NCBI RefSeq assembly: GCF_001426525.1
Contig: NZ_LMEW01000035.1
Span: 1 to 64,000, forward strand
Origin: Massilia sp. Root133
GTDB lineage: Bacteria > Pseudomonadota > Gammaproteobacteria > Burkholderiales > Burkholderiaceae_D
Direction: 5' to 3'
DNA length: 64,000 nucleotides
The translations under genes were made by a program, and so were the position numbers. The notes below the pieces were generated by a model that worked only from the letters and a program-made list of their open reading frames with translations, searched no databases and had not been told where the DNA came from. Below are positions 1-64,000 of the stretch, in pieces. Position 1 is the stretch's first letter. Each line of letters opens with the position of its first letter.

Positions 1-201
1 GAACTGCTGCAGCAAACGCGTTTCGACAGCAAGGCGGACCTGGAGACGACCTTGCTGAACTATTTGAAGCTGTACAACCACCACATTCCGCAGCGCGCAC
101 TTGACGCCAAAACGCCCGTCCTGGCACTCAAGGAATGGCAGAAGAAGCGGCCGGAACTATTCATCAAACGCGTCTACGATCAAACGGGACTCGACAGTTA
201 G
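1..201 (+). CDS. IS481-family transposase, C-terminal end (partial)
   Basis: An open frame from the first base encodes the last 66 residues of a DDE integrase-core transposase, ending at TAG 199-201. The segment NYLKLYNHHIPQRAL, then KTPVLALKEW, then RPELFIKRVYDQ is typical of the C-terminal end of IS481-family transposases, after the last acidic catalytic residue. The 5' part lies before the window, so whether the full transposase is intact cannot be judged. Its last 38 bases overlap, antiparallel, the artificial tail of the vgrG frame. Confidence 0.8.
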   Translation, partial: ELLQQTRFDSKADLETTLLNYLKLYNHHIPQRALDAKTPVLALKEWQKKRPELFIKRVYDQTGLDS

Positions 202-215
202 GCTCAACAGCGACA
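1..215 (+). mobile_element. Right end of an IS481-like insertion sequence
   Basis: The window opens inside an insertion sequence whose transposase reads rightward and ends at 201. The likely element end is the CA-type terminus at about 215: read on the minus strand from there the sequence begins TGTCGCTGTTGAG, a TGT start like that of many IS481-family ends. Just beyond 215, sequence homologous to vgrG resumes on the minus strand. The left end and any target duplication lie outside the window, so the exact boundary is inferred. Confidence 0.6.
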
Positions 216-2629
216 CTTTTCGAAGGCAAGGTCTCAAGATTGCCGTGGAAAAGAACAGGCGATGAAGTGAAGAACTGCGTTTGATCGCTAATTTCGAGCA
301 TATGATTAGCGCCCTGCAGCCTCACCCCTTTCTTGCCCCTGATCGTCACCCAGTCCGACTCGCTCAAGAGCGCAAGCACCTTGTTGGCCATGATCTCCAC
401 GTCGTCCTCTTGCGCCTGCACGGACACCTTGCCGCCGGCGGCGATCAGCTTCATCCCAGCCTTGTGCACGAACAGCCGGAAGGTCTTGCCGATGCTTGCG
501 AACAGTCCTTCAGTGCTAGCAATCGATAAACTTTTGCCACTGGTAATGGCCGTATGACGGCTGCTGGCGATGTGAGTGGACTGTGCAGAGCTCAGTTCGA
601 TACCTGCCGGACTGGCGACGACCAGATGTGGTTCGGCCAACTCTTTGAACTTTCCTGTGCCGCATCCCTGGATGCCTTGGCTCTGGGATTTAAGGTCCTT
701 AACCGTATCCTCTTGCTGAAGTTCTTGCTTCTCCTGCGCGCCGTAGTGCTGTGCTAACCCGACCAGTTGTTCCTGTAAGTCCGCTGCGGTCGATAGCCGC
801 TTAATCGTTTCGCCCATATCCTTGATATGGGATGCGGCGTTCGGCCGTGTTTCCGTCGTTATAAGCATGCCTTGGCCAGCACGCGCCACGCCCCAGGCAT
901 TGGTCGCGATTTCCCAGCCTTCGCCACGCGCATCCTTGCGCCCGCTAGTGTCTTCGATGCGCGTAATATGTCCAAGCGACAGCTGGCTGCACTGATGATC
1001 GCTCTTCAGCTGCGCCTGGATCTTGCCCGGGGTATCGTCCAGCACCAGGTGATTGCCGCGCCCGCTGCCTTCACCCGACTGCAGTTCGCGGCTGCGTAGA
1101 CCGCTCAGGGCCTGCTGCTCCGGCAGCTGCCACGGCGGCATGTGCGTGTAGTTGTACAGCACACCGAGAATCAGCGGATGGTCGATGTTCCCGTTGACGA
1201 AGACCACGCCCACTTCTTCGCCGACCCGCGGCAGGCGAATATGCCCGAACTCGACACCGGCGCCCGGCGACATTACGCGCAGCCAGGGCGAGCTGTTCTC
1301 GTCGTATTTGCCGAGCCGGTCCCAGTGGAACTGGACCTTGACCCGCCCACAGCCGTCGGAATGGATCTCGGCGCCAGCCGGCCCGACCACGATGGCGGTC
1401 TGGATGCCGTGATAAGTGCAGGGCTGGCTGTTGTAGTGACGACCCGGGCGCCACCGGATAGCCTTGCGCACGCAGTGAAACGTGTTCTCGTAGTTCGATG
1501 GTGCGCCCGGCCCGGCCTGGTAATTGTTGCTGGCTTCGTGGTCGACGGAGAGGATCAGGTAGTCGCGATCACGGATGCTGGGCTGGGCCGGCTCGCCGCG
1601 CTTGGGAACGCGCAGCTCGGCGCTGAAGTGGTCGGCAAGCTTGAAGCACCGGCCCGGCTGGGCGGTACGATCGTTGCCGCGGGCTTCGAAGGTTTGCGTG
1701 TTCGCGTCGCGCTCGCCCATGCGCTGCTGCGCGAGCTGTTCGCCCTCGTCATGGGTGCGGAAACCGTAGGAGCCCGTGTCTTCGTAGATTTCGTAGGGGA
1801 AGACGTCGCCCTGGTTGTTCAGGGACTCGGCGGTCGAGCGTTGCGCGACAGGGTTCTTGTAGTCGAAGCTGGCCAGGGTCGTCTGGCCTGATCCGAGGCG
1901 ACGCACGGGACTCCATTCGCGGATGCCGTCCTCTTCGAGCGAGCCCGCTTTGTCGCGGAACGGAATTTCGCCAGAATCGTCGACCCCGGTCGGGTCGATG
2001 GGCTGGGCGAGCGTGCTCCTGTCGCTGAGCCAGAGCGTGTGCCCATCCGCCCGGTGCTCGTACCAGTAGTGCAGTCCGAGCTCTTCCCAGCGGCGGTGGA
2101 GGTGGTTGTAGTCGGTCTCGTCGTACTGGTTCGCGCAGGTCATGCGCGGGTACTCAGCGACGATGACCGGATTCCAGTCGGCCTGGCGGTAGTGGGCAAG
2201 GATCAGCTCGGTCAATTCGATGACGCTCTTGCTGTGGAACGACCGGTTGTCCTTGCGCAGCTTGGCGAATGCCAGCCATGGCTCGAGGACCATGTGGTAG
2301 AACGCGAAGCCGCCGTCGGTGCGAAGGAAACGGAATTCAGTGACATAGCCGTTGAAGTAGCGCAGCGAGCCGTCTTTGCGCACGAGCGAGATCGTGACCA
2401 TCCTGGCCATCATCGCCTTCAGCGGAATCTGCGCGTCGTCCGACAGGAGTTCGACCTCGAAGCGGAAGCACCGCGAGACTTCCTCGTGCGCCTTGAGCCG
2501 GTTCGGCAGGAGAATGCGATCCGGACCGTCGTTGTAGGGGAATTCCAGGCGCATCAGGCGGACGTGCTGCGCATCGTGGCTGAACGCCGACAGCGCAGCT
2601 CCCGCCGCGATCGCTTGGCTTTCGCCCAT
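164..2629 (-). CDS. vgrG: Type VI secretion spike protein VgrG, C-terminus replaced by IS sequence
   Basis: The 821-residue product is a VgrG-type tail spike. The N-terminal half is Gp27-like (opening LMRLEFPYNDGPDRILLPNR). A Gp5-type OB fold follows at about 405-500 (GCGRVKVQFHWDR, then SPWLRVMSPGAG, GEEVGVVFVNGN), and a DUF2345-like region occupies about 670-800. VgrG trimers cap the Hcp tube and carry effectors into target cells. The start is supported by a GGAGG site eight bases upstream. After NLETLPSKS (at about 215) the remaining 17 codons are read from the inserted IS, so the native C-terminus, where extensions or effector domains often sit, is lost. No other T6SS structural gene is in the window, so this is an orphan or island vgrG. 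It may still fold as a spike; function is uncertain. Confidence 0.85.
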   Translation of the reverse strand: MGESQAIAAGAALSAFSHDAQHVRLMRLEFPYNDGPDRILLPNRLKAHEEVSRCFRFEVELLSDDAQIPLKAMMARMVTISLVRKDGSLRYFNGYVTEFRFLRTDGGFAFYHMVLEPWLAFAKLRKDNRSFHSKSVIELTELILAHYRQADWNPVIVAEYPRMTCANQYDETDYNHLHRRWEELGLHYWYEHRADGHTLWLSDRSTLAQPIDPTGVDDSGEIPFRDKAGSLEEDGIREWSPVRRLGSGQTTLASFDYKNPVAQRSTAESLNNQGDVFPYEIYEDTGSYGFRTHDEGEQLAQQRMGERDANTQTFEARGNDRTAQPGRCFKLADHFSAELRVPKRGEPAQPSIRDRDYLILSVDHEASNNYQAGPGAPSNYENTFHCVRKAIRWRPGRHYNSQPCTYHGIQTAIVVGPAGAEIHSDGCGRVKVQFHWDRLGKYDENSSPWLRVMSPGAGVEFGHIRLPRVGEEVGVVFVNGNIDHPLILGVLYNYTHMPPWQLPEQQALSGLRSRELQSGEGSGRGNHLVLDDTPGKIQAQLKSDHQCSQLSLGHITRIEDTSGRKDARGEGWEIATNAWGVARAGQGMLITTETRPNAASHIKDMGETIKRLSTAADLQEQLVGLAQHYGAQEKQELQQEDTVKDLKSQSQGIQGCGTGKFKELAEPHLVVASPAGIELSSAQSTHIASSRHTAITSGKSLSIASTEGLFASIGKTFRLFVHKAGMKLIAAGGKVSVQAQEDDVEIMANKVLALLSESDWVTIRGKKGVRLQGANHMLEISDQTQFFTSSPVLFHGNLETLPSKSVAVEPNCRVPFDRRRV

Positions 2630-2795
2630 GTGTTACCTCCGATGGGTTATCAGGTATCAGATTTCCATCGGCTAAGGTAACCAACCGCTTTTCGGGAGAC
2701 CTTGATTTTAAGTAATAAGGAACTGAGCTGTTGTCCCGATGGGCAGCGACATTGCAGCGAACTTTCGCCACGCATGCTGATTTTGCTCAGCTTGA

Positions 2796-3119
2796 TTGAT
2801 CTCAAGGCGAGCTGACGAGCGGGTTCTACATTTTTCCTTTGGTTGCCAGCAGGGGCAGCCGATCAGGTACGTGAACACGAAGGCCTGGCGCAATGCGCTG
2901 AAGCGGGCCACCATAACGGACTTCCGCTGGCATGACCTACGGCACACCTGGGCCAGTTGGCTGATCCAAAACGGCACGCCGTCGTACGACGTGCAGGAGA
3001 TGGGCGGCTGGAAGTCAGCCGCAATGGTGCGGCGGTACGCGCACTTGGCGCCGGCACACATGGCGCGGCACGCGGCGGTAGTAGACGGACTGCTGCGCGT
3101 CACAAGTACGGCACAGTAG
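2796..3119 (+). pseudogene. Tyrosine recombinase (phage-type integrase), C-terminal relic
   Basis: Recognisable integrase sequence begins at about 2850 (GQPIRYVNTKAWRNALKRA) and runs to the stop at 3119. It contains the second-arginine box DLRHTWASW, a LQEMGGW-like segment (VQEMGGWKS) and the tyrosine box VRRYAHLAP. The N-terminal DNA-binding domain and the first catalytic arginine are missing, and the first 18 residues of the frame do not look like integrase. With about 90 of the usual 350-400 residues it is a decayed remnant. It ends 80 bp from the 3' end of tRNA-Lys, the classic integration setting, so it probably belonged to an element now mostly lost or extending left. Confidence 0.8.
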
Positions 3120-3144
3120 GTAGAAGAGCGGACTGCTGCAGACA

Positions 3145-3178
3145 CAAAAAAAGGCGTCACGATTACTCGTAACGCCTT
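3145..3178 (-). terminator. Rho-independent terminator of tRNA-Lys
   Basis: Read on the minus strand, a seven-bp stem (AAGGCGT pairing with ACGCCTT, about 14-nt loop) is followed by a run of seven T. It lies 21 bp beyond the tRNA 3' end. Confidence 0.75.
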
Positions 3179-3198
3179 GATTTGATACCGCAAATTCG

Positions 3199-3274
3199 TG
3201 GTAGGCCGTGCTGGGCTCGAACCAGCGACCAACGGATTAAAAGTCCGCTGCTCTACCAACTGAGCTAACGACCC
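3199..3274 (-). tRNA. tRNA-Lys (anticodon TTT)
   Basis: A 76-nt cloverleaf on the minus strand with encoded CCA. The 5' arm starts GGGTCGTTAGCTCAG, the anticodon loop is CTTTTAA, and the T arm contains GGTTCGAGCC. The acceptor 3' strand reads ACGGCCT, giving G1-U72 and U4-G69 wobbles instead of the usual Watson-Crick pairs. This is notable because an integrase relic abuts this 3' end: a past crossover could have replaced the distal part of the gene. Confidence 0.95.
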
Positions 3275-3287
3275 GAAGAAGGCACGC

Positions 3288-3293
3288 ATTATA
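3288..3293 (-). promoter_or_regulatory. -10 box of tRNA-Lys
   Basis: A perfect TATAAT (seen as ATTATA on the plus strand) lies 13 bases upstream of the tRNA 5' end. I see no convincing -35 hexamer at the expected distance. Confidence 0.6.
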
Positions 3294-3329
3294 GCGGGCC
3301 GTTTTGATTTACGCCAGAGGTAACGTAAA

Positions 3330-5102
3330 TCAGTGCGCCACGGTGGACTTCAGCACTTCCTCCGCCGTCGTCACGCCCTCGGCCACTTTGTAGGCTCCGG
3401 CGATGCGCAGCGGTTTCATGCCGTCGGCCACGCTTTGCTGGCGCAGCGCGGCCAGGTCCGTCTTTTCCTGCAGCAATTGCGAGAAATTTTCCGTCACGGT
3501 GACGAGTTCGTACAGGCCGGTGCGGCCGCGGTATCCCGTCTGACGGCATTCCGGGCAGCCGATCGGCCGGTACACGGTCGTCGGCTTCGGCAGGTTCCAG
3601 GTGCCACCCAGGGCCTGCCAGACGTCGTCCGACAGTTCGCCGTCCGCGGCCTTGCAGTGCGGGCATAGCGTGCGCACGAGGCGCTGGGCCATGATGCCGA
3701 TCAAGGTCGCTTCCAGCAGATAGTAGGGCACGCCCAGTTCCAGCAAGCGCATGACGGCGGACGGCGCGTCGTTCGTGTGCAAGGTCGACAGCACCAGGTG
3801 GCCGGTCAGCGCGGCCTGGATCGCCATCTCGGCCGTCTCCAGGTCGCGGATCTCGCCGACCATGATGATGTCCGGGTCCTGCCGCATCAGCGCGCGCACG
3901 CCGTCGGCGAACGACAGGTCGATGCCCGGCTGCACCTGCATCTGGTTGAACGACGGCTCGACCATCTCGATCGGGTCCTCGACCGTGCACACGTTGACTT
4001 CGCAAGTGGCGAGCGCCTTCAGGGTGGTGTACAGCGTCGTCGTCTTGCCGGAGCCGGTGGGACCGGTGACGAGGATGATGCCGTGCGCACGCTTCGTCAG
4101 CGCATCCCAGCGTGCCGCGTCGTCGGGTGGGAAGCCCAGTTCCGGCAGCGTCTTGACGACGACTTCCGGGTCGAAGATGCGCATCACGAGTTTTTCGCCG
4201 AACGCCGTCGGCATCGTCGACAGGCGCAGCTCGACTTCCTGGCCGTCGTTCGTGCGCGTCTTGATGCGGCCGTCCTGCGGGCGGCGTTTTTCGATCACGT
4301 CCATGCGGCCCAGCAGCTTGATGCGGGCCGTCATGGCGATCATCACGACGGCCGGCACCTGGTACACCTGGTGCAGCACGCCGTCGATGCGGAAGCGGAT
4401 CGCGCCGGCGTCGCGCTTCGGCTCCAGGTGGATGTCGGACGCGCGCTGTTCGAACGCGTAGCTCCACAGCCAGTCGACGATGTTGACGATGTGCTGGTCG
4501 TTCGCGTCGACCTGTTTATTCGTCTTGCCCAGTTCGACCAGCTGCTCGAAGTTGTTGCGCAGGGCGAGGTCCTGGCCGCTGGACTTGTTCGCGTCGCGGA
4601 TGGATTTCGCGAGGCTGAAGAATTGCGAGATGTATTGCGCGATGTCGAGCGGATTCGCGATCACGAGCTCGATGCGGCGGCGCGAGAGGCGCGCGATCTC
4701 GTCCTGCCATTCGGTGCGGAACGGATCGGCCGTCGCGACGACCAGCGTGCCCGCTCCCAATTCCACCGGCAGGATATTGAAACGCGCCGCATAGCTGGCC
4801 GACATCACGTCCGCGACCTTGGTGAAATCGATCTTGAGCGGATCGATGCGGAAGAAGGGCAGGCCGACTTTGCCGGCGCACCATTCGCTGAGCACGTCCA
4901 GCGTGAGCAGTTTATGGGGAGCCTTTGCCGACACGATCTTGCACTGCGCGACCGCCGTCAGCGGGTGCATCGACCCGACCGCATTTTTGAGGAGGCTTTG
5001 CGCCTGGGCGAAGTGCGGCTTGACGGTCGATTTCTCGACGATGCCGTCGGCCAGCAGCCACGAAAAGATGGCTTGCAGGTCGAGGGCCTTTGGTTTTTGC
5101 AT
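3330..5102 (-). CDS. GspE/PulE/PilB-family secretion ATPase
   Basis: 590-residue cytoplasmic ATPase of the type II secretion/type IV pilus assembly family, which forms hexamers that power pseudopilus or pilus extension. An N-terminal GspE/MshEN-like region (about 1-170) precedes the catalytic part. Walker A is GPTGSGKTT (about 347-355), the Asp/Walker B segment DPDIIMVGEIRD (about 409-420), the His box ALTGHLVLSTLHT (about 431-443), and a zinc tetracysteine CPHC (480) and CPEC (516) completes the signature. It starts one base after the stop of the spermidine-synthase-like gene and is probably cotranscribed with it. No secretin, GspF or pseudopilin genes are adjacent, so the machine it serves cannot be named. 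Confidence 0.9.
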   Translation of the reverse strand: MQKPKALDLQAIFSWLLADGIVEKSTVKPHFAQAQSLLKNAVGSMHPLTAVAQCKIVSAKAPHKLLTLDVLSEWCAGKVGLPFFRIDPLKIDFTKVADVMSASYAARFNILPVELGAGTLVVATADPFRTEWQDEIARLSRRRIELVIANPLDIAQYISQFFSLAKSIRDANKSSGQDLALRNNFEQLVELGKTNKQVDANDQHIVNIVDWLWSYAFEQRASDIHLEPKRDAGAIRFRIDGVLHQVYQVPAVVMIAMTARIKLLGRMDVIEKRRPQDGRIKTRTNDGQEVELRLSTMPTAFGEKLVMRIFDPEVVVKTLPELGFPPDDAARWDALTKRAHGIILVTGPTGSGKTTTLYTTLKALATCEVNVCTVEDPIEMVEPSFNQMQVQPGIDLSFADGVRALMRQDPDIIMVGEIRDLETAEMAIQAALTGHLVLSTLHTNDAPSAVMRLLELGVPYYLLEATLIGIMAQRLVRTLCPHCKAADGELSDDVWQALGGTWNLPKPTTVYRPIGCPECRQTGYRGRTGLYELVTVTENFSQLLQEKTDLAALRQQSVADGMKPLRIAGAYKVAEGVTTAEEVLKSTVAH

Positions 5103-5103
5103 G

Positions 5104-5892
5104 TCAGTTCGCGCCGGCCGCCGCGATGCCCCTGACCCAGGACTTGGCCGGCAGCTTCGTCGCGGCCACGATCTGCGCGGCGCGTGCGGCGAGGCGGTCC
5201 TTGTCGAGATCCGGCTTCTTCTTGAAGCACAGCGCGACGACGTTGCCGTCGTGGACCTCCGGCAGGCAGATCACGTGGGCGAACGCGAAGCGCATGGCCT
5301 TGATGTTCTTCGCGAAGCTGGGGTGGTCGCCGAACAGGTTGACGGTCATGACGCCGCGGTCCGTCAGGCAGGCGTCGCAGGCCCGGTAGAACTCGGGCGT
5401 GTCGAGCACGGGGCCGCGCGCGGTGGCGTCGTACAGGTCGCACTGCAGGGCATCGATCGTGTCGTGGTTGGCCTCGTCGAGCACGAAGTCCAGCGCGTCC
5501 ATCTCGCGTACGCGCAGGCGTTCGTCTTCCGGCGGCAGTTTGAACATCGAATTGCAGATCGCGATCACGGAGGGATTCAGTTCCACCGCGGTTACCTGCG
5601 CCTGCGGGAACTGGCGATACGAGAACTTGGTCAAAGCCGCAGCGCCCAGGCCAAGCTGGACGATGGTGTGCGGGTCGTCGATGAACAGCATCCAGGCCAT
5701 CATCTGCTGAGCGTACTCGAGTTCAGGCCAGTCCGGCTTGCGGATGCGCATGGCACCTTGCACCCATTCGGTACCGAAATGGAGGTAGCGCACACCGTCC
5801 TGTTCGGACAGGGTGACGGGCGCAAACTTGGGCTTGCGGGCGGGACGGCGCGACGATTCGGCCTGTTCGATGGATTTGCGTTTGATGAGCAT
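5104..5892 (-). CDS. Spermidine-synthase-like (SAM-fold) protein
   Basis: 262-residue protein with the Rossmann-like fold of polyamine aminopropyltransferases: IVQLGLGAAALTKFSYR resembles the nucleotide-binding loop, VTAVELNPSVIAIC the acidic ribose-binding strand, and VREMDALDFV the next motif. The canonical GGGEG loop is altered to LGLGAAA, and the N-terminal beta domain of true SpeE is short. The substrate is therefore uncertain and a methyltransferase-like role is possible. The N-terminus is basic (MLIKRKSIEQAESSRRPARK). It is translated just upstream of the GspE-type ATPase with a one-base gap, indicating an operon. Confidence 0.7.
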   Translation of the reverse strand: MLIKRKSIEQAESSRRPARKPKFAPVTLSEQDGVRYLHFGTEWVQGAMRIRKPDWPELEYAQQMMAWMLFIDDPHTIVQLGLGAAALTKFSYRQFPQAQVTAVELNPSVIAICNSMFKLPPEDERLRVREMDALDFVLDEANHDTIDALQCDLYDATARGPVLDTPEFYRACDACLTDRGVMTVNLFGDHPSFAKNIKAMRFAFAHVICLPEVHDGNVVALCFKKKPDLDKDRLAARAAQIVAATKLPAKSWVRGIAAAGAN

Positions 5893-6024
5893 AGGATGAG
5901 CGAAAGAAGCATCCTATTATCGGCGGGAAGGAATCCGCAGCGCAAGAAGCGCTGCGGATGGCAGCAGACGCTGCGGAGGAAGCCGACGGTGCGGAGAAGG
6001 GGGACGTCCCCCGCACCGGAAGTA

Positions 6025-6552
6025 TTACTGGTATTGATCCGGTTCGACCGACACGCGCAGGCGCACGCGGTTGCCCGGGTCGCGGTTCATGACCGTCGTG
6101 TAGGTGTGGCCGCGGTAATCGTAGGTCACGTCGTAGCCGTTCGTGCGCTCCTGGACGGAGTCGACGGTGCGGCAGCGCTGCACGGCCTGTTCCTGCACTT
6201 GCGGGCCGTAGTTGCGGCCGTTGTTGTCGACGTTGTCGCCGACCATGCCGCCCGCGATCGCACCGGCCGCGGCTGCCGCGACGCGACCGTTGCCGCCACC
6301 CACCTGGCTGCCCAGCAGGGCGCCAGCGATGCCGCCGATGACGGTGCCCGCCTGGCTGCGCTGTTGCGGCACCTGGGCCTGCACGTAGTCGGTACGGCAT
6401 TCCTGGCGCGGCGTACGCACCTGCTCGATGCGCGGCTGGACGCGCGTCACGCGGCCGAAGTCCTCGAAATCGCCGGCCTGTGCCTGGGCCAGCGGCAGGG
6501 CGCACACGCCCAGGGCGGAGAGAATCAGTTTGGCTTTGACGTTCATGCTCAT
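6025..6552 (-). CDS. Glycine-zipper 2TM-domain protein
   Basis: 175-residue exported protein. The start at 6552 (MSMNVKAKLILSALG) is preferred over an upstream in-frame ATG because GAGGT precedes it and a clean signal peptide follows, cleaved near AQAQAG. The core holds two small-residue-rich helices (GTVIGGIAGALLGSQVG and AAAAAGAIAGGMVGDNV), the Rick_17kDa/glycine-zipper pattern found in outer-membrane-associated proteins such as SlyB. The C-terminal part is polar, with DVTYDYRGHTYTTVMNRDPG, common in this family. The role is probably in envelope integrity; this is inferred from the family. It is monocistronic, 130 bp upstream of the SpeE-like gene. Confidence 0.75.
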   Translation of the reverse strand: MSMNVKAKLILSALGVCALPLAQAQAGDFEDFGRVTRVQPRIEQVRTPRQECRTDYVQAQVPQQRSQAGTVIGGIAGALLGSQVGGGNGRVAAAAAGAIAGGMVGDNVDNNGRNYGPQVQEQAVQRCRTVDSVQERTNGYDVTYDYRGHTYTTVMNRDPGNRVRLRVSVEPDQYQ

Positions 6553-6933
6553 ACCTCGTTTTGGTGGTGCTTCTGATCTGTTGGTATCCAAGGGCGTTTC
6601 GCCCACAACTGAATCTTAGCGCTGGTTGGCATTCATATCCGATCCGTGTGGCAACAAAATGTAACAGCAGGTATACGCGCCAAAACGCCTGGTTCAGAGG
6701 AGAAAACCGTGGAAAAAGCGTCAACAATGGATGAAAAAACTCGTCTTTTTTTACAAATGTGAGCGGCTCGTCCATATTCGGGTTGATTCGCTTACCACAA
6801 AACGTTACCCTTAGGAGACTTGGGGTTTTATTGGCGCGTGGAAATCAGACCAGGAGAAAGCGAACAAACCCGCCGCTTCCGCAAACACCGCGCGCTGGAG
6901 CAGCAGAACCAGACTGGGTGACTTGAGGAAAAA
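6553..6933. other. Divergent intergenic region, no gene seen
   Basis: This 381-bp spacer separates the divergent glycine-zipper and barstar-like genes. It is locally AT-richer around 6650-6800, as expected for two promoters. I see no convincing -35/-10 pair, conserved small reading frame or RNA gene. GAGGAAAAA at 6926-6933 is the ribosome-binding site of the barstar-like gene. Confidence 0.5.
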
Positions 6934-7383
6934 ATGAGTTTGTTGATGAGAGTACCGCCGAATCTTGTGCAGTCCATCCGCGCTTACCGTGCACCGGAGC
7001 TGCAGAAGGAGGCGATGCGCCTTGGTCATCATTTTCTCTATGCCCTGTGCACGAATGCGCTGACGAAGCAGCAGGTCTGTGCCCGCATCGGCGAGCAATT
7101 CTTCTTCCCCAAACCCTGCAGCAAGAATTTCGACGCGCTGCGCAACTGCCTCACCGAAGTCATCGCCGAAGCCGGACCGCAACCCGGTTTCATCGCCGTG
7201 CTGGACCAATTGCCGAATACGCAAAAATTCGACAAGGAAGCGCGCGAAACCCTGCTCGACGTATTCCGCGACGCGGCCGAATTCTGGGCCGAGAAAAAAG
7301 TCCCGTTCCGCGTATTTTATTCCTTCGAAGAGCCGCAATCCCCCCAACCCGTGGGGTGGGTGGGCCCCCACGCCTTCAAGTAA
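6934..7383 (+). CDS. Barstar-family protein
   Basis: 149-residue cytoplasmic protein. The segment EQFFFPKPCSKNFDALRNCLTEV matches the barstar pattern in which a helix carrying a small N-D-A-L signature is followed by an acidic helix. It continues with FIAVLDQLPNTQKF and FRVFYSF strands. Barstar inhibits the ribonuclease barnase. Here no barnase-like RNase gene is adjacent, so an immunity role is not shown, and many proteobacteria keep such solitary homologues. The last residues (PQPVGWVGPHAFK) are encoded by a GC hairpin and may be a non-conserved tail. It lies just upstream of purN on the same strand. Confidence 0.7.
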   Translation: MSLLMRVPPNLVQSIRAYRAPELQKEAMRLGHHFLYALCTNALTKQQVCARIGEQFFFPKPCSKNFDALRNCLTEVIAEAGPQPGFIAVLDQLPNTQKFDKEARETLLDVFRDAAEFWAEKKVPFRVFYSFEEPQSPQPVGWVGPHAFK

Positions 7384-7409
7384 GCGCGGCGTTGCCGTCA
7401 TTTCCTTCC

Positions 7410-7439
7410 TTGGGTCCGCCCATCGGCTCGGGTTACAAT
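7410..7439 (+). promoter_or_regulatory. Candidate purN promoter
   Basis: TACAAT at 7434-7439 lies 18 bases downstream of a weak TTGGGT at 7410-7415 and only 8 bases before the purN ATG. Initiation here would give a very short or leaderless transcript. Confidence 0.35.
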
Positions 7440-7447
7440 GCGCGCTT

Positions 7448-8059
7448 ATGAAAAATATCGTGATCCTTATTTCTGGCCGCGGCAGCAACATGGAAGCCAT
7501 CGTGCGCGCGCAGCAGGCCGAAGCCTGGCCGGCCCGTATCGCCGCCGTGATCAGCAATAAGCCGGACGCCAAGGGCCTTGCATTTGCAGCGTCCCACGGC
7601 ATTCCGACCGCCGTCGTCCCCAACAAGGAATTCCCGACCCGCGAAGCGTTCGACGCCGCCCTCCAGGAAACGATCGACCGGTTCAATCCGGATCTCGTCG
7701 TGCTGGCCGGCTTCATGCGCATCCTGACGGCGCCGTTCGTCGAGCACTACGCGGGCCGCATGCTGAACATCCACCCGTCGCTGCTGCCGCTGTTCCCCGG
7801 ACTGCACACGCACCGGCAGGCGCTGGACGCGGGCGTGGCGGAACACGGCGCGACCGTGCATTTCGTCACCGCCGAGCTGGACCACGGTCCGGCCGTGATC
7901 CAGGCGCGCATCCCCGTGCTGCCGGGCGATACGGAAGACAGCCTGGCCGAACGCCTGCTGGCCGAGGAACACGTCATCTATCCGAAAGCGGTGCGCCTGT
8001 TCATCGAAGACAGGCTCAGCATCGAAAACGGCGAGGTCCGGATCGCCGTGACCCCCTGA
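7448..8059 (+). CDS. purN: Phosphoribosylglycinamide formyltransferase
   Basis: 203-residue enzyme of purine synthesis that transfers formyl from 10-formyl-THF to GAR. It opens MKNIVILISGRGSNM, the family N-terminus with the phosphate-binding GRGSN loop. The catalytic segment is MLNIHPSLLPLFPGLHTH with the essential His, and HFVTAELDHGPAVIQ carries the active-site Asp. Length is normal. A longer in-frame reading upstream exists but lacks homology, so the ATG at 7448 is chosen. The rsmB-like gene follows 18 bp downstream. Confidence 0.95.
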   Translation: MKNIVILISGRGSNMEAIVRAQQAEAWPARIAAVISNKPDAKGLAFAASHGIPTAVVPNKEFPTREAFDAALQETIDRFNPDLVVLAGFMRILTAPFVEHYAGRMLNIHPSLLPLFPGLHTHRQALDAGVAEHGATVHFVTAELDHGPAVIQARIPVLPGDTEDSLAERLLAEEHVIYPKAVRLFIEDRLSIENGEVRIAVTP

Positions 8060-8077
8060 ATCCACCAAGGAACACCC

Positions 8078-9379
8078 ATGAGATTGCCACCCGCGATACT
8101 CGGCAATGCTGAAGAGGTATTGCGCGAGATCCTGCGCTTTACTTCCCCTGCCGACGTCACCCTGTCGCGCTACTTCAAGGACCACCCCCGTCTCGGCGGA
8201 CGCGAACGCGGCGCCATCGCCGAATGCGTCTATGCCGTCCTGCGTCAGAAATCGTTCTTCACCGATTTCGCCGGTACCGGCGCGTCGATGCGCCGCCTCA
8301 CGGTGCTCGGCATGGCCGAAGCCATCGGCGCCGACTCGCTGGGCGGCCTGTCGGAAGACGAAACGGCCCTGCTGACGCGCATCAAGGAAATCGACCGTTC
8401 GCTGCTGCCGCCGAAGAAACTGGCGAACCTGCCCGACTGGCTGTACGACAAATTCGTCGCCCAGTATGGCGAGGAAGAGACCCTGGCCCTGGCGGCCGTG
8501 CTGAATACGGCGGCGCCGCTGGACCTGCGCGTGAATTCGCTGAAGGCGGACCGCGACAAGGTCATCGCCGAACTGGCGACCGCCCCGATCGCCGCCGAGC
8601 CGACGCCGTACTCGGCGCTGGGCTTGCGCATCTGGAAAAAGCCGGCGCTGCAGAACCTGCCTCTATTCAAGGAAGGCGCGATCGAAGTCCAGGACGAGGG
8701 CAGCCAGGTGCTGGCCCAGCTGCTGGGCGCGCGCCGCGGCGAGATGGTCGTCGACTTTTGCGCCGGTGCCGGCGGCAAGACGCTGGCCATCGGCGCGATC
8801 ATGCGCAGCACAGGCCGCCTGTATGCCTTCGACGTGTCGGAAAAGCGCCTGACCAAGCTGAAGCCGCGCCTGGCGCGCAGCGGGCTGTCGAACGTGCATC
8901 CGGTCGTCATCGCGCACGAACGTGACGCGAAAGTGAAGCGTTTGGCCGGCAAGATCGACCGCGTCCTCGTCGATGCGCCATGCTCCGGCATGGGTACGCT
9001 GCGCCGCAATCCGGACGTGAAATGGCGTCAGCAGCCGGAAGGTATCGCGGAGTTGACGGAAAAACAGGCTTCGATCCTGGACGGCGCCGCGCGCCTCGTG
9101 AAATTCGGTGGACGCCTCGTCTATGCGACGTGCAGCCTGCTGGACGAAGAAAACGAGGGCATCGTGCAGGGCTTCCTCGCCTCGCACCCGGACTTCGAAC
9201 TGGTGCCGATGCACAAGGTCCTGGCCGAGCAGCGCATCCCGCTGGAGATGGGCAATTACCTCAAGATGCTGCCGCACAAGCACGGCACGGACGGCTTCTT
9301 TGCCGCCGTGCTGGAGCGCAAGGCCGCACCCGCCAAGGCCGTTGCCGACGAGTCCGACGAAGACGCTGCTTCGGAGTAA
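8078..9379 (+). CDS. RsmB/NOP-type RNA (cytosine-5-)-methyltransferase
   Basis: 433-residue SAM-dependent m5C RNA methyltransferase. The N-terminal part resembles the NusB-like domain of RsmB (VTLSRYFKDHPRLGG). The SAM site is VVDFCAGAGGKTLAI (about 225-240). Catalysis is marked by the two-cysteine signature: VLVDAPCSGMGTLRRNP for product release and VYATCSLLDEENEG for the nucleophile. RsmB modifies C967 of 16S rRNA; a related RlmI/NOP target cannot be excluded from sequence alone. It follows purN by 18 bp and is followed by mscS, forming a likely operon. Confidence 0.85.
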   Translation: MRLPPAILGNAEEVLREILRFTSPADVTLSRYFKDHPRLGGRERGAIAECVYAVLRQKSFFTDFAGTGASMRRLTVLGMAEAIGADSLGGLSEDETALLTRIKEIDRSLLPPKKLANLPDWLYDKFVAQYGEEETLALAAVLNTAAPLDLRVNSLKADRDKVIAELATAPIAAEPTPYSALGLRIWKKPALQNLPLFKEGAIEVQDEGSQVLAQLLGARRGEMVVDFCAGAGGKTLAIGAIMRSTGRLYAFDVSEKRLTKLKPRLARSGLSNVHPVVIAHERDAKVKRLAGKIDRVLVDAPCSGMGTLRRNPDVKWRQQPEGIAELTEKQASILDGAARLVKFGGRLVYATCSLLDEENEGIVQGFLASHPDFELVPMHKVLAEQRIPLEMGNYLKMLPHKHGTDGFFAAVLERKAAPAKAVADESDEDAASE

Positions 9380-9388
9380 TTGGGGCCG

Positions 9389-10726
9389 ATGCCGCTGACC
9401 AACCTGATCGATGACCTGTTCGACGACCTGAGCCGCCCCGGCATGCCGTGGCAGCTCGGGTCCATCGTCGCTTCGATCCTGTTCGGCTGGCTCAGCGCGC
9501 AACTGGTCCGCCTGTGGTGGCGCCGCCGCCGCGGCGAGGACGGCAGCCTGCTGCACACGGGCGTGGAAAGTTTTACGCGCGTCGTGGCGCCGCTGCTCGT
9601 CGTCGGGTTGTTGTACCTGGCGCAGGTGGTGCTGACCAAAACCCACTTCCACACGAACATCGTCAAGGTGGCGATCCCCGTGTTCTGGTCGCTGGCCGCC
9701 ATCCGCCTCGTGTTCTACCTGCTGCGCCGCGTGTTCGCGCGCCGCGGACAGCTGGGGCAGACGCTCGTCACGTTCGAAAAGATCTTCGCGCTCGTCGCAT
9801 GGCTCGCGGTGGCGTTGTACATCACGGGCCTGTGGCCGGATATCTTCGATTTCCTAGACAGCTACAAGATCCAGTTCGGTCCGAAGAAATCCAACAGCGT
9901 CACCCTGGCCGACATCGCGCAGGCCGTCGCGTCCGTCGTCGTGATGCTGATGCTGGCCCTGTGGGCCGGCGCCGCGCTGGAAGAGCGGCTGATGGGCGTG
10001 CACGCGCTGCACAGCTCGCTGCGGGTGGCGCTGGCGCGCCTGGGCCGCGCGCTGATGATCGTCGGCGCCGTGCTGCTGAGTCTGAACCTTGTCGGCATCG
10101 ACCTCACCGTGCTGTCCGTGTTCGGCGGCGCCCTGGGCGTCGGCCTCGGTCTCGGTATGCAGCGGATTGCCAGCAACTACGTGTCCGGCTTCATCATCCT
10201 GCTCGAACGGAGCCTGTCCATCGGCGACATGATCACGGTCAGCACGTTCACAGGAAAGGTCACCCAGATCAACACGCGCTACACCGTGTTGCAGGGCCTG
10301 GACGGCGTCGAGACCGTGTTGCCGAACGAGTTACTCATTTCCGGCCCGGTGCAGAACCAGTCGCTGACGACGCGCAGGGTGCGTGCATCGACGAAGATCA
10401 CGGTCGCGTACGGTTCCGACCTGGAGCAGGTGATGCCGTTGCTGGTGGCGCAGGCCGTCGGCACGCCGCGCGTGCTGGAAGATCCGGCGCCCGGCATTTC
10501 GCTGTCGCGCTTCGGTCCCGACGGCTACGAGCTCGACCTGGGTTTTTGGATCGCCGATCCGGAGAACGGGCAGGGCGGTGTCGTTTCGGAAATCAATAAA
10601 AAGGTGTATGCGCTGGTGCAGTCCGGTACCGTCAAACTGGGCTTTCCATCTGTTGATACCCGCCTCCTCGACTCCCATATAGCATCGGTTGTGGCGCGGA
10701 TCACGCAGCCGGCGCAGAATTCTTAG
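9389..10726 (+). CDS. MscS-family mechanosensitive ion channel
   Basis: 445-residue inner-membrane protein with five to six predicted membrane segments. The pore-lining TM3 and beta domain are clear: VFGGALGVGLGLGMQRIASNY, then LERSLSIGDMI and TRYTVLQGLDGVETVLPN. These are hallmarks of MscS channels, which open under hypo-osmotic tension. The ATG at 9389 is preferred; a TTG three codons earlier is in frame. The protein is longer than E. coli MscS (286 aa) because of extra N-terminal membrane helices, as in YnaI/YbdG-like members. It is cotranscribed with the rsmB-like gene, whose stop lies 9 bp upstream. Confidence 0.88.
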   Translation: MPLTNLIDDLFDDLSRPGMPWQLGSIVASILFGWLSAQLVRLWWRRRRGEDGSLLHTGVESFTRVVAPLLVVGLLYLAQVVLTKTHFHTNIVKVAIPVFWSLAAIRLVFYLLRRVFARRGQLGQTLVTFEKIFALVAWLAVALYITGLWPDIFDFLDSYKIQFGPKKSNSVTLADIAQAVASVVVMLMLALWAGAALEERLMGVHALHSSLRVALARLGRALMIVGAVLLSLNLVGIDLTVLSVFGGALGVGLGLGMQRIASNYVSGFIILLERSLSIGDMITVSTFTGKVTQINTRYTVLQGLDGVETVLPNELLISGPVQNQSLTTRRVRASTKITVAYGSDLEQVMPLLVAQAVGTPRVLEDPAPGISLSRFGPDGYELDLGFWIADPENGQGGVVSEINKKVYALVQSGTVKLGFPSVDTRLLDSHIASVVARITQPAQNS

Positions 10727-10770
10727 CCGGGAGCGCGTCGATTGCGTCACGGCGTGCCGTGCGGCACCGG

Positions 10771-10780
10771 TTACGCGTAA
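10771..10780. promoter_or_regulatory. 10-bp palindrome upstream of the desaturase gene
   Basis: TTACGCGTAA is a perfect palindrome about 100 bp before the desaturase start. A looser inverted repeat, GTCAC (10794-10798) and GTGAC (10808-10812), lies between. They could be operator half-sites for a fatty-acid regulator; that is inference only. Confidence 0.3.
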
Positions 10781-10877
10781 AATGCATCTTTGCGTCACAC
10801 ATTAAAGCGTGACACTCTTGCCATCATGACTGTTCCATAGAAAGAACGGCATTCTTCTCATCCTTAGTGGAGTATCG

Positions 10878-12089
10878 ATGAATTTTCTCAGCAACATCCT
10901 GCACGCCGTGCTGTCCTTCCTGGACGGCGGTCTGTTCGACCTGTCGGTCTGGCAGATGGTCGTGTACACGCTGGTCGTCACGCACATCACGATCGCCGGC
11001 GTGACGATTTACCTGCACCGTCACCAGGCGCACCGCGCGCTGGACCTCCATCCGATCGTGAGCCACTTCTTCCGCTTCTGGCTGTGGTTGACCACGGGCC
11101 AGGTGACCAAGGAATGGGCTGCAGTGCACCGCAAGCACCACGCCAAGTGCGAGACGGTCGACGACCCGCATAGCCCGGTGACGCGCGGCATCAAGGAAGT
11201 GTTGCTGCGTGGCGCGGAGCTGTATCGTGCCGAAACGAAGAACCAGGAAACGCTGGACAAGTACGGCCACGGCTGCCCGAACGACTGGATCGAGAACAAC
11301 CTGTACACGAAGTACAGCTGGCTGGGCGTATCGATGCTGCTGCCGCTGAGCGTCGCGCTGTTCGGCGTTGCCGGCATCACGATCTGGGCCGTGCAGATGC
11401 TGTGGATCCCGATCACGGCGGCCGGCATCATCAACGGCATCGGCCACTACTGGGGCTACCGCAACTACGACTGCAACGATGCGGCCCGGAATATCATGCC
11501 GTGGGGCATCATCATCGGCGGTGAAGAGCTGCACAACAATCACCATACGTTCGCCACGTCGGCGAAGCTGTCGAGCAAGTGGTACGAGTTCGACATCGGC
11601 TGGGCGTACATCCGCATGATGGAAATGGTGGGCCTGGCCAAGGTCAAGAAGACCATTCCGAAGCCGAGACTGCAAAAGAACAAGCTGGAAGCCGACTTCG
11701 ACACGCTGCAGGCCGTCATCGCCAACCGCTACGACGTGATGGCGAAATATGCCAAGTCCGTCAAGTACGCGTTCCGCGAAGAAGTGGAGCACCTGAAGCA
11801 AAAGGCCGAGCTGGAATCCCGCTTCCTGAAGAGCTCGCGCAAGCTGATGCAGCGCGAGCCGGCCAAGCTGCAGGCGCCGCAACAGGCCCAGCTGGTCGAA
11901 CTGTTCCAGCACAGCAAAGCCCTGGAAACGATGCACCAGATGCGCGTGGAACTGGGCGCGATCTGGGAACGCTCGCACTCGACCCGCGACCAGCTGCTGC
12001 ACCAGCTGCAGGACTGGTGCACCCGCGCCGAAGCGTCGGGCATCAAGGCGCTGCAAGAGTTTTCGATGCGCCTGCGCAGCTATGCGTAA
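10878..12089 (+). CDS. Acyl-CoA/acyl-lipid delta-9-type fatty acid desaturase with C-terminal extension
   Basis: 403-residue integral-membrane di-iron desaturase. The three histidine boxes are HRHQAHR (about 48-54), HRKHHA (about 86-91) and ELHNNHH (about 217-223), and hydrophobic helices flank them. The family inserts a double bond in saturated acyl chains to tune membrane fluidity. Beyond about residue 270 a charged, mostly helical extension of about 130 residues (KYAFREEVEHLKQKAELESR onward, ending GIKALQEFSMRLRSYA) is not part of the catalytic core. A GTGGAG site precedes the ATG. Transcription ends at the hairpin at 12128. Confidence 0.9.
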   Translation: MNFLSNILHAVLSFLDGGLFDLSVWQMVVYTLVVTHITIAGVTIYLHRHQAHRALDLHPIVSHFFRFWLWLTTGQVTKEWAAVHRKHHAKCETVDDPHSPVTRGIKEVLLRGAELYRAETKNQETLDKYGHGCPNDWIENNLYTKYSWLGVSMLLPLSVALFGVAGITIWAVQMLWIPITAAGIINGIGHYWGYRNYDCNDAARNIMPWGIIIGGEELHNNHHTFATSAKLSSKWYEFDIGWAYIRMMEMVGLAKVKKTIPKPRLQKNKLEADFDTLQAVIANRYDVMAKYAKSVKYAFREEVEHLKQKAELESRFLKSSRKLMQREPAKLQAPQQAQLVELFQHSKALETMHQMRVELGAIWERSHSTRDQLLHQLQDWCTRAEASGIKALQEFSMRLRSYA

Positions 12090-12127
12090 GCAGGCATGAC
12101 ATGGCCGGCATGGCCGGCCCATGACAG

Positions 12128-12156
12128 ACACCCCTCGTGCAGGGGTGTTTTCTTTT
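12128..12156 (+). terminator. Rho-independent terminator after the desaturase
   Basis: An eight-bp perfect stem ACACCCCT/AGGGGTGT with a 5-nt loop is followed by TTTCTTTT. It is 39 bp after the desaturase stop. Confidence 0.9.
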
Positions 12157-12280
12157 CCGGGGCCTGATCGGCGGCGGTGCCTGAAATGGCTGGTGCATCG
12201 AACAGCGCGCGCGTATGATCGCCGAGAGGGAGGGTATCGGCGTCAATCGGGCGTGTCCTGCCAAGTCCGGAGAACCTGTC

Positions 12281-12517
12281 ATGATAGAGCGTCAACGCCG
12301 TTCAGACGAAGCGACCGCAAACGCCGTCGCGCGCGGTCTGAACATCCTTTATGTTCGTAACGCGGACCTCGCCCAACGCTACATGGAACACAAACACGTT
12401 CCGCTCCAGGTTATCCACCGGGTGCTGACCCGCCCTGACTTGCGCCGCCGGCTCAGCCCGGAGCAATCGATTTCGGAAGCCATCACGCCTTCGCCGCCGG
12501 ACGAGTCCGGGCGATAG
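12281..12517 (+). CDS. Hypothetical small protein
   Basis: 78-residue protein beginning MIERQRRSDEATANAVARG. The ATG at 12281 is preferred to an upstream one because a GGAGA site lies about 9 bases before it and the upstream residues look random. The middle (ILYVRNADLAQRYMEHKHVPLQVIHRVLTR) is a compact helical stretch with a basic patch. I do not recognise a family. It reads toward the convergent gene at 12530, 12 bp away. Codon use is like its neighbours, so it is probably a real lineage-specific gene. Confidence 0.55.
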   Translation: MIERQRRSDEATANAVARGLNILYVRNADLAQRYMEHKHVPLQVIHRVLTRPDLRRRLSPEQSISEAITPSPPDESGR

Positions 12518-12529
12518 GCGGCGCCCGCA

Positions 12530-12808
12530 CTAGGTGGCGTCCCGTCCAGACTCGGGCGACAGGAGCTCGGCGTCGGCGCCTTCCTGCGCGGTGGCATGTT
12601 CGGCCCGCATGCTGTCGTCGATCGACTGGCGCTCCTCGGCGGCCAGCTCGGGCGGATCCAGCATGTCCGCCAGCATGGCGGCGAGTTCAGGCGTGTCCCA
12701 CGGGATGCCGCTGCGTTCCTTGATGTGGATATAGTGCCGGATTTCGCTGTCCTGCTCGGATGTGAGCGGCAATCCGCGAAAGGTATTGGACGGTCTGGAC
12801 TCTTTCAT
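12530..12808 (-). CDS. Hypothetical small acidic protein
   Basis: 92-residue acidic protein, beginning MKESRPSNTFRGLPLTSEQD, followed by a helical region IRHYIHIKERSGIPWDTPEL and an E/A-rich tail. No membrane segment or signal peptide is seen and no family is recognised. It is convergent with the small gene ending at 12517. The region from 12809 to 12950 is an ordinary spacer with no gene. Confidence 0.5.
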   Translation of the reverse strand: MKESRPSNTFRGLPLTSEQDSEIRHYIHIKERSGIPWDTPELAAMLADMLDPPELAAEERQSIDDSMRAEHATAQEGADAELLSPESGRDAT

Positions 12809-12950
12809 GATGCTCTCGATTCATATCCCGTTTCCGGGCCTGGCCTGAAGGCGCTCTATGCGCGTCATCGAGATGGCATGGGGCGGTGCTGGTGCTATTC
12901 GACTCTACGCGCATCCGTCACGGGCGGGCGCACGGCAGTTCGTCGGACGC

Positions 12951-14060
12951 TCAGCGGCAGAACGCTACCGACGGATAGCCGCAAGCGATCATCGTGCCGA
13001 CGTCCGGATTTGCCAGGTAATCCAGGTGCGCCGTCACCGGGTTTTCGATCAAGCCCAGCCACGTGCTGTCGTTTGACACGAGCACGTCCGCCACGGCCAC
13101 GTCCGGCGCCGTGTAGCGGGCGGCCAGCAGGCGGTAGGACAGCAAATCGTTTGGATCGGTGAAGGCGACGACGGCCAGGCGCTGCAGGGTGTCCGCGCGG
13201 CGGTTGGGCTGGCGCCGGCGCAAGTCCAGGAAGCGCTGCAACGCGTCTTGCGTGGCGATCGCCCGCTGTGCCGCCGCCGACTGCTCGGCCAGGCCCAGGA
13301 TGGGCAACTGGTTGCCGGCCATGAACAGCAGTCCCAGCCGGCGCGCTGCCTGCTGGCCCAGCGCCCGCGTCTGCGGTTGCCACGATTCCAGCATGGCGCT
13401 CAGGGCGTCGAACAGCATCTTGCTGCCCAGGCTTTCCGCGACGACGACGAGCGGCGCCTCGCTGTCGGGATCCTGCTCGAGCACCTGCGCGATCGTCCGC
13501 ACCATCGCATCGCGGATCGCGACGTGGCTTTCGCCCTGGTAGATGACGGCGTCGGACAGGCAATCGTTCAGCAGGTTGTCCTTGACGTAGCCGTTCAGCG
13601 ACGCGCGCTTCGGCTTGCATGCGCCGGCCGCGGTGCAATCCGTCGGCGTGCCGGTCATGTCGACGTCGAGCTGGTGTTTGAGCCCGGCCGTCAGCGGCGA
13701 CCACACGAGGGCGTGGAAGCGGACCGTGCCGCCGGCGAGCCTGCGCGTGCGCTCGACGACTTCCACGCGCGGCGCAGCCGCGGTGCTGGCAGGTGTCGGC
13801 GCGTGCGCTTCGACGATGCCCGTGATGCGGTCGATCTGGCGCTCGGCCCAGGCCGTATCGTGGGTGCACATGCCGTGGACGAGGAGCACGTCGACGGGAC
13901 GCGTGCCGGCTTCCGCGACGCTGCTGGCAATGCCGGGAAAGGTCGCGCTGCCATGCACGACGGCGGGAGGGCGGTAGGGCGTGGAGCAGGCGGCGAGGCC
14001 GGCAAGGGCGGCCAGGGCAGGCAGGAGCGACAGTCGGGTAGGCCACAGGTTGTGCCACAT
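12951..14060 (-). CDS. Lipoprotein of the alpha/beta-hydrolase type
   Basis: 369-residue predicted lipoprotein. The start at 14060 (MWHNLWPTRLSLLPALAALAG) gives a signal peptide with lipobox LAAC; the longer upstream frame has no export logic. The mature part has an oxyanion-type VLLVHGMCTHD at about 60-70 and a nucleophile elbow VVVAESLGSKM, where the usual G-x-S-x-G is A-E-S-L-G. A His candidate is in the C-terminal TAHLDYL. This suggests a cell-surface or periplasmic esterase/lipase-like protein; substrate unknown. It stands alone on the minus strand. Confidence 0.65.
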   Translation of the reverse strand: MWHNLWPTRLSLLPALAALAGLAACSTPYRPPAVVHGSATFPGIASSVAEAGTRPVDVLLVHGMCTHDTAWAERQIDRITGIVEAHAPTPASTAAAPRVEVVERTRRLAGGTVRFHALVWSPLTAGLKHQLDVDMTGTPTDCTAAGACKPKRASLNGYVKDNLLNDCLSDAVIYQGESHVAIRDAMVRTIAQVLEQDPDSEAPLVVVAESLGSKMLFDALSAMLESWQPQTRALGQQAARRLGLLFMAGNQLPILGLAEQSAAAQRAIATQDALQRFLDLRRRQPNRRADTLQRLAVVAFTDPNDLLSYRLLAARYTAPDVAVADVLVSNDSTWLGLIENPVTAHLDYLANPDVGTMIACGYPSVAFCR

Positions 14061-14147
14061 AAGTCGATTCTCCAGCGAAGGTGGACGATCGACTATAACG
14101 ACGCGGGAGAGTGGATCAAATGACCCCAATCAATGGCACAGAAAAAC

Positions 14148-14184
14148 AAAAAAGCCGCACACGGTGAGGTGGGCGGCTTTTTTT
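14148..14184 (-). terminator. Terminator of the rpmB-rpmG operon
   Basis: A six-bp GC stem (AGCCGC/GCGGCT) flanked by A-run and T-run on opposite sides can act on both strands. On the minus strand it lies 12 bp beyond rpmG and would end that transcript. Confidence 0.75.
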
Positions 14185-14196
14185 GAAAGAACCAGA

Positions 14197-14364
14197 TTAC
14201 TTGATCTTGGTTTCTTTGTAGACCACGTGCTTGCGAGCTTTCGGGTCGAATTTGGTGATTTCCATCTTCGCCGGCATCGTGCGCTTGTTCTTGGTCGTGG
14301 TGTAGAAGTGACCGGTACCTGCGGTCGATTCCAGTTTGATCTTGTCGCGGCCAGTTTTTGCCAT
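14197..14364 (-). CDS. rpmG: 50S ribosomal protein L33
   Basis: 55-residue ribosomal protein, too short for most gene callers' long-frame filters. It reads [20 protein letters not shown], then [16 protein letters not shown] and [18 protein letters not shown], the standard proteobacterial L33 sequence. It lacks the zinc-binding cysteines of the C+ paralogue. It lies 13 bp downstream of rpmB in the usual rpmBG arrangement. Confidence 0.97.
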
Positions 14365-14377
14365 GATGACTCCCTAA

Positions 14378-14614
14378 TTAGATTTTCTCGCCGCGGGCGC
14401 GCATATCGGCCAGCACAGCGTCGATGCCGAGCTTGTCGATGACGCGCAGGCCGGCGTTCGAAATACGCAGGGAGACCCAGCGGTTTTCGGATTCTACGAA
14501 GATGCGGCGGTTCTGCAGGTTCGGCAGAAAACGACGCTTGGTTTTGTTGTTGGCGTGGGAGACGTTGTTGCCAACCATCGGACCCTTGCCAGTAACTTGG
14601 CAAACACGTGCCAT
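14378..14614 (-). CDS. rpmB: 50S ribosomal protein L28
   Basis: 78-residue ribosomal protein starting [20 protein letters not shown], with [12 protein letters not shown] and [17 protein letters not shown]. The length and sequence match L28 of betaproteobacteria. GGAG precedes the ATG. It is first in the rpmB-rpmG operon, driven by the promoter at 14656-14685. Confidence 0.97.
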
Positions 14615-14655
14615 AGCGCACTCCTTGAATAAACTTCCACAATCGGAAAAACGAG

Positions 14656-14685
14656 AGTATAGCTTGAAAACCGTCGAGTAATCAA
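14656..14685 (-). promoter_or_regulatory. rpmB promoter
   Basis: On the minus strand a -35 TTGATT (14680-14685) and a -10 TATACT (14656-14661) are separated by 18 bases, about 40 bp before the rpmB start. This is a good sigma-70 match. Confidence 0.65.
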
Positions 14686-14772
14686 CAACTTGCGGAAAAA
14701 AATTGTTAATAAATGAATCGACGAGATTTAACAATCGTGAATTCTCGCAATGTTTGCTTCGTAAGGGCTTGT

Positions 14773-15312
14773 TTACACACTGTTATTCGCGCGTCCGATA
14801 TGCGCAACGAGCGCCCGCAGGGCGGCCGTAATCGGCGCCGCGAAGCGTGGTTCCGACGCGATCCGGTCCGGCTCGACGCGGGAGCCGATGACGGGGATGC
14901 GCAGGCAGGCGTCGAGGACGAGGTCGGCCGACATCGTGCGCAGCGTCTCTTTCAGCGCCTCGTCCGCGTGGAAGGACTGATACGACGGATTCAGCACGGC
15001 GACCGGCTTCCCCGCGAACGGCGCGTGGTTCACGACCCAGTCCAGCGTGTTCTTGATGGTGCCCGTGACGCCGTGCGCGTATTCGGGACTGGCGATGAGG
15101 AGGGCGTCGGCCGCCGTGATCGCCTCCTGCAGGGCCAGCACGCCGGCAGGGATCTCGGTGCGCTCGGGACTGAACAGCGGGAAATCCAGGTGGTGTTCGA
15201 AGAGGTGGATGGCGACACCGTCGGGCGCGAGGTCGCGGCAGGCGCGCAGCAGGCCGGCGCTCATCGAGCGGGCGCGCTGGCTGCCGCAGAGGGCGAGGAG
15301 TTGGAGGGACAT
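14773..15312 (-). CDS. NADPH-dependent FMN reductase family protein
   Basis: 179-residue flavodoxin-like oxidoreductase. The N-terminal [20 protein letters not shown] is the phosphate-binding loop of the YieF/ChrR/SsuE type, and [20 protein letters not shown] is the diagnostic FMN-binding motif. Family members reduce quinones, chromate or azo compounds, or supply FMNH2; the physiological substrate here is unknown. It starts 14 bp after the original radC stop on the same strand and is probably cotranscribed. Confidence 0.85.
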
Positions 15313-15326
15313 CGGCGCATATTAGC

Positions 15327-16005
15327 TCAGATCTGTCCATGCTCCGCGAAGGAATGCACGAGCGGTCCGGCCACGATGAAATGGTCGAGCACACGGATGT
15401 CCACGAGACTGAGCGCCTTGACGAGGGCGCCCGTCAGGCGCAGGTCGGCCTCGCTCGGTCGGCTCCGGCAGGCCGGACGGGTGGTTGTGCGCGAGGATCA
15501 CGCTGGCCGCGTTGTAGTCCAGCGCTTCGATGACGACTTCGCGCGGATACACGCTCGTCTGGGTGAGCGTGCCGCGGAACAGTTCGCGGTCGGCGATCAG
15601 GCGGTTCTTGACGTCCAGGAACAGGACGACGAACGATTCGTGCCGCTGGCCGCCCAGCTTCATGCGCAGGTAGCGCTTGACGAGTTCGGGCGAGCCGAAC
15701 GCCTCGCCCGCCTGTAATTGCTCGGCGATGGCGCGCCGGGCCAGTTCCATCACGGCCTGCAATTGCGCATATTTCGCCATGCCGAGGCCGTGCACCTCGG
15801 CGCAATCGCCCAGGGTCGCGCCGAACAGGCCGTGCAGCGAGCCGAAGTGTTGCAGGATGTCGCGGCCCAACTCGACCGCGCTCTTGCCGCGCACGCCCAC
15901 GCGCAGCAGCAGCGCCAGCAGTTCCGGATCCGACAACGCCTGCGCGCCCTCGCGCACGAGCCGTTCGCGCGGCCGGGTCTGCTCCGGCCAGTCTTCGATT
16001 CCCAT
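15327..16005 (-). pseudogene. radC: RadC/JAMM-domain protein, frameshifted by a 4-bp duplication
   Basis: The first about 185 residues are a normal RadC ([16 protein letters not shown], helix-hairpin-helix [15 protein letters not shown], then ILAHNHPSG). A tandem TCGGTCGG at 15455-15462 (CCGA twice on the coding strand) then shifts the frame, and the real continuation is found in another frame: [41 protein letters not shown], ending at the stop 15327-15329. The actual product reads [12 protein letters not shown] onward to a stop at 15322-15324. The JAMM aspartate that follows HxHPSG lies just past the shift and is lost. The start at 16005 has a GGAGGG site. A sequencing error is the alternative explanation. 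Confidence 0.85.
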
Positions 16006-16191
16006 CCGACCCTCCATGCAAGATCGTGCATTATTCGCGCGACGGGAACAGGGTGGTTTGGGCCTGCGCAAGCCCGTCATCGTAACGTTTTTGCAAGTGC
16101 AACAGATCGACGACAGAAATCACGACGGCTGAGGCGGGACGGGCACAGGTGGCTTACAATAGCGGTTTGCACGTCAACCGAACACGCAACA

Positions 16192-16647
16192 ATGTCCTCC
16201 ACTAACGCTCCCGTCGTCACCGAATCGTCGTACCTGACCCTCCATTACCGTCTTGCCACCGCCGACGGCAAGGACATCGTCACGACCTTCGGCAGCACCC
16301 CGGCCACCCTGCTGCTGGGCCAGGGCCAGCTCGCCCCGTTCCTGGAGCAGCGCCTGCTCGGCCTGGCCGAAGGCACGCACACGACGTTCGACCTGACCGC
16401 CGCTGAAGGATTCGGCGAGCGCAATCCCGACCTGATCCAGGTCGTGACGAAAAAGACCCTGGACGAGAACTCGGAACCGGATGCCGATTACCAGGTCGGC
16501 GACCTCGTCGACTTCCGCGCGCCGGGCGGCGGCCGCTTTGCCGGCGTGCTGCGCGAGATGCGCGCCGACGACGCCGTGTTCGACTTCAACCACCCGCTGG
16601 CCGGCCAGCCGCTGAAGTTCGAAGTCCAGCTGATTTCCGTACTCTGA
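16192..16647 (+). CDS. fkpB: FKBP-type peptidyl-prolyl isomerase (SlpA/FkpB type)
   Basis: 151-residue cytoplasmic prolyl isomerase/chaperone. It has the FKBP half-domains [16 protein letters not shown] and [19 protein letters not shown] interrupted by the insert-in-flap domain ([16 protein letters not shown] to [15 protein letters not shown]). The FNHPLAGQ motif is diagnostic of SlyD/SlpA members; no His-rich SlyD tail is present, pointing to SlpA/FkpB. It lies 19 bp upstream of ispH, the arrangement also seen in E. coli (fkpB-ispH). Confidence 0.9.
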
Positions 16648-16666
16648 CCACAGCCATCACCGAACC

Positions 16667-17611
16667 ATGGACAACGAGATCCTGTTAGCCCAGCCGCGCG
16701 GCTTTTGCGCCGGCGTCGACCGTGCGATCGAGATCGTCGAGCGTGCCCTGCAGCAGTTCGGCGCGCCCATCTATGTGCGCCACGAAATCGTCCACAACGC
16801 CTACGTCGTCAACGACCTGCGCAACAAGGGCGCCATCTTCATCGAAGACCTGGACGACGTCCCGGCCGGCAACACGCTCGTGTTTTCCGCGCACGGCGTG
16901 TCGAAGGCCGTGCGCGAGGAAGCCGAATCGCGCGGCCTGAAGGTCTATGACGCCACCTGCCCGCTGGTCACCAAGGTGCACGTGGAAGTGGCCAAGATGC
17001 GCAAGCAGGGCGCCGAAATCGTCATGATCGGCCACGCCGGCCACCCGGAAGTCGAGGGCACGATGGGCCAGGCGGAGGAGGGCATGCACCTCGTCGAGAC
17101 GGTCGACGACGTGGCGAAACTGAACGTCGGCAATCCCGACCTGCTGGCCTATGTGTCGCAGACGACCTTGTCCGTCGACGACACCGCGGAGATCATCGCC
17201 GCGCTGAAGGCCCGTTTCCCGAACATCGTGGAGCCGAAGAAGGGCGACATCTGCTACGCGACGACGAACCGCCAGGAAGCCGTGAAATTCATGGCGCCGC
17301 AGGTGGAAGTCGTGATCGTCGTCGGCAGCCCGAACAGCTCCAATTCGAACCGCCTGCGCGAAGTGGCGGAAAAGAAGGGCACGCCGGCCTACATGGTCGA
17401 CAACGCCGCCGGCATCGATCCGGCCTGGATCGCCGGCAGGAAGCGCATCGGCGTCACGGCCGGTGCGTCGGCCCCGGAAGTGCTCGTGCAAGCCGTCATC
17501 GAGCGCCTGAAAGACCTGGGTGCCGCCAGCGTGCGCGCGCTCGAGGGCGTCGAAGAGAACGTCACGTTCCCGCTGCCCAAGGGCCTGGACGGCGGCAAGG
17601 CCGCGGCCTGA
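16667..17611 (+). CDS. ispH: 4-hydroxy-3-methylbut-2-enyl diphosphate reductase
   Basis: 314-residue iron-sulfur enzyme that makes IPP and DMAPP in the last step of the MEP isoprenoid pathway. The three cluster cysteines are visible in [16 protein letters not shown] (about 14), [12 protein letters not shown] (about 98) and [11 protein letters not shown] (about 197). [13 protein letters not shown] and [15 protein letters not shown] are conserved substrate-binding segments. The length is standard. It sits between fkpB and apt in one operon; apt begins 4 bp after its stop. Confidence 0.97.
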
Positions 17612-17615
17612 TCCA

Positions 17616-18158
17616 ATGAACGTATTCGACCTGCGCCCGCGCTCGCCCTCCGGTTTCGACACCGTTCCGCTGGAATTCTTCCAGGATTACCCGGAACCGG
17701 GCGTCAACTTCATCGACGTGGGCTGCGTCTTCGACAACCCGACCCACTGGCAGCTCGCCATCGACGCGCTGACCGAACGCACGGCCCACCTCGACGTCGA
17801 CTTCCTCCTCGCGATGGACGCGCGCGGCTTCATGCTCGCGGGCGCGCTCGCGTACCAGCGCGGCATCGGCTTCGCCATGGCGCGCAAGCCGGGCAAGCTG
17901 CCGGGCGCCGCGATCGGCATCGATTACCGCCGCGAGTACGGCAGCGCCACGATCGAGATCCAGCCGGAGCGCATCAAGGGCCAGCGCGTGCTGATCGTCG
18001 ACGACGTGCTGGCGACCGGCGGCACGATCGAGGCGGCCGCCACGCTGCTGCGCCGCATCGGCAAGGACGTGGTCGGCGCCGCCGCCCTGTTCGACGTCGC
18101 GTTTTTCAAGGACCAGCGCAACCTGACCATGCCGGTGGTGACCCTGCGCGACGTGTAA
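17616..18158 (+). CDS. apt: Adenine phosphoribosyltransferase-like protein
   Basis: 180-residue type I phosphoribosyltransferase. The PRPP loop is QRVLIVDDVLATGGTIEAA, and FLLAMDARGFMLAGALAYQRG plus MARKPGKLPG are the Apt-type segments for adenine and pyrophosphate binding. It salvages adenine to AMP. The N-terminus (MNVFDLRPRSPSGFD) is somewhat longer than E. coli Apt. The ATG at 17616 lies 4 bp after the ispH stop, so it is translationally linked to it. Confidence 0.85.
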   Translation: MNVFDLRPRSPSGFDTVPLEFFQDYPEPGVNFIDVGCVFDNPTHWQLAIDALTERTAHLDVDFLLAMDARGFMLAGALAYQRGIGFAMARKPGKLPGAAIGIDYRREYGSATIEIQPERIKGQRVLIVDDVLATGGTIEAAATLLRRIGKDVVGAAALFDVAFFKDQRNLTMPVVTLRDV

Positions 18159-18172
18159 GTCAGCCCCAAAAC

Positions 18173-18275
18173 CGTCGTTCCCGGCATTGCCGGAAACAAC
18201 TCCCTGCGCAGGCAGGGACCCAAGCTTGCATGCCGTCACGCTGCACTTGGGTTCCCGCCTTCGCGGGAACGACGA
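18173..18275. repeat. REP/BIME-like intergenic palindrome, copy A
   Basis: Outer arms GTCGTTCCCG and CGGGAACGAC form an inverted pair about 100 bp apart. Inside are the smaller hairpins CCCTGCgcaGGCAGGG and the pair CCAAG/CTTGG. The same outer and inner words recur at 22022-22147 and, in diverged form, at 32929-33151. It lies in the spacer after apt. Confidence 0.8.
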
Positions 18276-18318
18276 TTCCGATGTTATGATGACGCGCGGA
18301 ATTATGTTGCCTGGCTAG

Positions 18319-18346
18319 CGGCACTCGTACCACGGGTGCCGTTTTT
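18319..18346 (+). terminator. Terminator-like hairpin just upstream of livH
   Basis: CGGCAC (18319-18324) pairs with GTGCCG (18336-18341), followed by TTTTTGTT. It is 28 bp before livH and 160 bp after apt. It may end the fkpB-ispH-apt transcript or act as an attenuator in the liv leader. The sequence does not decide this. Confidence 0.55.
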
Positions 18347-18373
18347 GTTAGTTCGAAAGGAAACCACACAAGC

Positions 18374-19303
18374 ATGGAAACTTTTGTCCAACAGATCCTG
18401 AACGGGCTGGTGCTGGGCAGCATGTATGCGCTCGTCGCACTTGGCTACACGATGGTCTACGGCGTGCTCAACCTGATCAACTTCGCCCACGGCGACGTGC
18501 TGATGATCGGCGCCATGGTCGGCCTGTCGATCCTGAAATTGCTGGACGGCGTCTTCCCCGGCCTGCCCGGCGGCGTGCAGCTCGCCATCGCCATCGTCGG
18601 CGCCATCCCCGTCACGATGCTCGTGAACGTCCTCATCGAACGCATCGCCTACCGCCGCCTGCGCAACGCGCCGCGCCTGGCGCCGCTGATCACCGCGATC
18701 GGCGTGTCGATCCTGCTGCAGACGTTCGCCATGATGATCTGGGGCCGCAGCCCGCTGCCGTTCCCGCAACTGCTGTCGTCCGACCCGGTCAATGTCGGTG
18801 GCGCCGTGATCTCGCACACGCAGATCCTGCTGCTCGTGCTGGCCGCCGCCGCGATGGTCGGCCTCGTGTTCCTCGTCGAGAAGACCCGCATGGGCCGCGC
18901 GATGCGCGCCGTCGCCGAGAATCCGCGCGTGGCCGGGTTGATGGGTGTGGACTCCAACCGCGTCATCGTCGCCACGTTTGCCATCGGCGCCGCGCTGGCG
19001 GCCGTCGCCGGCGTGATGTGGGGCGCGAATTACGCATCGATCCAGTTCGCGATGGGCACCGTGCCGGGCATGAAGGCGTTCTCGGCGGCCGTGCTGGGTG
19101 GTATCGGCAATATCTACGGCGCCATGATCGGCGGGATCGTCCTCGGCATCATCGAGAGCCTCGGTGCCGGCTACATCGGCGACCTGACCGGCGGGTTCCT
19201 CGGCAGCCATTACCAGGACATCTTCGCGTTCATCGTGCTGATCCTCGTGCTGACCGTGCGTCCGTCCGGCATCATGGGCGAGCGCGTGGCCGACCGCGCG
19301 TAA
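18374..19303 (+). CDS. livH: Branched-chain amino acid ABC transporter, permease LivH
   Basis: 309-residue polytopic inner-membrane permease, with about eight hydrophobic segments, of the LivH/LivM family. The opening FVQQILNGLVLGSMYALVAL and LINFAHGDVLMIGAM are diagnostic, and the EAA-like loop region is RAVAENPRVAGLMGVD. It pairs with LivM to import leucine, isoleucine, valine or related amides. AAAGGAAACC precedes the ATG. It is the first gene of livHMGF; no periplasmic binding protein gene is present in the window. Confidence 0.95.
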   Translation: METFVQQILNGLVLGSMYALVALGYTMVYGVLNLINFAHGDVLMIGAMVGLSILKLLDGVFPGLPGGVQLAIAIVGAIPVTMLVNVLIERIAYRRLRNAPRLAPLITAIGVSILLQTFAMMIWGRSPLPFPQLLSSDPVNVGGAVISHTQILLLVLAAAAMVGLVFLVEKTRMGRAMRAVAENPRVAGLMGVDSNRVIVATFAIGAALAAVAGVMWGANYASIQFAMGTVPGMKAFSAAVLGGIGNIYGAMIGGIVLGIIESLGAGYIGDLTGGFLGSHYQDIFAFIVLILVLTVRPSGIMGERVADRA

Positions 19304-19314
19304 GGAAATCGCCC

Positions 19315-20520
19315 ATGTCTCTCCTGACTTTCGACACCGCCAACAAGCCGCGGCAATCGTACGCCAGCATGGCCGTGCTGCTGGCCGTGATGCTCATCTT
19401 CCCGTTCGCCGCCGCGCAGTTCGGCAACTCGTGGGTGCGCATCCTCGACATGGCGCTGCTGTACATCATGCTGGCGCTGGGCCTGAACATCGTCGTGGGC
19501 TTCGCCGGCCTGCTCGACCTCGGCTATATCGCGTTCTTCGCCGTCGGCGCGTACCTGACGGGCCTGCTGGCGTCGCCGCAGTTCGCCGCGCTGCTGGAAT
19601 CCATCGTGAACTACCACCCCGAACTGCAGGATGCCATCGTGCGCACCTTCGGCGAGGACGTGCGCACCAACGGTATCCATTTGTCCGTCTGGTTCGTCGT
19701 GCCGCTGGCCGGGTTGACGGCCGCGCTGTTCGGCGCGCTGCTCGGCGCCCCGACGCTGAAGCTGCGCGGCGACTACCTCGCCATCGTCACGCTGGGCTTC
19801 GGCGAGATCATCCGGATCTTCATGAACAACCTGAACGATCCGATCAATTTCACCAACGGCCCGCAAGGCATCAACCTGATCGATCCGATCCGGATCTTCG
19901 GCGTGTCGCTGGCCGGCGAGGCGGGCTCGCGCGCGACGGTGTACATCGGCGGCTTCGGCATCCCGTCCGTCAACGCCTATTACTTCCTGTTCCTGCTGCT
20001 GTGCATCGTGACGATCTTCATGACGAGCCGGTTGCAGCATTCGCGCCTGGGCCGCGCCTGGGTCGCGATCCGCGAAGACGAGATCGCCGCGAAGGCGATG
20101 GGCATCAACACCCGCAACGTCAAATTGCTCGCGTTCTCGATGGGCGCGTCGTTCGGCGGCGTGGCGGGCGCCATGTTCGCGGCTTTCCAGGGTTTTGTCT
20201 CTCCGGAATCGTTCTCGCTGACGGAATCCATCGCCGTGCTGGCGATGGTCGTGTTGGGCGGCATCGGCCACATCCCCGGCGTCGTGCTGGGCGGCGTGCT
20301 GCTGGCCGCGTTGCCGGAAGTGCTGCGCCATGTCGTCGAGCCGGCGCAGCAGGCGCTGTTCGGCAAGGTCGTCATCGAGGCCGAGGTGCTGCGCCAGCTG
20401 CTGTATGGCCTGGCCATGGTCTTGATCATGCTGAACCGTCCGGCGGGCCTGTGGCCGTCGCCGGTCAAGGAAGACCGCCCCAATGCGGCCATCGCCAAAG
20501 AGGAAGAGAGCGAGGCATGA
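19315..20520 (+). CDS. livM: Branched-chain amino acid ABC transporter, permease LivM
   Basis: 401-residue second permease of the liv system. LALGLNIVVGFAGLLDLGYIAFFAVGAYL and KLRGDYLAIVTLGFGEIIRI are the LivM hallmarks, and WVAIREDEIAAKAMGIN is the cytoplasmic coupling segment. The start at 19315 lies 11 bp after livH; a longer upstream frame is not homologous. The charged C-terminus (KEDRPNAAIAKEEESEA) overlaps the livG start by four bases (ATGA), indicating translational coupling. Confidence 0.95.
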   Translation: MSLLTFDTANKPRQSYASMAVLLAVMLIFPFAAAQFGNSWVRILDMALLYIMLALGLNIVVGFAGLLDLGYIAFFAVGAYLTGLLASPQFAALLESIVNYHPELQDAIVRTFGEDVRTNGIHLSVWFVVPLAGLTAALFGALLGAPTLKLRGDYLAIVTLGFGEIIRIFMNNLNDPINFTNGPQGINLIDPIRIFGVSLAGEAGSRATVYIGGFGIPSVNAYYFLFLLLCIVTIFMTSRLQHSRLGRAWVAIREDEIAAKAMGINTRNVKLLAFSMGASFGGVAGAMFAAFQGFVSPESFSLTESIAVLAMVVLGGIGHIPGVVLGGVLLAALPEVLRHVVEPAQQALFGKVVIEAEVLRQLLYGLAMVLIMLNRPAGLWPSPVKEDRPNAAIAKEEESEA

Positions 20521-21284
20521 GCAACATCCTGCTGAATATCTCCGGCGTCAATAAACGCTTCGGCGGCCTGCAGGCCCTGACGGACGTCGGCATCAAGATC
20601 ATGAAAGGCCAGATCTATGGCCTGATCGGCCCGAACGGCGCCGGCAAGACGACGTTCTTCAACGTGATCACGGGCCTGTATCAACCGGACACGGGCACGT
20701 TCGAGCTGGACGGCAAGCCGTATTCGCCATCGGCGCCGCATGCCGTCGCCAAGGCGGGCATCGCGCGCACGTTCCAGAACATCCGCCTGTTCGGTGAAAT
20801 GTCCGCGCTGGAAAACGTGATGGTGGGACGCCACGTGCGCACGCACCAGGGCGTGTTCGGCGCCATCTTCCGCCACGGCGCCGCGCGCCGGGAAGAGGCC
20901 GCGATCCGCGCCCGCGCGCAGGAGTTGCTGGACTTCGTCGGCATCGGGCAATTTTCCCAGCGCACGGCGCGCTTCCTGTCGTACGGCGACCAGCGCCGCC
21001 TGGAAATCGCCCGCGCGCTGGCGACGGAACCAAAGCTGCTCGCGCTGGACGAGCCCGCGGCCGGCATGAATGCGACGGAAAAGGTCGCGCTGCGCGAGTT
21101 GCTGGTCAAGATCCAGGGCGCGGGCATCACGATCCTGCTGATCGAACACGACGTGAAACTCATGATGGGGCTGTGCGACCGCATCTCGGTGCTGGAGTAC
21201 GGCAAGCTGATCGCGGAAGGGCTGCCGGCCGAGATCCAGAAGAACCAGGCCGTCATCGAGGCCTATCTCGGAGGTGCCGCTTGA
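20517..21284 (+). CDS. livG: Branched-chain amino acid ABC transporter, ATPase LivG
   Basis: 255-residue ABC ATPase. Walker A is GPNGAGKTTFF, the signature is FLSYGDQRRLEIARAL, Walker B is LLALDEPAAGMNATE and the switch His is in LLIEHDVKLMM. The C-terminal GLPAEIQKNQAVIEAYLG is characteristic of LivG. It couples ATP hydrolysis to LivHM. The ATG overlaps the livM stop, and its own TGA overlaps the TTG start of livF. Confidence 0.95.
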   Translation: MSNILLNISGVNKRFGGLQALTDVGIKIMKGQIYGLIGPNGAGKTTFFNVITGLYQPDTGTFELDGKPYSPSAPHAVAKAGIARTFQNIRLFGEMSALENVMVGRHVRTHQGVFGAIFRHGAARREEAAIRARAQELLDFVGIGQFSQRTARFLSYGDQRRLEIARALATEPKLLALDEPAAGMNATEKVALRELLVKIQGAGITILLIEHDVKLMMGLCDRISVLEYGKLIAEGLPAEIQKNQAVIEAYLGGAA

Positions 21285-22018
21285 AGCCCGATAACGTTCT
21301 GAAAATTTCGGGCCTGAAGGTGGCGTATGGCGGCATCAAGGCCGTCAAGGGCATCGACCTGGAGGTCGACCGTGGCGAACTCGTCACGCTGATCGGCGCC
21401 AACGGCGCGGGCAAGACGACCACGCTGAAAGCCATCACGGGCACGCTCCCGCCGTGCAAGGTGGAAGGCACGATCGCCTATCTCGGCCAGGCGCTGAACG
21501 CGACGCAGCACGCCACCAAGTCGTTCAAGCTCGTCGAGCAGAAGCTCGCGATGGTGCCGGAAGGCCGCGGCGTGTTCACGCGCATGACCATCCACGAAAA
21601 CCTGCTGATGGGCGCGTACACGCGCAACGACAAGGCGGCGATCGAGACCGACATCGAGAAGTGGTACACCGTGTTCCCGCGCCTGAAGGAGCGGTCCACC
21701 CAGCTGGCCGGCACGCTGTCCGGCGGCGAGCAGCAGATGCTGGCGATGGCGCGCGCGCTGATGTGCCATCCCACGCTGCTGTTGCTGGACGAGCCGTCGA
21801 TGGGTCTTGCGCCGATCATGGTCGAGAAGATCTTCGAGGTGATCCGCGACGTGTCGAAGCGGGGCATCACCGTCCTGCTCGTGGAACAGAACGCGAAGCT
21901 GGCGCTGCAGGCGGCGAACCGCGCTTATGTGATGGAGTCCGGTGCGATCACGATGACGGGGAATGCGCAGGACATGCTGCACGATCCGCGGGTGCAGGCG
22001 GCGTACTTAGGGGAATGA
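21281..22018 (+). CDS. livF: Branched-chain amino acid ABC transporter, ATPase LivF
   Basis: 245-residue second ABC ATPase. It has Walker A GANGAGKTTTL, signature TLSGGEQQMLAMARAL and Walker B LLLLDEPSMGLAPIM, the last being a LivF hallmark. The start codon is TTG at 21281, overlapping the livG stop (TTGA), with GGAGG eight bases upstream in the livG coding end. The weak start codon may set the LivG:LivF ratio through coupling. It is the last gene of the operon. Confidence 0.93.
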   Translation: MKPDNVLKISGLKVAYGGIKAVKGIDLEVDRGELVTLIGANGAGKTTTLKAITGTLPPCKVEGTIAYLGQALNATQHATKSFKLVEQKLAMVPEGRGVFTRMTIHENLLMGAYTRNDKAAIETDIEKWYTVFPRLKERSTQLAGTLSGGEQQMLAMARALMCHPTLLLLDEPSMGLAPIMVEKIFEVIRDVSKRGITVLLVEQNAKLALQAANRAYVMESGAITMTGNAQDMLHDPRVQAAYLGE

Positions 22019-22021
22019 ACG

Positions 22022-22147
22022 GACGTCGTTCCCGGCATTGCCGGAAACGACTCCCCGCGCAGGCGGGGACCCAATTTTGCTCGCGCTATCGAGAAGCTAA
22101 CAAACTTGGGTTCCCGCCAAGGCGGACGGCCAGTCCGGGAACGACGA
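22022..22147. repeat. REP/BIME-like intergenic palindrome, copy B
   Basis: This copy begins GTCGTTCCCGGCATTGCCGG and ends CGGGAACGACGAG, the same outer arms as the copy at 18173, with an inner CCCCGCgcaGGCGGGG hairpin. It lies directly after livF and before the phasin terminator, between convergent genes. Confidence 0.8.
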
Positions 22148-22156
22148 GTAGGCGCC

Positions 22157-22201
22157 AACAAAACAAACGGCCCGGAACCGCTTGCGCGGTCCGGGCCGTT
22201 C
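22157..22201 (-). terminator. Terminator of the phasin gene
   Basis: Read on the minus strand, AACGGCCCGGaCCG pairs with CGGttCCGGGCCGTT around a 6-nt loop, then TTTGTTTTGTT. It is 44 bp beyond the phasin stop. Confidence 0.85.
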
Positions 22202-22244
22202 GGCTTCCTGGGAGGAGGAAGCAGCGCTGTGTGATTGTTACAGC

Positions 22245-22820
22245 TTAGGCAGCAGCAGCCGAGTTGGCGGCAGCGCCAGCCTTGCGGGTGGCTTGCGTGA
22301 ACTGCGACACGGCGGCGTTCAGGTTCGATTCGATCGCCTCGACAGCCTGCTTGGTCGTCTTGGTGAACTGCTCGTAGCCGGCGTTGGCGTTGCTGATGGC
22401 GGTTTTCAGGGCCGAGACATAGGTCTCCGAACCGGCCGGGGCGTTCTTGGTCACTTCGTCGACCAGCGAGATCACCTTGCGGTTGACTTCGGCGAATTGG
22501 CTTTCAGCGGCTTTCGAGAATTCGGCGCCGGTGTCGGCGGCGATCGATGCCACCTGGCGGCTGTAGGCCAGGGCTTTTTCAGCAGCCGGTTGGGCTTGCG
22601 AAGCCGACACGGCGAAGAATTCCTGGGCATCCTTGACAGCCAGCAGCTGACGCGTGGTTGCCGACGAGTCTTCGAGGGCGGCCTTGACGGTGTTGATGTT
22701 CAGGTCCACCAGCTTTTCCACGCCTTCGAAAGTCTTGGAGGTCAGGGCCGAAAACAGGGCGAACTGGGATTCGAGGTTGGCTTTGGTCGCGTTCGAAAAC
22801 TGCTCAGGGAATGCAAACAT
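22245..22820 (-). CDS. phaP: Phasin-family protein (PHA granule associated)
   Basis: 191-residue helical, Ala-rich, cytoplasmic protein. It begins [18 protein letters not shown], and the phasin_2-type core spans [30 protein letters not shown] with further amphipathic helices. Phasins coat polyhydroxyalkanoate granules and limit their coalescence. The C-terminal AANSAAAA tail is common in the family. The gene is monocistronic, with its own terminator. A GGAGAACC site precedes the ATG. A strong inverted repeat (22861-22880) lies in its upstream region. Confidence 0.88.
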
Positions 22821-22860
22821 ATGGTTCTCCAGTAATGGATCGTTATGAACTTTTGCTTTT

Positions 22861-22880
22861 CAGGTGTCTTGGGACACCTG
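22861..22880. promoter_or_regulatory. Perfect inverted repeat upstream of phaP
   Basis: CAGGTGTC, a 4-base TTGG spacer, then GACACCTG, centred 50 bp upstream of the phasin start. No T-run follows on either strand, so it is not a terminator. It could be a 5'-leader hairpin or a repressor site. A PhaR link is speculation. Confidence 0.4.
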
Positions 22881-23143
22881 CATGGACCAGTGAAGCGGTG
22901 AAACAGGGAAAAACTCGGGACTGCTGGTAAAGCGCGTTGATTGTGCGCCGCAACATGAAGCCATTTTTCCCGGTTTTCGATTATGCGTCAAGCACTTTTG
23001 ATGCGTCGCACAATTCAACCGCACTCTCTTGCGTAAGATCAATGGATACAAACGTTTGCGCCATTTTTGTTTGCGCCGTTACAACACTTTAGTGCTTTGC
23101 AGCAAGCGCAAACGGGTAAGGTCAGCCATGTTAGACTTGCCGA

Positions 23144-24004
23144 ATGATCATTCGACCGATGCCGCTGTTTTTCGTTGTTCTCTGGAGCACCGGTTTCATC
23201 GCCGCGAAATACGGCTTGCCGTATGCGCCGCCGATGTCCTTCCTCATCCTGCGCTGCCTGGGCGCCGTCCTGATCCTGTTGCCCGTCGTGCTGTTGACGG
23301 GTGCCGCCTGGCCGCGCGGGCGCATTCGCCACGTGGCATTCGCCGGGCTGTTGCTGCAGGCAGGTTACCTGGGCGGTGTGTGGGGCGCGATCAAGCTTGG
23401 CATGCCGGCCGGGCTGTCCGCGCTGATCGTGGGCATGCAGCCGATCCTGACGGCCATCGCCGCGCCATTGATCGGCGAAAAGGTCCGGCCGCGCCAATGG
23501 CTGGGGCTGGGACTCGGGCTGTGCGGCGTCGGCCTCGTCGTGGCCGCGAAGATCCACCTGAACGGACTGGCCCCTGGCGCGATCGCGCTGTGCGTGCTGG
23601 CGCTGCTGTCGATCACGGCGGGGACGATGTACCAGAAGCGTTTCTGTCCGACATTCGACCTGCGTACCGGCACGGTGATCCAGTACGCGACGTCCGCGCT
23701 CGCGCTGCTGCCGTTCGCAGTGCTGCTGGAAGACTTCGGCCCGCATATGGAAAACATCCAGTGGACGCCGCAATTCCTGGGGGCGCTGCTGTGGGCGATC
23801 CTGGCGCTGTCGATCGGCGCCATCTTCCTGCTGTTCCGTCTCATCAGCCGCAACGACGCGACCCGCGTGACGAGTCTGCTGTACCTGACGCCGCCCACCA
23901 CCGCCCTGATGGCCTGGCTGATGTTCGGCGAGAAGCTCGGCATGCTCGGCCTGGCCGGGATGGTCGTCGCGGTGCTGGGCGTCGCATTCGTCGTCAAAAA
24001 ATAG
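23144..24004 (+). CDS. EamA/DMT-family transporter
   Basis: 286-residue inner-membrane protein with ten predicted helices in two EamA repeats, starting MIIRPMPLFFVVLWSTGFIAAKYGLPYAPP, the family's typical first helix. GMPAGLSALIVGMQPILTAI and LTPPTTALMAWLMFGEKL are the paired repeat motifs. Substrates of this family are metabolites or amino acids, and none can be assigned here. The nitroreductase gene starts 11 bp downstream, so the two are likely cotranscribed. Confidence 0.88.
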   Translation: MIIRPMPLFFVVLWSTGFIAAKYGLPYAPPMSFLILRCLGAVLILLPVVLLTGAAWPRGRIRHVAFAGLLLQAGYLGGVWGAIKLGMPAGLSALIVGMQPILTAIAAPLIGEKVRPRQWLGLGLGLCGVGLVVAAKIHLNGLAPGAIALCVLALLSITAGTMYQKRFCPTFDLRTGTVIQYATSALALLPFAVLLEDFGPHMENIQWTPQFLGALLWAILALSIGAIFLLFRLISRNDATRVTSLLYLTPPTTALMAWLMFGEKLGMLGLAGMVVAVLGVAFVVKK

Positions 24005-24015
24005 AAGGAGGCAGC

Positions 24016-24711
24016 ATGATCAGCAACGAACAACAACGCGCGGTGGACGCCGCCATCACCTCGCGGCGTTCGATCCGCGCGTACCTGGAGACGCCGGTCG
24101 CGCGCGAGGATATCGAAGCCATCCTGGAAGTGGCGGCGCGGGCGCCGTCCGGCACGAACACGCAGCCGTGGAAAGTCCACGTGCTGACGGGCGCCGCGAA
24201 GGCGCGTCTCTCCGACCGCATCCTGGCCGCCTACGCGGACCCGGCGCAGAACCGGGAACACGTCGAGGAGTACGCGTACTACCCGCGCGAGTGGGTGTCG
24301 CCGTTCGTCGACCGGCGCCGCAAGGTCGGCTGGGATTTATATGCGCTGCTGGGCCTCACGCGCGACAACAAGACCGGCATGGCGGCCCAGCACGGCCGCA
24401 ACTACCGCTTCTTCGACGCGCCCGTCGGCATGATCTTCACCATCGACCGCGTCATGGAGCAGGGCTCCTGGCTCGACTACGGCATGTTCCTGCAGAACAT
24501 CATGGTCGCCGCGCGCGGCCGCGGCCTCGACACGTGCCCGCAGGCCGCGTTCACGCAATTCCACCGCATCATTTCCGACGAGCTCGGTCTGCCCGAAAAC
24601 GAGATGATCGTGTGCGGCATGGCGCTCGGATTTGCCGACCTCGACAAGGTGGAAAATACCTTGGTCACGGAACGCGAACCGGTGTCGTCGTTCGCCCGTT
24701 TCGTGGACTAG
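24016..24711 (+). CDS. Nitroreductase-family oxidoreductase
   Basis: 231-residue FMN-dependent oxidoreductase. SRRSIRAYLETPVAREDIEAIL and ARAPSGTNTQPWKVHVL are the FMN-binding N-terminal motifs, and GLPENEMIVCGMALGFAD is the conserved C-terminal segment. Family members reduce nitroaromatics, quinones or enones with NAD(P)H; the natural substrate is unknown. The start at 24016 follows GGAGG. It shares an operon with the EamA transporter. The structured repeat at 24719 begins 8 bp after its stop. Confidence 0.88.
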   Translation: MISNEQQRAVDAAITSRRSIRAYLETPVAREDIEAILEVAARAPSGTNTQPWKVHVLTGAAKARLSDRILAAYADPAQNREHVEEYAYYPREWVSPFVDRRRKVGWDLYALLGLTRDNKTGMAAQHGRNYRFFDAPVGMIFTIDRVMEQGSWLDYGMFLQNIMVAARGRGLDTCPQAAFTQFHRIISDELGLPENEMIVCGMALGFADLDKVENTLVTEREPVSSFARFVD

Positions 24712-24718
24712 CACGAGA

Positions 24719-24837
24719 CGGACGTCGAATAACCTGCTGCGCGTTGCACTGTCGTTCTGCGATGCTCGCTGTACTACTCGTACAGCTGCGCTTCTCGAAC
24801 AATAGTGCTGCCGCTCGCGACGGTTCTTCGAGGTCCG
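24719..24837. repeat. Structured palindromic repeat, copy 1
   Basis: This 119-nt element can fold on itself along its whole length. Outer arms are CGGAC-g-TCGAA-t-AACC and GGTT-c-TTCGA-g-GTCCG. Inner arms are GCACT-N3-GTTC and GAAC-N3-AGTGC, and the apical stem GCTGTAC/GTACAGC closes a short loop. It is about 80% identical to the copy at 57235-57350. Substitutions and one-base indels fall in both partners of the arms, so pairing is preserved. It sits between the nitroreductase stop and pbpG. I do not recognise the family. Confidence 0.8.
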
Positions 24838-24877
24838 TGCGATACTTATTCTTGCAAGCTATTGAAAAACCAAGAGA

Positions 24878-24911
24878 TTTCTACAACGCATCTCGTTTTG
24901 CGTTGTAGAAA
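24878..24911. promoter_or_regulatory. 13-bp perfect inverted repeat upstream of pbpG
   Basis: TTTCTACAACGCA (24878-24890), an 8-nt spacer, then TGCGTTGTAGAAA (24899-24911). It is about 105 bp before the endopeptidase start. A-runs rather than T-runs follow on the plus strand, so it is not a usual terminator for the nitroreductase. It could be an operator or a leader hairpin. Confidence 0.5.
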
Positions 24912-25015
24912 AAAATGGGCGTAGATGGTACAGTCGTCGGGTGCGCACTTGCGCTCCCTACGTCATCCGCTACACTGCATTTAGTGCTCTTCAGTTCGCG
25001 TTCAAGGATTTTCAG

Positions 25016-26152
25016 ATGCTTAAGCTCGCGTTGGCAGCCGCCATTTCCATGATGTTCGTGCTCGAACCCGCCGCAGCCGCGACCAAGCACAAGGGGCATG
25101 CGGCCGCGACGAAACGCGTCAAGGCCAAGCGCACCAACCTGGCCAAGGTCATCGCCGACGACAACCGCAAGCGCATGGTGCGCCGTATCGAGATGGTCCA
25201 TGGCAAGCGCCGCGTCGTCTATCAGCGCGTCCGCCGCGCCGCGCCGGCCGTCGCCATGCTCAGCGCGGGCGATATCGCCGGCCTGAGCCGCACGCATGAT
25301 CCGCTCGACCTGCGCTCGAACGTCGCGTACGTGCTGGACCAGCAGAGCTCGGAGGTCCTGTTCGAAAAGAATGCCGCCGTCGCGCTGCCGATCGCTTCCA
25401 TCACCAAGCTGATGACGGGCCTGCTCGTCGTCGAGGCCCGGCAAGACCTGGAAGAAGTGCTGACGATTACCGAGGCCGACGTCGACCGTCACAAATTCAC
25501 CAGCTCGCGCCTGCCCGTCGGCGCGCGCATGACGCGCGGTAACCTGCTGCATATCGCACTGATGAGCTCGGAGAACCGCGCCGCCGCCGCGCTGGGCCGC
25601 AATTATCCGGGCGGGATCAATGCCTTCGTCGACGCGATGAATGCGAAGGCGCGCGAACTCGGCATGAACGACACGCATTACGTGGATTCGAGCGGCCTGT
25701 CGAGCCAGAACATTTCCAGCGCACGCGACCTGGCCAAGCTTGTCAAAGTGGCGCACCAGGAGCCGCTGCTGCGCCAGTACACGACGGATCCGAACTACGT
25801 CGTCCAGGCGAGCGGCCGGGCGCTGCAGTACCACAACACCAACTACCTCGTCGCGTCGCCCGACTGGAACATCGGCCTGCAGAAGACGGGATTCATCAAC
25901 GAAGCGGGGCGCTGCCTCGTGATGCAGGCCATGATCCAGGGCCGCAACGTGATCATGGTGTTCCTCGATTCGAAGGGCAAGCAGTCGCGTACCGCGGATG
26001 CGGGCCGCATGCGCCGCTGGCTCGAAGCGCTCAAGCCGGCCGCCTTGCCGGCCAATATGTCGCCCACTGCAGCCGCAGGCGTGCCCGTGACCGTGTCGGC
26101 GACGGTGCCGGCGTCGGTGTCCGCCGGGGCGACCGTGCCGGTCGTTCAGTAA
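25016..26152 (+). CDS. pbpG: D-alanyl-D-alanine endopeptidase (PBP7-like)
   Basis: 378-residue periplasmic serine peptidase of the S11 family. A signal peptide (MLKLALAAAISMMFVLEPAAA) is followed by a basic linker. The three catalytic motifs are SITK (about 127-130), SSEN and KTG (in LQKTGFINEAGR). It is expected to cut peptidoglycan cross-links or trim stem peptides. A long Pro/Val/Ala tail (TAAAGVPVTVSATVPASV) is a low-complexity addition. The ATG at 25016 is chosen for the signal peptide; 25 upstream codons in the same frame have no export features. Confidence 0.9.
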   Translation: MLKLALAAAISMMFVLEPAAAATKHKGHAAATKRVKAKRTNLAKVIADDNRKRMVRRIEMVHGKRRVVYQRVRRAAPAVAMLSAGDIAGLSRTHDPLDLRSNVAYVLDQQSSEVLFEKNAAVALPIASITKLMTGLLVVEARQDLEEVLTITEADVDRHKFTSSRLPVGARMTRGNLLHIALMSSENRAAAALGRNYPGGINAFVDAMNAKARELGMNDTHYVDSSGLSSQNISSARDLAKLVKVAHQEPLLRQYTTDPNYVVQASGRALQYHNTNYLVASPDWNIGLQKTGFINEAGRCLVMQAMIQGRNVIMVFLDSKGKQSRTADAGRMRRWLEALKPAALPANMSPTAAAGVPVTVSATVPASVSAGATVPVVQ

Positions 26153-26155
26153 CGG

Positions 26156-26944
26156 TCAGCTCGTCCCACCGACACGGTGGCCCAGGGTCGCGGAAATCTG
26201 CGCCGCCGTGTTCACCAGATCTTCCAGCCAGTCGTCCTGCAGGCGGTCCGCCGGCGCCGAAATGGACAGTCCTGCGACCAGCTTGCCGCTGTCGTCATGG
26301 ATGCCGGCGGCCATGCAGCGCACGCCCAGTTCCAGTTCCTCGTTGTCGCGCGCATAGCCGCGGGCGCGCACGAGCGACAGTTCGCGCTCCAGGCGCGTCA
26401 GGTCCGTGATCGAATTCTTGTTGTGGCCCGCGAGGCCCGTGCGCGTGGCATACGCGCGGATCGCCTTCGGCTCGTCGATCGACAGGAACAGCTTGCCGGT
26501 CGACGTCAGGTGCAGCGGACCACGGCCGCCGATCGCGCGCACGACCTGCATGCCGGAACGCTCGGAGAAGGCGCGGTCGATGTAGACGATTTCGTCGCCC
26601 TGGCGCACCGACAGGTTGACCGTCTGCTTGGTCTTGTTGTGCAGCGCCCGCATCAGGTCGACGGCCGCTTCGCGCACGGACAGCCGGCTCTTGACCACAT
26701 TGCCCAGTTCGAGCAGCCGCATGCCGAGGCGGTAGGTGCCCGGTTCCACGCGGTCGACGAAACGCGTCACGACCATGTCGTTCAGGATGCGGTGCGCCGT
26801 CGACGGGTGCAGGCCCGACACCTTCGACAACTCTTTCAGGCTCACGGGGTCGGGATAACTGGCCAGTACGTCGAGCAGCGCCACCATGCGCTCGATGACC
26901 TGGATGGAAGTCTTGGCCGGTTCAGGGGTTTCCAGTTTCGTCAT
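26156..26944 (-). CDS. IclR-family transcriptional regulator
   Basis: 262-residue regulator. A winged helix-turn-helix at about 15-75 (VIERMVALLDVLASYPDPVSLKELSK, LHPSTAHRILNDMV) is followed by the IclR ligand-binding domain (ERSGMQVVRAIGGRGPLHLTSTGK, GVRCMAAGIHDDSG). Members control catabolic or stress genes in response to small organic acids. Its stop is 3 bp from the convergent pbpG stop, and it is divergent from dgkA. The inverted repeat at 26961-26983 overlaps its likely promoter and could be an autoregulatory site. Confidence 0.92.
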   Translation of the reverse strand: MTKLETPEPAKTSIQVIERMVALLDVLASYPDPVSLKELSKVSGLHPSTAHRILNDMVVTRFVDRVEPGTYRLGMRLLELGNVVKSRLSVREAAVDLMRALHNKTKQTVNLSVRQGDEIVYIDRAFSERSGMQVVRAIGGRGPLHLTSTGKLFLSIDEPKAIRAYATRTGLAGHNKNSITDLTRLERELSLVRARGYARDNEELELGVRCMAAGIHDDSGKLVAGLSISAPADRLQDDWLEDLVNTAAQISATLGHRVGGTS

Positions 26945-26960
26945 GTGGTTGGTGCAGTGC

Positions 26961-26983
26961 GGTATATTTCTCTACTTTATACC
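26961..26983. promoter_or_regulatory. Inverted repeat in the iclR-dgkA divergent region
   Basis: GGTATA and TATACC are separated by 11 bases, about 17 bp upstream of the iclR start. On the minus strand GGTATAAAG gives a good -10. A regulator binding here would block iclR transcription; this is inferred. Confidence 0.35.
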
Positions 26984-27070
26984 ATAATGTGAAAATATTA
27001 GGTAATGATGTTGCGTAGGGGCCGAGCTGTGTGGGCATAATGGCGTTTCTGTACAGATTGTCGAACATAC

Positions 27071-27457
27071 ATGGATCAACCGAGCAGCGAGTTCAAGAGT
27101 AAGGGCGGCCTGGGCCGTATTGCGGGCGCGTTCCGCTATTCGATGGAGGGCTTCCAGACCGCCTGGAAGAACGAGCACGCGTTCCGGCAAGAGGTGATGG
27201 TCGCGGTGCCGCTCACCGTCGTCGCGCTGCTGCTGAAGGTGTCGGCGTTCCAGAAGCTGGCGCTGATCGCCGTGCTCGGGCTCGTGCTGCTCGTGGAGCT
27301 GATCAATGCGGCCATCGAGGCCGTCGTCGACCGCGTGTCGCTGGAGCGCCATCCGCTGTCCAAGGCCGCCAAGGACCTGGGCAGCGCGGCGGTGGCGCTG
27401 GCGATCACGATGGCGGGCGCGACCTGGGCCGTCGTCCTGTACAACCGCTTTTTCTGA
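27071..27457 (+). CDS. dgkA: Diacylglycerol kinase
   Basis: 128-residue small inner-membrane kinase with three helices that phosphorylates diacylglycerol to phosphatidate, recycling lipid from membrane-derived glucan synthesis. The catalytic signature ELINAAIEAVVDRVSLE and KAAKDLGSAAVALA are clear. FRQEVMVAVPLTVVALLL is the first helix region. It reads divergently from iclR and lies 28 bp upstream of the peroxiredoxin gene. Confidence 0.95.
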   Translation: MDQPSSEFKSKGGLGRIAGAFRYSMEGFQTAWKNEHAFRQEVMVAVPLTVVALLLKVSAFQKLALIAVLGLVLLVELINAAIEAVVDRVSLERHPLSKAAKDLGSAAVALAITMAGATWAVVLYNRFF

Positions 27458-27485
27458 CGTACCCTCTCACACTAAGGAGAACAAG

Positions 27486-28124
27486 ATGACTTTACGCCTG
27501 GGCGACACGGCTCCGGATTTCGAACAGGATTCCACCATCGGCCGCATCCGCTTCCACGAGTGGGCGGGCGATTCGTGGGTGGTGCTGTTCTCGCACCCGG
27601 CCGACTTCACGCCGGTGTGCACCACCGAGCTGGGCCTGACCGCGAAACTGAAGCCGGAATTCGACAAGCGCAACGTCAAGGCGATCGCGCTGTCCGTCGA
27701 CCCGGCCGAGCAGCACAAGGCATGGATCAAGGATATCGAGGAAACCCAGCAGACCGTCGTCGGCTTCCCGATCATCGCCGATGCCGATAAATCCGTCTCG
27801 CAGCTGTACGACATGATCCACCCGAACCAGTCGGCCACCGCGACCGTGCGCTCGCTGTTCGTGATCGATCCGGCCAAGAAAATCCGCCTGACCATCACCT
27901 ACCCGATGAGCACCGGCCGCAACTTCGACGAAGTGCTGCGCGTGATCGACGCCCTGCAGCTGACCGACGGCTACACCGTCGCGACGCCGGGCAACTGGAA
28001 GGATGGCGATGACGTGATCATCCCGCTGACCATTCAGGATCCCGAGCAGCTCAAGCAGAAATATCCGAAGGGTTTCAACGCGCCGAAGCCGTATCTGCGC
28101 CTGACCCCGCAGCCGAACAAGTAA
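27486..28124 (+). CDS. 1-Cys peroxiredoxin (Prx6 type)
   Basis: 212-residue cytoplasmic peroxiredoxin. The peroxidatic Cys45 is in SHPADFTPVCTTELG. The long C-terminal domain (TPGNWKDGDDVIIPLT, YPKGFNAPKPYLRLTPQ) marks the Prx6/AhpC-TSA 1-Cys class. It reduces hydrogen peroxide and alkyl peroxides using a thiol donor that is not encoded nearby. AAGGAGAAC precedes the ATG. The TauE-like gene follows after 95 bp. Confidence 0.92.
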   Translation: MTLRLGDTAPDFEQDSTIGRIRFHEWAGDSWVVLFSHPADFTPVCTTELGLTAKLKPEFDKRNVKAIALSVDPAEQHKAWIKDIEETQQTVVGFPIIADADKSVSQLYDMIHPNQSATATVRSLFVIDPAKKIRLTITYPMSTGRNFDEVLRVIDALQLTDGYTVATPGNWKDGDDVIIPLTIQDPEQLKQKYPKGFNAPKPYLRLTPQPNK

Positions 28125-28219
28125 GCCGGCACGTCACAGGCCGCATAAGCAAATAAGGAACGTGTTGTTTGTTTTGCGGCTGAGGACCATTACCCTTGGA
28201 GCCATTCTGGGGGTAAAGC

Positions 28220-28993
28220 ATGTCCATTCAATACATTTTGTCGGGATTCGCCGTTGGCCTGCTGGTCGGCATGACCGGGGTCGGCGGCGGTTCGCTGATG
28301 ACGCCGCTGTTGACGCTGCTGTTCGGCGTCACGCCGTCCGTCGCCGTCGGCACCGACCTCGCCTTCGCCTCGATCACCAAGACCGCCGGCACCGTCACCC
28401 ACCGTTCGCGTGGGACCGTGCACTGGGACATCGTCGGCCGCCTGTGCCTCGGCGCGCTGCCGGCCGCGCTCGTCGCCACCCTGGCCCTGCAATATCTCGG
28501 TCCGCTCAATGCCTCCATCGGCAAGGTGATCCGTTATTCGATCGCCGTGTCCGTGCTGCTGACCGTCGTCGCGATCCTGTTCCGCGGCAAGATGCTCGCC
28601 TGGGTCAACGCCAAGCCGTCGCGCCAGCTGCAGGGCCGCGGCCTCGTCGCCGCCACGGTCGTGTCCGGCGCGGTGCTGGGCACGCTCGTGACGATCTCGT
28701 CGATCGGCGCCGGTGCGATCGGCGCCACCTTGCTCGTCATGCTGTACCCGCGCCTGACGCCGGCCGAGGTGGCCGGCACCGACATCGCCTATGCCGTGCC
28801 GCTGACCGCGATCGCCGCGTTCGGCCACTGGTGGCTGGGCTCGATCAACTGGACACTGTTGTCGGCGCTGCTGATCGGCTCGCTGCCCGGCATCACGATC
28901 GGCTCATGGGCGGCCCGGGCCGTGCCCGAGAAAGTGCTGAGAGGATTGCTGGCGATGACGCTGGCGGGAGTGGCGGTCAAGCTGCTCCACTGA
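28220..28993 (+). CDS. TauE/SafE-family (sulfite/organosulfonate) exporter
   Basis: 257-residue inner-membrane protein with about eight helices. IQYILSGFAVGLLVGMTGVGGGSLMTPLL is the TauE glycine-rich first repeat, and the second repeat starts near VVSGAVLGTLVTISSIGAGAIG. The family exports sulfite, sulfoacetate or other anions. Its position just upstream of the cys operon suggests removal of excess sulfite or related sulfur anions; this is contextual inference. It has its own terminator at 28997, so it is not strictly part of the cys operon. Confidence 0.85.
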   Translation: MSIQYILSGFAVGLLVGMTGVGGGSLMTPLLTLLFGVTPSVAVGTDLAFASITKTAGTVTHRSRGTVHWDIVGRLCLGALPAALVATLALQYLGPLNASIGKVIRYSIAVSVLLTVVAILFRGKMLAWVNAKPSRQLQGRGLVAATVVSGAVLGTLVTISSIGAGAIGATLLVMLYPRLTPAEVAGTDIAYAVPLTAIAAFGHWWLGSINWTLLSALLIGSLPGITIGSWAARAVPEKVLRGLLAMTLAGVAVKLLH

Positions 28994-28996
28994 CGA

Positions 28997-29029
28997 GAAA
29001 GGCGCCGCGAGGCGCCTTTCCTGCTTTTT
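28997..29029 (+). terminator. Terminator after the TauE-like gene
   Basis: GAAAGGCGCC pairs with GGCGCCTTTC around a 4-nt loop, followed by CTGCTTTTT. It is 4 bp after the stop codon. Confidence 0.85.
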
Positions 29030-29140
29030 GGATTCGCTCATGCGGGAAACGTCTATGCAAATGAGGAATGCTTCGTTTGTAATATGTCTTTCCAATGAGA
29101 TTATTTCGTTCCGTTAGAAGAAATTGTAATAAGGCGTAAG

Positions 29141-29983
29141 ATGACCACTTTACTATCGCGAAACAGCGCCAACCGGGTGATTCCCGGCTTCGGGCTCTCG
29201 CTCGGGTTCACGATTTTCTATCTGGCGCTGCTGGTGCTGATCCCGCTGTCGGCCATCTTCCTGAAGACGTTCACGATGAGCTGGGATGCGTTCGTGAGCG
29301 CCGTCACGTCGCCGCGCGTGATGGCGTCGTACCGCCTCAGCTTCGGCGCCGCGCTGATCGGCGCTGCCATCAACGTCGTGTTCGGCGGCATCGTCGCGTG
29401 GGTGCTCGTGCGTTACCAGTTCCCCGGCAAGCGCTTCGTCGATGCGCTGGTCGACCTGCCGTTCGCGCTGCCGACCGCGGTCGCCGGCATCACCCTGACG
29501 GCGCTGTATTCGTCCAACGGCTGGATCGGCAAGCACCTGGAACCGCTCGGCATCAAGGTGGCGTTCACGCCGCTGGGCGTCGTCATCGCGCTGACCTTCA
29601 TCGGCCTGCCGTTCGTCGTGCGCACGGTGCAGCCGGTGCTGGAAGACGCGGAGCGCGAACTGGAAGAAGCGGCCGCCAGCCTGGGCGCCAGCCCGTGGCA
29701 GACCTTTACCCGCGTGATCCTGCCGAGCGTCGTGCCGGCGTTGCTGACGGGCTTCGCCCTCGCGTTCGCCCGCGCCACCGGCGAATACGGTTCCGTCATC
29801 TTCATCGCCGGCAACATGCCGATGGTCTCGGAGATCACGCCGCTGTTCATCATCACCAAGCTGGAGCAGTACGACTACACGGGCGCCACGGCCATTGCCG
29901 TCGTGATGCTGCTCGTGTCGTTCCTCCTCCTGCTGGCCATCAACCTGCTGCAGGCCTGGGCGCGCAAGCGTGCGGGCAAATAA
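29141..29983 (+). CDS. cysT: Sulfate/thiosulfate ABC transporter permease CysT
   Basis: 280-residue inner-membrane permease with six helices. [16 protein letters not shown] and [31 protein letters not shown] (the EAA coupling loop) identify CysT/CysU of the sulfate importer. The 110 bp before it, after the TauE terminator, is AT-rich and presumably holds the CysB-dependent promoter. No sulfate-binding protein gene (sbp/cysP) precedes it, unlike in E. coli. cysW starts 1 bp after its stop. Confidence 0.95.
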
Positions 29984-29984
29984 T

Positions 29985-30899
29985 ATGAGTGCCGTTCTCG
30001 ACGATCACCTGAAAGACAAGACTGCCGCGGTGGCGAATGCGCCGCGCAAGGCCACCAATACGCTGGAGCCGGGCTGGGTGCGCTATGCGCTGATCGCCGT
30101 CGCGCTGATCTTCCTCACGCTGTTCCTGTTCGTCCCGCTCGTGGCCGTGTTCACCGAAGCCCTGAAGAAGGGCTGGGACGTGTACAAGGAATCCGTGCTC
30201 GACCCGGACGCGCTGTCCGCCATCAAGCTGACGTTCATCGCCGCCGGCATCGCCGTGCCGCTGAACCTCGTGTTCGGCGTGGCGGCCGCGTGGACGATCG
30301 CCAAGTTCGACTTCCCCGGCAAGAGCATCCTGCTGTCGCTGATCGACCTGCCGTTCTCGGTCTCGCCCGTGATCGCGGGCCTGATCTACGTGCTGCTGTT
30401 CGGCTCGCAGGGCTGGTTCGGCCCGTGGCTGATGGACCACGACATCAAGATCCTGTTCGCGGTGCCGGGCATCGTGCTGGCGACCATCTTCGTCACGTTC
30501 CCGTTCGTCGCCCGCGAACTGATCCCGCTGATGCAGGCGCAGGGCAGCGAAGAGGAAGAGGCTGCGCTCGTGTTGGGCGCGTCCGGCTGGAAGACGTTCT
30601 TCAAGGTCACGCTCCCGAACATCAAGTGGGGCCTGCTGTACGGCGTGATCCTGTGTAACGCCCGGGCGATGGGCGAGTTCGGCGCCGTGTCGGTCGTCTC
30701 CGGCCACATCCGCGGCGAGACGAACACGATGCCGCTGCAGGTAGAGATCCTCTACAACGAATACAACTTCACGGCCGCGTTCGCGATCGCGTCGCTGCTT
30801 GCACTGCTGGCCCTCGTGACCCTGGCGGTGAAAACCTTTATCGAATGGCGCATGCACCAGGCCCGGAAGGCCAGCGTGCAGGACCACACCACGGAGTAA
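29985..30899 (+). CDS. cysW: Sulfate/thiosulfate ABC transporter permease CysW
   Basis: 304-residue second permease. [21 protein letters not shown] is the CysW signature, and [28 protein letters not shown] is the EAA loop that docks on CysA. The first 35 residues are polar and lie before TM1 ([20 protein letters not shown]). The start at 29985 overlaps nothing but is one base after cysT, so the genes are cotranscribed. cysA begins 4 bp downstream. Confidence 0.95.
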
Positions 30900-30903
30900 T
30901 ACC

Positions 30904-31977
30904 ATGACGATCGAAGTCCAACACATCCGCAAGCAGTTCGGCCAGTTCACGGCCCTGGACGACGTGTCGCTGAAGTTTGCCGACGGCGAGCTGACGGCGC
31001 TGCTGGGCCCGTCCGGCTGCGGCAAGACCACGCTGCTGCGCATCATCGCCGGCCTCGAATACCCCGATGCGGGCCGCGTGCTGCTCGACGGCGACGACGC
31101 CTCGAACCGTCACGTGCGCGAGCGCCAGGTCGGCTTCGTGTTCCAGCATTACGCGCTGTTCAAGCACATGACCGTGTTCGAGAACGTCGCCTTCGGCCTG
31201 CGCGTGAAACCGCGCAAGGAACGCCCGTCGGAAGCGGTGATCCGCGAGAAAGTGAAGAAGCTGCTGGAGCTCGTGCAACTGGACTGGATCGCCGACCGCT
31301 ATCCGCCGCAGTTGTCCGGTGGCCAGCGCCAGCGCATCGCCCTGGCGCGCGCCCTCGCGGTGGAACCCCGCGTGCTGCTGCTGGACGAACCGTTCGGCGC
31401 GCTCGATGCGAAAGTGCGCAAGGAACTGCGCCGCTGGCTGCGCCAGCTGCACGACGAGCTGCACGTGACGTCGATCTTCGTCACCCACGACCAGGAAGAG
31501 GCGCTCGAAGTGGCGGACCAGGTCGTCCTGATGAACAAGGGCCATATCGAGCAGCTGGGCACGCCGGGTGACGTGTACAACCATCCGGCGTCGCCGTTCG
31601 TCTACGGCTTCCTGGGCAACGTCAACCTGTTCCACGGCCGCGTGAACGACGGCGTGCTGGCCAGCGGCGACGCCACGTTCCACGCGCCGCAATTCGCGGA
31701 CGTCAAGAACGGCGAAGGCATCGCCTACGTTCGTCCCCACGACCTCGACGTCGAGCGCTATGTCGCGGGCGGGGAGGGTGTCGCGGTGAAACTGCGCCGC
31801 GCGCACGCGATCGGTCCTCTGGCCCAGCTGGACCTGGAGCGCGCCGACAACGCGCAGATCATCGAAGCCGTCATCCCGAACGAGCGCTACCGCGAACTGG
31901 GACTGCGCGACGGCGAGACGCTGCTGGTGAAACCCAGGCGCATGCACGTATTCGTCGATCAAGGAGAAGGCATTTGA
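30904..31977 (+). CDS. cysA: Sulfate/thiosulfate ABC transporter ATPase CysA
   Basis: 357-residue ABC ATPase. Walker A is [12 protein letters not shown], signature [15 protein letters not shown], Walker [16 protein letters not shown], and the switch His is in VTHDQEEAL. The C-terminal third (from about 240) is the TOBE-like domain typical of CysA ([22 protein letters not shown]). It drives sulfate import through CysTW. Its stop overlaps the TTG start of the following regulator gene. Confidence 0.95.
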
Positions 31978-32906
31978 ATTTCCAACAGCTGCGTTCGGTG
32001 CGCGAAGCCGCGCGCCGTAATTTCAATTTGACCGACGTGGCCAACGCCCTGTTCACGTCGCAGCCGGGCGTGTCGCGCCAGATCCGCGAACTGGAGGACG
32101 AGCTGGGCGTCGTCATCTTCGAGCGCAACGGCAAGCGCCTGACCGGCCTGACGGATCCGGGCAAGGGCATCCTGAAGATCATCGAGCGCCTGCTCGTCGA
32201 AGCGGAGAACCTGCAGCAGGCCAGCAGCGAATACGCCGCGCAGGACAGCGGCACGCTCACGGTCGCCGTCACCCACACGCAGGCGCGCTACGCGCTGCCG
32301 CAGGTGGTGCAGGCGTTCCGCACGGCGTTCCCGGGCGTGCGCATCGCCCTGCAGCAGAGCGCGCCGGAACACATCGCGGAATGGGTGCTGTCGGGCCGTG
32401 CCGACATCGGCATCGCGACGGAAGGCCTGTCGACGTTCCCCGACCTCGTGTCGTTCCCGTGCTACCGCTGGAGCCACCTGGTCGTCGTGCCGGAAGGGCA
32501 CCCGCTGCTGCAGCAGTCGCCCATCAAGCTGTCCGACCTGGCCGAGTTCCCGCTGATCACGTACGACGTGGGCTTCACGGGCCGCAGCCACATCGACGCG
32601 GCGTTCGCCGCCGCCGGCGTGAGTCCGGACATCATGCTGACGGCGATGGATTCGGACGTCATCAAGCAGTATGTGTCGCTGGGGATGGGGGTCGGTATCG
32701 TCGCCTCGATGGCATTCGACCACGGCCGCGACCGCGGACTGCGCGCGATCGAGTCGTCGCATTTGTTCGCGCCGAACGTGACGCGACTGGCGGTGCGCCG
32801 CGGTGCCTACCTGCGTGCGTATGCCTATGACTTCATCGAGCGCTTCGCGCAGGGCTTTACCAAGTCGGATATCGAGAAGGCGTTGCATCCGGCTGTAGCG
32901 GATTAA
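31974..32906 (+). CDS. cysB: CysB-like LysR-family regulator
   Basis: 310-residue LysR-type regulator. The N-terminal helix-turn-helix reads [39 protein letters not shown], the CysB/Cbl form rather than a generic LysR. The effector domain has [14 protein letters not shown] and [15 protein letters not shown]. CysB activates sulfate assimilation when N-acetylserine accumulates. Translation starts at TTG 31974, overlapping the cysA stop (TTGA), with AAGGAGAAGG upstream. Being last in the operon suggests feedback coupling of regulator and transporter. Confidence 0.9.
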
Positions 32907-32928
32907 AAACAGCCGCTATATAAAACAA

Positions 32929-33008
32929 CGTCATTCCCGCGCAGGCGGGAATCCAGGCAGAGCCAGCATATCGACTCAGTATGGATTCCCGCTTCCGCGG
33001 GAATGACG
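32929..33008. repeat. REP-like palindrome, copy C
   Basis: Inverted arms CGTCATTCCCGC and GCGGGAATGACG frame two smaller hairpins (CCCGCgcaggCGGG and CCCGCttcCGCGGG). It is a diverged relative of the copies at 18173 and 22022 and lies between convergent cysB and pyrD. Confidence 0.75.
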
Positions 33009-33028
33009 GTTTATGGGCTAATCCTCAT

Positions 33029-33151
33029 ACTTGGGTCCCCGCCTCCGCGGGGACGACGTGCCGGGGCAAACTTGGGTCCGCGCCTCCGCGGGGACGACGT
33101 GCCGGGGCAAACTTGGGTCCGCGCCTCCGCGGGGACGACGTGCCAGGGCAA
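33029..33151. repeat. Three tandem 41-bp repeats carrying a REP hairpin
   Basis: Units at 33029-33069, 33070-33110 and 33111-33151 differ at only two positions. Each starts ACTTGGGTCC, holds a CCGCGG-centred hairpin and GGGGACGACG, and ends GTGCC(A/G)GGGCAA. The units abut without spacers. They lie 9 bp from the pyrD stop, between convergent genes. Confidence 0.85.
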
Positions 33152-33160
33152 ACGCTCTTG

Positions 33161-34204
33161 TCAGCGTTGCGCGCGCAACGCGTCCGCGCACTCGCGCACG
33201 AGCGCGGGTCCGCGGTAGATCAGGCCGCTGTACAACTGCACGAGCTGGGCGCCCGCATCGATCTTGGCCTTCGCATCGCGTCCGCTCAGGATGCCGCCCA
33301 CGCCGATGATCGGCACGGCGTTGCCGACTTCCGCCTTCAGCGCACGGATCACGATGGTCGACTGTTCGAACACGGGCGCGCCCGACAGGCCGCCCTGTTC
33401 GGCCGAATGGCGCATGCCTTCCACGTCGCGGCGGGCCAGCGTGGTGTTGGTCGCGATCACACCGTCGATGCCGTGGCGGACGAGGGCGCCGCCGATGTTG
33501 CGGATCTGGTCGCCATCGACGTCCGGTGCGATCTTCAGCGCCAGCGGCACGTAGTGGCCGTACTTGTCGGCCAGGCGCGACTGTTCTTCCTTCAGCTGCG
33601 ACAGCAGGGCATCCAGTTCGGACGCGCCCTGCAACTGGCGCAGGTTCTTCGTGTTCGGCGACGAGATGTTGACGGTGACATAGCTGGCGTACGGATACAC
33701 CTTCTGCAGGCATGCGACGTAATCGTCGGCCGCGCGCTCGATGGGCGTGTCGGCGTTCTTGCCGATGTTCAGGCCCAGCACGCCCTGGCGTTCCTGGTAG
33801 AAGCGCGACGCCTGGACGTTGGCGACGAAGGCGTCGACGCCGCCGTTGTTGAAGCCCATGCGGTTGATGATGCCGCGCGCGGCCGGCAGGCGGAACATGC
33901 GCGGGCGCGGGTTGCCGGGCTGGGCGCGCGGCGTCACGGTGCCGATCTCGATGGAGCCGAAGCCGAGCGCGGCCAGGCCGTCGATGTAGGCGCCGTCCTT
34001 GTCCAGGCCGGCGGCCAGGCCGACCGGGTTCGGGAACGTGATGCCCATGACCGTGCGCGGATCGGGCTTCGGTTTGCGGACAATGCCCGTCAACCCCAGC
34101 GCGGCGGCGCGGCGCAGGGCGGGGAGCGTGACGTTGTGGGCCGTTTCGGGGTCGAGGGAGAACAGCAGCGGGCGGGCGAGGGCGTACAGGAGTTTATCGG
34201 ACAT
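33161..34204 (-). CDS. pyrD: Dihydroorotate dehydrogenase (quinone), class 2
   Basis: 347-residue membrane-associated flavoenzyme that oxidises dihydroorotate to orotate with quinone in pyrimidine synthesis. The N-terminal amphipathic region [20 protein letters not shown] is the class 2 membrane anchor. [25 protein letters not shown] (active site Ser region) and [20 protein letters not shown] (FMN phosphate) follow. It belongs to the aat-bpt-pyrD block, read on the minus strand, with 67 bp separating it from bpt. Confidence 0.96.
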
Positions 34205-34271
34205 GGTCGGCTATCGAGAATTCGCGACATTTTACCTTGTGTGGCAGCAATACCGCATGTCCTTCGGGGCT

Positions 34272-35000
34272 TCAACGATCCAGAACACCCCATACACCGT
34301 CAATACGGGCTTCCAGCGGCCTGAAATTGATCTTGTAAGCCATCTTCGGGCTCTGCTCGATCCAGTAACCGAGGTAGACGTAGGGCAGGCCCAGTTCGCG
34401 TGCCTGGCCGATCTGCCACATCACGTTGTACGTGCCGAACGACGCGCCGGCCACGTCCGGGTCGAAGAACGTGTAGACGGACGACAGGCCGTCCGACAGC
34501 ACGTCGATGATCGACACCATGCGCAAGGTCCCGTCGGGCTCGCGGAACTCCACGAGGCGCGTGTTGACGCGGCTCTGCAGCAGGAATTGCGCGTACTGGT
34601 CGCGGCTGTCCTGGTCCATGCCGCCGCCCACGTGGCGCGTGGTCTGGTAGCGCAGGTACAGCGCATAGTGCTCGTCGGAGAACGACAGGTTGGCCACCAT
34701 CGCCGTCAGGTCCTCGTGGCGCTTCCATGCGCGCCGCTGGCTGCGGTTGGGTGTGAAGCGCTCGGCGGCGACGCGCACCGGGATGCAGGCCCGGCAGCCG
34801 TCGCAATAGGGACGGTAGGTGAAGATGCCGCTGCGGCGGAAACCGTTGCGCACGAGTTCCGAATACACGTCCGCATTGATCAGGTGCGACGGCGTGGCGA
34901 CCTGCGAGCGGGCCTGGCGTGCGTCGAGGTAGCTGCAAGGATACGGTGCCGTCGTATAGAACTGCAGCGTGGAAAATGGCAGATCATTCAGGTGCGTCAT
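34272..35000 (-). CDS. bpt: Aspartate/glutamate leucyltransferase (Bpt)
   Basis: 242-residue aminoacyl-tRNA-protein transferase. The N-terminal cysteine cluster [16 protein letters not shown] and the motif [10 protein letters not shown] mark the ATE1-like family, and [21 protein letters not shown] is the conserved GNAT-fold end. Bpt adds Leu from Leu-tRNA to N-terminal Asp or Glu, tagging proteins for ClpS-ClpAP. It lies next to aat, the other N-end-rule transferase, as in many beta- and gammaproteobacteria. Confidence 0.93.
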
Positions 35001-35061
35001 GCAAAGCTCTCGGAACGACGTGTGTTGAACCCATTGTAGCCAAAGACGGCGCCGCGCACCG

Positions 35062-35784
35062 TTAGGTCGTCAACGGTGGCGCGACTTCCCAACGTTCGAT
35101 CGGCGGTTCCTGGATCGCCTGGCGCAGGTGCTGCAGGAAATCCCGGCGCGGGATCGGCACCGCGCCCAGCGAGGCCAGGTGGCCCGTCTCCTGCTGGCAG
35201 TCGACCATGTTCACGCCGTGGCTGCGCAGGAAGGCGACGAGGTACGCGAGCGCGACCTTCGACGCATCCGACACACGCGCGAACATCGATTCGCCATAGA
35301 ACATGCGGCCGATGCACACGCCATAGGCGCCGCCGACCAGTTCGCCGTCCAGCCAGACCTCGGACGAGTGCGCATACCCCATGCGGTGCAGGCCCGTGTA
35401 GCCGGCGATGATGTCTTCCGAGATCCACGTGCCCGGGCCGTCCTTGCGGGGCGCGGCGCACGCACGCATCACCGCTTCGAACGCGCCGTCGAAGCGCACG
35501 ACCCATGGCCCGCCGGCCTGGCGGCTGCGCTCGATCCTGCGCAGTGTTTTTTTCAGGCTGTCGCTGACCTTGAAACGCTCGGTGTACAGCACCATGCGCG
35601 GGTCGGTGCTCCACCAGAGGATCGGCTGGCCCTCGGAAAACCAGGGGAAGATGCCGTTCCGGTACGCCTGCAGCAGGCGTTGCGGCGAGAGGTCCGCGCC
35701 GGCCGCGAGCAGGCCCGGCGCGTCGGTCGTCAACGCTTCGGACACGTCGGGGAACGGCGTATGGGCCTCGAGCCAGGGAATCAT
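35062..35784 (-). CDS. aat: Leucyl/phenylalanyl-tRNA-protein transferase
   Basis: 240-residue cytoplasmic transferase that adds Leu or Phe to N-terminal Lys/Arg, feeding the N-end rule. [25 protein letters not shown] and [25 protein letters not shown] are diagnostic, with [19 protein letters not shown] near the active site. The ATG at 35784 is chosen from the family start ([14 protein letters not shown]). It lies 14 bp after the NUDIX gene and 61 bp before bpt. Confidence 0.96.
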
Positions 35785-35798
35785 CGTCGTACGCCCTG

Positions 35799-36383
35799 TC
35801 AGTCGGGTTGGACGGGCGCCCGCATCGGACCCGCGATGTCGCGGGTGTGGAATCCATAGGTGCCGCCGGCCTCGCGCATCTGCGCGCGGTCGGCGAAGAA
35901 CAGTTCGAGCGTCGTGCGGATCGTGGGGAAGGCCAGGTCGCTCCACGGGATCTCGGCTTCGCTGAACAATTGCACGTCCAGGCTTTCGATGCCCGGTGCA
36001 AAATCGAGGTCGACGAGGCGCGCCAGGTAGAACATATGAACCTGGTGCACGTGCACGACATTCAGCAGCGTGAACAGGTTGCCCAGTTCGATGTTGGCGC
36101 CCGCTTCCTCTTCCGTCTCGCGCGCGGCGGCCGCGCTCGTGGTCTCGCCGTTCTCCATGAAACCGGCCGGCAGCGTCCAGTAGCCGTAGCGCGGTTCGAT
36201 GGCGCGCTTGCACAGCAGGACCTTGAGTTCGCCGTCCTGTTCCCACACGGGGATCGAGCCGATCACCATCTTCGGGTTCTGGTAGTGGATCGTGCCGCAA
36301 TGGGTGCACACGTAACGCGGACGGTTGTCGCCTTCGGGGATGGCCACCGTGACCGGGTGGGCGCACTCGGAGCAGAATTTCAT
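35799..36383 (-). CDS. NUDIX hydrolase with zinc ribbon
   Basis: 194-residue protein. An N-terminal zinc ribbon ([15 protein letters not shown], then [15 protein letters not shown]) precedes a NUDIX domain whose box is [22 protein letters not shown] (about 75-96). This layout resembles NudC-like NADH pyrophosphatases and ADP-ribose hydrolases of the zinc-ribbon type. The exact nucleotide is unknown. It is the first gene of the NUDIX-aat-bpt-pyrD series on the minus strand. Confidence 0.88.
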
Positions 36384-36513
36384 AGGAAGCAGATAAATTA
36401 AGTTGCCCTTACTTTACCACTGTATTGGGAGCGACTGGGCCGCAATCCGCCCGCGATGCGCCCTTCGGCGGAGGCGGCTTATGCTGCGATCCGGGCGAGC
36501 CGGAGAACTTCGA

Positions 36514-36542
36514 TTGCCTAAAGTGTGGAAGGTGCGTATAAT
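36514..36542 (+). promoter_or_regulatory. Promoter of tRNA-fMet
   Basis: A perfect -10 TATAAT (36537-36542) lies 17 bases after TTGCCT (36514-36519) and 13 bases before the tRNA 5' end. This is a strong stable-RNA promoter. Confidence 0.75.
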
Positions 36543-36555
36543 ACGAATCATCAGA

Positions 36556-36632
36556 CGCGGGGTGGAGCAGTCTGGCAGCTCGTCGGGCTCATAACCCGAA
36601 GGTCACAGGTTCAAATCCTGTCCCCGCAACCA
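36556..36632 (+). tRNA. Initiator tRNA-fMet (anticodon CAT)
   Basis: A 77-nt tRNA with encoded CCA. The anticodon loop is CTCATAA, and three G-C pairs (GGG/CCC) end the anticodon stem. The C1-A72 mismatch at the acceptor end (CGCGGGG with CCCCGCA) is the hallmark of bacterial initiator tRNA. Confidence 0.97.
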
Positions 36633-36638
36633 GATTCC

Positions 36639-36680
36639 AAAGCCGCTGATCCTGTTCCGGATCAGCGGCTTTTTCGTTTT
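36639..36680 (+). terminator. Terminator of tRNA-fMet
   Basis: A 14-bp stem (AAGCCGCTGATCC with GGATCAGCGGCTT) around a 6-nt loop is followed by TTTCGTTTT. It lies just after the tRNA. Confidence 0.92.
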
Positions 36681-36782
36681 GGATTGCCTGCTCGACCCGT
36701 CTCAACCATTCCCGTCATTCCCGCAACGCCCGCCGCCCGGCCCGGTCGAAACCTCCGTATGCGTTGAAAGCGGAGCCAACGA

Positions 36783-37205
36783 ATGATTACTGTGGAAGAC
36801 ATCAACGAGGCGTGGGGCTGGACCGGCCTGAACGCCGTCGAGGTGCTGGGCGAGAACGCCTTCGGCAATCTGATCGTCCGCGACGAGGACGGCATGTACT
36901 GGCGCCTGTCGCCGCAAGACCTGCGCTGCGTACCGGTGGCCGAGGACCGCGCCGCCCTCGACGCCCTCTCGTACAACCAGGAATTCCTCGATGGCTGGTA
37001 CATGCCCGAGCAGGTGCGCCTGGCCGAGACGACCCTGGGCCCGCTGACGGCCGGGCGCAAGTATTGTCTGAAGATACCCCGTGCGCTGGGCGGACACTAC
37101 GGGCGCGACAACCTGGCCATGGTGCCCCTGCCCGAACTGATCCGGTTCGCGGGCGAGGGCGCGCAGCAGTTCGACGGGCTGCCGCGCTGGCAGGACTGTC
37201 ACTAG
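36783..37205 (+). CDS. DUF1851 (Tdi1-like immunity C-terminal) protein
   Basis: 140-residue cytoplasmic protein. The segment ETTLGPLTAGRKYCLKIPRALGGHYGRDNLAMVPLPELIRF matches the C-terminal part of DUF1851 proteins, a family that includes the T6SS immunity protein Tdi1 (cognate of a DNase effector). The N-terminal half (ITVEDINEAWGWTGL, then VLGENAFGNLIVRDEDGMYWRL) is the family's SMI1-like front. No toxin gene is next to it, and the T6SS spike gene is 34 kb away. It could be an orphan immunity gene or a domesticated relative. It follows the tRNA-fMet terminator. Confidence 0.65.
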   Translation: MITVEDINEAWGWTGLNAVEVLGENAFGNLIVRDEDGMYWRLSPQDLRCVPVAEDRAALDALSYNQEFLDGWYMPEQVRLAETTLGPLTAGRKYCLKIPRALGGHYGRDNLAMVPLPELIRFAGEGAQQFDGLPRWQDCH

Positions 37206-37208
37206 CAC

Positions 37209-38186
37209 CTAGAACCGCCGCAGCAGGCCGACCTGGAACAGGTCGCGGTCATTCGTCTTGCGGAACGTCTTGATGCGGTTGAAGTTGACGATGGCGCGCG
37301 TGCGCGCGGACAGCGCGCGCTCGGCCTGGAAACTGATCAGCAGATTCGTGGCCGTGCGATTGCCGTCGCGCCGGTTCGCGGCGAAATAGGGGCCGAGGCC
37401 GGCGCTCATCGAGAAGCGCGGCGTCACGGGCTGCTCGTACCACAGCTGCGCCGCGGCCCCGCGCCGGTCGACCCGCGCGCCATCGTCGCCTTCGAACAGG
37501 AATTTGGTGCCGATGCCCCAGCGGTCCGCATACCGCCTGGCCTCGATCACACCCGCGTGCGCGCCATGCGTACCGGACATGTTCGTGATCGACGTGCCGA
37601 ACGTGCCGCCGATCCACAGATGCCCGTCCGGCACCACGTCGGGCGCCGGCTCGGCCGGGCCGAACTGGCGTCCCACGCCGAGCACGAGCGCGTCCGACCG
37701 GTGCACATGGCGCATGGCCACATGGTTGTAGCCAAGGCGCAGATGGGTGCCGGGCGGCCCGGGCACGGCGAGGCGCAGGCCGGCGCTGAGGAGCACGCCG
37801 AGGCGGGCGTCGTCGATCTGCCGGCCGGCGATCTCCGTCGTGTTCATGCTCAGGTAAGGACCCGCGCCCAGCTCTCCCGTCCACGCGTGGGAAAAGCGGT
37901 GGGCGGCCAGCCATTGCAGCGCGAACCCGTCGCGGTGGTTGTTGTCCGGATGGCCTTCGTTGTAATGGACGAAGTCGATCCGCATGGCACCCTGCTCGCG
38001 TCCGGCGCGGACTTCGAACGTGCGTCCGCGCATCCACTGGTAGCCGGTCGCGTTGCCGCCGTAGATGCGGCCGTTGCCGAATGCCAGCGACAGATAGGCG
38101 CCGCGGTCGTCGGGATCCAGGGTGCCGGCGTGGGCCAGGGCGGCGTGGACCAGCAGCACCGCCGCCATGCATGTCCGTGGTTTCAT
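37209..38186 (-). CDS. Predicted outer-membrane beta-barrel protein
   Basis: 325-residue exported protein. The start at 38186 (MKPRTCMAAVLLVHAALAHAG) gives a signal peptide cleaved near AHAG. The rest alternates polar and hydrophobic residues in barrel-like strands (HLRLGYNHVAMRHV, HLWIGGTFGTSI, AAQLWYEQPV) and ends in a C-terminal Phe (VGLLRRF), the usual BAM recognition feature. I do not recognise a named family. Its stop is 3 bp from the convergent DUF1851 gene. GGAG precedes the start. Confidence 0.65.
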   Translation of the reverse strand: MKPRTCMAAVLLVHAALAHAGTLDPDDRGAYLSLAFGNGRIYGGNATGYQWMRGRTFEVRAGREQGAMRIDFVHYNEGHPDNNHRDGFALQWLAAHRFSHAWTGELGAGPYLSMNTTEIAGRQIDDARLGVLLSAGLRLAVPGPPGTHLRLGYNHVAMRHVHRSDALVLGVGRQFGPAEPAPDVVPDGHLWIGGTFGTSITNMSGTHGAHAGVIEARRYADRWGIGTKFLFEGDDGARVDRRGAAAQLWYEQPVTPRFSMSAGLGPYFAANRRDGNRTATNLLISFQAERALSARTRAIVNFNRIKTFRKTNDRDLFQVGLLRRF

Positions 38187-38264
38187 GATGCGCTCCGCTT
38201 GTGTCAGGCTACGAGCAGTCTGGACAAGCGAGGCGGCCGCGCCTTGTGGCGGCACAAAGCAGTG

Positions 38265-39143
38265 TCAGCCGGCGGGCTGGTTCAGGCTGGCCCAGAGGTA
38301 GGCCGCGGCCATCGTGCGGTGCGGGCGGTAGGCTTCGAGAAACGCTTCGGCCTCGCGCATGCCGGGCCGCGCGCCGCCCGTCAGCCGGCCGATCGCGTTG
38401 CGCACGGCCACGTCGCCGTGCAGCGAGCAATCCGCGTAGCCCCAGCCGCGCAGCAGCGCATAGTTGACGGTCCACGGGCCGATGCCCTTGACCGCGAGCA
38501 GGCGCTCGCTCACGCCGGCCGGGTCGTCGGTGCGGTCCAGCGGCAGCGTGCCGTCGGCCACGAGACGGGCGAAGCGCAGCAGCGTCTCCGCCTTTGCGCC
38601 GGAAAATTTTCGACTGGTCAGTTGCTCGATGTCGAGACCGGCCACGTCGGCCGCTTCCGGATAACACCAGAGGCCGCTCGAATGCGCGCGTCCGGCGAGG
38701 CCGATGAACGTGCGGCGCAGGGAAATGGCGAACGGCAGGTTGATCTGCTGGCCGATGATGGCCCACGTCAGCGCCTCGAACACGGTGGCCGACTGGATCA
38801 CGCGCAGGCCCGGCTGGCGCGCGACGACGGGGCCGAGCAGCGGATCGTCGCGCACCGCATCCTCGAACGGCGCGGGCTCGATGCGCAGGCCCAGCATGTT
38901 CACGAGGGCGTCCTGGACCGCGGCCTCCGAGGCGGTGCCGTCGCTGTCGACGCTGCACTCGGCGCGGTCCGCGTGCAGCGTGATGTCGAGCAGCGTCGGC
39001 ACGCCGTCCAGCAGCACGCCCTTGCGGATGCGTCCCGCCTGCGCATCGACGACTTCGGCCAGCGCATCGGCATCGCGGCCGTGGAACGTGTACGCGTCCG
39101 CGTGGCGATAGCCGGCCGGCAGCGGGATCGCGTGGCGGCTCAT
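38265..39143 (-). CDS. alkA: DNA-3-methyladenine glycosylase II-type protein
   Basis: 292-residue HhH-GPD base-excision glycosylase. ALTWAIIGQQINLPFAISL is the conserved front helix pair, and the helix-hairpin-helix is LAVKGIGPWTVNYALLRGWG. The catalytic Asp is in HGDVAVRNAIG. AlkA removes alkylated bases. The N-terminal AlkA_N-like domain (about 1-115) is present. The start overlaps the stop of the EamA gene by four bases (ATGA), so the two are coupled. Confidence 0.88.
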   Translation of the reverse strand: MSRHAIPLPAGYRHADAYTFHGRDADALAEVVDAQAGRIRKGVLLDGVPTLLDITLHADRAECSVDSDGTASEAAVQDALVNMLGLRIEPAPFEDAVRDDPLLGPVVARQPGLRVIQSATVFEALTWAIIGQQINLPFAISLRRTFIGLAGRAHSSGLWCYPEAADVAGLDIEQLTSRKFSGAKAETLLRFARLVADGTLPLDRTDDPAGVSERLLAVKGIGPWTVNYALLRGWGYADCSLHGDVAVRNAIGRLTGGARPGMREAEAFLEAYRPHRTMAAAYLWASLNQPAG

Positions 39144-40048
39144 TTGCTGCTCATTTTGGTGGACACCGGCACGGGCGCGGCGCGGCCGAAGCGTGGGACG
39201 AAACCCGTGACGAACGCGGTGCCGACCAGCGTGATGGCCGAGCCCACGATCGTGTACCAGCCGATCGCCTCGCCGAGGAACAGCGCGCCCCACAGGATGC
39301 CGAAGACGGGGCTCAGGAACGTGACGGTCAGGGCGGACGTCGTGCCGACATCCTCGATCAATTTGAAGTACAGGATGTACGCGATGCCGCTGCACAGCAC
39401 GCCCAGTGCGATCACGGCGCCGACGATGCCCACCGTCGGTGCGCCGGCGGGCGGGAACAGGGGCAGGGCGGGCAGCACCATCAGCGCGGACGTCCACATC
39501 GTGCCGTGCGCGTTGGCGAACGGCTCCACGCTTTTCGCCGTGCGCGCATACAGGCTCGCGACGCTGTAGCTCAATGCGGCCACCAGCGCGGCGGCGACGG
39601 CGATACCGGCGCCGGGGCGGCTCGTCGCGTGGTCGAAGCCGACGAGCAGTGCGACGCCGACGGTGCCCAGCACGAGGCCCAGCGCCGTGCGTGCGCGGAT
39701 CGGCTGGCGTCCCCACACGGCGCCGAGCAGCGCGCCCCACATCGGCGCGGTGGCGTTCAGCACGGCCAGCACGGACGCCGGCAAGGTGCGCGCCGCGAAC
39801 GCGAACAGCAGGAACGGGAAGGCGGAGTTGAAGAAGCCGAGGATGAAGTAATGCTTCCAGTGCGCGCGCATGTCGAGGCGCTTCTTGAGGACGACGCCGA
39901 CGATGGCGAGGAACAGCGCCGCGAACAGCACGCGGCATTCGATGAGCACCGCGGGGCCGAGCGTCGGCGCGCTGATGCGCATGAAGAGGAAGGACCCGCC
40001 CCAGATGGCGGCAAGCACGATGAGGCGCAGCAGGTTGGCAGTGTTCAT
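39140..40048 (-). CDS. EamA/DMT-family transporter
   Basis: 302-residue inner-membrane transporter with ten predicted helices. MNTANLLRLIVLAAIWGGSFLFMRISAPTLGP is the first helix of the family, and SGIAYILYFKLIEDVGTTSALTVTFLSPVFGILWG is the characteristic second EamA repeat. It differs from the EamA protein at 23144. Substrate unknown. The start at 40048 is chosen from this N-terminus. Its position in front of alkA with a 4-base overlap suggests coexpression, perhaps export linked to alkylation damage, but nothing in the sequence shows that. Confidence 0.88.
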   Translation of the reverse strand: MNTANLLRLIVLAAIWGGSFLFMRISAPTLGPAVLIECRVLFAALFLAIVGVVLKKRLDMRAHWKHYFILGFFNSAFPFLLFAFAARTLPASVLAVLNATAPMWGALLGAVWGRQPIRARTALGLVLGTVGVALLVGFDHATSRPGAGIAVAAALVAALSYSVASLYARTAKSVEPFANAHGTMWTSALMVLPALPLFPPAGAPTVGIVGAVIALGVLCSGIAYILYFKLIEDVGTTSALTVTFLSPVFGILWGALFLGEAIGWYTIVGSAITLVGTAFVTGFVPRFGRAAPVPVSTKMSSK

Positions 40049-40172
40049 GGTTCCCGGGATGGTAGGCGCAGGGGCTTTCCCTGCCGCCCCGTTTCTTGCG
40101 CTTGAATTGCGCGACGGGGGCAGGGAATCGGTAATGATACAAAAAGGCCGGGAACCCTGCCGGAGCGCCATG

Positions 40173-40197
40173 AAAAAGGGCCGCAACCGCGGCCCTT
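40173..40197 (-). terminator. Terminator of the M48-like lipoprotein gene
   Basis: On the minus strand AAGGGCCGC pairs with GCGGCCCTT around a 4-nt loop, then a T-run. It lies 26 bp beyond the stop at 40223. Confidence 0.85.
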
Positions 40198-40222
40198 GTC
40201 GATCATGCGTCTCCGCGTGCGC

Positions 40223-41320
40223 TCACGGCACGAGCGGCTTCTTCGCGGCCCGTTTCGCCTTGACGTCCGCGATCGCTTTCTCCACCGCGGACAAGCGCTG
40301 CGGCAGCGCCGGATGATTCGCCGTATAGCCGTTCAACACGCTGGGCGGATAGCTCTCGGCCAGGCGGTTCCAGAACGCGGGCGCGTCCTTGACGTCGTAG
40401 CCGGCGCGCGCAGCCAGGTAGATGCCGAGGCGGTCGGCGGCGGCGTCGGCGTCGGCCGGCATGGCCTTGATGCCGCCGCTGCCGATCAGCATCGACGTGT
40501 CGGGCGTGATGCTTTTCAGGTTGTCGATGATGCTGCCGATCGTCGCGCTGTTGCGTTGCGAGGACGGGTGGCCCAGCATGTTGTGGGCCATCGTCTTGGC
40601 CAGCACGAAGGCCAGTTCGTCGTCGTCGCGCGTGAAGTTGATCATGCCGCGCGTGACGAGTACGCGGCTGCCGTCGCCGTATGCGTTGACGTTGTCCGCG
40701 TTGCCAAGTTCGATCGCGAAGGCGCAGGCGCGCGTGACGGGAATGGTCAGCTGGCGCTCGCTGCGGCGGCGCTCGATCGTCATCGGCAGGCTCGCCTGCG
40801 ATGCCAGGATCTTGCCGAACATCGCGCCCGCCTGGGACAGCGCATGCTCTCCGGCCGGCAGCGGCTTGCCGGCGGCGGCGAGCAGCACGTCGCCCTCCTG
40901 CAAGCCGGCGCGCGCGGCGCCGCTGCCGGCCAGCACGTCGGTCACCTGCAGGCGTTCGTCCATGCCGAAGGCGACGTGCGCGGCTTCGTTGTATTCGCCC
41001 GGATAGGACCAGCGGTTCTTCGCCGTGAAGCCGAGGAGGTTGCGCGCCTGGCCCTTGCACAATTCGGCATTCTGGATCAGCAGGGGCGCCGCGACCTTGT
41101 ACAGGCGCTCCTGCAGGGCCGCCATCTTCGTCAGGGTGTCGGCGGCGGCGGCCATCTGCGGGCTCAGGGCCGGGGCTTCGACGGGGCGTTCGGTGACGCG
41201 CGGCGTGGCCGACGGTTGACGCGGTGCCTGCGTGGCGCAGGCCGACAGCAGCAGGGCTGCGGTGATGCCCAGCGCGGTCGTCCTGAAACCCGCGTGGCGC
41301 TGACGAAGATGTCCGGTCAT
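40223..41320 (-). CDS. M48-like peptidase lipoprotein with degenerate active site
   Basis: 365-residue predicted lipoprotein (signal peptide, lipobox LLLSAC near residue 25-28). A PDZ-like domain is at about 120-180 (VTDVLAGSGAARAGLQEGDV). The C-terminal part has the layout of M48 metallopeptidases such as BepA/LoiP: VNAYGDGSRVLVTRGMINF and DDELAFVLAKTMAHNMLGH, and later the DADAAADRLGIYLAARAG segment. The zinc-binding HExxH is replaced: the sequence at that place is KTMAH, so the first His and the catalytic Glu are lost. It is probably an inactive chaperone-like relative. It follows dut by 14 bp. Confidence 0.8.
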   Translation of the reverse strand: MTGHLRQRHAGFRTTALGITAALLLSACATQAPRQPSATPRVTERPVEAPALSPQMAAAADTLTKMAALQERLYKVAAPLLIQNAELCKGQARNLLGFTAKNRWSYPGEYNEAAHVAFGMDERLQVTDVLAGSGAARAGLQEGDVLLAAAGKPLPAGEHALSQAGAMFGKILASQASLPMTIERRRSERQLTIPVTRACAFAIELGNADNVNAYGDGSRVLVTRGMINFTRDDDELAFVLAKTMAHNMLGHPSSQRNSATIGSIIDNLKSITPDTSMLIGSGGIKAMPADADAAADRLGIYLAARAGYDVKDAPAFWNRLAESYPPSVLNGYTANHPALPQRLSAVEKAIADVKAKRAAKKPLVP

Positions 41321-41334
41321 GTGCTCCTCATAGT

Positions 41335-41784
41335 TTATTGTTTGCCGGTGGAGCCGAATCCTCCGGCGCCCCGGTCGCTCGTTGCGAAATCCTCCACGAC
41401 GTTGAAGCCCACCTGCATGACAGGCACCACGATCAGCTGCGCCAGGCGGTCCATCGGCTGCAGGGTGAAGGTGGCCTGGCCGCGATTCCAGGTCGAGACC
41501 ATCAGCTGGCCCTGGTAATCGGAGTCGATCAAGCCTACCAGATTACCCAGAACAATGCCGTTCTTATGGCCGAGTCCACTACGGGGCAGGATCATCGCCG
41601 CATAGCCCGGATCGCCGATGTGGATGGCGAGGCCGGTCGGCACCAGCACGGTCTGGCCGGGCTCGACGGTCATGGGCGCCTCGATGCAGGCGCGCAGGTC
41701 GAGGCCGGCGCTGCCGGCGGTGGCGTAGGCCGGCAGGAAGTCCTTCATGCGCGGGTCGATGATTTTCAGGTCGATATTCTTCAT
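41335..41784 (-). CDS. dut: dUTP diphosphatase
   Basis: 149-residue trimeric dUTPase. The five motifs are visible: [43 protein letters not shown] and [11 protein letters not shown]. It hydrolyses dUTP to dUMP, keeping uracil out of DNA. The gene lies 25 bp downstream of coaBC on the minus strand, the conserved coaBC-dut pair of proteobacteria. Confidence 0.97.
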
Positions 41785-41809
41785 GGAGTGCTTGGTGAGT
41801 ACGGGTAAA

Positions 41810-43036
41810 TCAGGCCAGCAGCGAACGCTGTTCCAGGCGCTTGGCAATTTCGGAAACGAGCTGGCGCGCCAGTTCCAGCTTGGTCGCGCGCGGGAGCACC
41901 GTGTGGCCGGTTTCGTCGAACAGCACGATCGCATTCTCATCCTGCCCGAATGTCTGCGGGCCGATATTGCCCACGAGCAGAGGAATGCCTTTTTTCTCGC
42001 GTTTGACGGCGCCGTATTCGATCAGGTTTTCCGATTCGGCCGCGAAGCCGACGCAATACGGCCAGCCGTTCAGCGACGTGGTCGCGGCGACGGTCGCGAG
42101 GATGTCCGGGTTCTGCGCGAAGTGCAGCTGCGGGGCGTCGCCGCTGCCGTCCTTCTTGATCTTCTGGTCGCTGGCGTTGTCCACGCGCCAGTCGGCGACG
42201 GCCGCCACGCCCACGAAGATGTGCTGGCCGGAGACGGCGGCCATGACGGCGTCGAGCATCTGGCGCGCGCTCTGCACGTCGATGCGGCGCACGCCATGCG
42301 GCGTGGGCAGCGACGTCGGTCCGGAGACGAGCGTGACGTCCGCGCCGGCCTCGCGCGCGGCGCGCGCGATCGCATAGCCCATCTTCCCGGACGACAGGTT
42401 CGTGATGCCGCGTACGGGGTCGATCGCTTCATACGTCGGACCGGCCGTGATCAGCACGCGTTTTCCCGCCAGGAGCTTCGGCTGGAACGACGCGACGAGT
42501 TCTTCGAGCAGTTCGTCCGGTTCGAGCATGCGGCCCATGCCCGTCTCGCCGCAGGCCTGCGAGCCGGCGGCCGGGCCGAGGATGCAGACGCCGTCGTCGC
42601 GCAGCTGCGCGACGTTGCGCTGCGTGGGCGCCTTTTCCCACATCTCGACGTTCATCGCCGGCGCGACGAGCAGCGGCACGTGGTGCGGGCGCGCGAGGCA
42701 CAGCGTCGACAGCAGGTCGTCGGTGGCGCCGTGCGCGAGCTTGAACAGGAAGTCGGCCGAGCAGGGCGCGACGAGGATGGCGTCGGCATCGCGCGTGAGG
42801 TCGATGTGCGCCATGTTGTTGGGGATGCGGCCATCCCACTGGTCCGTGAAAACGCCGCGGCCGGACAGCGCCTGCATCGTTACGGTGCCGATGAAATGGG
42901 TGGCCGCTTCGGTCATCACGACCTGCACGTGCGCGCCCTGCCTGGTGAGGGCGCGGCACAGTTCCGCGGCCTTGTAGCAGGCCACGCCGCCGGACAGGCC
43001 GAGGACGATCTTCTTGCCCTTCAGGTCCATGCTCAT
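41810..43036 (-). CDS. coaBC: Bifunctional phosphopantothenoylcysteine decarboxylase/phosphopantothenate-cysteine ligase
   Basis: 408-residue enzyme for two steps of coenzyme A synthesis. The N-terminal CoaC domain (about 1-190) binds [21 protein letters not shown], the PAMNVEMW active-site loop and [11 protein letters not shown]. The C-terminal CoaB domain has [29 protein letters not shown], the CTP-dependent ligase signature. GGAGG precedes the ATG at 43036. It lies 13 bp downstream of lspA. Confidence 0.97.
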
Positions 43037-43049
43037 GGTTCCTCCGTGC

Positions 43050-43571
43050 TCAGTGTTTGTTCACGCGGCGCAGCTCATCGATGATGAACAGGAAGGCGCC
43101 GATCGTGATCGCGGTGTCCGCGATGTTAAAGGCCGGGAAGTGGCCGACGCCGCGCCAGTAGAAGTCGAGGAAGTCGATCACGTGGCCGTAGGCGACGCGG
43201 TCGACGAGGTTGCCGAGGGCGCCGCCCATGATCAGCGCGAGGGCCCAGCAGAACATGCGCTGGCCCGCGTGCTTGCGCAGCAGGTAGATGATGAAGCCGA
43301 CGGCCGCGATGGCGATGCCGGCGAACAGGTAGCGCTGCCAGCCGCCCTGGTCGGACAGGAAGCTGAACGCGGCACCCTTGTTATACGCGAGGACCAGGTT
43401 GAAGAAGCCGGTGATGGGCTTCTCTTCGCCGTGCATGAAGGTGCGCGTGATGGTGATCTTGCTGATCTGGTCGAGCAGGATGACGATGAAGGCGATGCCG
43501 AGCCACGGGGTCAGGCTGCCGCCCGAGCGCGACGAGACGGCGGAGAATGTTGGTTTTTTTTTGCTGGCCAT
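43050..43571 (-). CDS. lspA: Lipoprotein signal peptidase
   Basis: 173-residue inner-membrane aspartic peptidase that removes signal peptides from prolipoproteins. Four membrane segments are visible ([17 protein letters not shown] and others). The catalytic aspartates are in [18 protein letters not shown] and [18 protein letters not shown]. The start at 43571 ([12 protein letters not shown]) is chosen over an upstream longer frame. It lies between ileS and coaBC in the conserved ribF-ileS-lspA cluster. Confidence 0.96.
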
Positions 43572-43593
43572 GTCGATGGTCGTAAAGGTAAAA

Positions 43594-43614
43594 CCCCGGG
43601 CACGCGGCCCGGGG
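43594..43614 (-). terminator. GC hairpin between ileS and lspA
   Basis: CCCCGGG and CCCGGGG pair around a 7-nt loop, followed on the minus strand by TTTTACC. The weak T-run suggests a partial terminator or attenuator that lowers lspA expression relative to ileS. Confidence 0.5.
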
Positions 43615-43624
43615 CGCAGGTACG

Positions 43625-46513
<2,889 letters not shown>

Positions 46514-46605
46514 GGTGATTTCTAAAGTGGACTGCTGTTATTCGTGATGACGGGACGGCCGCTGTTACGCCGTCCTTGGGGTCGTCGGGACTGCAAAAGT
46601 CCCGG

Positions 46606-47577
46606 TCAAATTCGGTCGGTGGCCGTGAGGGCGCCGGCGCGCTGGGCGAACCAGGCGCGTGCCTGCTGGGCGTCGCGCTCGATGGCGACCGTCAGTGTGG
46701 GGAGGTCGACGTATTTTTCTTCGTCGCGCAGCTTGGTGAGGAATTCCACACGCACGAGCTTGCCGTAGCAGGGCTGGTTCCAGTCGAAGACATGGACTTC
46801 CAGCAGCATGCGGCCCGCGTCCTCGACGGTCGGACGCACGCCGAGGCTGGCGACGGCCGGCAGCGGCTGGTCGGCCAGGCCGTGCACCTGCACGACGAAG
46901 ATGCCGGCCAGGGCAGGGCGGTGGGCGACGCGCAGGTTCAAGGTGGGGAAGCCCAAGGTGCGGCCCAGTTTCTGGCCGTGGATCACGTGGCCGGACATCG
47001 AATACGGGTGGCCCAGCAGGGCGCGCGTGGCGCCGAAATCGGCGGCCGCGAGCGCGGCGCGCACGGCGGAGGAGGAGATCCGGGTCGAGTCGTGCAGCAC
47101 GGCCGGCAGGCTGTGCACTTCGAAGCCGTAGCGTTTGCCGGCTTCGGCCAGCAAGGCGACGTTGCCGGCGCGGCGGGCGCCGTAGCAAAAGTCGTCGCCG
47201 ACCATCAGCCATTTCACGTGCAGGCCGTCGACCAGCACGCGCTGCGTGAATTCGTCCGGCGACATCGAGGCGAAGTGCTCGTTGAAGTGTTCGACGATGA
47301 CGCGGTCGACGCCGGCGTGTTCCAGCGATTCCAGCTTGTCGCGCAAGTTGGCGATGCGGGCCGGCGCCTTCGACAGATCGCCGCTGCGCTGCGCAAAATA
47401 TTCGCGGGGATGGGGCTCGAACGTCATCACGGCGGCTTCCAGGCCGAGCTTGCGGGCGCTCGCGGTCACGTGAGCCAACAGCGCCTGGTGCCCGCGGTGG
47501 ACACCGTCGAAGTTGCCGATCGTGAGCGCGCAGGGCGCGCGTGCCCTGTCGTTGGGAAGTCCGCGAAATACCTTCAT
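46606..47577 (-). CDS. ribF: Bifunctional riboflavin kinase/FAD synthetase
   Basis: 323-residue enzyme that makes FMN then FAD. The N-terminal adenylyltransferase has TIGNFDGVHRGHQALLAHV, and the C-terminal kinase has GHVIHGQKLGRTLGFPTLNL plus a conserved VFDWNQPCYGKLVRVEFL. The length is standard. It starts the ribF-ileS-lspA-coaBC-dut series. The 164-bp spacer between it and the TPR gene's stop holds the terminator at 47682 and its own promoter region. Confidence 0.96.
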   Translation of the reverse strand: MKVFRGLPNDRARAPCALTIGNFDGVHRGHQALLAHVTASARKLGLEAAVMTFEPHPREYFAQRSGDLSKAPARIANLRDKLESLEHAGVDRVIVEHFNEHFASMSPDEFTQRVLVDGLHVKWLMVGDDFCYGARRAGNVALLAEAGKRYGFEVHSLPAVLHDSTRISSSAVRAALAAADFGATRALLGHPYSMSGHVIHGQKLGRTLGFPTLNLRVAHRPALAGIFVVQVHGLADQPLPAVASLGVRPTVEDAGRMLLEVHVFDWNQPCYGKLVRVEFLTKLRDEEKYVDLPTLTVAIERDAQQARAWFAQRAGALTATDRI

Positions 47578-47681
47578 TGGATGGTTCGTGCTTCTAGGCG
47601 AAATACCAGATTATACGGCAAAGGGCATGTTGCACAGCGCAACGCCTTTGCCGCGACGGATGAGCTAGCGTTGCCCCCAAT

Positions 47682-47720
47682 AAAAAAAGCGCAGCCTGCA
47701 TGACGCAGACTGCGCTTTTT
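47682..47720 (-). terminator. Terminator of the TPR-protein gene
   Basis: On the minus strand AAAAAGCGCAG pairs with CTGCGCTTTTT around a 15-nt loop, with T-run after. It is 21 bp beyond the stop at 47742. Confidence 0.75.
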
Positions 47721-47741
47721 GTCCAGCCCGGGGCAGGGAGA

Positions 47742-48974
47742 TCAGCCGGAGATCGGCTTGTTGATCGCCATGATGAAGTAACGGGCCACTTCCGCCGTGC
47801 CATCGGTACCGCGGACGGCCTTGAGCGTGCTGATGGCTTGCGACTTCTTGCCGGCGACGGCATAGGCTTCGCCCAGGTGCAGCTTGACGTCTTCCGGATG
47901 CTTCAGGTCCTTGGCTTTCGACGCTTCTTCCAGCATCTTCAGGCCCTTGTCGGCCTGGCCGGACTGGACCAGGGCGTAACCCAGCGATGCCAGGCCGTCG
48001 TTGTCGCTGTCCTTGATCAGCTGCGCTTCGGTGGCGGCCAGGGTCTTGTTCTGGTCGGCCAGGGTCTTCTCGGCCAGGTCCTTCAGGCGCTGGTGACGTG
48101 CGGCGTCCGGGCCGGTGCCCAGTGCGCCTGCCTTGTAGCCTTTGTCGATGACCTTCAGGGCTTCAGCCGGTGCGCCGGCCTGCAGCACGAGCTGGGCCAT
48201 TTCCATGTACTCGCTCGGCTTCTTCAGCAGGCCGTTGGCCAGCTTCAGGCGGTAGATGTCCACCGAGAGGCGGCCCGAGAAACCCGGCTTGGTCTGCACG
48301 CGGTTCAGCAGGTCGGTCCAGTACTGGGCCTTCGGATAGTTGGCAGCCAGTTTCTCGATGGTGTTGACGTAGCCGGCCTTGTCGTTCTTCTTGAGCTGGA
48401 TGTTGGCCAGCATGCCCAGCTGGTCTTCGCTCAGGCGGCCGCTCTTCTCGGCCGTGCGCAGTTCATTCTCCAGTGCCTGGATGTTGCCCTGCTTGTAATA
48501 GTTCTGCATCAGGTAGGCGCGCAGCTTCGGATCGTCGCGCTCCTTCAGCTGGCGTTCGATGGCGGCGTTGGCCTTGCCCAGGTCGCCCGCGCGCATGTAG
48601 ATGCCGATCAGGCCTTCCGAGAACTGGGCTTTTTCGGTCGCGTTCAGCTTGCCGGAACCGATCAGGTATTCGAAGGACTTGGCGGCCGTGTCGTAATCGC
48701 CGGCGGCCGAAGCTGCACCGGCACGAGTGCGTTCGATCAGGTAGGTTTCGTTGGCCGACTTGCCGCCGACCTTGTCGAGGTCGCGCAGCTTGGCCAGGGC
48801 TTCCTTATTTTTGCCCGACTTCATCAGCTGCGCGGCTTCCTGCAGCGGTTTGCCGATTTCGGGACGGAGGACCTCCGCGGCGTAGACCGGGGCCAGGCCG
48901 ACCACCGGAGCGGCGGCGGTGAATCCGAGGGCGGCCACTACGAGGCCGAGGTGTGCGAGGCGGAATTTAGCCAT
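47742..48974 (-). CDS. Periplasmic TPR-repeat protein
   Basis: 410-residue protein. A signal peptide (MAKFRLAHLGLVVAALGFTAAAP) ends near VYAAEV, and TPR-like repeats fill most of the rest (KEALAKLRDLDKVG, YLIERTRAGAASAAGDYDTAAKS, ADKGLKMLEEASKA, KLHLGEAYAVAGKKSQAISTL). TPR scaffolds mediate protein contacts; a role with the adjacent TonB-ExbBD system is possible but not shown. The start at 48974 is chosen for the signal peptide. A strong hairpin separates it from the exbD gene. Confidence 0.8.
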   Translation of the reverse strand: MAKFRLAHLGLVVAALGFTAAAPVVGLAPVYAAEVLRPEIGKPLQEAAQLMKSGKNKEALAKLRDLDKVGGKSANETYLIERTRAGAASAAGDYDTAAKSFEYLIGSGKLNATEKAQFSEGLIGIYMRAGDLGKANAAIERQLKERDDPKLRAYLMQNYYKQGNIQALENELRTAEKSGRLSEDQLGMLANIQLKKNDKAGYVNTIEKLAANYPKAQYWTDLLNRVQTKPGFSGRLSVDIYRLKLANGLLKKPSEYMEMAQLVLQAGAPAEALKVIDKGYKAGALGTGPDAARHQRLKDLAEKTLADQNKTLAATEAQLIKDSDNDGLASLGYALVQSGQADKGLKMLEEASKAKDLKHPEDVKLHLGEAYAVAGKKSQAISTLKAVRGTDGTAEVARYFIMAINKPISG

Positions 48975-49000
48975 TATCGAAATTCTCTCATTCAAAATAG

Positions 49001-49025
49001 ACACGGCAGGGAAACCCTGCCGTGT
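49001..49025 (-). terminator. Terminator of the tonB-exbB-exbD-exbD operon
   Basis: An 11-bp perfect stem ACACGGCAGGG/CCCTGCCGTGT with a 3-nt loop lies 19 bp after the exbD stop. A short CTATTTTG follows on the minus strand. Confidence 0.75.
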
Positions 49026-49043
49026 TCATTATAGCCAAAGCGA

Positions 49044-49475
49044 TTACTGGAACTGTTCGTTACCGACCATACCGATCTTGGTGACACCAAGACGCTGGGC
49101 CGATGCCATCACACCGGCGACAACCTTGTACTCGACCAGCTTGTTCGGACGCAGGTGCACTTCCGGCTGATCAGCTTGGGCTGCCACATTGGCCAGCTTC
49201 GCTTCCAGGGTGGCACGATCCGGGACGGGCTGGTTGTCCCAGAGGACGGTACCGTCGAAGTCCACGTCGATCGTGATCACTACCGGTTCCTTGGTCGGCG
49301 GCGGCGGGTTGCCAACCGGCATGTTCAAGTTAACCGAATGGTTTTGCTTTGGAATGGTGATGATCATCATGATGATCAGCACCAGCATGACGTCGATCAG
49401 CGGCGTCATGTTCATTTCCATCATCGGTTCCGGATCTGCTCCTTTAGCTCCGGACGAACCAACGTTCATACCCAT
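49044..49475 (-). CDS. exbD: ExbD/TolR-family protein (second copy)
   Basis: 143-residue inner-membrane protein. A cytoplasmic N-terminus (MGMNVGSSGAKGADPEPM) precedes MNMTPLIDVMLVLIIMMIITI, the single membrane helix with the key Asp used for proton coupling. The periplasmic domain follows (VDFDGTVLWDNQPVPDRATL). It works with ExbB to energise TonB. This is the downstream paralogue; the two ExbD copies share the helix but differ in the periplasmic part. Confidence 0.9.
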   Translation of the reverse strand: MGMNVGSSGAKGADPEPMMEMNMTPLIDVMLVLIIMMIITIPKQNHSVNLNMPVGNPPPPTKEPVVITIDVDFDGTVLWDNQPVPDRATLEAKLANVAAQADQPEVHLRPNKLVEYKVVAGVMASAQRLGVTKIGMVGNEQFQ

Positions 49476-49556
49476 GGTGTTTCCTTTCAAATCTTGGGAA
49501 ACCAGCGTGACAGCGGTCGAAGCCGCTATCACGCTGGCGGGTTGCGTCCTGGTGGA

Positions 49557-49985
49557 TCAGCCCTTATCAGGCGGTTCGGTGATGAAACCGACCTTCTGAA
49601 TCCCGGCACGCTGGGCCGTGTACAGCACCTTGCCGATGAATTCGTAGCGCGTTTGCTGGTCGCCACGAATCTTCACTTCCGGCTGAGGCACTTTCACCGA
49701 TTCCTTGGCCAGGAAATCGAACAGTTCGTCGGTGTTGGCCAGGTGCTTCTGGTTCCAGTACATCTCGCCATCTTTGTTGACGACGATGTTCACGTCTTCC
49801 GGCGTGGTTTTGACAACCTGGTTGGTCTCGATCGGCAGGTTAATCTTCTGCAGGTGGAGGACAACCGGGCTGGTGATCAGGAAGATGATCAGGAGAACCA
49901 GCATCACGTCCACGAGGGGCGTGGTGTTGATCTCTGACATCACTGCATCTTCATCTCCGCTATCGGAGCCAACACTCATGCTCAT
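49557..49985 (-). CDS. exbD: ExbD/TolR-family protein (first copy)
   Basis: 142-residue inner-membrane protein. MSEINTTPLVDVMLVLLIIFLITSPVV holds the proton-coupling Asp. The periplasmic domain (KVPQPEVKIRGDQQTRYEFIGKVLYTAQRAG) is the ExbD fold. It lies 3 bp downstream of exbB and 81 bp upstream of the second exbD. A pair of ExbD proteins with one ExbB recurs in betaproteobacteria and Xanthomonas-like systems. Confidence 0.92.
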   Translation of the reverse strand: MSMSVGSDSGDEDAVMSEINTTPLVDVMLVLLIIFLITSPVVLHLQKINLPIETNQVVKTTPEDVNIVVNKDGEMYWNQKHLANTDELFDFLAKESVKVPQPEVKIRGDQQTRYEFIGKVLYTAQRAGIQKVGFITEPPDKG

Positions 49986-49988
49986 GGT

Positions 49989-50921
49989 TTAGCCAACCTT
50001 TTTAGCAGCGGCGCCCTGTGCACGTGCGGCTTCCGAGGTGTGCATTGCGCCCGAGATCAGGACCGAGTGCACGTCTGCGCTGAACGAACGGACATCTTCC
50101 ATTGCGGTCTTGTTGCGACGGACCAGCCAGTTGTAGCCCAGAACGGCCGGAACTGCAACGAACAGACCGAATGCGGTCATGATCAGTGCTTCACCCACCG
50201 GACCTGCCACTTTGTCGATCGACGCGTTACCGGTCATACCGATGTTGGTCAGTGCGTTGTAGATACCCCAGACGGTACCGAACAGACCGATGAACGGCGA
50301 GGTCGAGCCGACGGTTGCCAGGAACGACAGGCCATCCTGCAGGCGCGACTGGACTTTGTCCACAGCGCGCTGGATCTGCATGGTCACCCAGGTCGACAGG
50401 TCGATCTGCTCGAGCAGGGCGCCGTCGTGGTGCTGGGTTGCCTTGGTGCCGGTTTCAGCGATGAAGCGGAACGGCGAGCCTTCGGTCAGTTGAGCCGAGC
50501 CGGCAGCGATCGACGGTGCTTTCCAGAACTTCTGGTTGGTTTCCTTCGACTGCTTGAAGATCTTCATCTGGTCCAGCAGCTTGGTGACGATGATGTACCA
50601 GGAGCCCATCGACATGATGGCCAGGATGATCAGGGTCATACGCGAGACGACGCCGCCTTCCCACACAGCCTGGATACCGAACGGGTTCTCGACTTCTTCT
50701 TTCTTGGCTTCGCCGCCAGCTGCCGGAGCCGCTGCCGGTGCCGAAGCGGCAGCGTCGGCTGCCGGTGCTGCTGCGTCAGCCGCCGGTGCCGCTGCCGGTG
50801 CGCTCGCTGCTGCCGAGGCCGGAGCGTCGGCGAAGGCCGGAGCGGACACCAGTGCCGATGCCGCAGTGACCGAGAACAGGAGAGCCGCTACGGTAGCGGA
50901 CAAACGGGTATTCTTAAACAT
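49989..50921 (-). CDS. exbB: MotA/TolQ/ExbB proton channel protein
   Basis: 310-residue inner-membrane proton channel. A cleavable-looking leader and an unusual Ala/Pro-rich periplasmic stretch ([18 protein letters not shown], up to about residue 75) precede the first helix. The ExbB core has MTLIILAIMSMGSWYIIVT, LSFLATVGSTSPFIGLFGTVWGIYNAL and GEALIMTAFGLFVAVPAVLGYNW. It forms the pentamer around ExbD. tonB lies 84 bp upstream. Confidence 0.94.
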   Translation of the reverse strand: MFKNTRLSATVAALLFSVTAASALVSAPAFADAPASAAASAPAAAPAADAAAPAADAAASAPAAAPAAGGEAKKEEVENPFGIQAVWEGGVVSRMTLIILAIMSMGSWYIIVTKLLDQMKIFKQSKETNQKFWKAPSIAAGSAQLTEGSPFRFIAETGTKATQHHDGALLEQIDLSTWVTMQIQRAVDKVQSRLQDGLSFLATVGSTSPFIGLFGTVWGIYNALTNIGMTGNASIDKVAGPVGEALIMTAFGLFVAVPAVLGYNWLVRRNKTAMEDVRSFSADVHSVLISGAMHTSEAARAQGAAAKKVG

Positions 50922-51005
50922 GCTTCCTCCAAAAATTTAAAATGAACAGTTCGCTGAACTAATAACAACGAAAATCATGCTTTTGAGACGATACGCTGTC
51001 TCTGG

Positions 51006-51668
51006 TTATTCCAGCGTCCAGACGTACTGAACCGGCTGCCAGGACTCGATGGCCTGGCCGTTCTCAGTTGCCGGCTTGAACCGGCACTTGCCCAGTGCCA
51101 CCTGAGCAGCCTTATCCAGGTCGCGGAAGCCGCTGGACTTCGTGACCTTGGAATCCTTCACACCACCGTCCGAACCAATCAGGAACGAGATGGTCGATAC
51201 ACCCGTTTCTTCGTTACGCAGCGACGACTTCGGATATTCCGGCTTCGAGCACGTATTGAAGTCTGCGACTGCCGGGGTGCGGGCCGGGCCGGCCGGCTTG
51301 GCTACCGGTGCCGGTGTCGGAGGTGCCGGCGGTGCCTTCACGATCTCGTTCGTCGCCGGTTTTGCCTGCGTCGTGTTAGCGATCACATTCTGCTGCGGCG
51401 GCGGGGTTTGCACTTGCACTTCCACCGGCGGGATGAACGGCGGAGGCGGCGCCTTCATTTCCGGCGGCGGCGGCGGGGGCGGCGTCTCCGGAGGTGGCGG
51501 CGGTTTTACGTCTTCAATGATCTTGGTCTCCACTGCCTCGGCCATCTTGCTGACCATCCGTTTGCCGAGACCGGTGACGATCCCGTAAGCAACGACCAGG
51601 TGCAAGACGATGACAACGGCGATACCAGTCAAATTCTTCCCGGGGTTCTTCTCATGCGAAAAATTCAT
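51006..51668 (-). CDS. tonB: Energy transducer TonB
   Basis: 220-residue protein. One N-terminal helix (GIAVVIVLHLVVAYGIVTGL) is followed by a Pro-rich periplasmic spacer (KPPPPPETPPPPPPPEMKAP) and the C-terminal TonB domain (CSKPEYPKSSLRNEETGVSTISFLIG, ending WQPVQYVWTLE). It transmits proton-motive energy from ExbBD to outer-membrane receptors for siderophores, vitamin B12 or glycans. No TonB-dependent receptor gene is in the window. Confidence 0.95.
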   Translation of the reverse strand: MNFSHEKNPGKNLTGIAVVIVLHLVVAYGIVTGLGKRMVSKMAEAVETKIIEDVKPPPPPETPPPPPPPEMKAPPPPFIPPVEVQVQTPPPQQNVIANTTQAKPATNEIVKAPPAPPTPAPVAKPAGPARTPAVADFNTCSKPEYPKSSLRNEETGVSTISFLIGSDGGVKDSKVTKSSGFRDLDKAAQVALGKCRFKPATENGQAIESWQPVQYVWTLE

Positions 51669-51758
51669 CCTGCTTTCTCCAATACCAACCTTTTTTTGTT
51701 GCTACTAAACCCACAAAACACGACAAAAAGCTAAGAGCCGCATCCGGGACATCGGCGA

Positions 51759-51764
51759 ATTATA
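51759..51764 (-). promoter_or_regulatory. -10 box upstream of tonB
   Basis: TATAAT on the minus strand (ATTATA here), about 90 bp before the tonB start. The upstream -35 region is weak. I could not make out a clear Fur box by eye. Confidence 0.4.
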
Positions 51765-51784
51765 CCTACGAATTCTTTTTTGCA

Positions 51785-52200
51785 CATACATTTTTACACC
51801 CTCAAAGAGCGCCTATTTGTCTGTAAAAACAGGCAAAGAAAGTGATCAATAAAGAACGGTCGTGGGTATGCCGATGGAGGTGGAAGTTAGTTGTTTTGCA
51901 ATGTCGAGCGGACCCCTTTCATAATGTGTGGAAGATAAGGCTGCTGCCCCCAAAACGCCGAATTTTCCATGCCTATTTTGCAGCTCAGCAAATATCATAA
52001 GAAAGAATCATGGCGTTTCTGCCAACTATATCGAAGTTCCAAGTGAGAGGGCGTACTGTTGAAGTGGTTTTGACCCTGAATAAAAGGGGCCAGTCATAAC
52101 AAGTCCTTATGTCGATACAGGCACTTGATATGGCTCATTTACCACGTCAGATGTTAGTTGAACTACATCACAAGGGGAAGATGGTGTCAACAGGATGGAA
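51785..52200. other. Intergenic region with no clear gene; possible decayed mobile DNA
   Basis: This roughly 400-bp, AT-richer spacer separates tonB from the spoVR terminator. The words TGTTGAAGTGGTTTTGACCC and GGGGCCAGTC around 52058-52098 resemble IS terminal-repeat style sequence, but no transposase fragment can be read. A 34-codon frame at 52109-52210 has no recognised similarity. I see no RNA gene. Confidence 0.35.
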
Positions 52201-52231
52201 GAAAAAAATGCCCGCGCCGAGTAGCGCGGGC
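52201..52231 (-). terminator. Terminator of the prkA-yeaH-spoVR operon
   Basis: GCCCGCGC pairs with GCGCGGGC around a 6-nt loop, followed on the minus strand by ATTTTTTTC. It is just beyond the spoVR stop at 52239. Confidence 0.92.
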
Positions 52232-52238
52232 CGGAAGG

Positions 52239-53765
52239 TCAGTAACGCGCGCGCTTCTCGCGACGGCACTCCAGGCTGCTCACGACACGCCCGGATGGGT
52301 CAACGGTCTCGAGGCGGACATCGAAGCCCCACAGCCGTGCGACGTGCTTCAGGACCTCATGCGCCTGCTGGTTCAGGGGGCGGCGCTGGAACTGGGTGTG
52401 ACGCAGCGTGAGCGCGCGGTCGTCCCGGGTGTTGACTTGCCAGACCTGGATGTTCGGCTCGCGGTTACCGATATTATATTGATCGGCAAGCTGCTGGCGG
52501 ACGTAGCGGTATCCGGCCTCGTCGTGGATGGCCGAAATCGTCAGCTTGTCGCTGCGGTCGTCGTCCAGCACGGCGAAGAAGTGGAATTCCCGGATCAGCT
52601 TGGGCGACAGGTACTGGGCGATGAAGCTCTCGTCCTTGAAATTGCGCATCGCAAAGTCGAGCGTCTTGAGCCAGTCGCTGCCCGCGATGTCCGGGAACCA
52701 GGCCTTGTCCTCGTCCGTCGGCTCTTCGCAGATGCGCTTGATGTCCGTCATCATCGCAAACCCGAGGGCATACGGATTAATGCCATTGTAATAGGGGCTC
52801 GTGGCCGGCGGCTGGTAGACGACGTTCGTATGGCTCTGCAGGAATTCCAGCATGAACCCGTCGCCGACGATCCCTTCTTTATAGAGCTCCTGCAGGATCG
52901 TGTAGTGCCAGAAGGTCGCCCAGCCTTCGTTCATGACCTGGGTCTGGCGCTGCGGATAGAAATACTGCGAGATCTTGCGCGTGATCCGTACGAGTTCGCG
53001 CTGCCAGGGTTCGAGCAGCGGGGCGTACTTCTCGATAAAGTAGAGCAGGTTTTCCTCGGGCTCGGGCGGGAAGCGCGGCGGTGGCTGGTCCTTGATCTGT
53101 TCCTCGCGCCGCGGCAAGGTGCGCCACAGCTCGTTGACCTGCGACTGCATGTATTCCTCGCGCTCTTTCTGGCGCGCCGCTTCCTGAGCGACCGACAGCT
53201 TGGCCGGCCGTTTGTACCGGTCCACGCCATAGTTCTGGATCGCGTGGCAGGAATCGAGCAATTCCTCGACGGCGTCGATGCCATGCCGCTGTTCGCACTC
53301 GGCAATATAGTTCTTCGCAAAGACCATGTAATCGACGATGGCGTCGGCATCGGTCCAGGTCCGGAACAGGTAATTGCCTTTAAAGAAGGAATTGTGGCCG
53401 TAGGCCGCGTGCGCGATCACGAGCGCCTGCATCGTCAGGCTGTTTTCCTCCATCAGATAGGCGATGCAGGGGTTCGAGTTGATGACGATTTCGTATGCGA
53501 GGCCCATCTGGCCCCGTTTGTAACTCTTTTCCGTCGTCAGGAAATGCTTGCCGAAGGACCAGTGGTTGTACGAGACGGGCATGCCGACGGACGTGTACGC
53601 GTCCATCATCTGTTCGGCCGTGATGATCTCGAGCTGGTTGGGATAGGTGTCCAGGCCGAACTTCCTGGCCACCCGGCGGATTTCCTCGTGCGCCTGTTCG
53701 ATCAGGTCGAACGTCCATTCCGACTGTTCGGGCAGGGCGCGCGGGTTGTTGGGATCTCTTGGCAT
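52239..53765 (-). CDS. SpoVR-family protein
   Basis: 508-residue cytoplasmic protein of the SpoVR/YcgB family. VGMPVSYNHWSFGKHFLTTEK, EIVINSNPCIAYLMEENSL and AHAAYGHNSFFKGNYLF are hallmark segments with conserved His, Asn and Glu residues. Its molecular function is not established; in Bacillus it is needed for spore cortex. In proteobacteria it travels with prkA and yeaH, as here, as a starvation/stress module. It starts 11 bp after the yeaH stop. Confidence 0.92.
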   Translation of the reverse strand: MPRDPNNPRALPEQSEWTFDLIEQAHEEIRRVARKFGLDTYPNQLEIITAEQMMDAYTSVGMPVSYNHWSFGKHFLTTEKSYKRGQMGLAYEIVINSNPCIAYLMEENSLTMQALVIAHAAYGHNSFFKGNYLFRTWTDADAIVDYMVFAKNYIAECEQRHGIDAVEELLDSCHAIQNYGVDRYKRPAKLSVAQEAARQKEREEYMQSQVNELWRTLPRREEQIKDQPPPRFPPEPEENLLYFIEKYAPLLEPWQRELVRITRKISQYFYPQRQTQVMNEGWATFWHYTILQELYKEGIVGDGFMLEFLQSHTNVVYQPPATSPYYNGINPYALGFAMMTDIKRICEEPTDEDKAWFPDIAGSDWLKTLDFAMRNFKDESFIAQYLSPKLIREFHFFAVLDDDRSDKLTISAIHDEAGYRYVRQQLADQYNIGNREPNIQVWQVNTRDDRALTLRHTQFQRRPLNQQAHEVLKHVARLWGFDVRLETVDPSGRVVSSLECRREKRARY

Positions 53766-53776
53766 AGCGGGCCTCG

Positions 53777-55048
53777 CTACTTGGGCTGCTTCTTGAACAA
53801 TTCGCGGAACACCGGATAGATGTCCGCCGGCGTCACGATCTTCTGCATGGCGAAGTTCTGGTGATCGGCCGCCACCTCGGCGTACTGCTCCCACAGGTTC
53901 TGGGGCGGGCCGTCGGTGATCTCGACATACGTGTAGTACTGGACCATGGGCATGATCGCGTTGGTCAGGATCTGCTTGCACAGCACGGAGTCGTTGTCCC
54001 AGTTGTCGCCGTCCGAGGCCTGGGCCACGTAGCTGTTCCAGTCGCCGTTGCTGTAGCGTTCGGTGATGACCTTGTTCAGCAGGTGCAGCGCCGACGACAC
54101 GACCGTGCCGCCCGATTCGCGCGAGTGGAAGAACTCGTTTTCGTCGACCTCGGCCGCCGCCGTGTGGTGGCGGATGAAGACGACGTCGATGTGTTCGTAG
54201 ACCCGCTTGAGGAACAGGTACAGCAGGATGAAGAAGCGCTTGGCGGTGTCCTTGCGGCTTTCATCCATCGATCCGGACACGTCCATGATGCAGAACATGA
54301 CGGCTGCCGTGGACGGCTTCGGGATCTTGATGCGGTTGCTGTAGCGCAGGTCGATCGGGTCGATGAACGGGATCGCCAGCAGGCGCGTGTGCAGGTGGTG
54401 GATCTTGTGCTTCAGTTCGATCACCTGCGGGTCGTCTTCTTCCACACCCTGTTCGCGCAGGTCGCGCAACTGGTGCTCGAGGGCGGTCAGCTGCTTGCGG
54501 GAGGGGCCGCCCACGGCGATGCGCCGGCCGAGCGCGCCGCGCAGGGAGCGCAGCACGTGGATGTTCGACGGTGTGCCGGAAATATTGTAGCCGGCGCGCT
54601 GGTTCTTGTATTCGACGACCTGGGTCAGCTGCGTCTTGACCATGTTCGGCAGCTCGAGGTCTTCGAAGAAGTAATTCATGAATTCTTCGCGGGACAGCTC
54701 GAAGATGAAATCGTCTTCGGTCGTCTGTTCGCTGTTGCCAGCACGGCCGCGTCCGGCGCCGCCGCCACCGCCGCGGGGACGGTTGATCGTGTCGCCTTTC
54801 TGGTATTCCGTGTTGCCGGGGTTGACGGTCTCCCACACGCCGCCATGGGCGTGTCCGAAATGCGGCTCGCTCACGTCCTTGACGGGAATCGAGACCTTCT
54901 CGCCATTCTCTACGTCGGTGATCGAGCGACCCTTGATCGCCCGGCCCACCGCATCCTTGATTTGCGCCTTATAGCGGCGCAAGAAGCGTTCGCGGTTGAC
55001 CGCAGACTTGTTCTTGCCCTGCAAGCGTCGGTCGATGAGGTAAGTCAA
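53777..55048 (-). CDS. yeaH: YeaH/YhbH-family DUF444 protein
   Basis: 423-residue cytoplasmic protein of the DUF444 family. The N-terminus LTYLIDRRLQGKNKSAVNRE is the family start. A von Willebrand-type MIDAS motif is in MDVSGSMDESRKDTAKRFF (about 245-265), and the acidic Gly-rich loop RPRGGGGGAGRGRAGNS lies at about 90-105. I choose the TTG at 55046-55048, since CAGGAGG lies 7 bases upstream and the family begins there. The 26 upstream residues from an ATG at 55126 look non-homologous. It is coupled with the PrkA kinase in starvation. Confidence 0.9.
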   Translation of the reverse strand: MTYLIDRRLQGKNKSAVNRERFLRRYKAQIKDAVGRAIKGRSITDVENGEKVSIPVKDVSEPHFGHAHGGVWETVNPGNTEYQKGDTINRPRGGGGGAGRGRAGNSEQTTEDDFIFELSREEFMNYFFEDLELPNMVKTQLTQVVEYKNQRAGYNISGTPSNIHVLRSLRGALGRRIAVGGPSRKQLTALEHQLRDLREQGVEEDDPQVIELKHKIHHLHTRLLAIPFIDPIDLRYSNRIKIPKPSTAAVMFCIMDVSGSMDESRKDTAKRFFILLYLFLKRVYEHIDVVFIRHHTAAAEVDENEFFHSRESGGTVVSSALHLLNKVITERYSNGDWNSYVAQASDGDNWDNDSVLCKQILTNAIMPMVQYYTYVEITDGPPQNLWEQYAEVAADHQNFAMQKIVTPADIYPVFRELFKKQPK

Positions 55049-55231
55049 AACAGGCCTCCTGCTGAAAGTCGCGGCGGGCCGGATTCCTTCCCGGTCCTTA
55101 CATAATATAACGCGCCGCGTCGTCACGTGGTTGGCGTCGCGGATTCCGGTGACCGGCTGCGTGCCGGTCGACCGGTCCTGCCCGGCGGGCGCTCCACCGC
55201 CCGCCCCACGCTCCTGGTTTTGCGATGGCCT

Positions 55232-57154
55232 TTACGAGGACTTCCTTACACGAAGGTACCACTCGCACAGCAGGCGGACCTGCTTCGGCGTATAGCCTTT
55301 TTCGACCATACGGGCCACGAAGTCGGCATGCTTGGTGGCATCTTCCGCGCTGGCTTTCGCGTTGAACGAAATCACCGGGAGCAGTTCCTCGGTATTCGAG
55401 AACATTTTCTTCTCGATCACGGTGCGGAACTTCTCATAGCTGGTCCACGCAGGATTCTTGCCGCCGTTCGTCGCCCGCGCGCGCAGCGCGAAGTTGACGA
55501 TCTCGTTGCGGAAATCCTTCGGGTTCGAAATGCCGGCCGGTTTCTCGATCTTCTCGAGCTCGGCGTTCAACGTTTCGCGGTCGAAGCTTTCGCCCGTGTC
55601 CGGATCGCGGAATTCCTGGTCCTGGATCCAGAAGTCCGCGAACGTGACGTAGCGGTCGAAGATGTTCTGGCCGTACTCGGAATAGCTTTCCAGGTAGGCC
55701 GTCTGGATCTCCTTGCCGATGAAGTCGACGTAGCGGTTCGCCAGGTGTTCCTTGATGTACGACATATAGCGCTGCTCGGTCTCGCCCGGGAACTGCTCGC
55801 GCTCGATCTGCTGTTCCAGCACGTACAGCAGGTGCACGGGATTCGCCGCCACTTCGGTGTTGTCGAAGTTGAAGACCTTGGACAGGATCTTGAACGCGAA
55901 GCGGGTCGACAGGCCGTTCATGCCTTCGTCCACGCCGGCATAGTCGACGTATTCGTGCAGCGACTTCGCCTTCGGATCGGTGTCCTTCAGGTTCTCGCCG
56001 TCGTACACCAGCATCTTCGAATAGACGCTCGAGTTTTCGGGATCCTTCAGGCGCGACAGGATCGCGAACTGGGCCATCATGCGCAAGGTGCCCGGGGCGC
56101 AGGGGGCCTTGTCGAGCGAGGAATTGCGCAGCAGCTTGTCGTAGATCTTGACCTCGTCCGACACGCGCAGGCAGTACGGCACCTTGACGATATAGATACG
56201 GTCGAGGAATGCCTCGTTGTTGCGGTTGTTGCGGAAGGTCTTCCACTCGGATTCGTTCGAGTGCGCCAGGATGATGCCTTCGAACGGGATCGCGCCGAAG
56301 CCCTCGGTGCCCTTGTAGTTGCCTTCCTGCGTGGCCGTCAGCAGCGGGTGCAGGACCTTGATGGGCGCCTTGAACATCTCGACGAATTCCATCAGGCCCT
56401 GGTTCGCCAGGCACAGGCCGCCGGAGTAGCTGTAGGCGTCCGGATCGTCCTGGGCATAGTCTTCCAGCTTGCGGATGTCGACCTTGCCGACCAGCGAGGA
56501 AATATCCTGGTTGTTTTCGTCGCCCGGTTCCGTCTTCGAGATCGCGATCTGCTTCAGGATGGACGGATAGCGTTTGACAACGCGGAACTTGCTGATGTCG
56601 CCGCCGTATTCATGCAGCCGCTTGACTGCCCACGGGCTCGGCACGGCACGCAGGAAGCGGCGCGGGATGCCGTAGTCTTCTTCGAGGATGGCGCCGTCCT
56701 CGTCCTCGTTGAACAGGCCGAGCGGCGATTCGTTCACCGGCGAGCCTTTCAGCGCGAAGAACGGCACCTGTTCCATCAGGTGCTTGAGTTTTTCCGCGAT
56801 CGACGATTTACCGCCACCGACCGGTCCCAGCAGATAAAGAATCTGCTTGCGCTCTTCCAGGCCCTGGGCCGCATGGCGGAAATAGGAAACGACCTGTTCG
56901 ATCACTTCCTCCATGCCGTAGAACTCGCGGAATGCGGGATATACCTTGATGACCTTGTTGGCGAAGATGCGCGACAGGCGCGGGTCGAGGCGGGTGTCGA
57001 CCAGGGTGGGTTCGCCGATTGCGGCCAGCATGCGCTCGGGAGCGCTGGCGTAAGTCAGGGGATCTTTTTTGCAAAGCTGAAGGTACTCAGACAGGGAGTA
57101 TTCCTCTTCCCGGGTACGCTCATAGCGGGCTGCGTAGTTATCAAAAATGGTCAT
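55232..57154 (-). CDS. prkA: PrkA-family serine protein kinase
   Basis: 640-residue cytoplasmic AAA-type protein kinase (YeaG in E. coli). The Walker A loop is GPVGGGKSSIAEKL (about 112-118), and YRFHAAQGLEERKQ-like sequence precedes it. RNNRNNEAFLDRIYIVKVPYCLR and LEKIEKPAGISNPKDFRNEIVNF mark the AAA core and C-terminal kinase part. It acts in stress and nitrogen starvation. It opens the prkA-yeaH-spoVR operon; its promoter lies in the spacer that also carries structured repeat copy 2. Confidence 0.94.
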   Translation of the reverse strand: MTIFDNYAARYERTREEEYSLSEYLQLCKKDPLTYASAPERMLAAIGEPTLVDTRLDPRLSRIFANKVIKVYPAFREFYGMEEVIEQVVSYFRHAAQGLEERKQILYLLGPVGGGKSSIAEKLKHLMEQVPFFALKGSPVNESPLGLFNEDEDGAILEEDYGIPRRFLRAVPSPWAVKRLHEYGGDISKFRVVKRYPSILKQIAISKTEPGDENNQDISSLVGKVDIRKLEDYAQDDPDAYSYSGGLCLANQGLMEFVEMFKAPIKVLHPLLTATQEGNYKGTEGFGAIPFEGIILAHSNESEWKTFRNNRNNEAFLDRIYIVKVPYCLRVSDEVKIYDKLLRNSSLDKAPCAPGTLRMMAQFAILSRLKDPENSSVYSKMLVYDGENLKDTDPKAKSLHEYVDYAGVDEGMNGLSTRFAFKILSKVFNFDNTEVAANPVHLLYVLEQQIEREQFPGETEQRYMSYIKEHLANRYVDFIGKEIQTAYLESYSEYGQNIFDRYVTFADFWIQDQEFRDPDTGESFDRETLNAELEKIEKPAGISNPKDFRNEIVNFALRARATNGGKNPAWTSYEKFRTVIEKKMFSNTEELLPVISFNAKASAEDATKHADFVARMVEKGYTPKQVRLLCEWYLRVRKSS

Positions 57155-57234
57155 GTGAATGTCCTCTAATGTGCTAACACTGATCACGTCTGGCGGCTGA
57201 CTGAGACTGCCGCCCAAGCCCGGTCTTGGCAGGT

Positions 57235-57350
57235 GGGACGTCGAAAACCTGCTGCGCGTTGCATTTTTGTCCTGCGATGCTCGCTGTACCAGCGTACAGC
57301 TGCGCTTCTCGAACAAAACTGCTGCCGCTCGCGACGGTTTTCGAGATCCC
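57235..57350. repeat. Structured palindromic repeat, copy 2
   Basis: A 116-nt relative of the element at 24719-24837. Outer arms are GGGA-N2-TCGAAAACC and GGTTTTCGA-N2-TCCC. The inner arms GCATTTTTGTCC and GAACAAAACTGC still pair at ten of twelve positions, though both changed from copy 1. The apical GCTGTAC/GTACAGC and several blocks between the arms (TGCTGCGCG, CTGCGATGCTC, CTGCGCTTCTCG, CTGCCGCTCGCGAC) are unchanged. It is 80 bp upstream of prkA, in the prkA-deaminase divergent spacer. Confidence 0.8.
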
Positions 57351-58913
<1,563 letters not shown>

Positions 58914-58918
58914 CCGCC

Positions 58919-61450
58919 ATGCTGATCCAATCCCTGCGCATGACCGCGCGCGACTGGCGTGCCGGCGAACTGCGGTTCCTGCTGGTGGCGCTGGTGGTCG
59001 CCGTGTCGGCGCTGGCGGCCGTCGGCTTCTTCGTCGACCGCATGCGCTCGGGCCTGAACCGCGACGCGCGCCAGCTGCTGGGCGCCGACCTGCTCGTCAA
59101 CGCCGACCAGCCGCTGCGCCAGGACTGGCGCGACGAGGCGGCGCGGCGCGGCCTGCTGCTGGCCGACACGGTGACGTTCCCCAGCATGGCGCAGGCCGGG
59201 CAGGGCGACGCGTCGCAGGCGCTGCTGGCGTCCGTGAAGGCCGTGTCGACGACCTATCCGCTGCGCGGCGCCATGCGCGTGACGACGAGCACGCTCGATG
59301 CGAGCGAAGCCCTCGGCGACATCACGCACGACACGCCCGCGCCGGGCACGGTGTGGGTCGACGTCAACCTGCTGCCGCCGCTGCGGATCAAGGTCGGCTC
59401 GACGATCCAGCTCGGCGACAAGCCTTTCAAGGTCGCGCGCCTGATCGCGTCGGAGCCGGACCGCGGCGCCTCGTTCGCCAACTTCGCGCCGCGCGTGATG
59501 CTGGCGCTGTCCGACCTGAAAGCGACTGGCCTCGTCGACAACTATGCGCGCGTCACGTACCGCATGCAGGTGGCGGCGAAGTCGCCCAACGACCAGGCCG
59601 CGATCGCCGGTTACGAGCGCTGGCTGCGCGGCCGGATCGCGGCCGACAACGTGCGCGGCGTGCGCATCGAGACGCTGGAAAACGGCCGCCCCGAGATGCG
59701 CTCGACGATCGACCGCGCCGAGCGCTTCCTGTCGCTCGTCGGTTTGCTGTCCGCGATGCTGGCCGCGGTGGCCGTCGCCATGGCCGCGCGCCGCTTCATG
59801 CAGCGCCACCTCGACGCCTGCGCGATGCTGCGCTGCCTCGGCATGACGCAGAACGAGGTCGGCGCGCTGTTCCTCATCGAATTCGTCATCGTCGGCCTGG
59901 CGGGCAGCGTGCTCGGGGTGCTGGTCGGCTTCGGCGCCCACTTCGTGCTGCTCGAGATGGTGAAAGGGCTGATTTCCACCGAGCTGCCGCCCGTGTCGCT
60001 GCTGCCCGCGCTGCAGGGCATCGCCACCGGCATGCTGCTGCTCGTGGGCTTCGCGCTGCCGCCCGTGCTCCAGCTGCGCAACGTGCCGCACAACCGCGTG
60101 ATCCGGCGCGAGCAGGCGGCACCGAAGCCGCTCGCGCTGGTCACGTACGGCTTCGGCGCGGCCGTCTTCGTCGGGCTGCTGCTGTGGCAGGCCGGCGACC
60201 TGCAGCTCGCGCTGCTCACGGCCGGCGGCTTCGTCGGCGCGTTCGCCCTGTTCGCACTCGTCGGCTGGCTCGCGCTGCTGTCCCTGCGCCGCCTGCGCGG
60301 CGCGTTCCGCCACCAGGCGTGGCGCTTCGCCATCACGTCGCTGCAGCGGCGGCCCGGCGCGACGGTCGTGCAGATCGTGTCGCTGTCGCTGGGCCTGATG
60401 GCGCTGCTCGTGCTGACCGTCGTGCGCGGCGACCTGATGGCCGCGTGGCGCACGGCGACGCCGCCCGATGCGCCGAACCGCTTCATCATCAACATCCAGC
60501 CCGACCAGCGCGACGGCGTCGCCCGCACGATCCGCGCGGCCGGCGTGCCCGAGCCGACCTTGTATCCGATGATCCGCGGCCGCCTCGTCGCGGTGAACGG
60601 CAACGCGGTGACCGCGACGACGTACACGGACGAGCGGGCGAAAGGCCTCGCGGAGCGCGAATTCAACCTGTCCTCGACGGCGGACCTGCCGGCCACGAAC
60701 GAGATCGTGGCGGGCCGCTGGTACCGCGACGCGCCGGGCGTGGCGGAAGCGTCGGTCGAGCAGGGCCTGGCGAACACGCTGCGCCTGAAACTGGGCGACA
60801 CGATGCGCTTCGACATGGGCGGCCAGATCGTCGACGCGCAGATCACGAGCCTGCGCAAGCTGGAATGGGGATCGATGCGGGCGAACTTCTTCGTCATCAT
60901 CAACCCGGCCGCGATGAAGGACGCGCCGACGACGTACATGACCGCGTTCCACCTGGCCGCGCGCGGCATCGGCCTGGCCAACACGCTGACGCGCGCGTGG
61001 CCGAATCTCACCGTCATCGACGTCAGCGGCATCATCCGGCAGGTGCAGGAAGTGCTGGACCAGGTCGTCGTGGCGGTGGAATTCCTGTTCATGTTCACGC
61101 TCGCGTCGGGCGTGCTGGTGCTGTACGCGGCGCTGATGGGATCCCAGGCGGAGCGCACGCGCGAAGCGGGCCTGCTGCGCGCGCTGGGCGCCACGCGCGG
61201 CCAGCTGGCGCAGGCGCAGCGCATCGAGTTCATGCTGGTCGGCGGCCTGTCCGGGTTGCTGGCGGCATCGGGCGCGGCGGCGCTGGGCTGGGCGTTGGCC
61301 AGGTACCAGTTCAAGTTCCCGTGGACGTTCGATCCGACCGTGTGGGGCGCGGGACTGGTCGTGGGCGCGGTCTGTGCGCTCGTCGGCGGCTGGCTCGGCC
61401 TGCGCAATGTGTTGCGGCAGCCACCGTTGCAGACACTCAGGGAGGCTTGA
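58919..61450 (+). CDS. Large FtsX/MacB-like ABC transporter permease (YbbP type)
   Basis: 843-residue inner-membrane protein. It has an N-terminal helix (LRFLLVALVVAVSALAAVGFF), two large periplasmic domains and FtsX-like helix blocks (LSLVGLLSAMLAAVAVAMAARR, VGALFLIEFVIVGLAGSVLG, and the last block near LFMFTLASGVLVLYAAL). The layout matches YbbP-like permeases that pair with a YbbA/LolD-type ATPase, often with TesA. No ATPase gene is in the window, so the partner is encoded elsewhere. It begins 5 bp after the deaminase stop. Role inferred: lipid or lipoprotein extrusion. Confidence 0.82.
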   Translation: MLIQSLRMTARDWRAGELRFLLVALVVAVSALAAVGFFVDRMRSGLNRDARQLLGADLLVNADQPLRQDWRDEAARRGLLLADTVTFPSMAQAGQGDASQALLASVKAVSTTYPLRGAMRVTTSTLDASEALGDITHDTPAPGTVWVDVNLLPPLRIKVGSTIQLGDKPFKVARLIASEPDRGASFANFAPRVMLALSDLKATGLVDNYARVTYRMQVAAKSPNDQAAIAGYERWLRGRIAADNVRGVRIETLENGRPEMRSTIDRAERFLSLVGLLSAMLAAVAVAMAARRFMQRHLDACAMLRCLGMTQNEVGALFLIEFVIVGLAGSVLGVLVGFGAHFVLLEMVKGLISTELPPVSLLPALQGIATGMLLLVGFALPPVLQLRNVPHNRVIRREQAAPKPLALVTYGFGAAVFVGLLLWQAGDLQLALLTAGGFVGAFALFALVGWLALLSLRRLRGAFRHQAWRFAITSLQRRPGATVVQIVSLSLGLMALLVLTVVRGDLMAAWRTATPPDAPNRFIINIQPDQRDGVARTIRAAGVPEPTLYPMIRGRLVAVNGNAVTATTYTDERAKGLAEREFNLSSTADLPATNEIVAGRWYRDAPGVAEASVEQGLANTLRLKLGDTMRFDMGGQIVDAQITSLRKLEWGSMRANFFVIINPAAMKDAPTTYMTAFHLAARGIGLANTLTRAWPNLTVIDVSGIIRQVQEVLDQVVVAVEFLFMFTLASGVLVLYAALMGSQAERTREAGLLRALGATRGQLAQAQRIEFMLVGGLSGLLAASGAAALGWALARYQFKFPWTFDPTVWGAGLVVGAVCALVGGWLGLRNVLRQPPLQTLREA

Positions 61451-61487
61451 CGTTCCAGTGGTGCGTGCGTTGCGCTATCATGGACGG

Positions 61488-61916
61488 ATGTCCGATACCA
61501 ACGCACCCCAAGAGTCCCAGGACGCGCAGGAAGAGACGCGCAGCCTCTACGAAATCATCGGCGGCGAAAGCCGCCTGCGCGAACTGGTCGACCGTTTCTA
61601 CGACCTGATGCAACTGGAGCCGGATTTCGCCGGCATCCACGCGATGCACCCCGTCCCCAACGACAGCTCGCGCGAGAAGCTGTTCATGTTCCTGTCCGGC
61701 TGGATGGGCGGGCCGAACCTCTTCATCGAACGCCACGGCCACCCGATGCTGCGCGCGCGCCACCTGCCGTTCGCCATCGGCACGTCCGAGCGCGACCAGT
61801 GGCTGCGCTGCATGGCGATGGCGCTGGAAGATCTCGGCTACGACTACGAGTTGCGCCTCGCGCTGATGCAATCGTTTTATCAGACGGCCGACTGGATGCG
61901 GAACCGTCCGCATTAA
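61488..61916 (+). CDS. Group II truncated hemoglobin
   Basis: 142-residue heme protein with the 2-on-2 globin fold. LYEIIGGESRLRELVDRFYDLM carries TyrB10. HGHPMLRARHLPFAIGTSERDQW carries the proximal His and TrpG8, the group II hallmark. Family members bind oxygen and handle nitric oxide or hydrogen peroxide. The ATG at 61488 is chosen; upstream codons in the frame are not homologous. rmuC starts 1 bp after its stop. Confidence 0.92.
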   Translation: MSDTNAPQESQDAQEETRSLYEIIGGESRLRELVDRFYDLMQLEPDFAGIHAMHPVPNDSSREKLFMFLSGWMGGPNLFIERHGHPMLRARHLPFAIGTSERDQWLRCMAMALEDLGYDYELRLALMQSFYQTADWMRNRPH

Positions 61917-61917
61917 T

Positions 61918-63243
61918 ATGCCTACGCTTGAATTCATCGTGCTCGCACTGGCGCTGCTGGCCGTGCTCGGCCTGCAGCTCGTCCTGCTGACCCGGGCGCG
62001 CCGCGGCGGCGACGAGCGCCACGCCTTCGAACGCCTGGAGCGCGAGCTGCGCCAGGAATTGCAGACCAGCGCCCAGTCCACGCGCCAGGAACTGGCCGCG
62101 CATCTGGCGCAGAACCAGGCCGCCACCGTGCAGCAGCTGGACAGCATGCGCCAGCAGATCCAGTTGAATTCGCAGGGCGGCCGCGAGGAACAGGCGCGCG
62201 CGCTCAAGCGCTTTTCCGACACCATCAACGGCGCGCTCGCGAACCTGACCGAATCGAACGCGCAGCGCATGCTGGAGATCCGCGCGACGCTCGAGGCCAA
62301 GATCCGCGACCTGCAGGACGATAACGCCAAGCGCCTGGAGGAGATGCGCCAGACCGTCGACGAAAAGCTGCACGCGACGCTGGAGACGCGCCTGACGGAA
62401 TCGTTCCGCCAGGTGTCCGACCGGCTGGAAAAAGTGCACCAGGGCCTGGGCGAGATGCAGCAGCTGGCCATCGGCGTGGGCGACCTGAAACGCGTGCTCG
62501 TCAACGTGAAGACGCGCGGCACGTGGGGCGAGGTGCAACTGGAGATGCTGCTCGAGCAGGTCCTCACCGTCGACCAGTACGCCAAGAACGTCGAGACCGT
62601 GCGCGGTTCGAACGCGCGCGTGGAGTTCGCGATCAAGCTGCCGGGCCCAATCGACGGCGGCCCCCCGCTGTGGCTGCCCATCGACGCCAAGTTCCCGAAA
62701 GAGCAGTACGAACGCCTGCTGGAAGCGGCCGAGCAGGGCGATGCCGACGGCGTCGCGCGCGCGGGCGCGGAACTGGAACGCGCCGTGCGCGGCGAAGCGA
62801 AGACCATCTGCGAAAAATACGTGGCCCCGCCTGCGACGACGGATTTCGCCATCCTGTTCCTGCCGACCGAGGGCCTGTACGCCGAAGTGATGCGCCGCCC
62901 GGGCCTGGCCGACGACCTGCAGCGCACCTTGCGCGTGACGATCGCGGGGCCGTCGACCTTGGCGGCGCTGCTCAACAGCCTCCAAATGGGCTTCCGCACG
63001 CTGGCGCTGGAAAAGCGCTCGTCGGAAGTGTGGCAGGTGCTGGGCGCCGTGAAGACGGAATTCGGCAAGTTCGGCGACGTGCTGGCGCAGACCAAGCTGA
63101 CCCTGGAACGCGCCGCGAAGAACATCGAAAGCGCCGAGGTGCGCAGCCGCCAGATGGCGCGCAAGCTCAAGTCGGTGGAGGCGTTGCCGAGCGAGGCGGC
63201 GCAACTGATGTTGGGCGCGTCGAGCGTCGACGCCGACGATTGA
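61918..63243 (+). CDS. rmuC: DNA recombination protein RmuC homologue
   Basis: 441-residue protein. An N-terminal membrane anchor (EFIVLALALLAVLGLQLVLL) precedes a long coiled coil (about 30-180, rich in Gln, Arg and Glu). The RmuC nuclease-like domain then has GTWGEVQLEMLLEQVLTVDQY and PLWLPIDAKFPKEQYERLL, and ends AEVRSRQMARKLKSVEALP. It limits inversions at short inverted repeats in E. coli. It forms an operon with the hemoglobin gene. Confidence 0.93.
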   Translation: MPTLEFIVLALALLAVLGLQLVLLTRARRGGDERHAFERLERELRQELQTSAQSTRQELAAHLAQNQAATVQQLDSMRQQIQLNSQGGREEQARALKRFSDTINGALANLTESNAQRMLEIRATLEAKIRDLQDDNAKRLEEMRQTVDEKLHATLETRLTESFRQVSDRLEKVHQGLGEMQQLAIGVGDLKRVLVNVKTRGTWGEVQLEMLLEQVLTVDQYAKNVETVRGSNARVEFAIKLPGPIDGGPPLWLPIDAKFPKEQYERLLEAAEQGDADGVARAGAELERAVRGEAKTICEKYVAPPATTDFAILFLPTEGLYAEVMRRPGLADDLQRTLRVTIAGPSTLAALLNSLQMGFRTLALEKRSSEVWQVLGAVKTEFGKFGDVLAQTKLTLERAAKNIESAEVRSRQMARKLKSVEALPSEAAQLMLGASSVDADD

Positions 63244-63460
63244 ACCGCGGGCATTGTTGCAACCCCGTGCCCACCCGTACCGGAAGTTTCCTGGTCGCCT
63301 GGTGGGGCCGGGACCTCATCGAGTCCACTGACAAAGCAACGTCGACAGCTTCTCAGTCAACCTGACTGCAAAATTTTTGCTGTTAATCAAATTATTATTC
63401 GTTATTCATATGCTCAATCGGGCGCCATACTGTTGGCTTCTTGACCTGGTTACTTGCACA

Positions 63461-64000
63461 ATGAATAGAACTGCAGACGCCTATCTTTCTTCTTCCATCG
63501 CGGCAAACCGTCATTCCTTCTTTTACCCCCGTGCGAAGTCTCTTCTTGCGAAGGCCAATGTGCGCCTCGACGGCAGCGCGCCATGGGACATGCGGATTCA
63601 TCGTTCCGACGTCTTCAAGCGCGCTTTTTTGCGCGGCAACCTGGGGTTGGGCGAAGCATACATGGACGGCGATTGGGATGCCGAACAGCTCGACGAATTT
63701 TTTTGCCGCCTGCTGGCGGCACGCGTGGAAGACGACGTTAATCCGGTCGGCCTGACGCTCAACCGTATTGTCGCCGGCCTGTTCAATCGGCAGACATTGC
63801 GCCGCGCCTGGCAGGTAGGCGAAGTTCATTATGATCTGGGCAACGACTTCTACGCTGCCATGCTGGACCCGCGCATGACGTACACCTGCGGCTACTGGAA
63901 GGACGCGCTCAGTCTGGCCGACGCCCAGGAAGCGAAACTGGAACTCGTCTGCAGGAAGCTGCAACTGGAACCGGGCATGCGGGTCCTCGATATTGGCTGC
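63461..64000 (+). CDS. cfa: Cyclopropane-fatty-acyl-phospholipid synthase, N-terminal part (runs off the window)
   Basis: The 180 codons present encode the front of a CFA synthase. The N-terminal lipid-binding domain has KANVRLDGSAPWDMRIHRSD and NLGLGEAYMDGDWDAEQLDEFFCRLL, followed by HYDLGNDFYAAMLDPRMTYTCGYWKDALSLADAQEAKL, the catalytic-domain signature, and the SAM loop beginning RVLDIGC at the window edge. It adds methylene across lipid double bonds, and could act on products of the desaturase at 10878. The 217-bp spacer before it is AT-rich at 63365-63410, the likely promoter. Confidence 0.95.
   Translation, partial: MNRTADAYLSSSIAANRHSFFYPRAKSLLAKANVRLDGSAPWDMRIHRSDVFKRAFLRGNLGLGEAYMDGDWDAEQLDEFFCRLLAARVEDDVNPVGLTLNRIVAGLFNRQTLRRAWQVGEVHYDLGNDFYAAMLDPRMTYTCGYWKDALSLADAQEAKLELVCRKLQLEPGMRVLDIGC

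Follow-up and report, generated by a model that had tools for sequence, protein, structure and literature searches.

A dispersed, mobile family of hairpin elements in Massilia and related genera that frequently abuts stop codons

What kind of element are two similar palindromes that lie between genes in a 64,000-nt stretch of the Massilia sp. Root133 genome (the window), and what has kept their arms complementary? A first-pass annotation made from the letters had put elements at 24719 and 57235, and we find both there (Table 1). It estimated that they share about 80%; the likeness was borne out but the figure was too low, as BLAST gives 90% identity across positions 2-118 of 119. Each copy folds on either strand into one long hairpin, as had been described, with z-scores of -5.5 to -6.4 that none of 200 shuffles equalled. 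The paired changes that had drawn attention to the locus are also visible in the aligned copies: the outer arms read AATAACC/GGTTCTTC in one copy versus AAAACC/GGTTTTC in the other, a one-base indel in both partners, and the inner stem has been re-paired. The two apical blocks of copy 1 pair around three fixed Y.Y mismatches, and its 5' foot block reads CTGCTGCGCG, compared to CTACTGCGCG in most of the other genera aligned.

Table 1. Positions in the window of the two copies, the conserved blocks of copy 1 and the preceding stop codon
Feature	Position	Strand	Basis
Copy 1, entire imperfect palindrome	24719..24837	+	BLAST, folding, covariance model; congeners with empty site
Copy 2	57235..57350	+	BLAST and covariance model; seven congeners empty, G036 filled, G478 core-deleted remnant
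Nitroreductase gene, TAG stop codon	24709..24711	+	Sequence; PF00881 5.6e-37
Conserved foot block, 5' arm	24734..24743	+	Alignments A2, A3
Conserved apical block, 5' arm	24757..24774	+	Alignments A2, A3
Conserved apical block, 3' arm	24780..24797	+	Alignments A2, A3; mismatch count
Conserved foot block, 3' arm (CCGCTCGCGACGG)	24811..24823	+	Alignments A2, A3

Only 7 nt separate the nitroreductase stop codon from copy 1, and a scan at copy 1 found no promoter-like site nearby. Copy 2 is an exception to placement behind a gene: it sits in the space between the divergent prkA (minus strand) and adenosine deaminase (plus strand) genes, upstream of prkA and 80 nt from its start codon. On the minus strand a weak scan picked out a promoter-like sequence at 57578-57550; copy 2 falls between it and prkA and would then be part of the prkA leader. 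Separately, the window holds at 24878-24911 a 13-pair stem with a T-rich minus-strand tail (TTTCTACAACGC...GCGTTGTAGAAA) that is recognisable at filled and most empty sites aligned; it is perhaps a terminator between the nitroreductase and S11 peptidase genes.

The hairpin element is widespread and not confined to the genus of the window. Within the 7.1 Mb genome of origin a blastn-type search returned 45 matches, many partial or weak, and covariance model R1, built from the 28 copies of alignment A2, returned 30 at E<=2.6e-11 with 150 of 7862 candidates scored; one of these, L088, is a partial match next to another copy. The first-pass annotation had suggested such a search and had allowed that there might be just two copies, or that others might lose the pairing. 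Neither is the case, and the resemblance goes well past what chance would produce: there are about 30 copies in this genome, and RNAalifold predicts 43 pairs on the 28 aligned copies, 20 of them with changes on both sides. The near-invariant blocks AACCTGCTGCGCGTTGC, CTGCGATGCTCGCTGTAC, GTACAGCTGCGCTTCTC and CCGCTCGCGACGGTT stand in this alignment between helices that vary and still pair. As a side observation, a short additional stretch interrupts the 5' inner arm of L013, L019, L021, L024 and L027, and L026 has one near the apex; by eye, these inserts look self-complementary.

A DNA query matched 28 of 36 congeners. Across the GTDB family R1 matched 80 of 145 genomes, from 33 of 44 genera; copy numbers run from 1 to at least 23 per genome (up to 23 candidates being scored in each). 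Across the class it matched 9 of 274 genomes, the genome of origin counted. Foot blocks are shared and the apical part is longer in 13 of the 14 class-level loci printed, L171 being the exception. A particular apical variant, matched exactly, occurs in 16 stretches from Herbaspirillum, Zoogloea, Massilia and Burkholderiales MAGs. A genome of the Herbaspirillum group (G522) has 39 matches, several of them in tandem with a spacing of ~130-155 nt (G522:C2:125733-126774 and 842743-843343). Carriage by plasmids or phages was considered and set aside, copy 1 having no blastn match in plasmid and phage records; the apical pattern gave 0 matches in viral contigs. A comparison with Rfam, also suggested by the first-pass annotation, gave nothing reaching a gathering threshold for the window, for copy 1 (E<=10) or for 20 loci. 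The literature searched, including the parts consulted of a review on MITEs (PMC10969869), yielded no description of the family, though one may exist.

Occupancy of orthologous sites shows that the family is mobile. Thirteen congener sites were aligned at copy 1: eleven show the intergenic gap but no element, one (G482) is filled, and for one (L253) the alignment stops with the gene. The contig copies at 57228, 127287 and 138496 have empty counterparts in G479, G482, G009 and G031, and hence all four contig copies checked have empty congener sites. At the site of copy 2, G022, G032 and G476 are empty as well, the more distant G036 is filled and G478 retains the outer arms only; at the 127287 site G022 carries the element (by eye). 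Such patchy occupancy means repeated loss or repeated insertion in the same place. Core-deleted remnants of ~38-44 bp that keep the outer arms were noted in the genome of origin (L311, C35:439396; L314, C2:53785; L322, C12:201594) and in G478 (L301); they look as if the hairpin had been deleted repeatedly near the same points.

The empty-site junctions within the genus are fuzzy. Flanks of 118 of 120 copies (L089 and L218 missing) gave only a weak signal for a 4-5 bp duplication, and flank comparison did not establish a single duplication length there. Three outgroup genomes (G230, G376 and G338) are clearer. Their copies have outer arms of the form GAGNTTGTGAAAAAACC (G230/G376 type), the other end type of the family being GGGNACSTCGAAAAACC. 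Of the 17 complete end-pairs, 16 are flanked by the same 3 bp on both sides, namely TNA in 15 cases and TAT in one. The exact apical string is present in eleven of the 17, of which 10 show the duplication; in the remaining six the core is a variant one or is deleted. Duplications of 3 bp with the form TNA are typical of IS5-family (IS1031 group) transposases, and 3-bp duplications point to a DDE transposase. The first-pass annotation had listed, among other options, a mobile palindrome moved by a transposase in trans. This option fits best: empty sites, outgroup duplications and copies that drift yet stay complementary agree with it, but no transposase was found. None of the 50 places listed in the genome of origin showed an autonomous partner with the same ends; apart from copies of the element and core-deleted remnants, the list holds isolated matches, inspected in part, for which it gives no partner end. 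Seven loci of G376 and G230 had no obvious transposase among up to four longest ORFs (by eye); the separate listing of places with such ends covered these two genomes in part. G230 and G376 also contain palindromes of ~190-250 bp (L333-L352) with GAGNTTGTGAAAAAACC ends and extra core inserts.

Where do the copies stand relative to genes? None of 120 copies lies inside a called gene, the calls coming from a simple caller that may be wrong in single cases. Whichever base stands at N, TNA reads as a stop codon on one strand (TAA, TGA, TTA, TCA). In the three outgroup genomes the triplet coincides exactly with the stop of the adjoining called gene for 7 of 19 end-pairs, two of these seven resting on weak gene calls and two being cut by a contig end. 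Abutment on a stop codon is frequent. A stop within 8-20 nt of AACC/GGTT was found for 12/29 copies in G000, 6/29 in G022, 14/30 in G197 and 21/30 in G181 (L089 and L218 were again left out of the counts of stop distance and of U-tracts). For 27 of the 30 copies of G181 the nearest stop on its side is in sense, and 20 of these stops lie 10-13 nt before AACC, that is, at the edge of the arm. Among 34 copies from different genera, an ORF stop 34-60 nt before the core was seen in sense for 24 and on the antisense side for 6; 6 have it on neither side and two on both. In the window's own genus the copies are oriented almost at random towards genes, with 8 '++' against 12 '--' in G000 and 8 against 8 in a second count. 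Choosing TNA as target and losing those insertions that break genes may be enough to account for exact stop matches in about a third, and for the placement as such. The U-tract of an intrinsic terminator is mostly absent: at least 6 T in 8 nt, 10-30 nt past GGTT, occur in 14/118 copies on the plus strand and 4/118 on the minus strand.

Herbaspirillum presents a case of retention, with the same sites occupied across many species of one genus. Matches were found in 33 of 34 genomes, the missing one being 63% complete. We read 90 loci from 31 genomes, a part of all matches, and in 82 of them a sense ORF stop lies 24-46 nt before the core. Upstream genes recur: pstB in 24 of the 31 genomes, ahpC in 11, sucB in 10, argJ in 8, polA in 6 and one unnamed gene in 11; the rpsU site is found in 6, with the stop 119-127 nt off. 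The pstB copy is the sole match in seven genomes. Downstream genes, identified by eye, are phoU, ahpF, recX, livF-like and glpK, and in g54, g41 and g29 the element lies between prpC-like and acnD-like genes (by eye).

Both between genera and at a single site, the arms have stayed complementary while their sequence drifted. Alignment A3 comprises 34 copies from 17 genera; 90.3% of its cells pair, compared to 67.5% when shuffled and 33-42% in slid controls. Two-sided changes occur in 32 of 41 pairs, with a covariation score of 0.578 against 0.163. The number of further pair types is less telling, since the observed 90 was reached by 7 of 500 shuffles. The A3 structure was predicted from its own alignment and hence favours itself, for which the slid controls compensate only partly. 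Three Y.Y mismatches spaced by 3 nt run through the apical helix, C.T or T.T in 34/34 copies, T.T in 33/34 and T.C in 33/34. These mismatches are fixed and the other stems drift yet pair; therefore the fold is kept, mismatches included. At the pstB site the orthologs (alignment A4, 23 distinct rows) show two-sided changes in 22 of 44 pairs, and 89.2% of cells pair against 77.1% when shuffled; the structure was written by hand from the same sequences and is likewise self-favouring, with the slid controls again a partial compensation. One of five covariation measures, further pair types, gave 34 here, below all 500 shuffles (mean 39.6). G187-type and G118-type stems at this site share little and both still pair; they may be independent re-insertions at the same stop codon.

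If selection acted on a sense transcript, G.U should be favoured over A.C, and this is so, weakly, in the window's own genus only. The cells of A3 comprise 1228 Watson-Crick, 27 G.U, 66 A.C and 69 other combinations, and those of A4 comprise 895, 8, 59 and 50 on the sense strand. As 43 of the 59 A.C cells of A4 sit in five columns, this excess stems partly from related sequences and column register. Direct alignment of the arms across genera gave 830 Watson-Crick, 9 G.U and 45 A.C; G181 gave 20 G.U and 48 A.C, and G000, G022 and G197 together gave 104 G.U and 69 A.C. Split by orientation, these three have 38 G.U versus 21 A.C for '++' and 31 versus 24 for '--', and neither in them nor in G181 is G.U tied convincingly to the transcribed strand, in a comparison that left out 13 copies. 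Because the G.U signature is seen only in the own genus, and weakly, arm upkeep may have a cause at the DNA level, possibly hairpin or cruciform DNA during movement or correction templated by the opposite arm. Selection on a fold, which the first-pass annotation had deduced from the covarying arms, is thus upheld by covariation at one orthologous site, while, with G.U intermediates rare, the fold that is kept may be one of RNA or of DNA. Overall its interpretation is partly supported.

We think it probable, although far from certain, that the family is a MITE-like palindrome that spread at stop codons and was domesticated as a hairpin of 3'-UTRs and intercistronic gaps. The element is a mobile palindrome that spans about 100-150 nt and codes for no protein. 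On this reading the outer arms would serve as terminal inverted repeats, the conserved blocks further in would make up a recognition structure, and a transposase would move the element in trans. Insertion would make a short target duplication, TNA where this is readable cleanly in the three outgroup genomes; since TNA is always a stop on one strand, insertion at the last codon would regenerate the stop and put the hairpin directly behind the gene. Retained copies could then, as mRNA hairpins, stall 3'-5' decay, and the upstream gene would thereby be expressed above the downstream one in pstB|phoU, ahpC|ahpF and prpC|acnD. We infer this RNA role. Several observations speak against the domesticated-hairpin reading. 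A.C exceeds G.U on the sense strand at pstB (59 vs 8), which selection at the mRNA level does not predict; in the own genus duplication is unclean and orientation almost random, and few copies abut a stop in G022; no autonomous partner appeared among the places listed in the genome of origin, and copy 2 is not behind a gene.

A selfish MITE could look much the same. Its copies would have no host role and would be tolerated behind genes since other insertions were lost, and hairpin-templated template switching would correct the arms; gain and loss among congeners, the core-deleted remnants in the genome of origin and G478, the near-random orientation in the own genus and the almost exclusively Watson-Crick pair changes would all follow. 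We nevertheless regard it as rather unlikely, as the same few sites are held in sense orientation throughout Herbaspirillum, up to being the sole match in seven genomes, and as correction would erase the three Y.Y mismatches, each kept in at least 33/34 copies, unless they were selected. That the family is instead a conserved trans-acting small RNA or cis leader, its dispersal being secondary, seems highly improbable. The small RNA and the regulatory leader, both proposed by the first-pass annotation, found no positive support: Rfam gave no match, copy 1 lacks a promoter-like site nearby, placement is mostly 3' of genes, G.U pairs are few and both orientations occur in the own genus. Covariation at the orthologous pstB site and the conservation of the inner blocks over 17 genera would agree with it. 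Hardly more credible is a REP/REPIN-type element moved by a RAYT (Y1 transposase), since the hairpin is a single long one compared to units of 20-40 bp and 3-bp duplications suggest a DDE transposase; the genome of origin has two Y1 transposase genes (PF01797), neither near a strong copy, and in that genome no RAYT flanked by the element was found. In its favour, the feet contain CGTC-like motifs or CTAC, which reads GTAG on the opposite strand, and GTAG REPs are, in the parts consulted of PMC3733652, also located 3' of genes, where they often give a TAG stop.

A bolder form of the domestication hypothesis, which we offer tentatively and think somewhat less likely true than false, would describe a self-spreading hairpin cassette that targets TNA, parks harmlessly at gene ends and has become a domesticated decay barrier setting protein ratios of core operons (pst-phoU, ahpCF, suc, prp). 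Upkeep at the DNA level would hold its arms complementary, and complementarity would thereby outlive the turnover of stem sequences. As pair changes are nearly all Watson-Crick, the family offers a natural test of whether 'RNA-like' covariation can arise from DNA-level palindrome upkeep. If the reading is true, this would be a concrete case in which many operons obtain 3'-end hairpins ready-made from a mobile family, and in which gain, loss and retention throughout a genus are seen at named genes.

How does the family compare with known systems? Bacterial MITEs include NEMIS, RUP, ERIC and Nezha (PMC3733652, parts consulted). The present element is likewise short, non-coding, dispersed and gene-adjacent, it has inverted-repeat ends, it shows presence and absence at orthologous sites (four copies), and in some hosts it has a target duplication, for which the own genus gives only a weak signal. 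It differs in that sequence and shape of the inner core are conserved across 17 genera while ends and stems drift, in that several species of a genus have kept a single copy at one and the same gene, and in its stop-codon abutment. GTAG/CGTC-tagged REPs, described by Di Nocera et al. 2013 as units of 20-40 bp (PMC3733652), are also palindromic, lie 3' of genes and bear similar GTAG/CGTC-like motifs, and the same source, in the parts consulted, reports for Halothiobacillus neapolitanus CGTC-1 dimers inside 41-bp palindromes GGGaaGCTT-GAAAaACC...GGTaTTTCgAAGC-gCCC, which resemble the outer arms of our family. Motif likeness and these palindromes suggest a common background. Identity with these REPs was rejected: instead of a 20-40 bp unit ending in GTAG/CGTC, the unit is a single hairpin of ~116-150 nt (100-150 nt in the family) in which invariant and drifting helices are nested. 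The main text of that paper mentions neither 'Burkholderi' nor 'Herbaspirillum' nor 'Massilia'. Hairpins in intercistronic gaps act as decay barriers in E. coli, e.g. in malE-malF (PMC5927463, parts consulted). Our hairpins share with these their stability, the mostly missing U-tract and a position in an operon gap behind a gene likely needed in excess; here, in contrast, a mobile family supplies the hairpin, and protection is putative. Those directly behind ahpC, pstB or prpC and before a co-directional gene lie where the E. coli barriers act, from which we infer that they might play the same role. The element works as MITEs do and may, where it has been retained, act as an intercistronic protecting hairpin.
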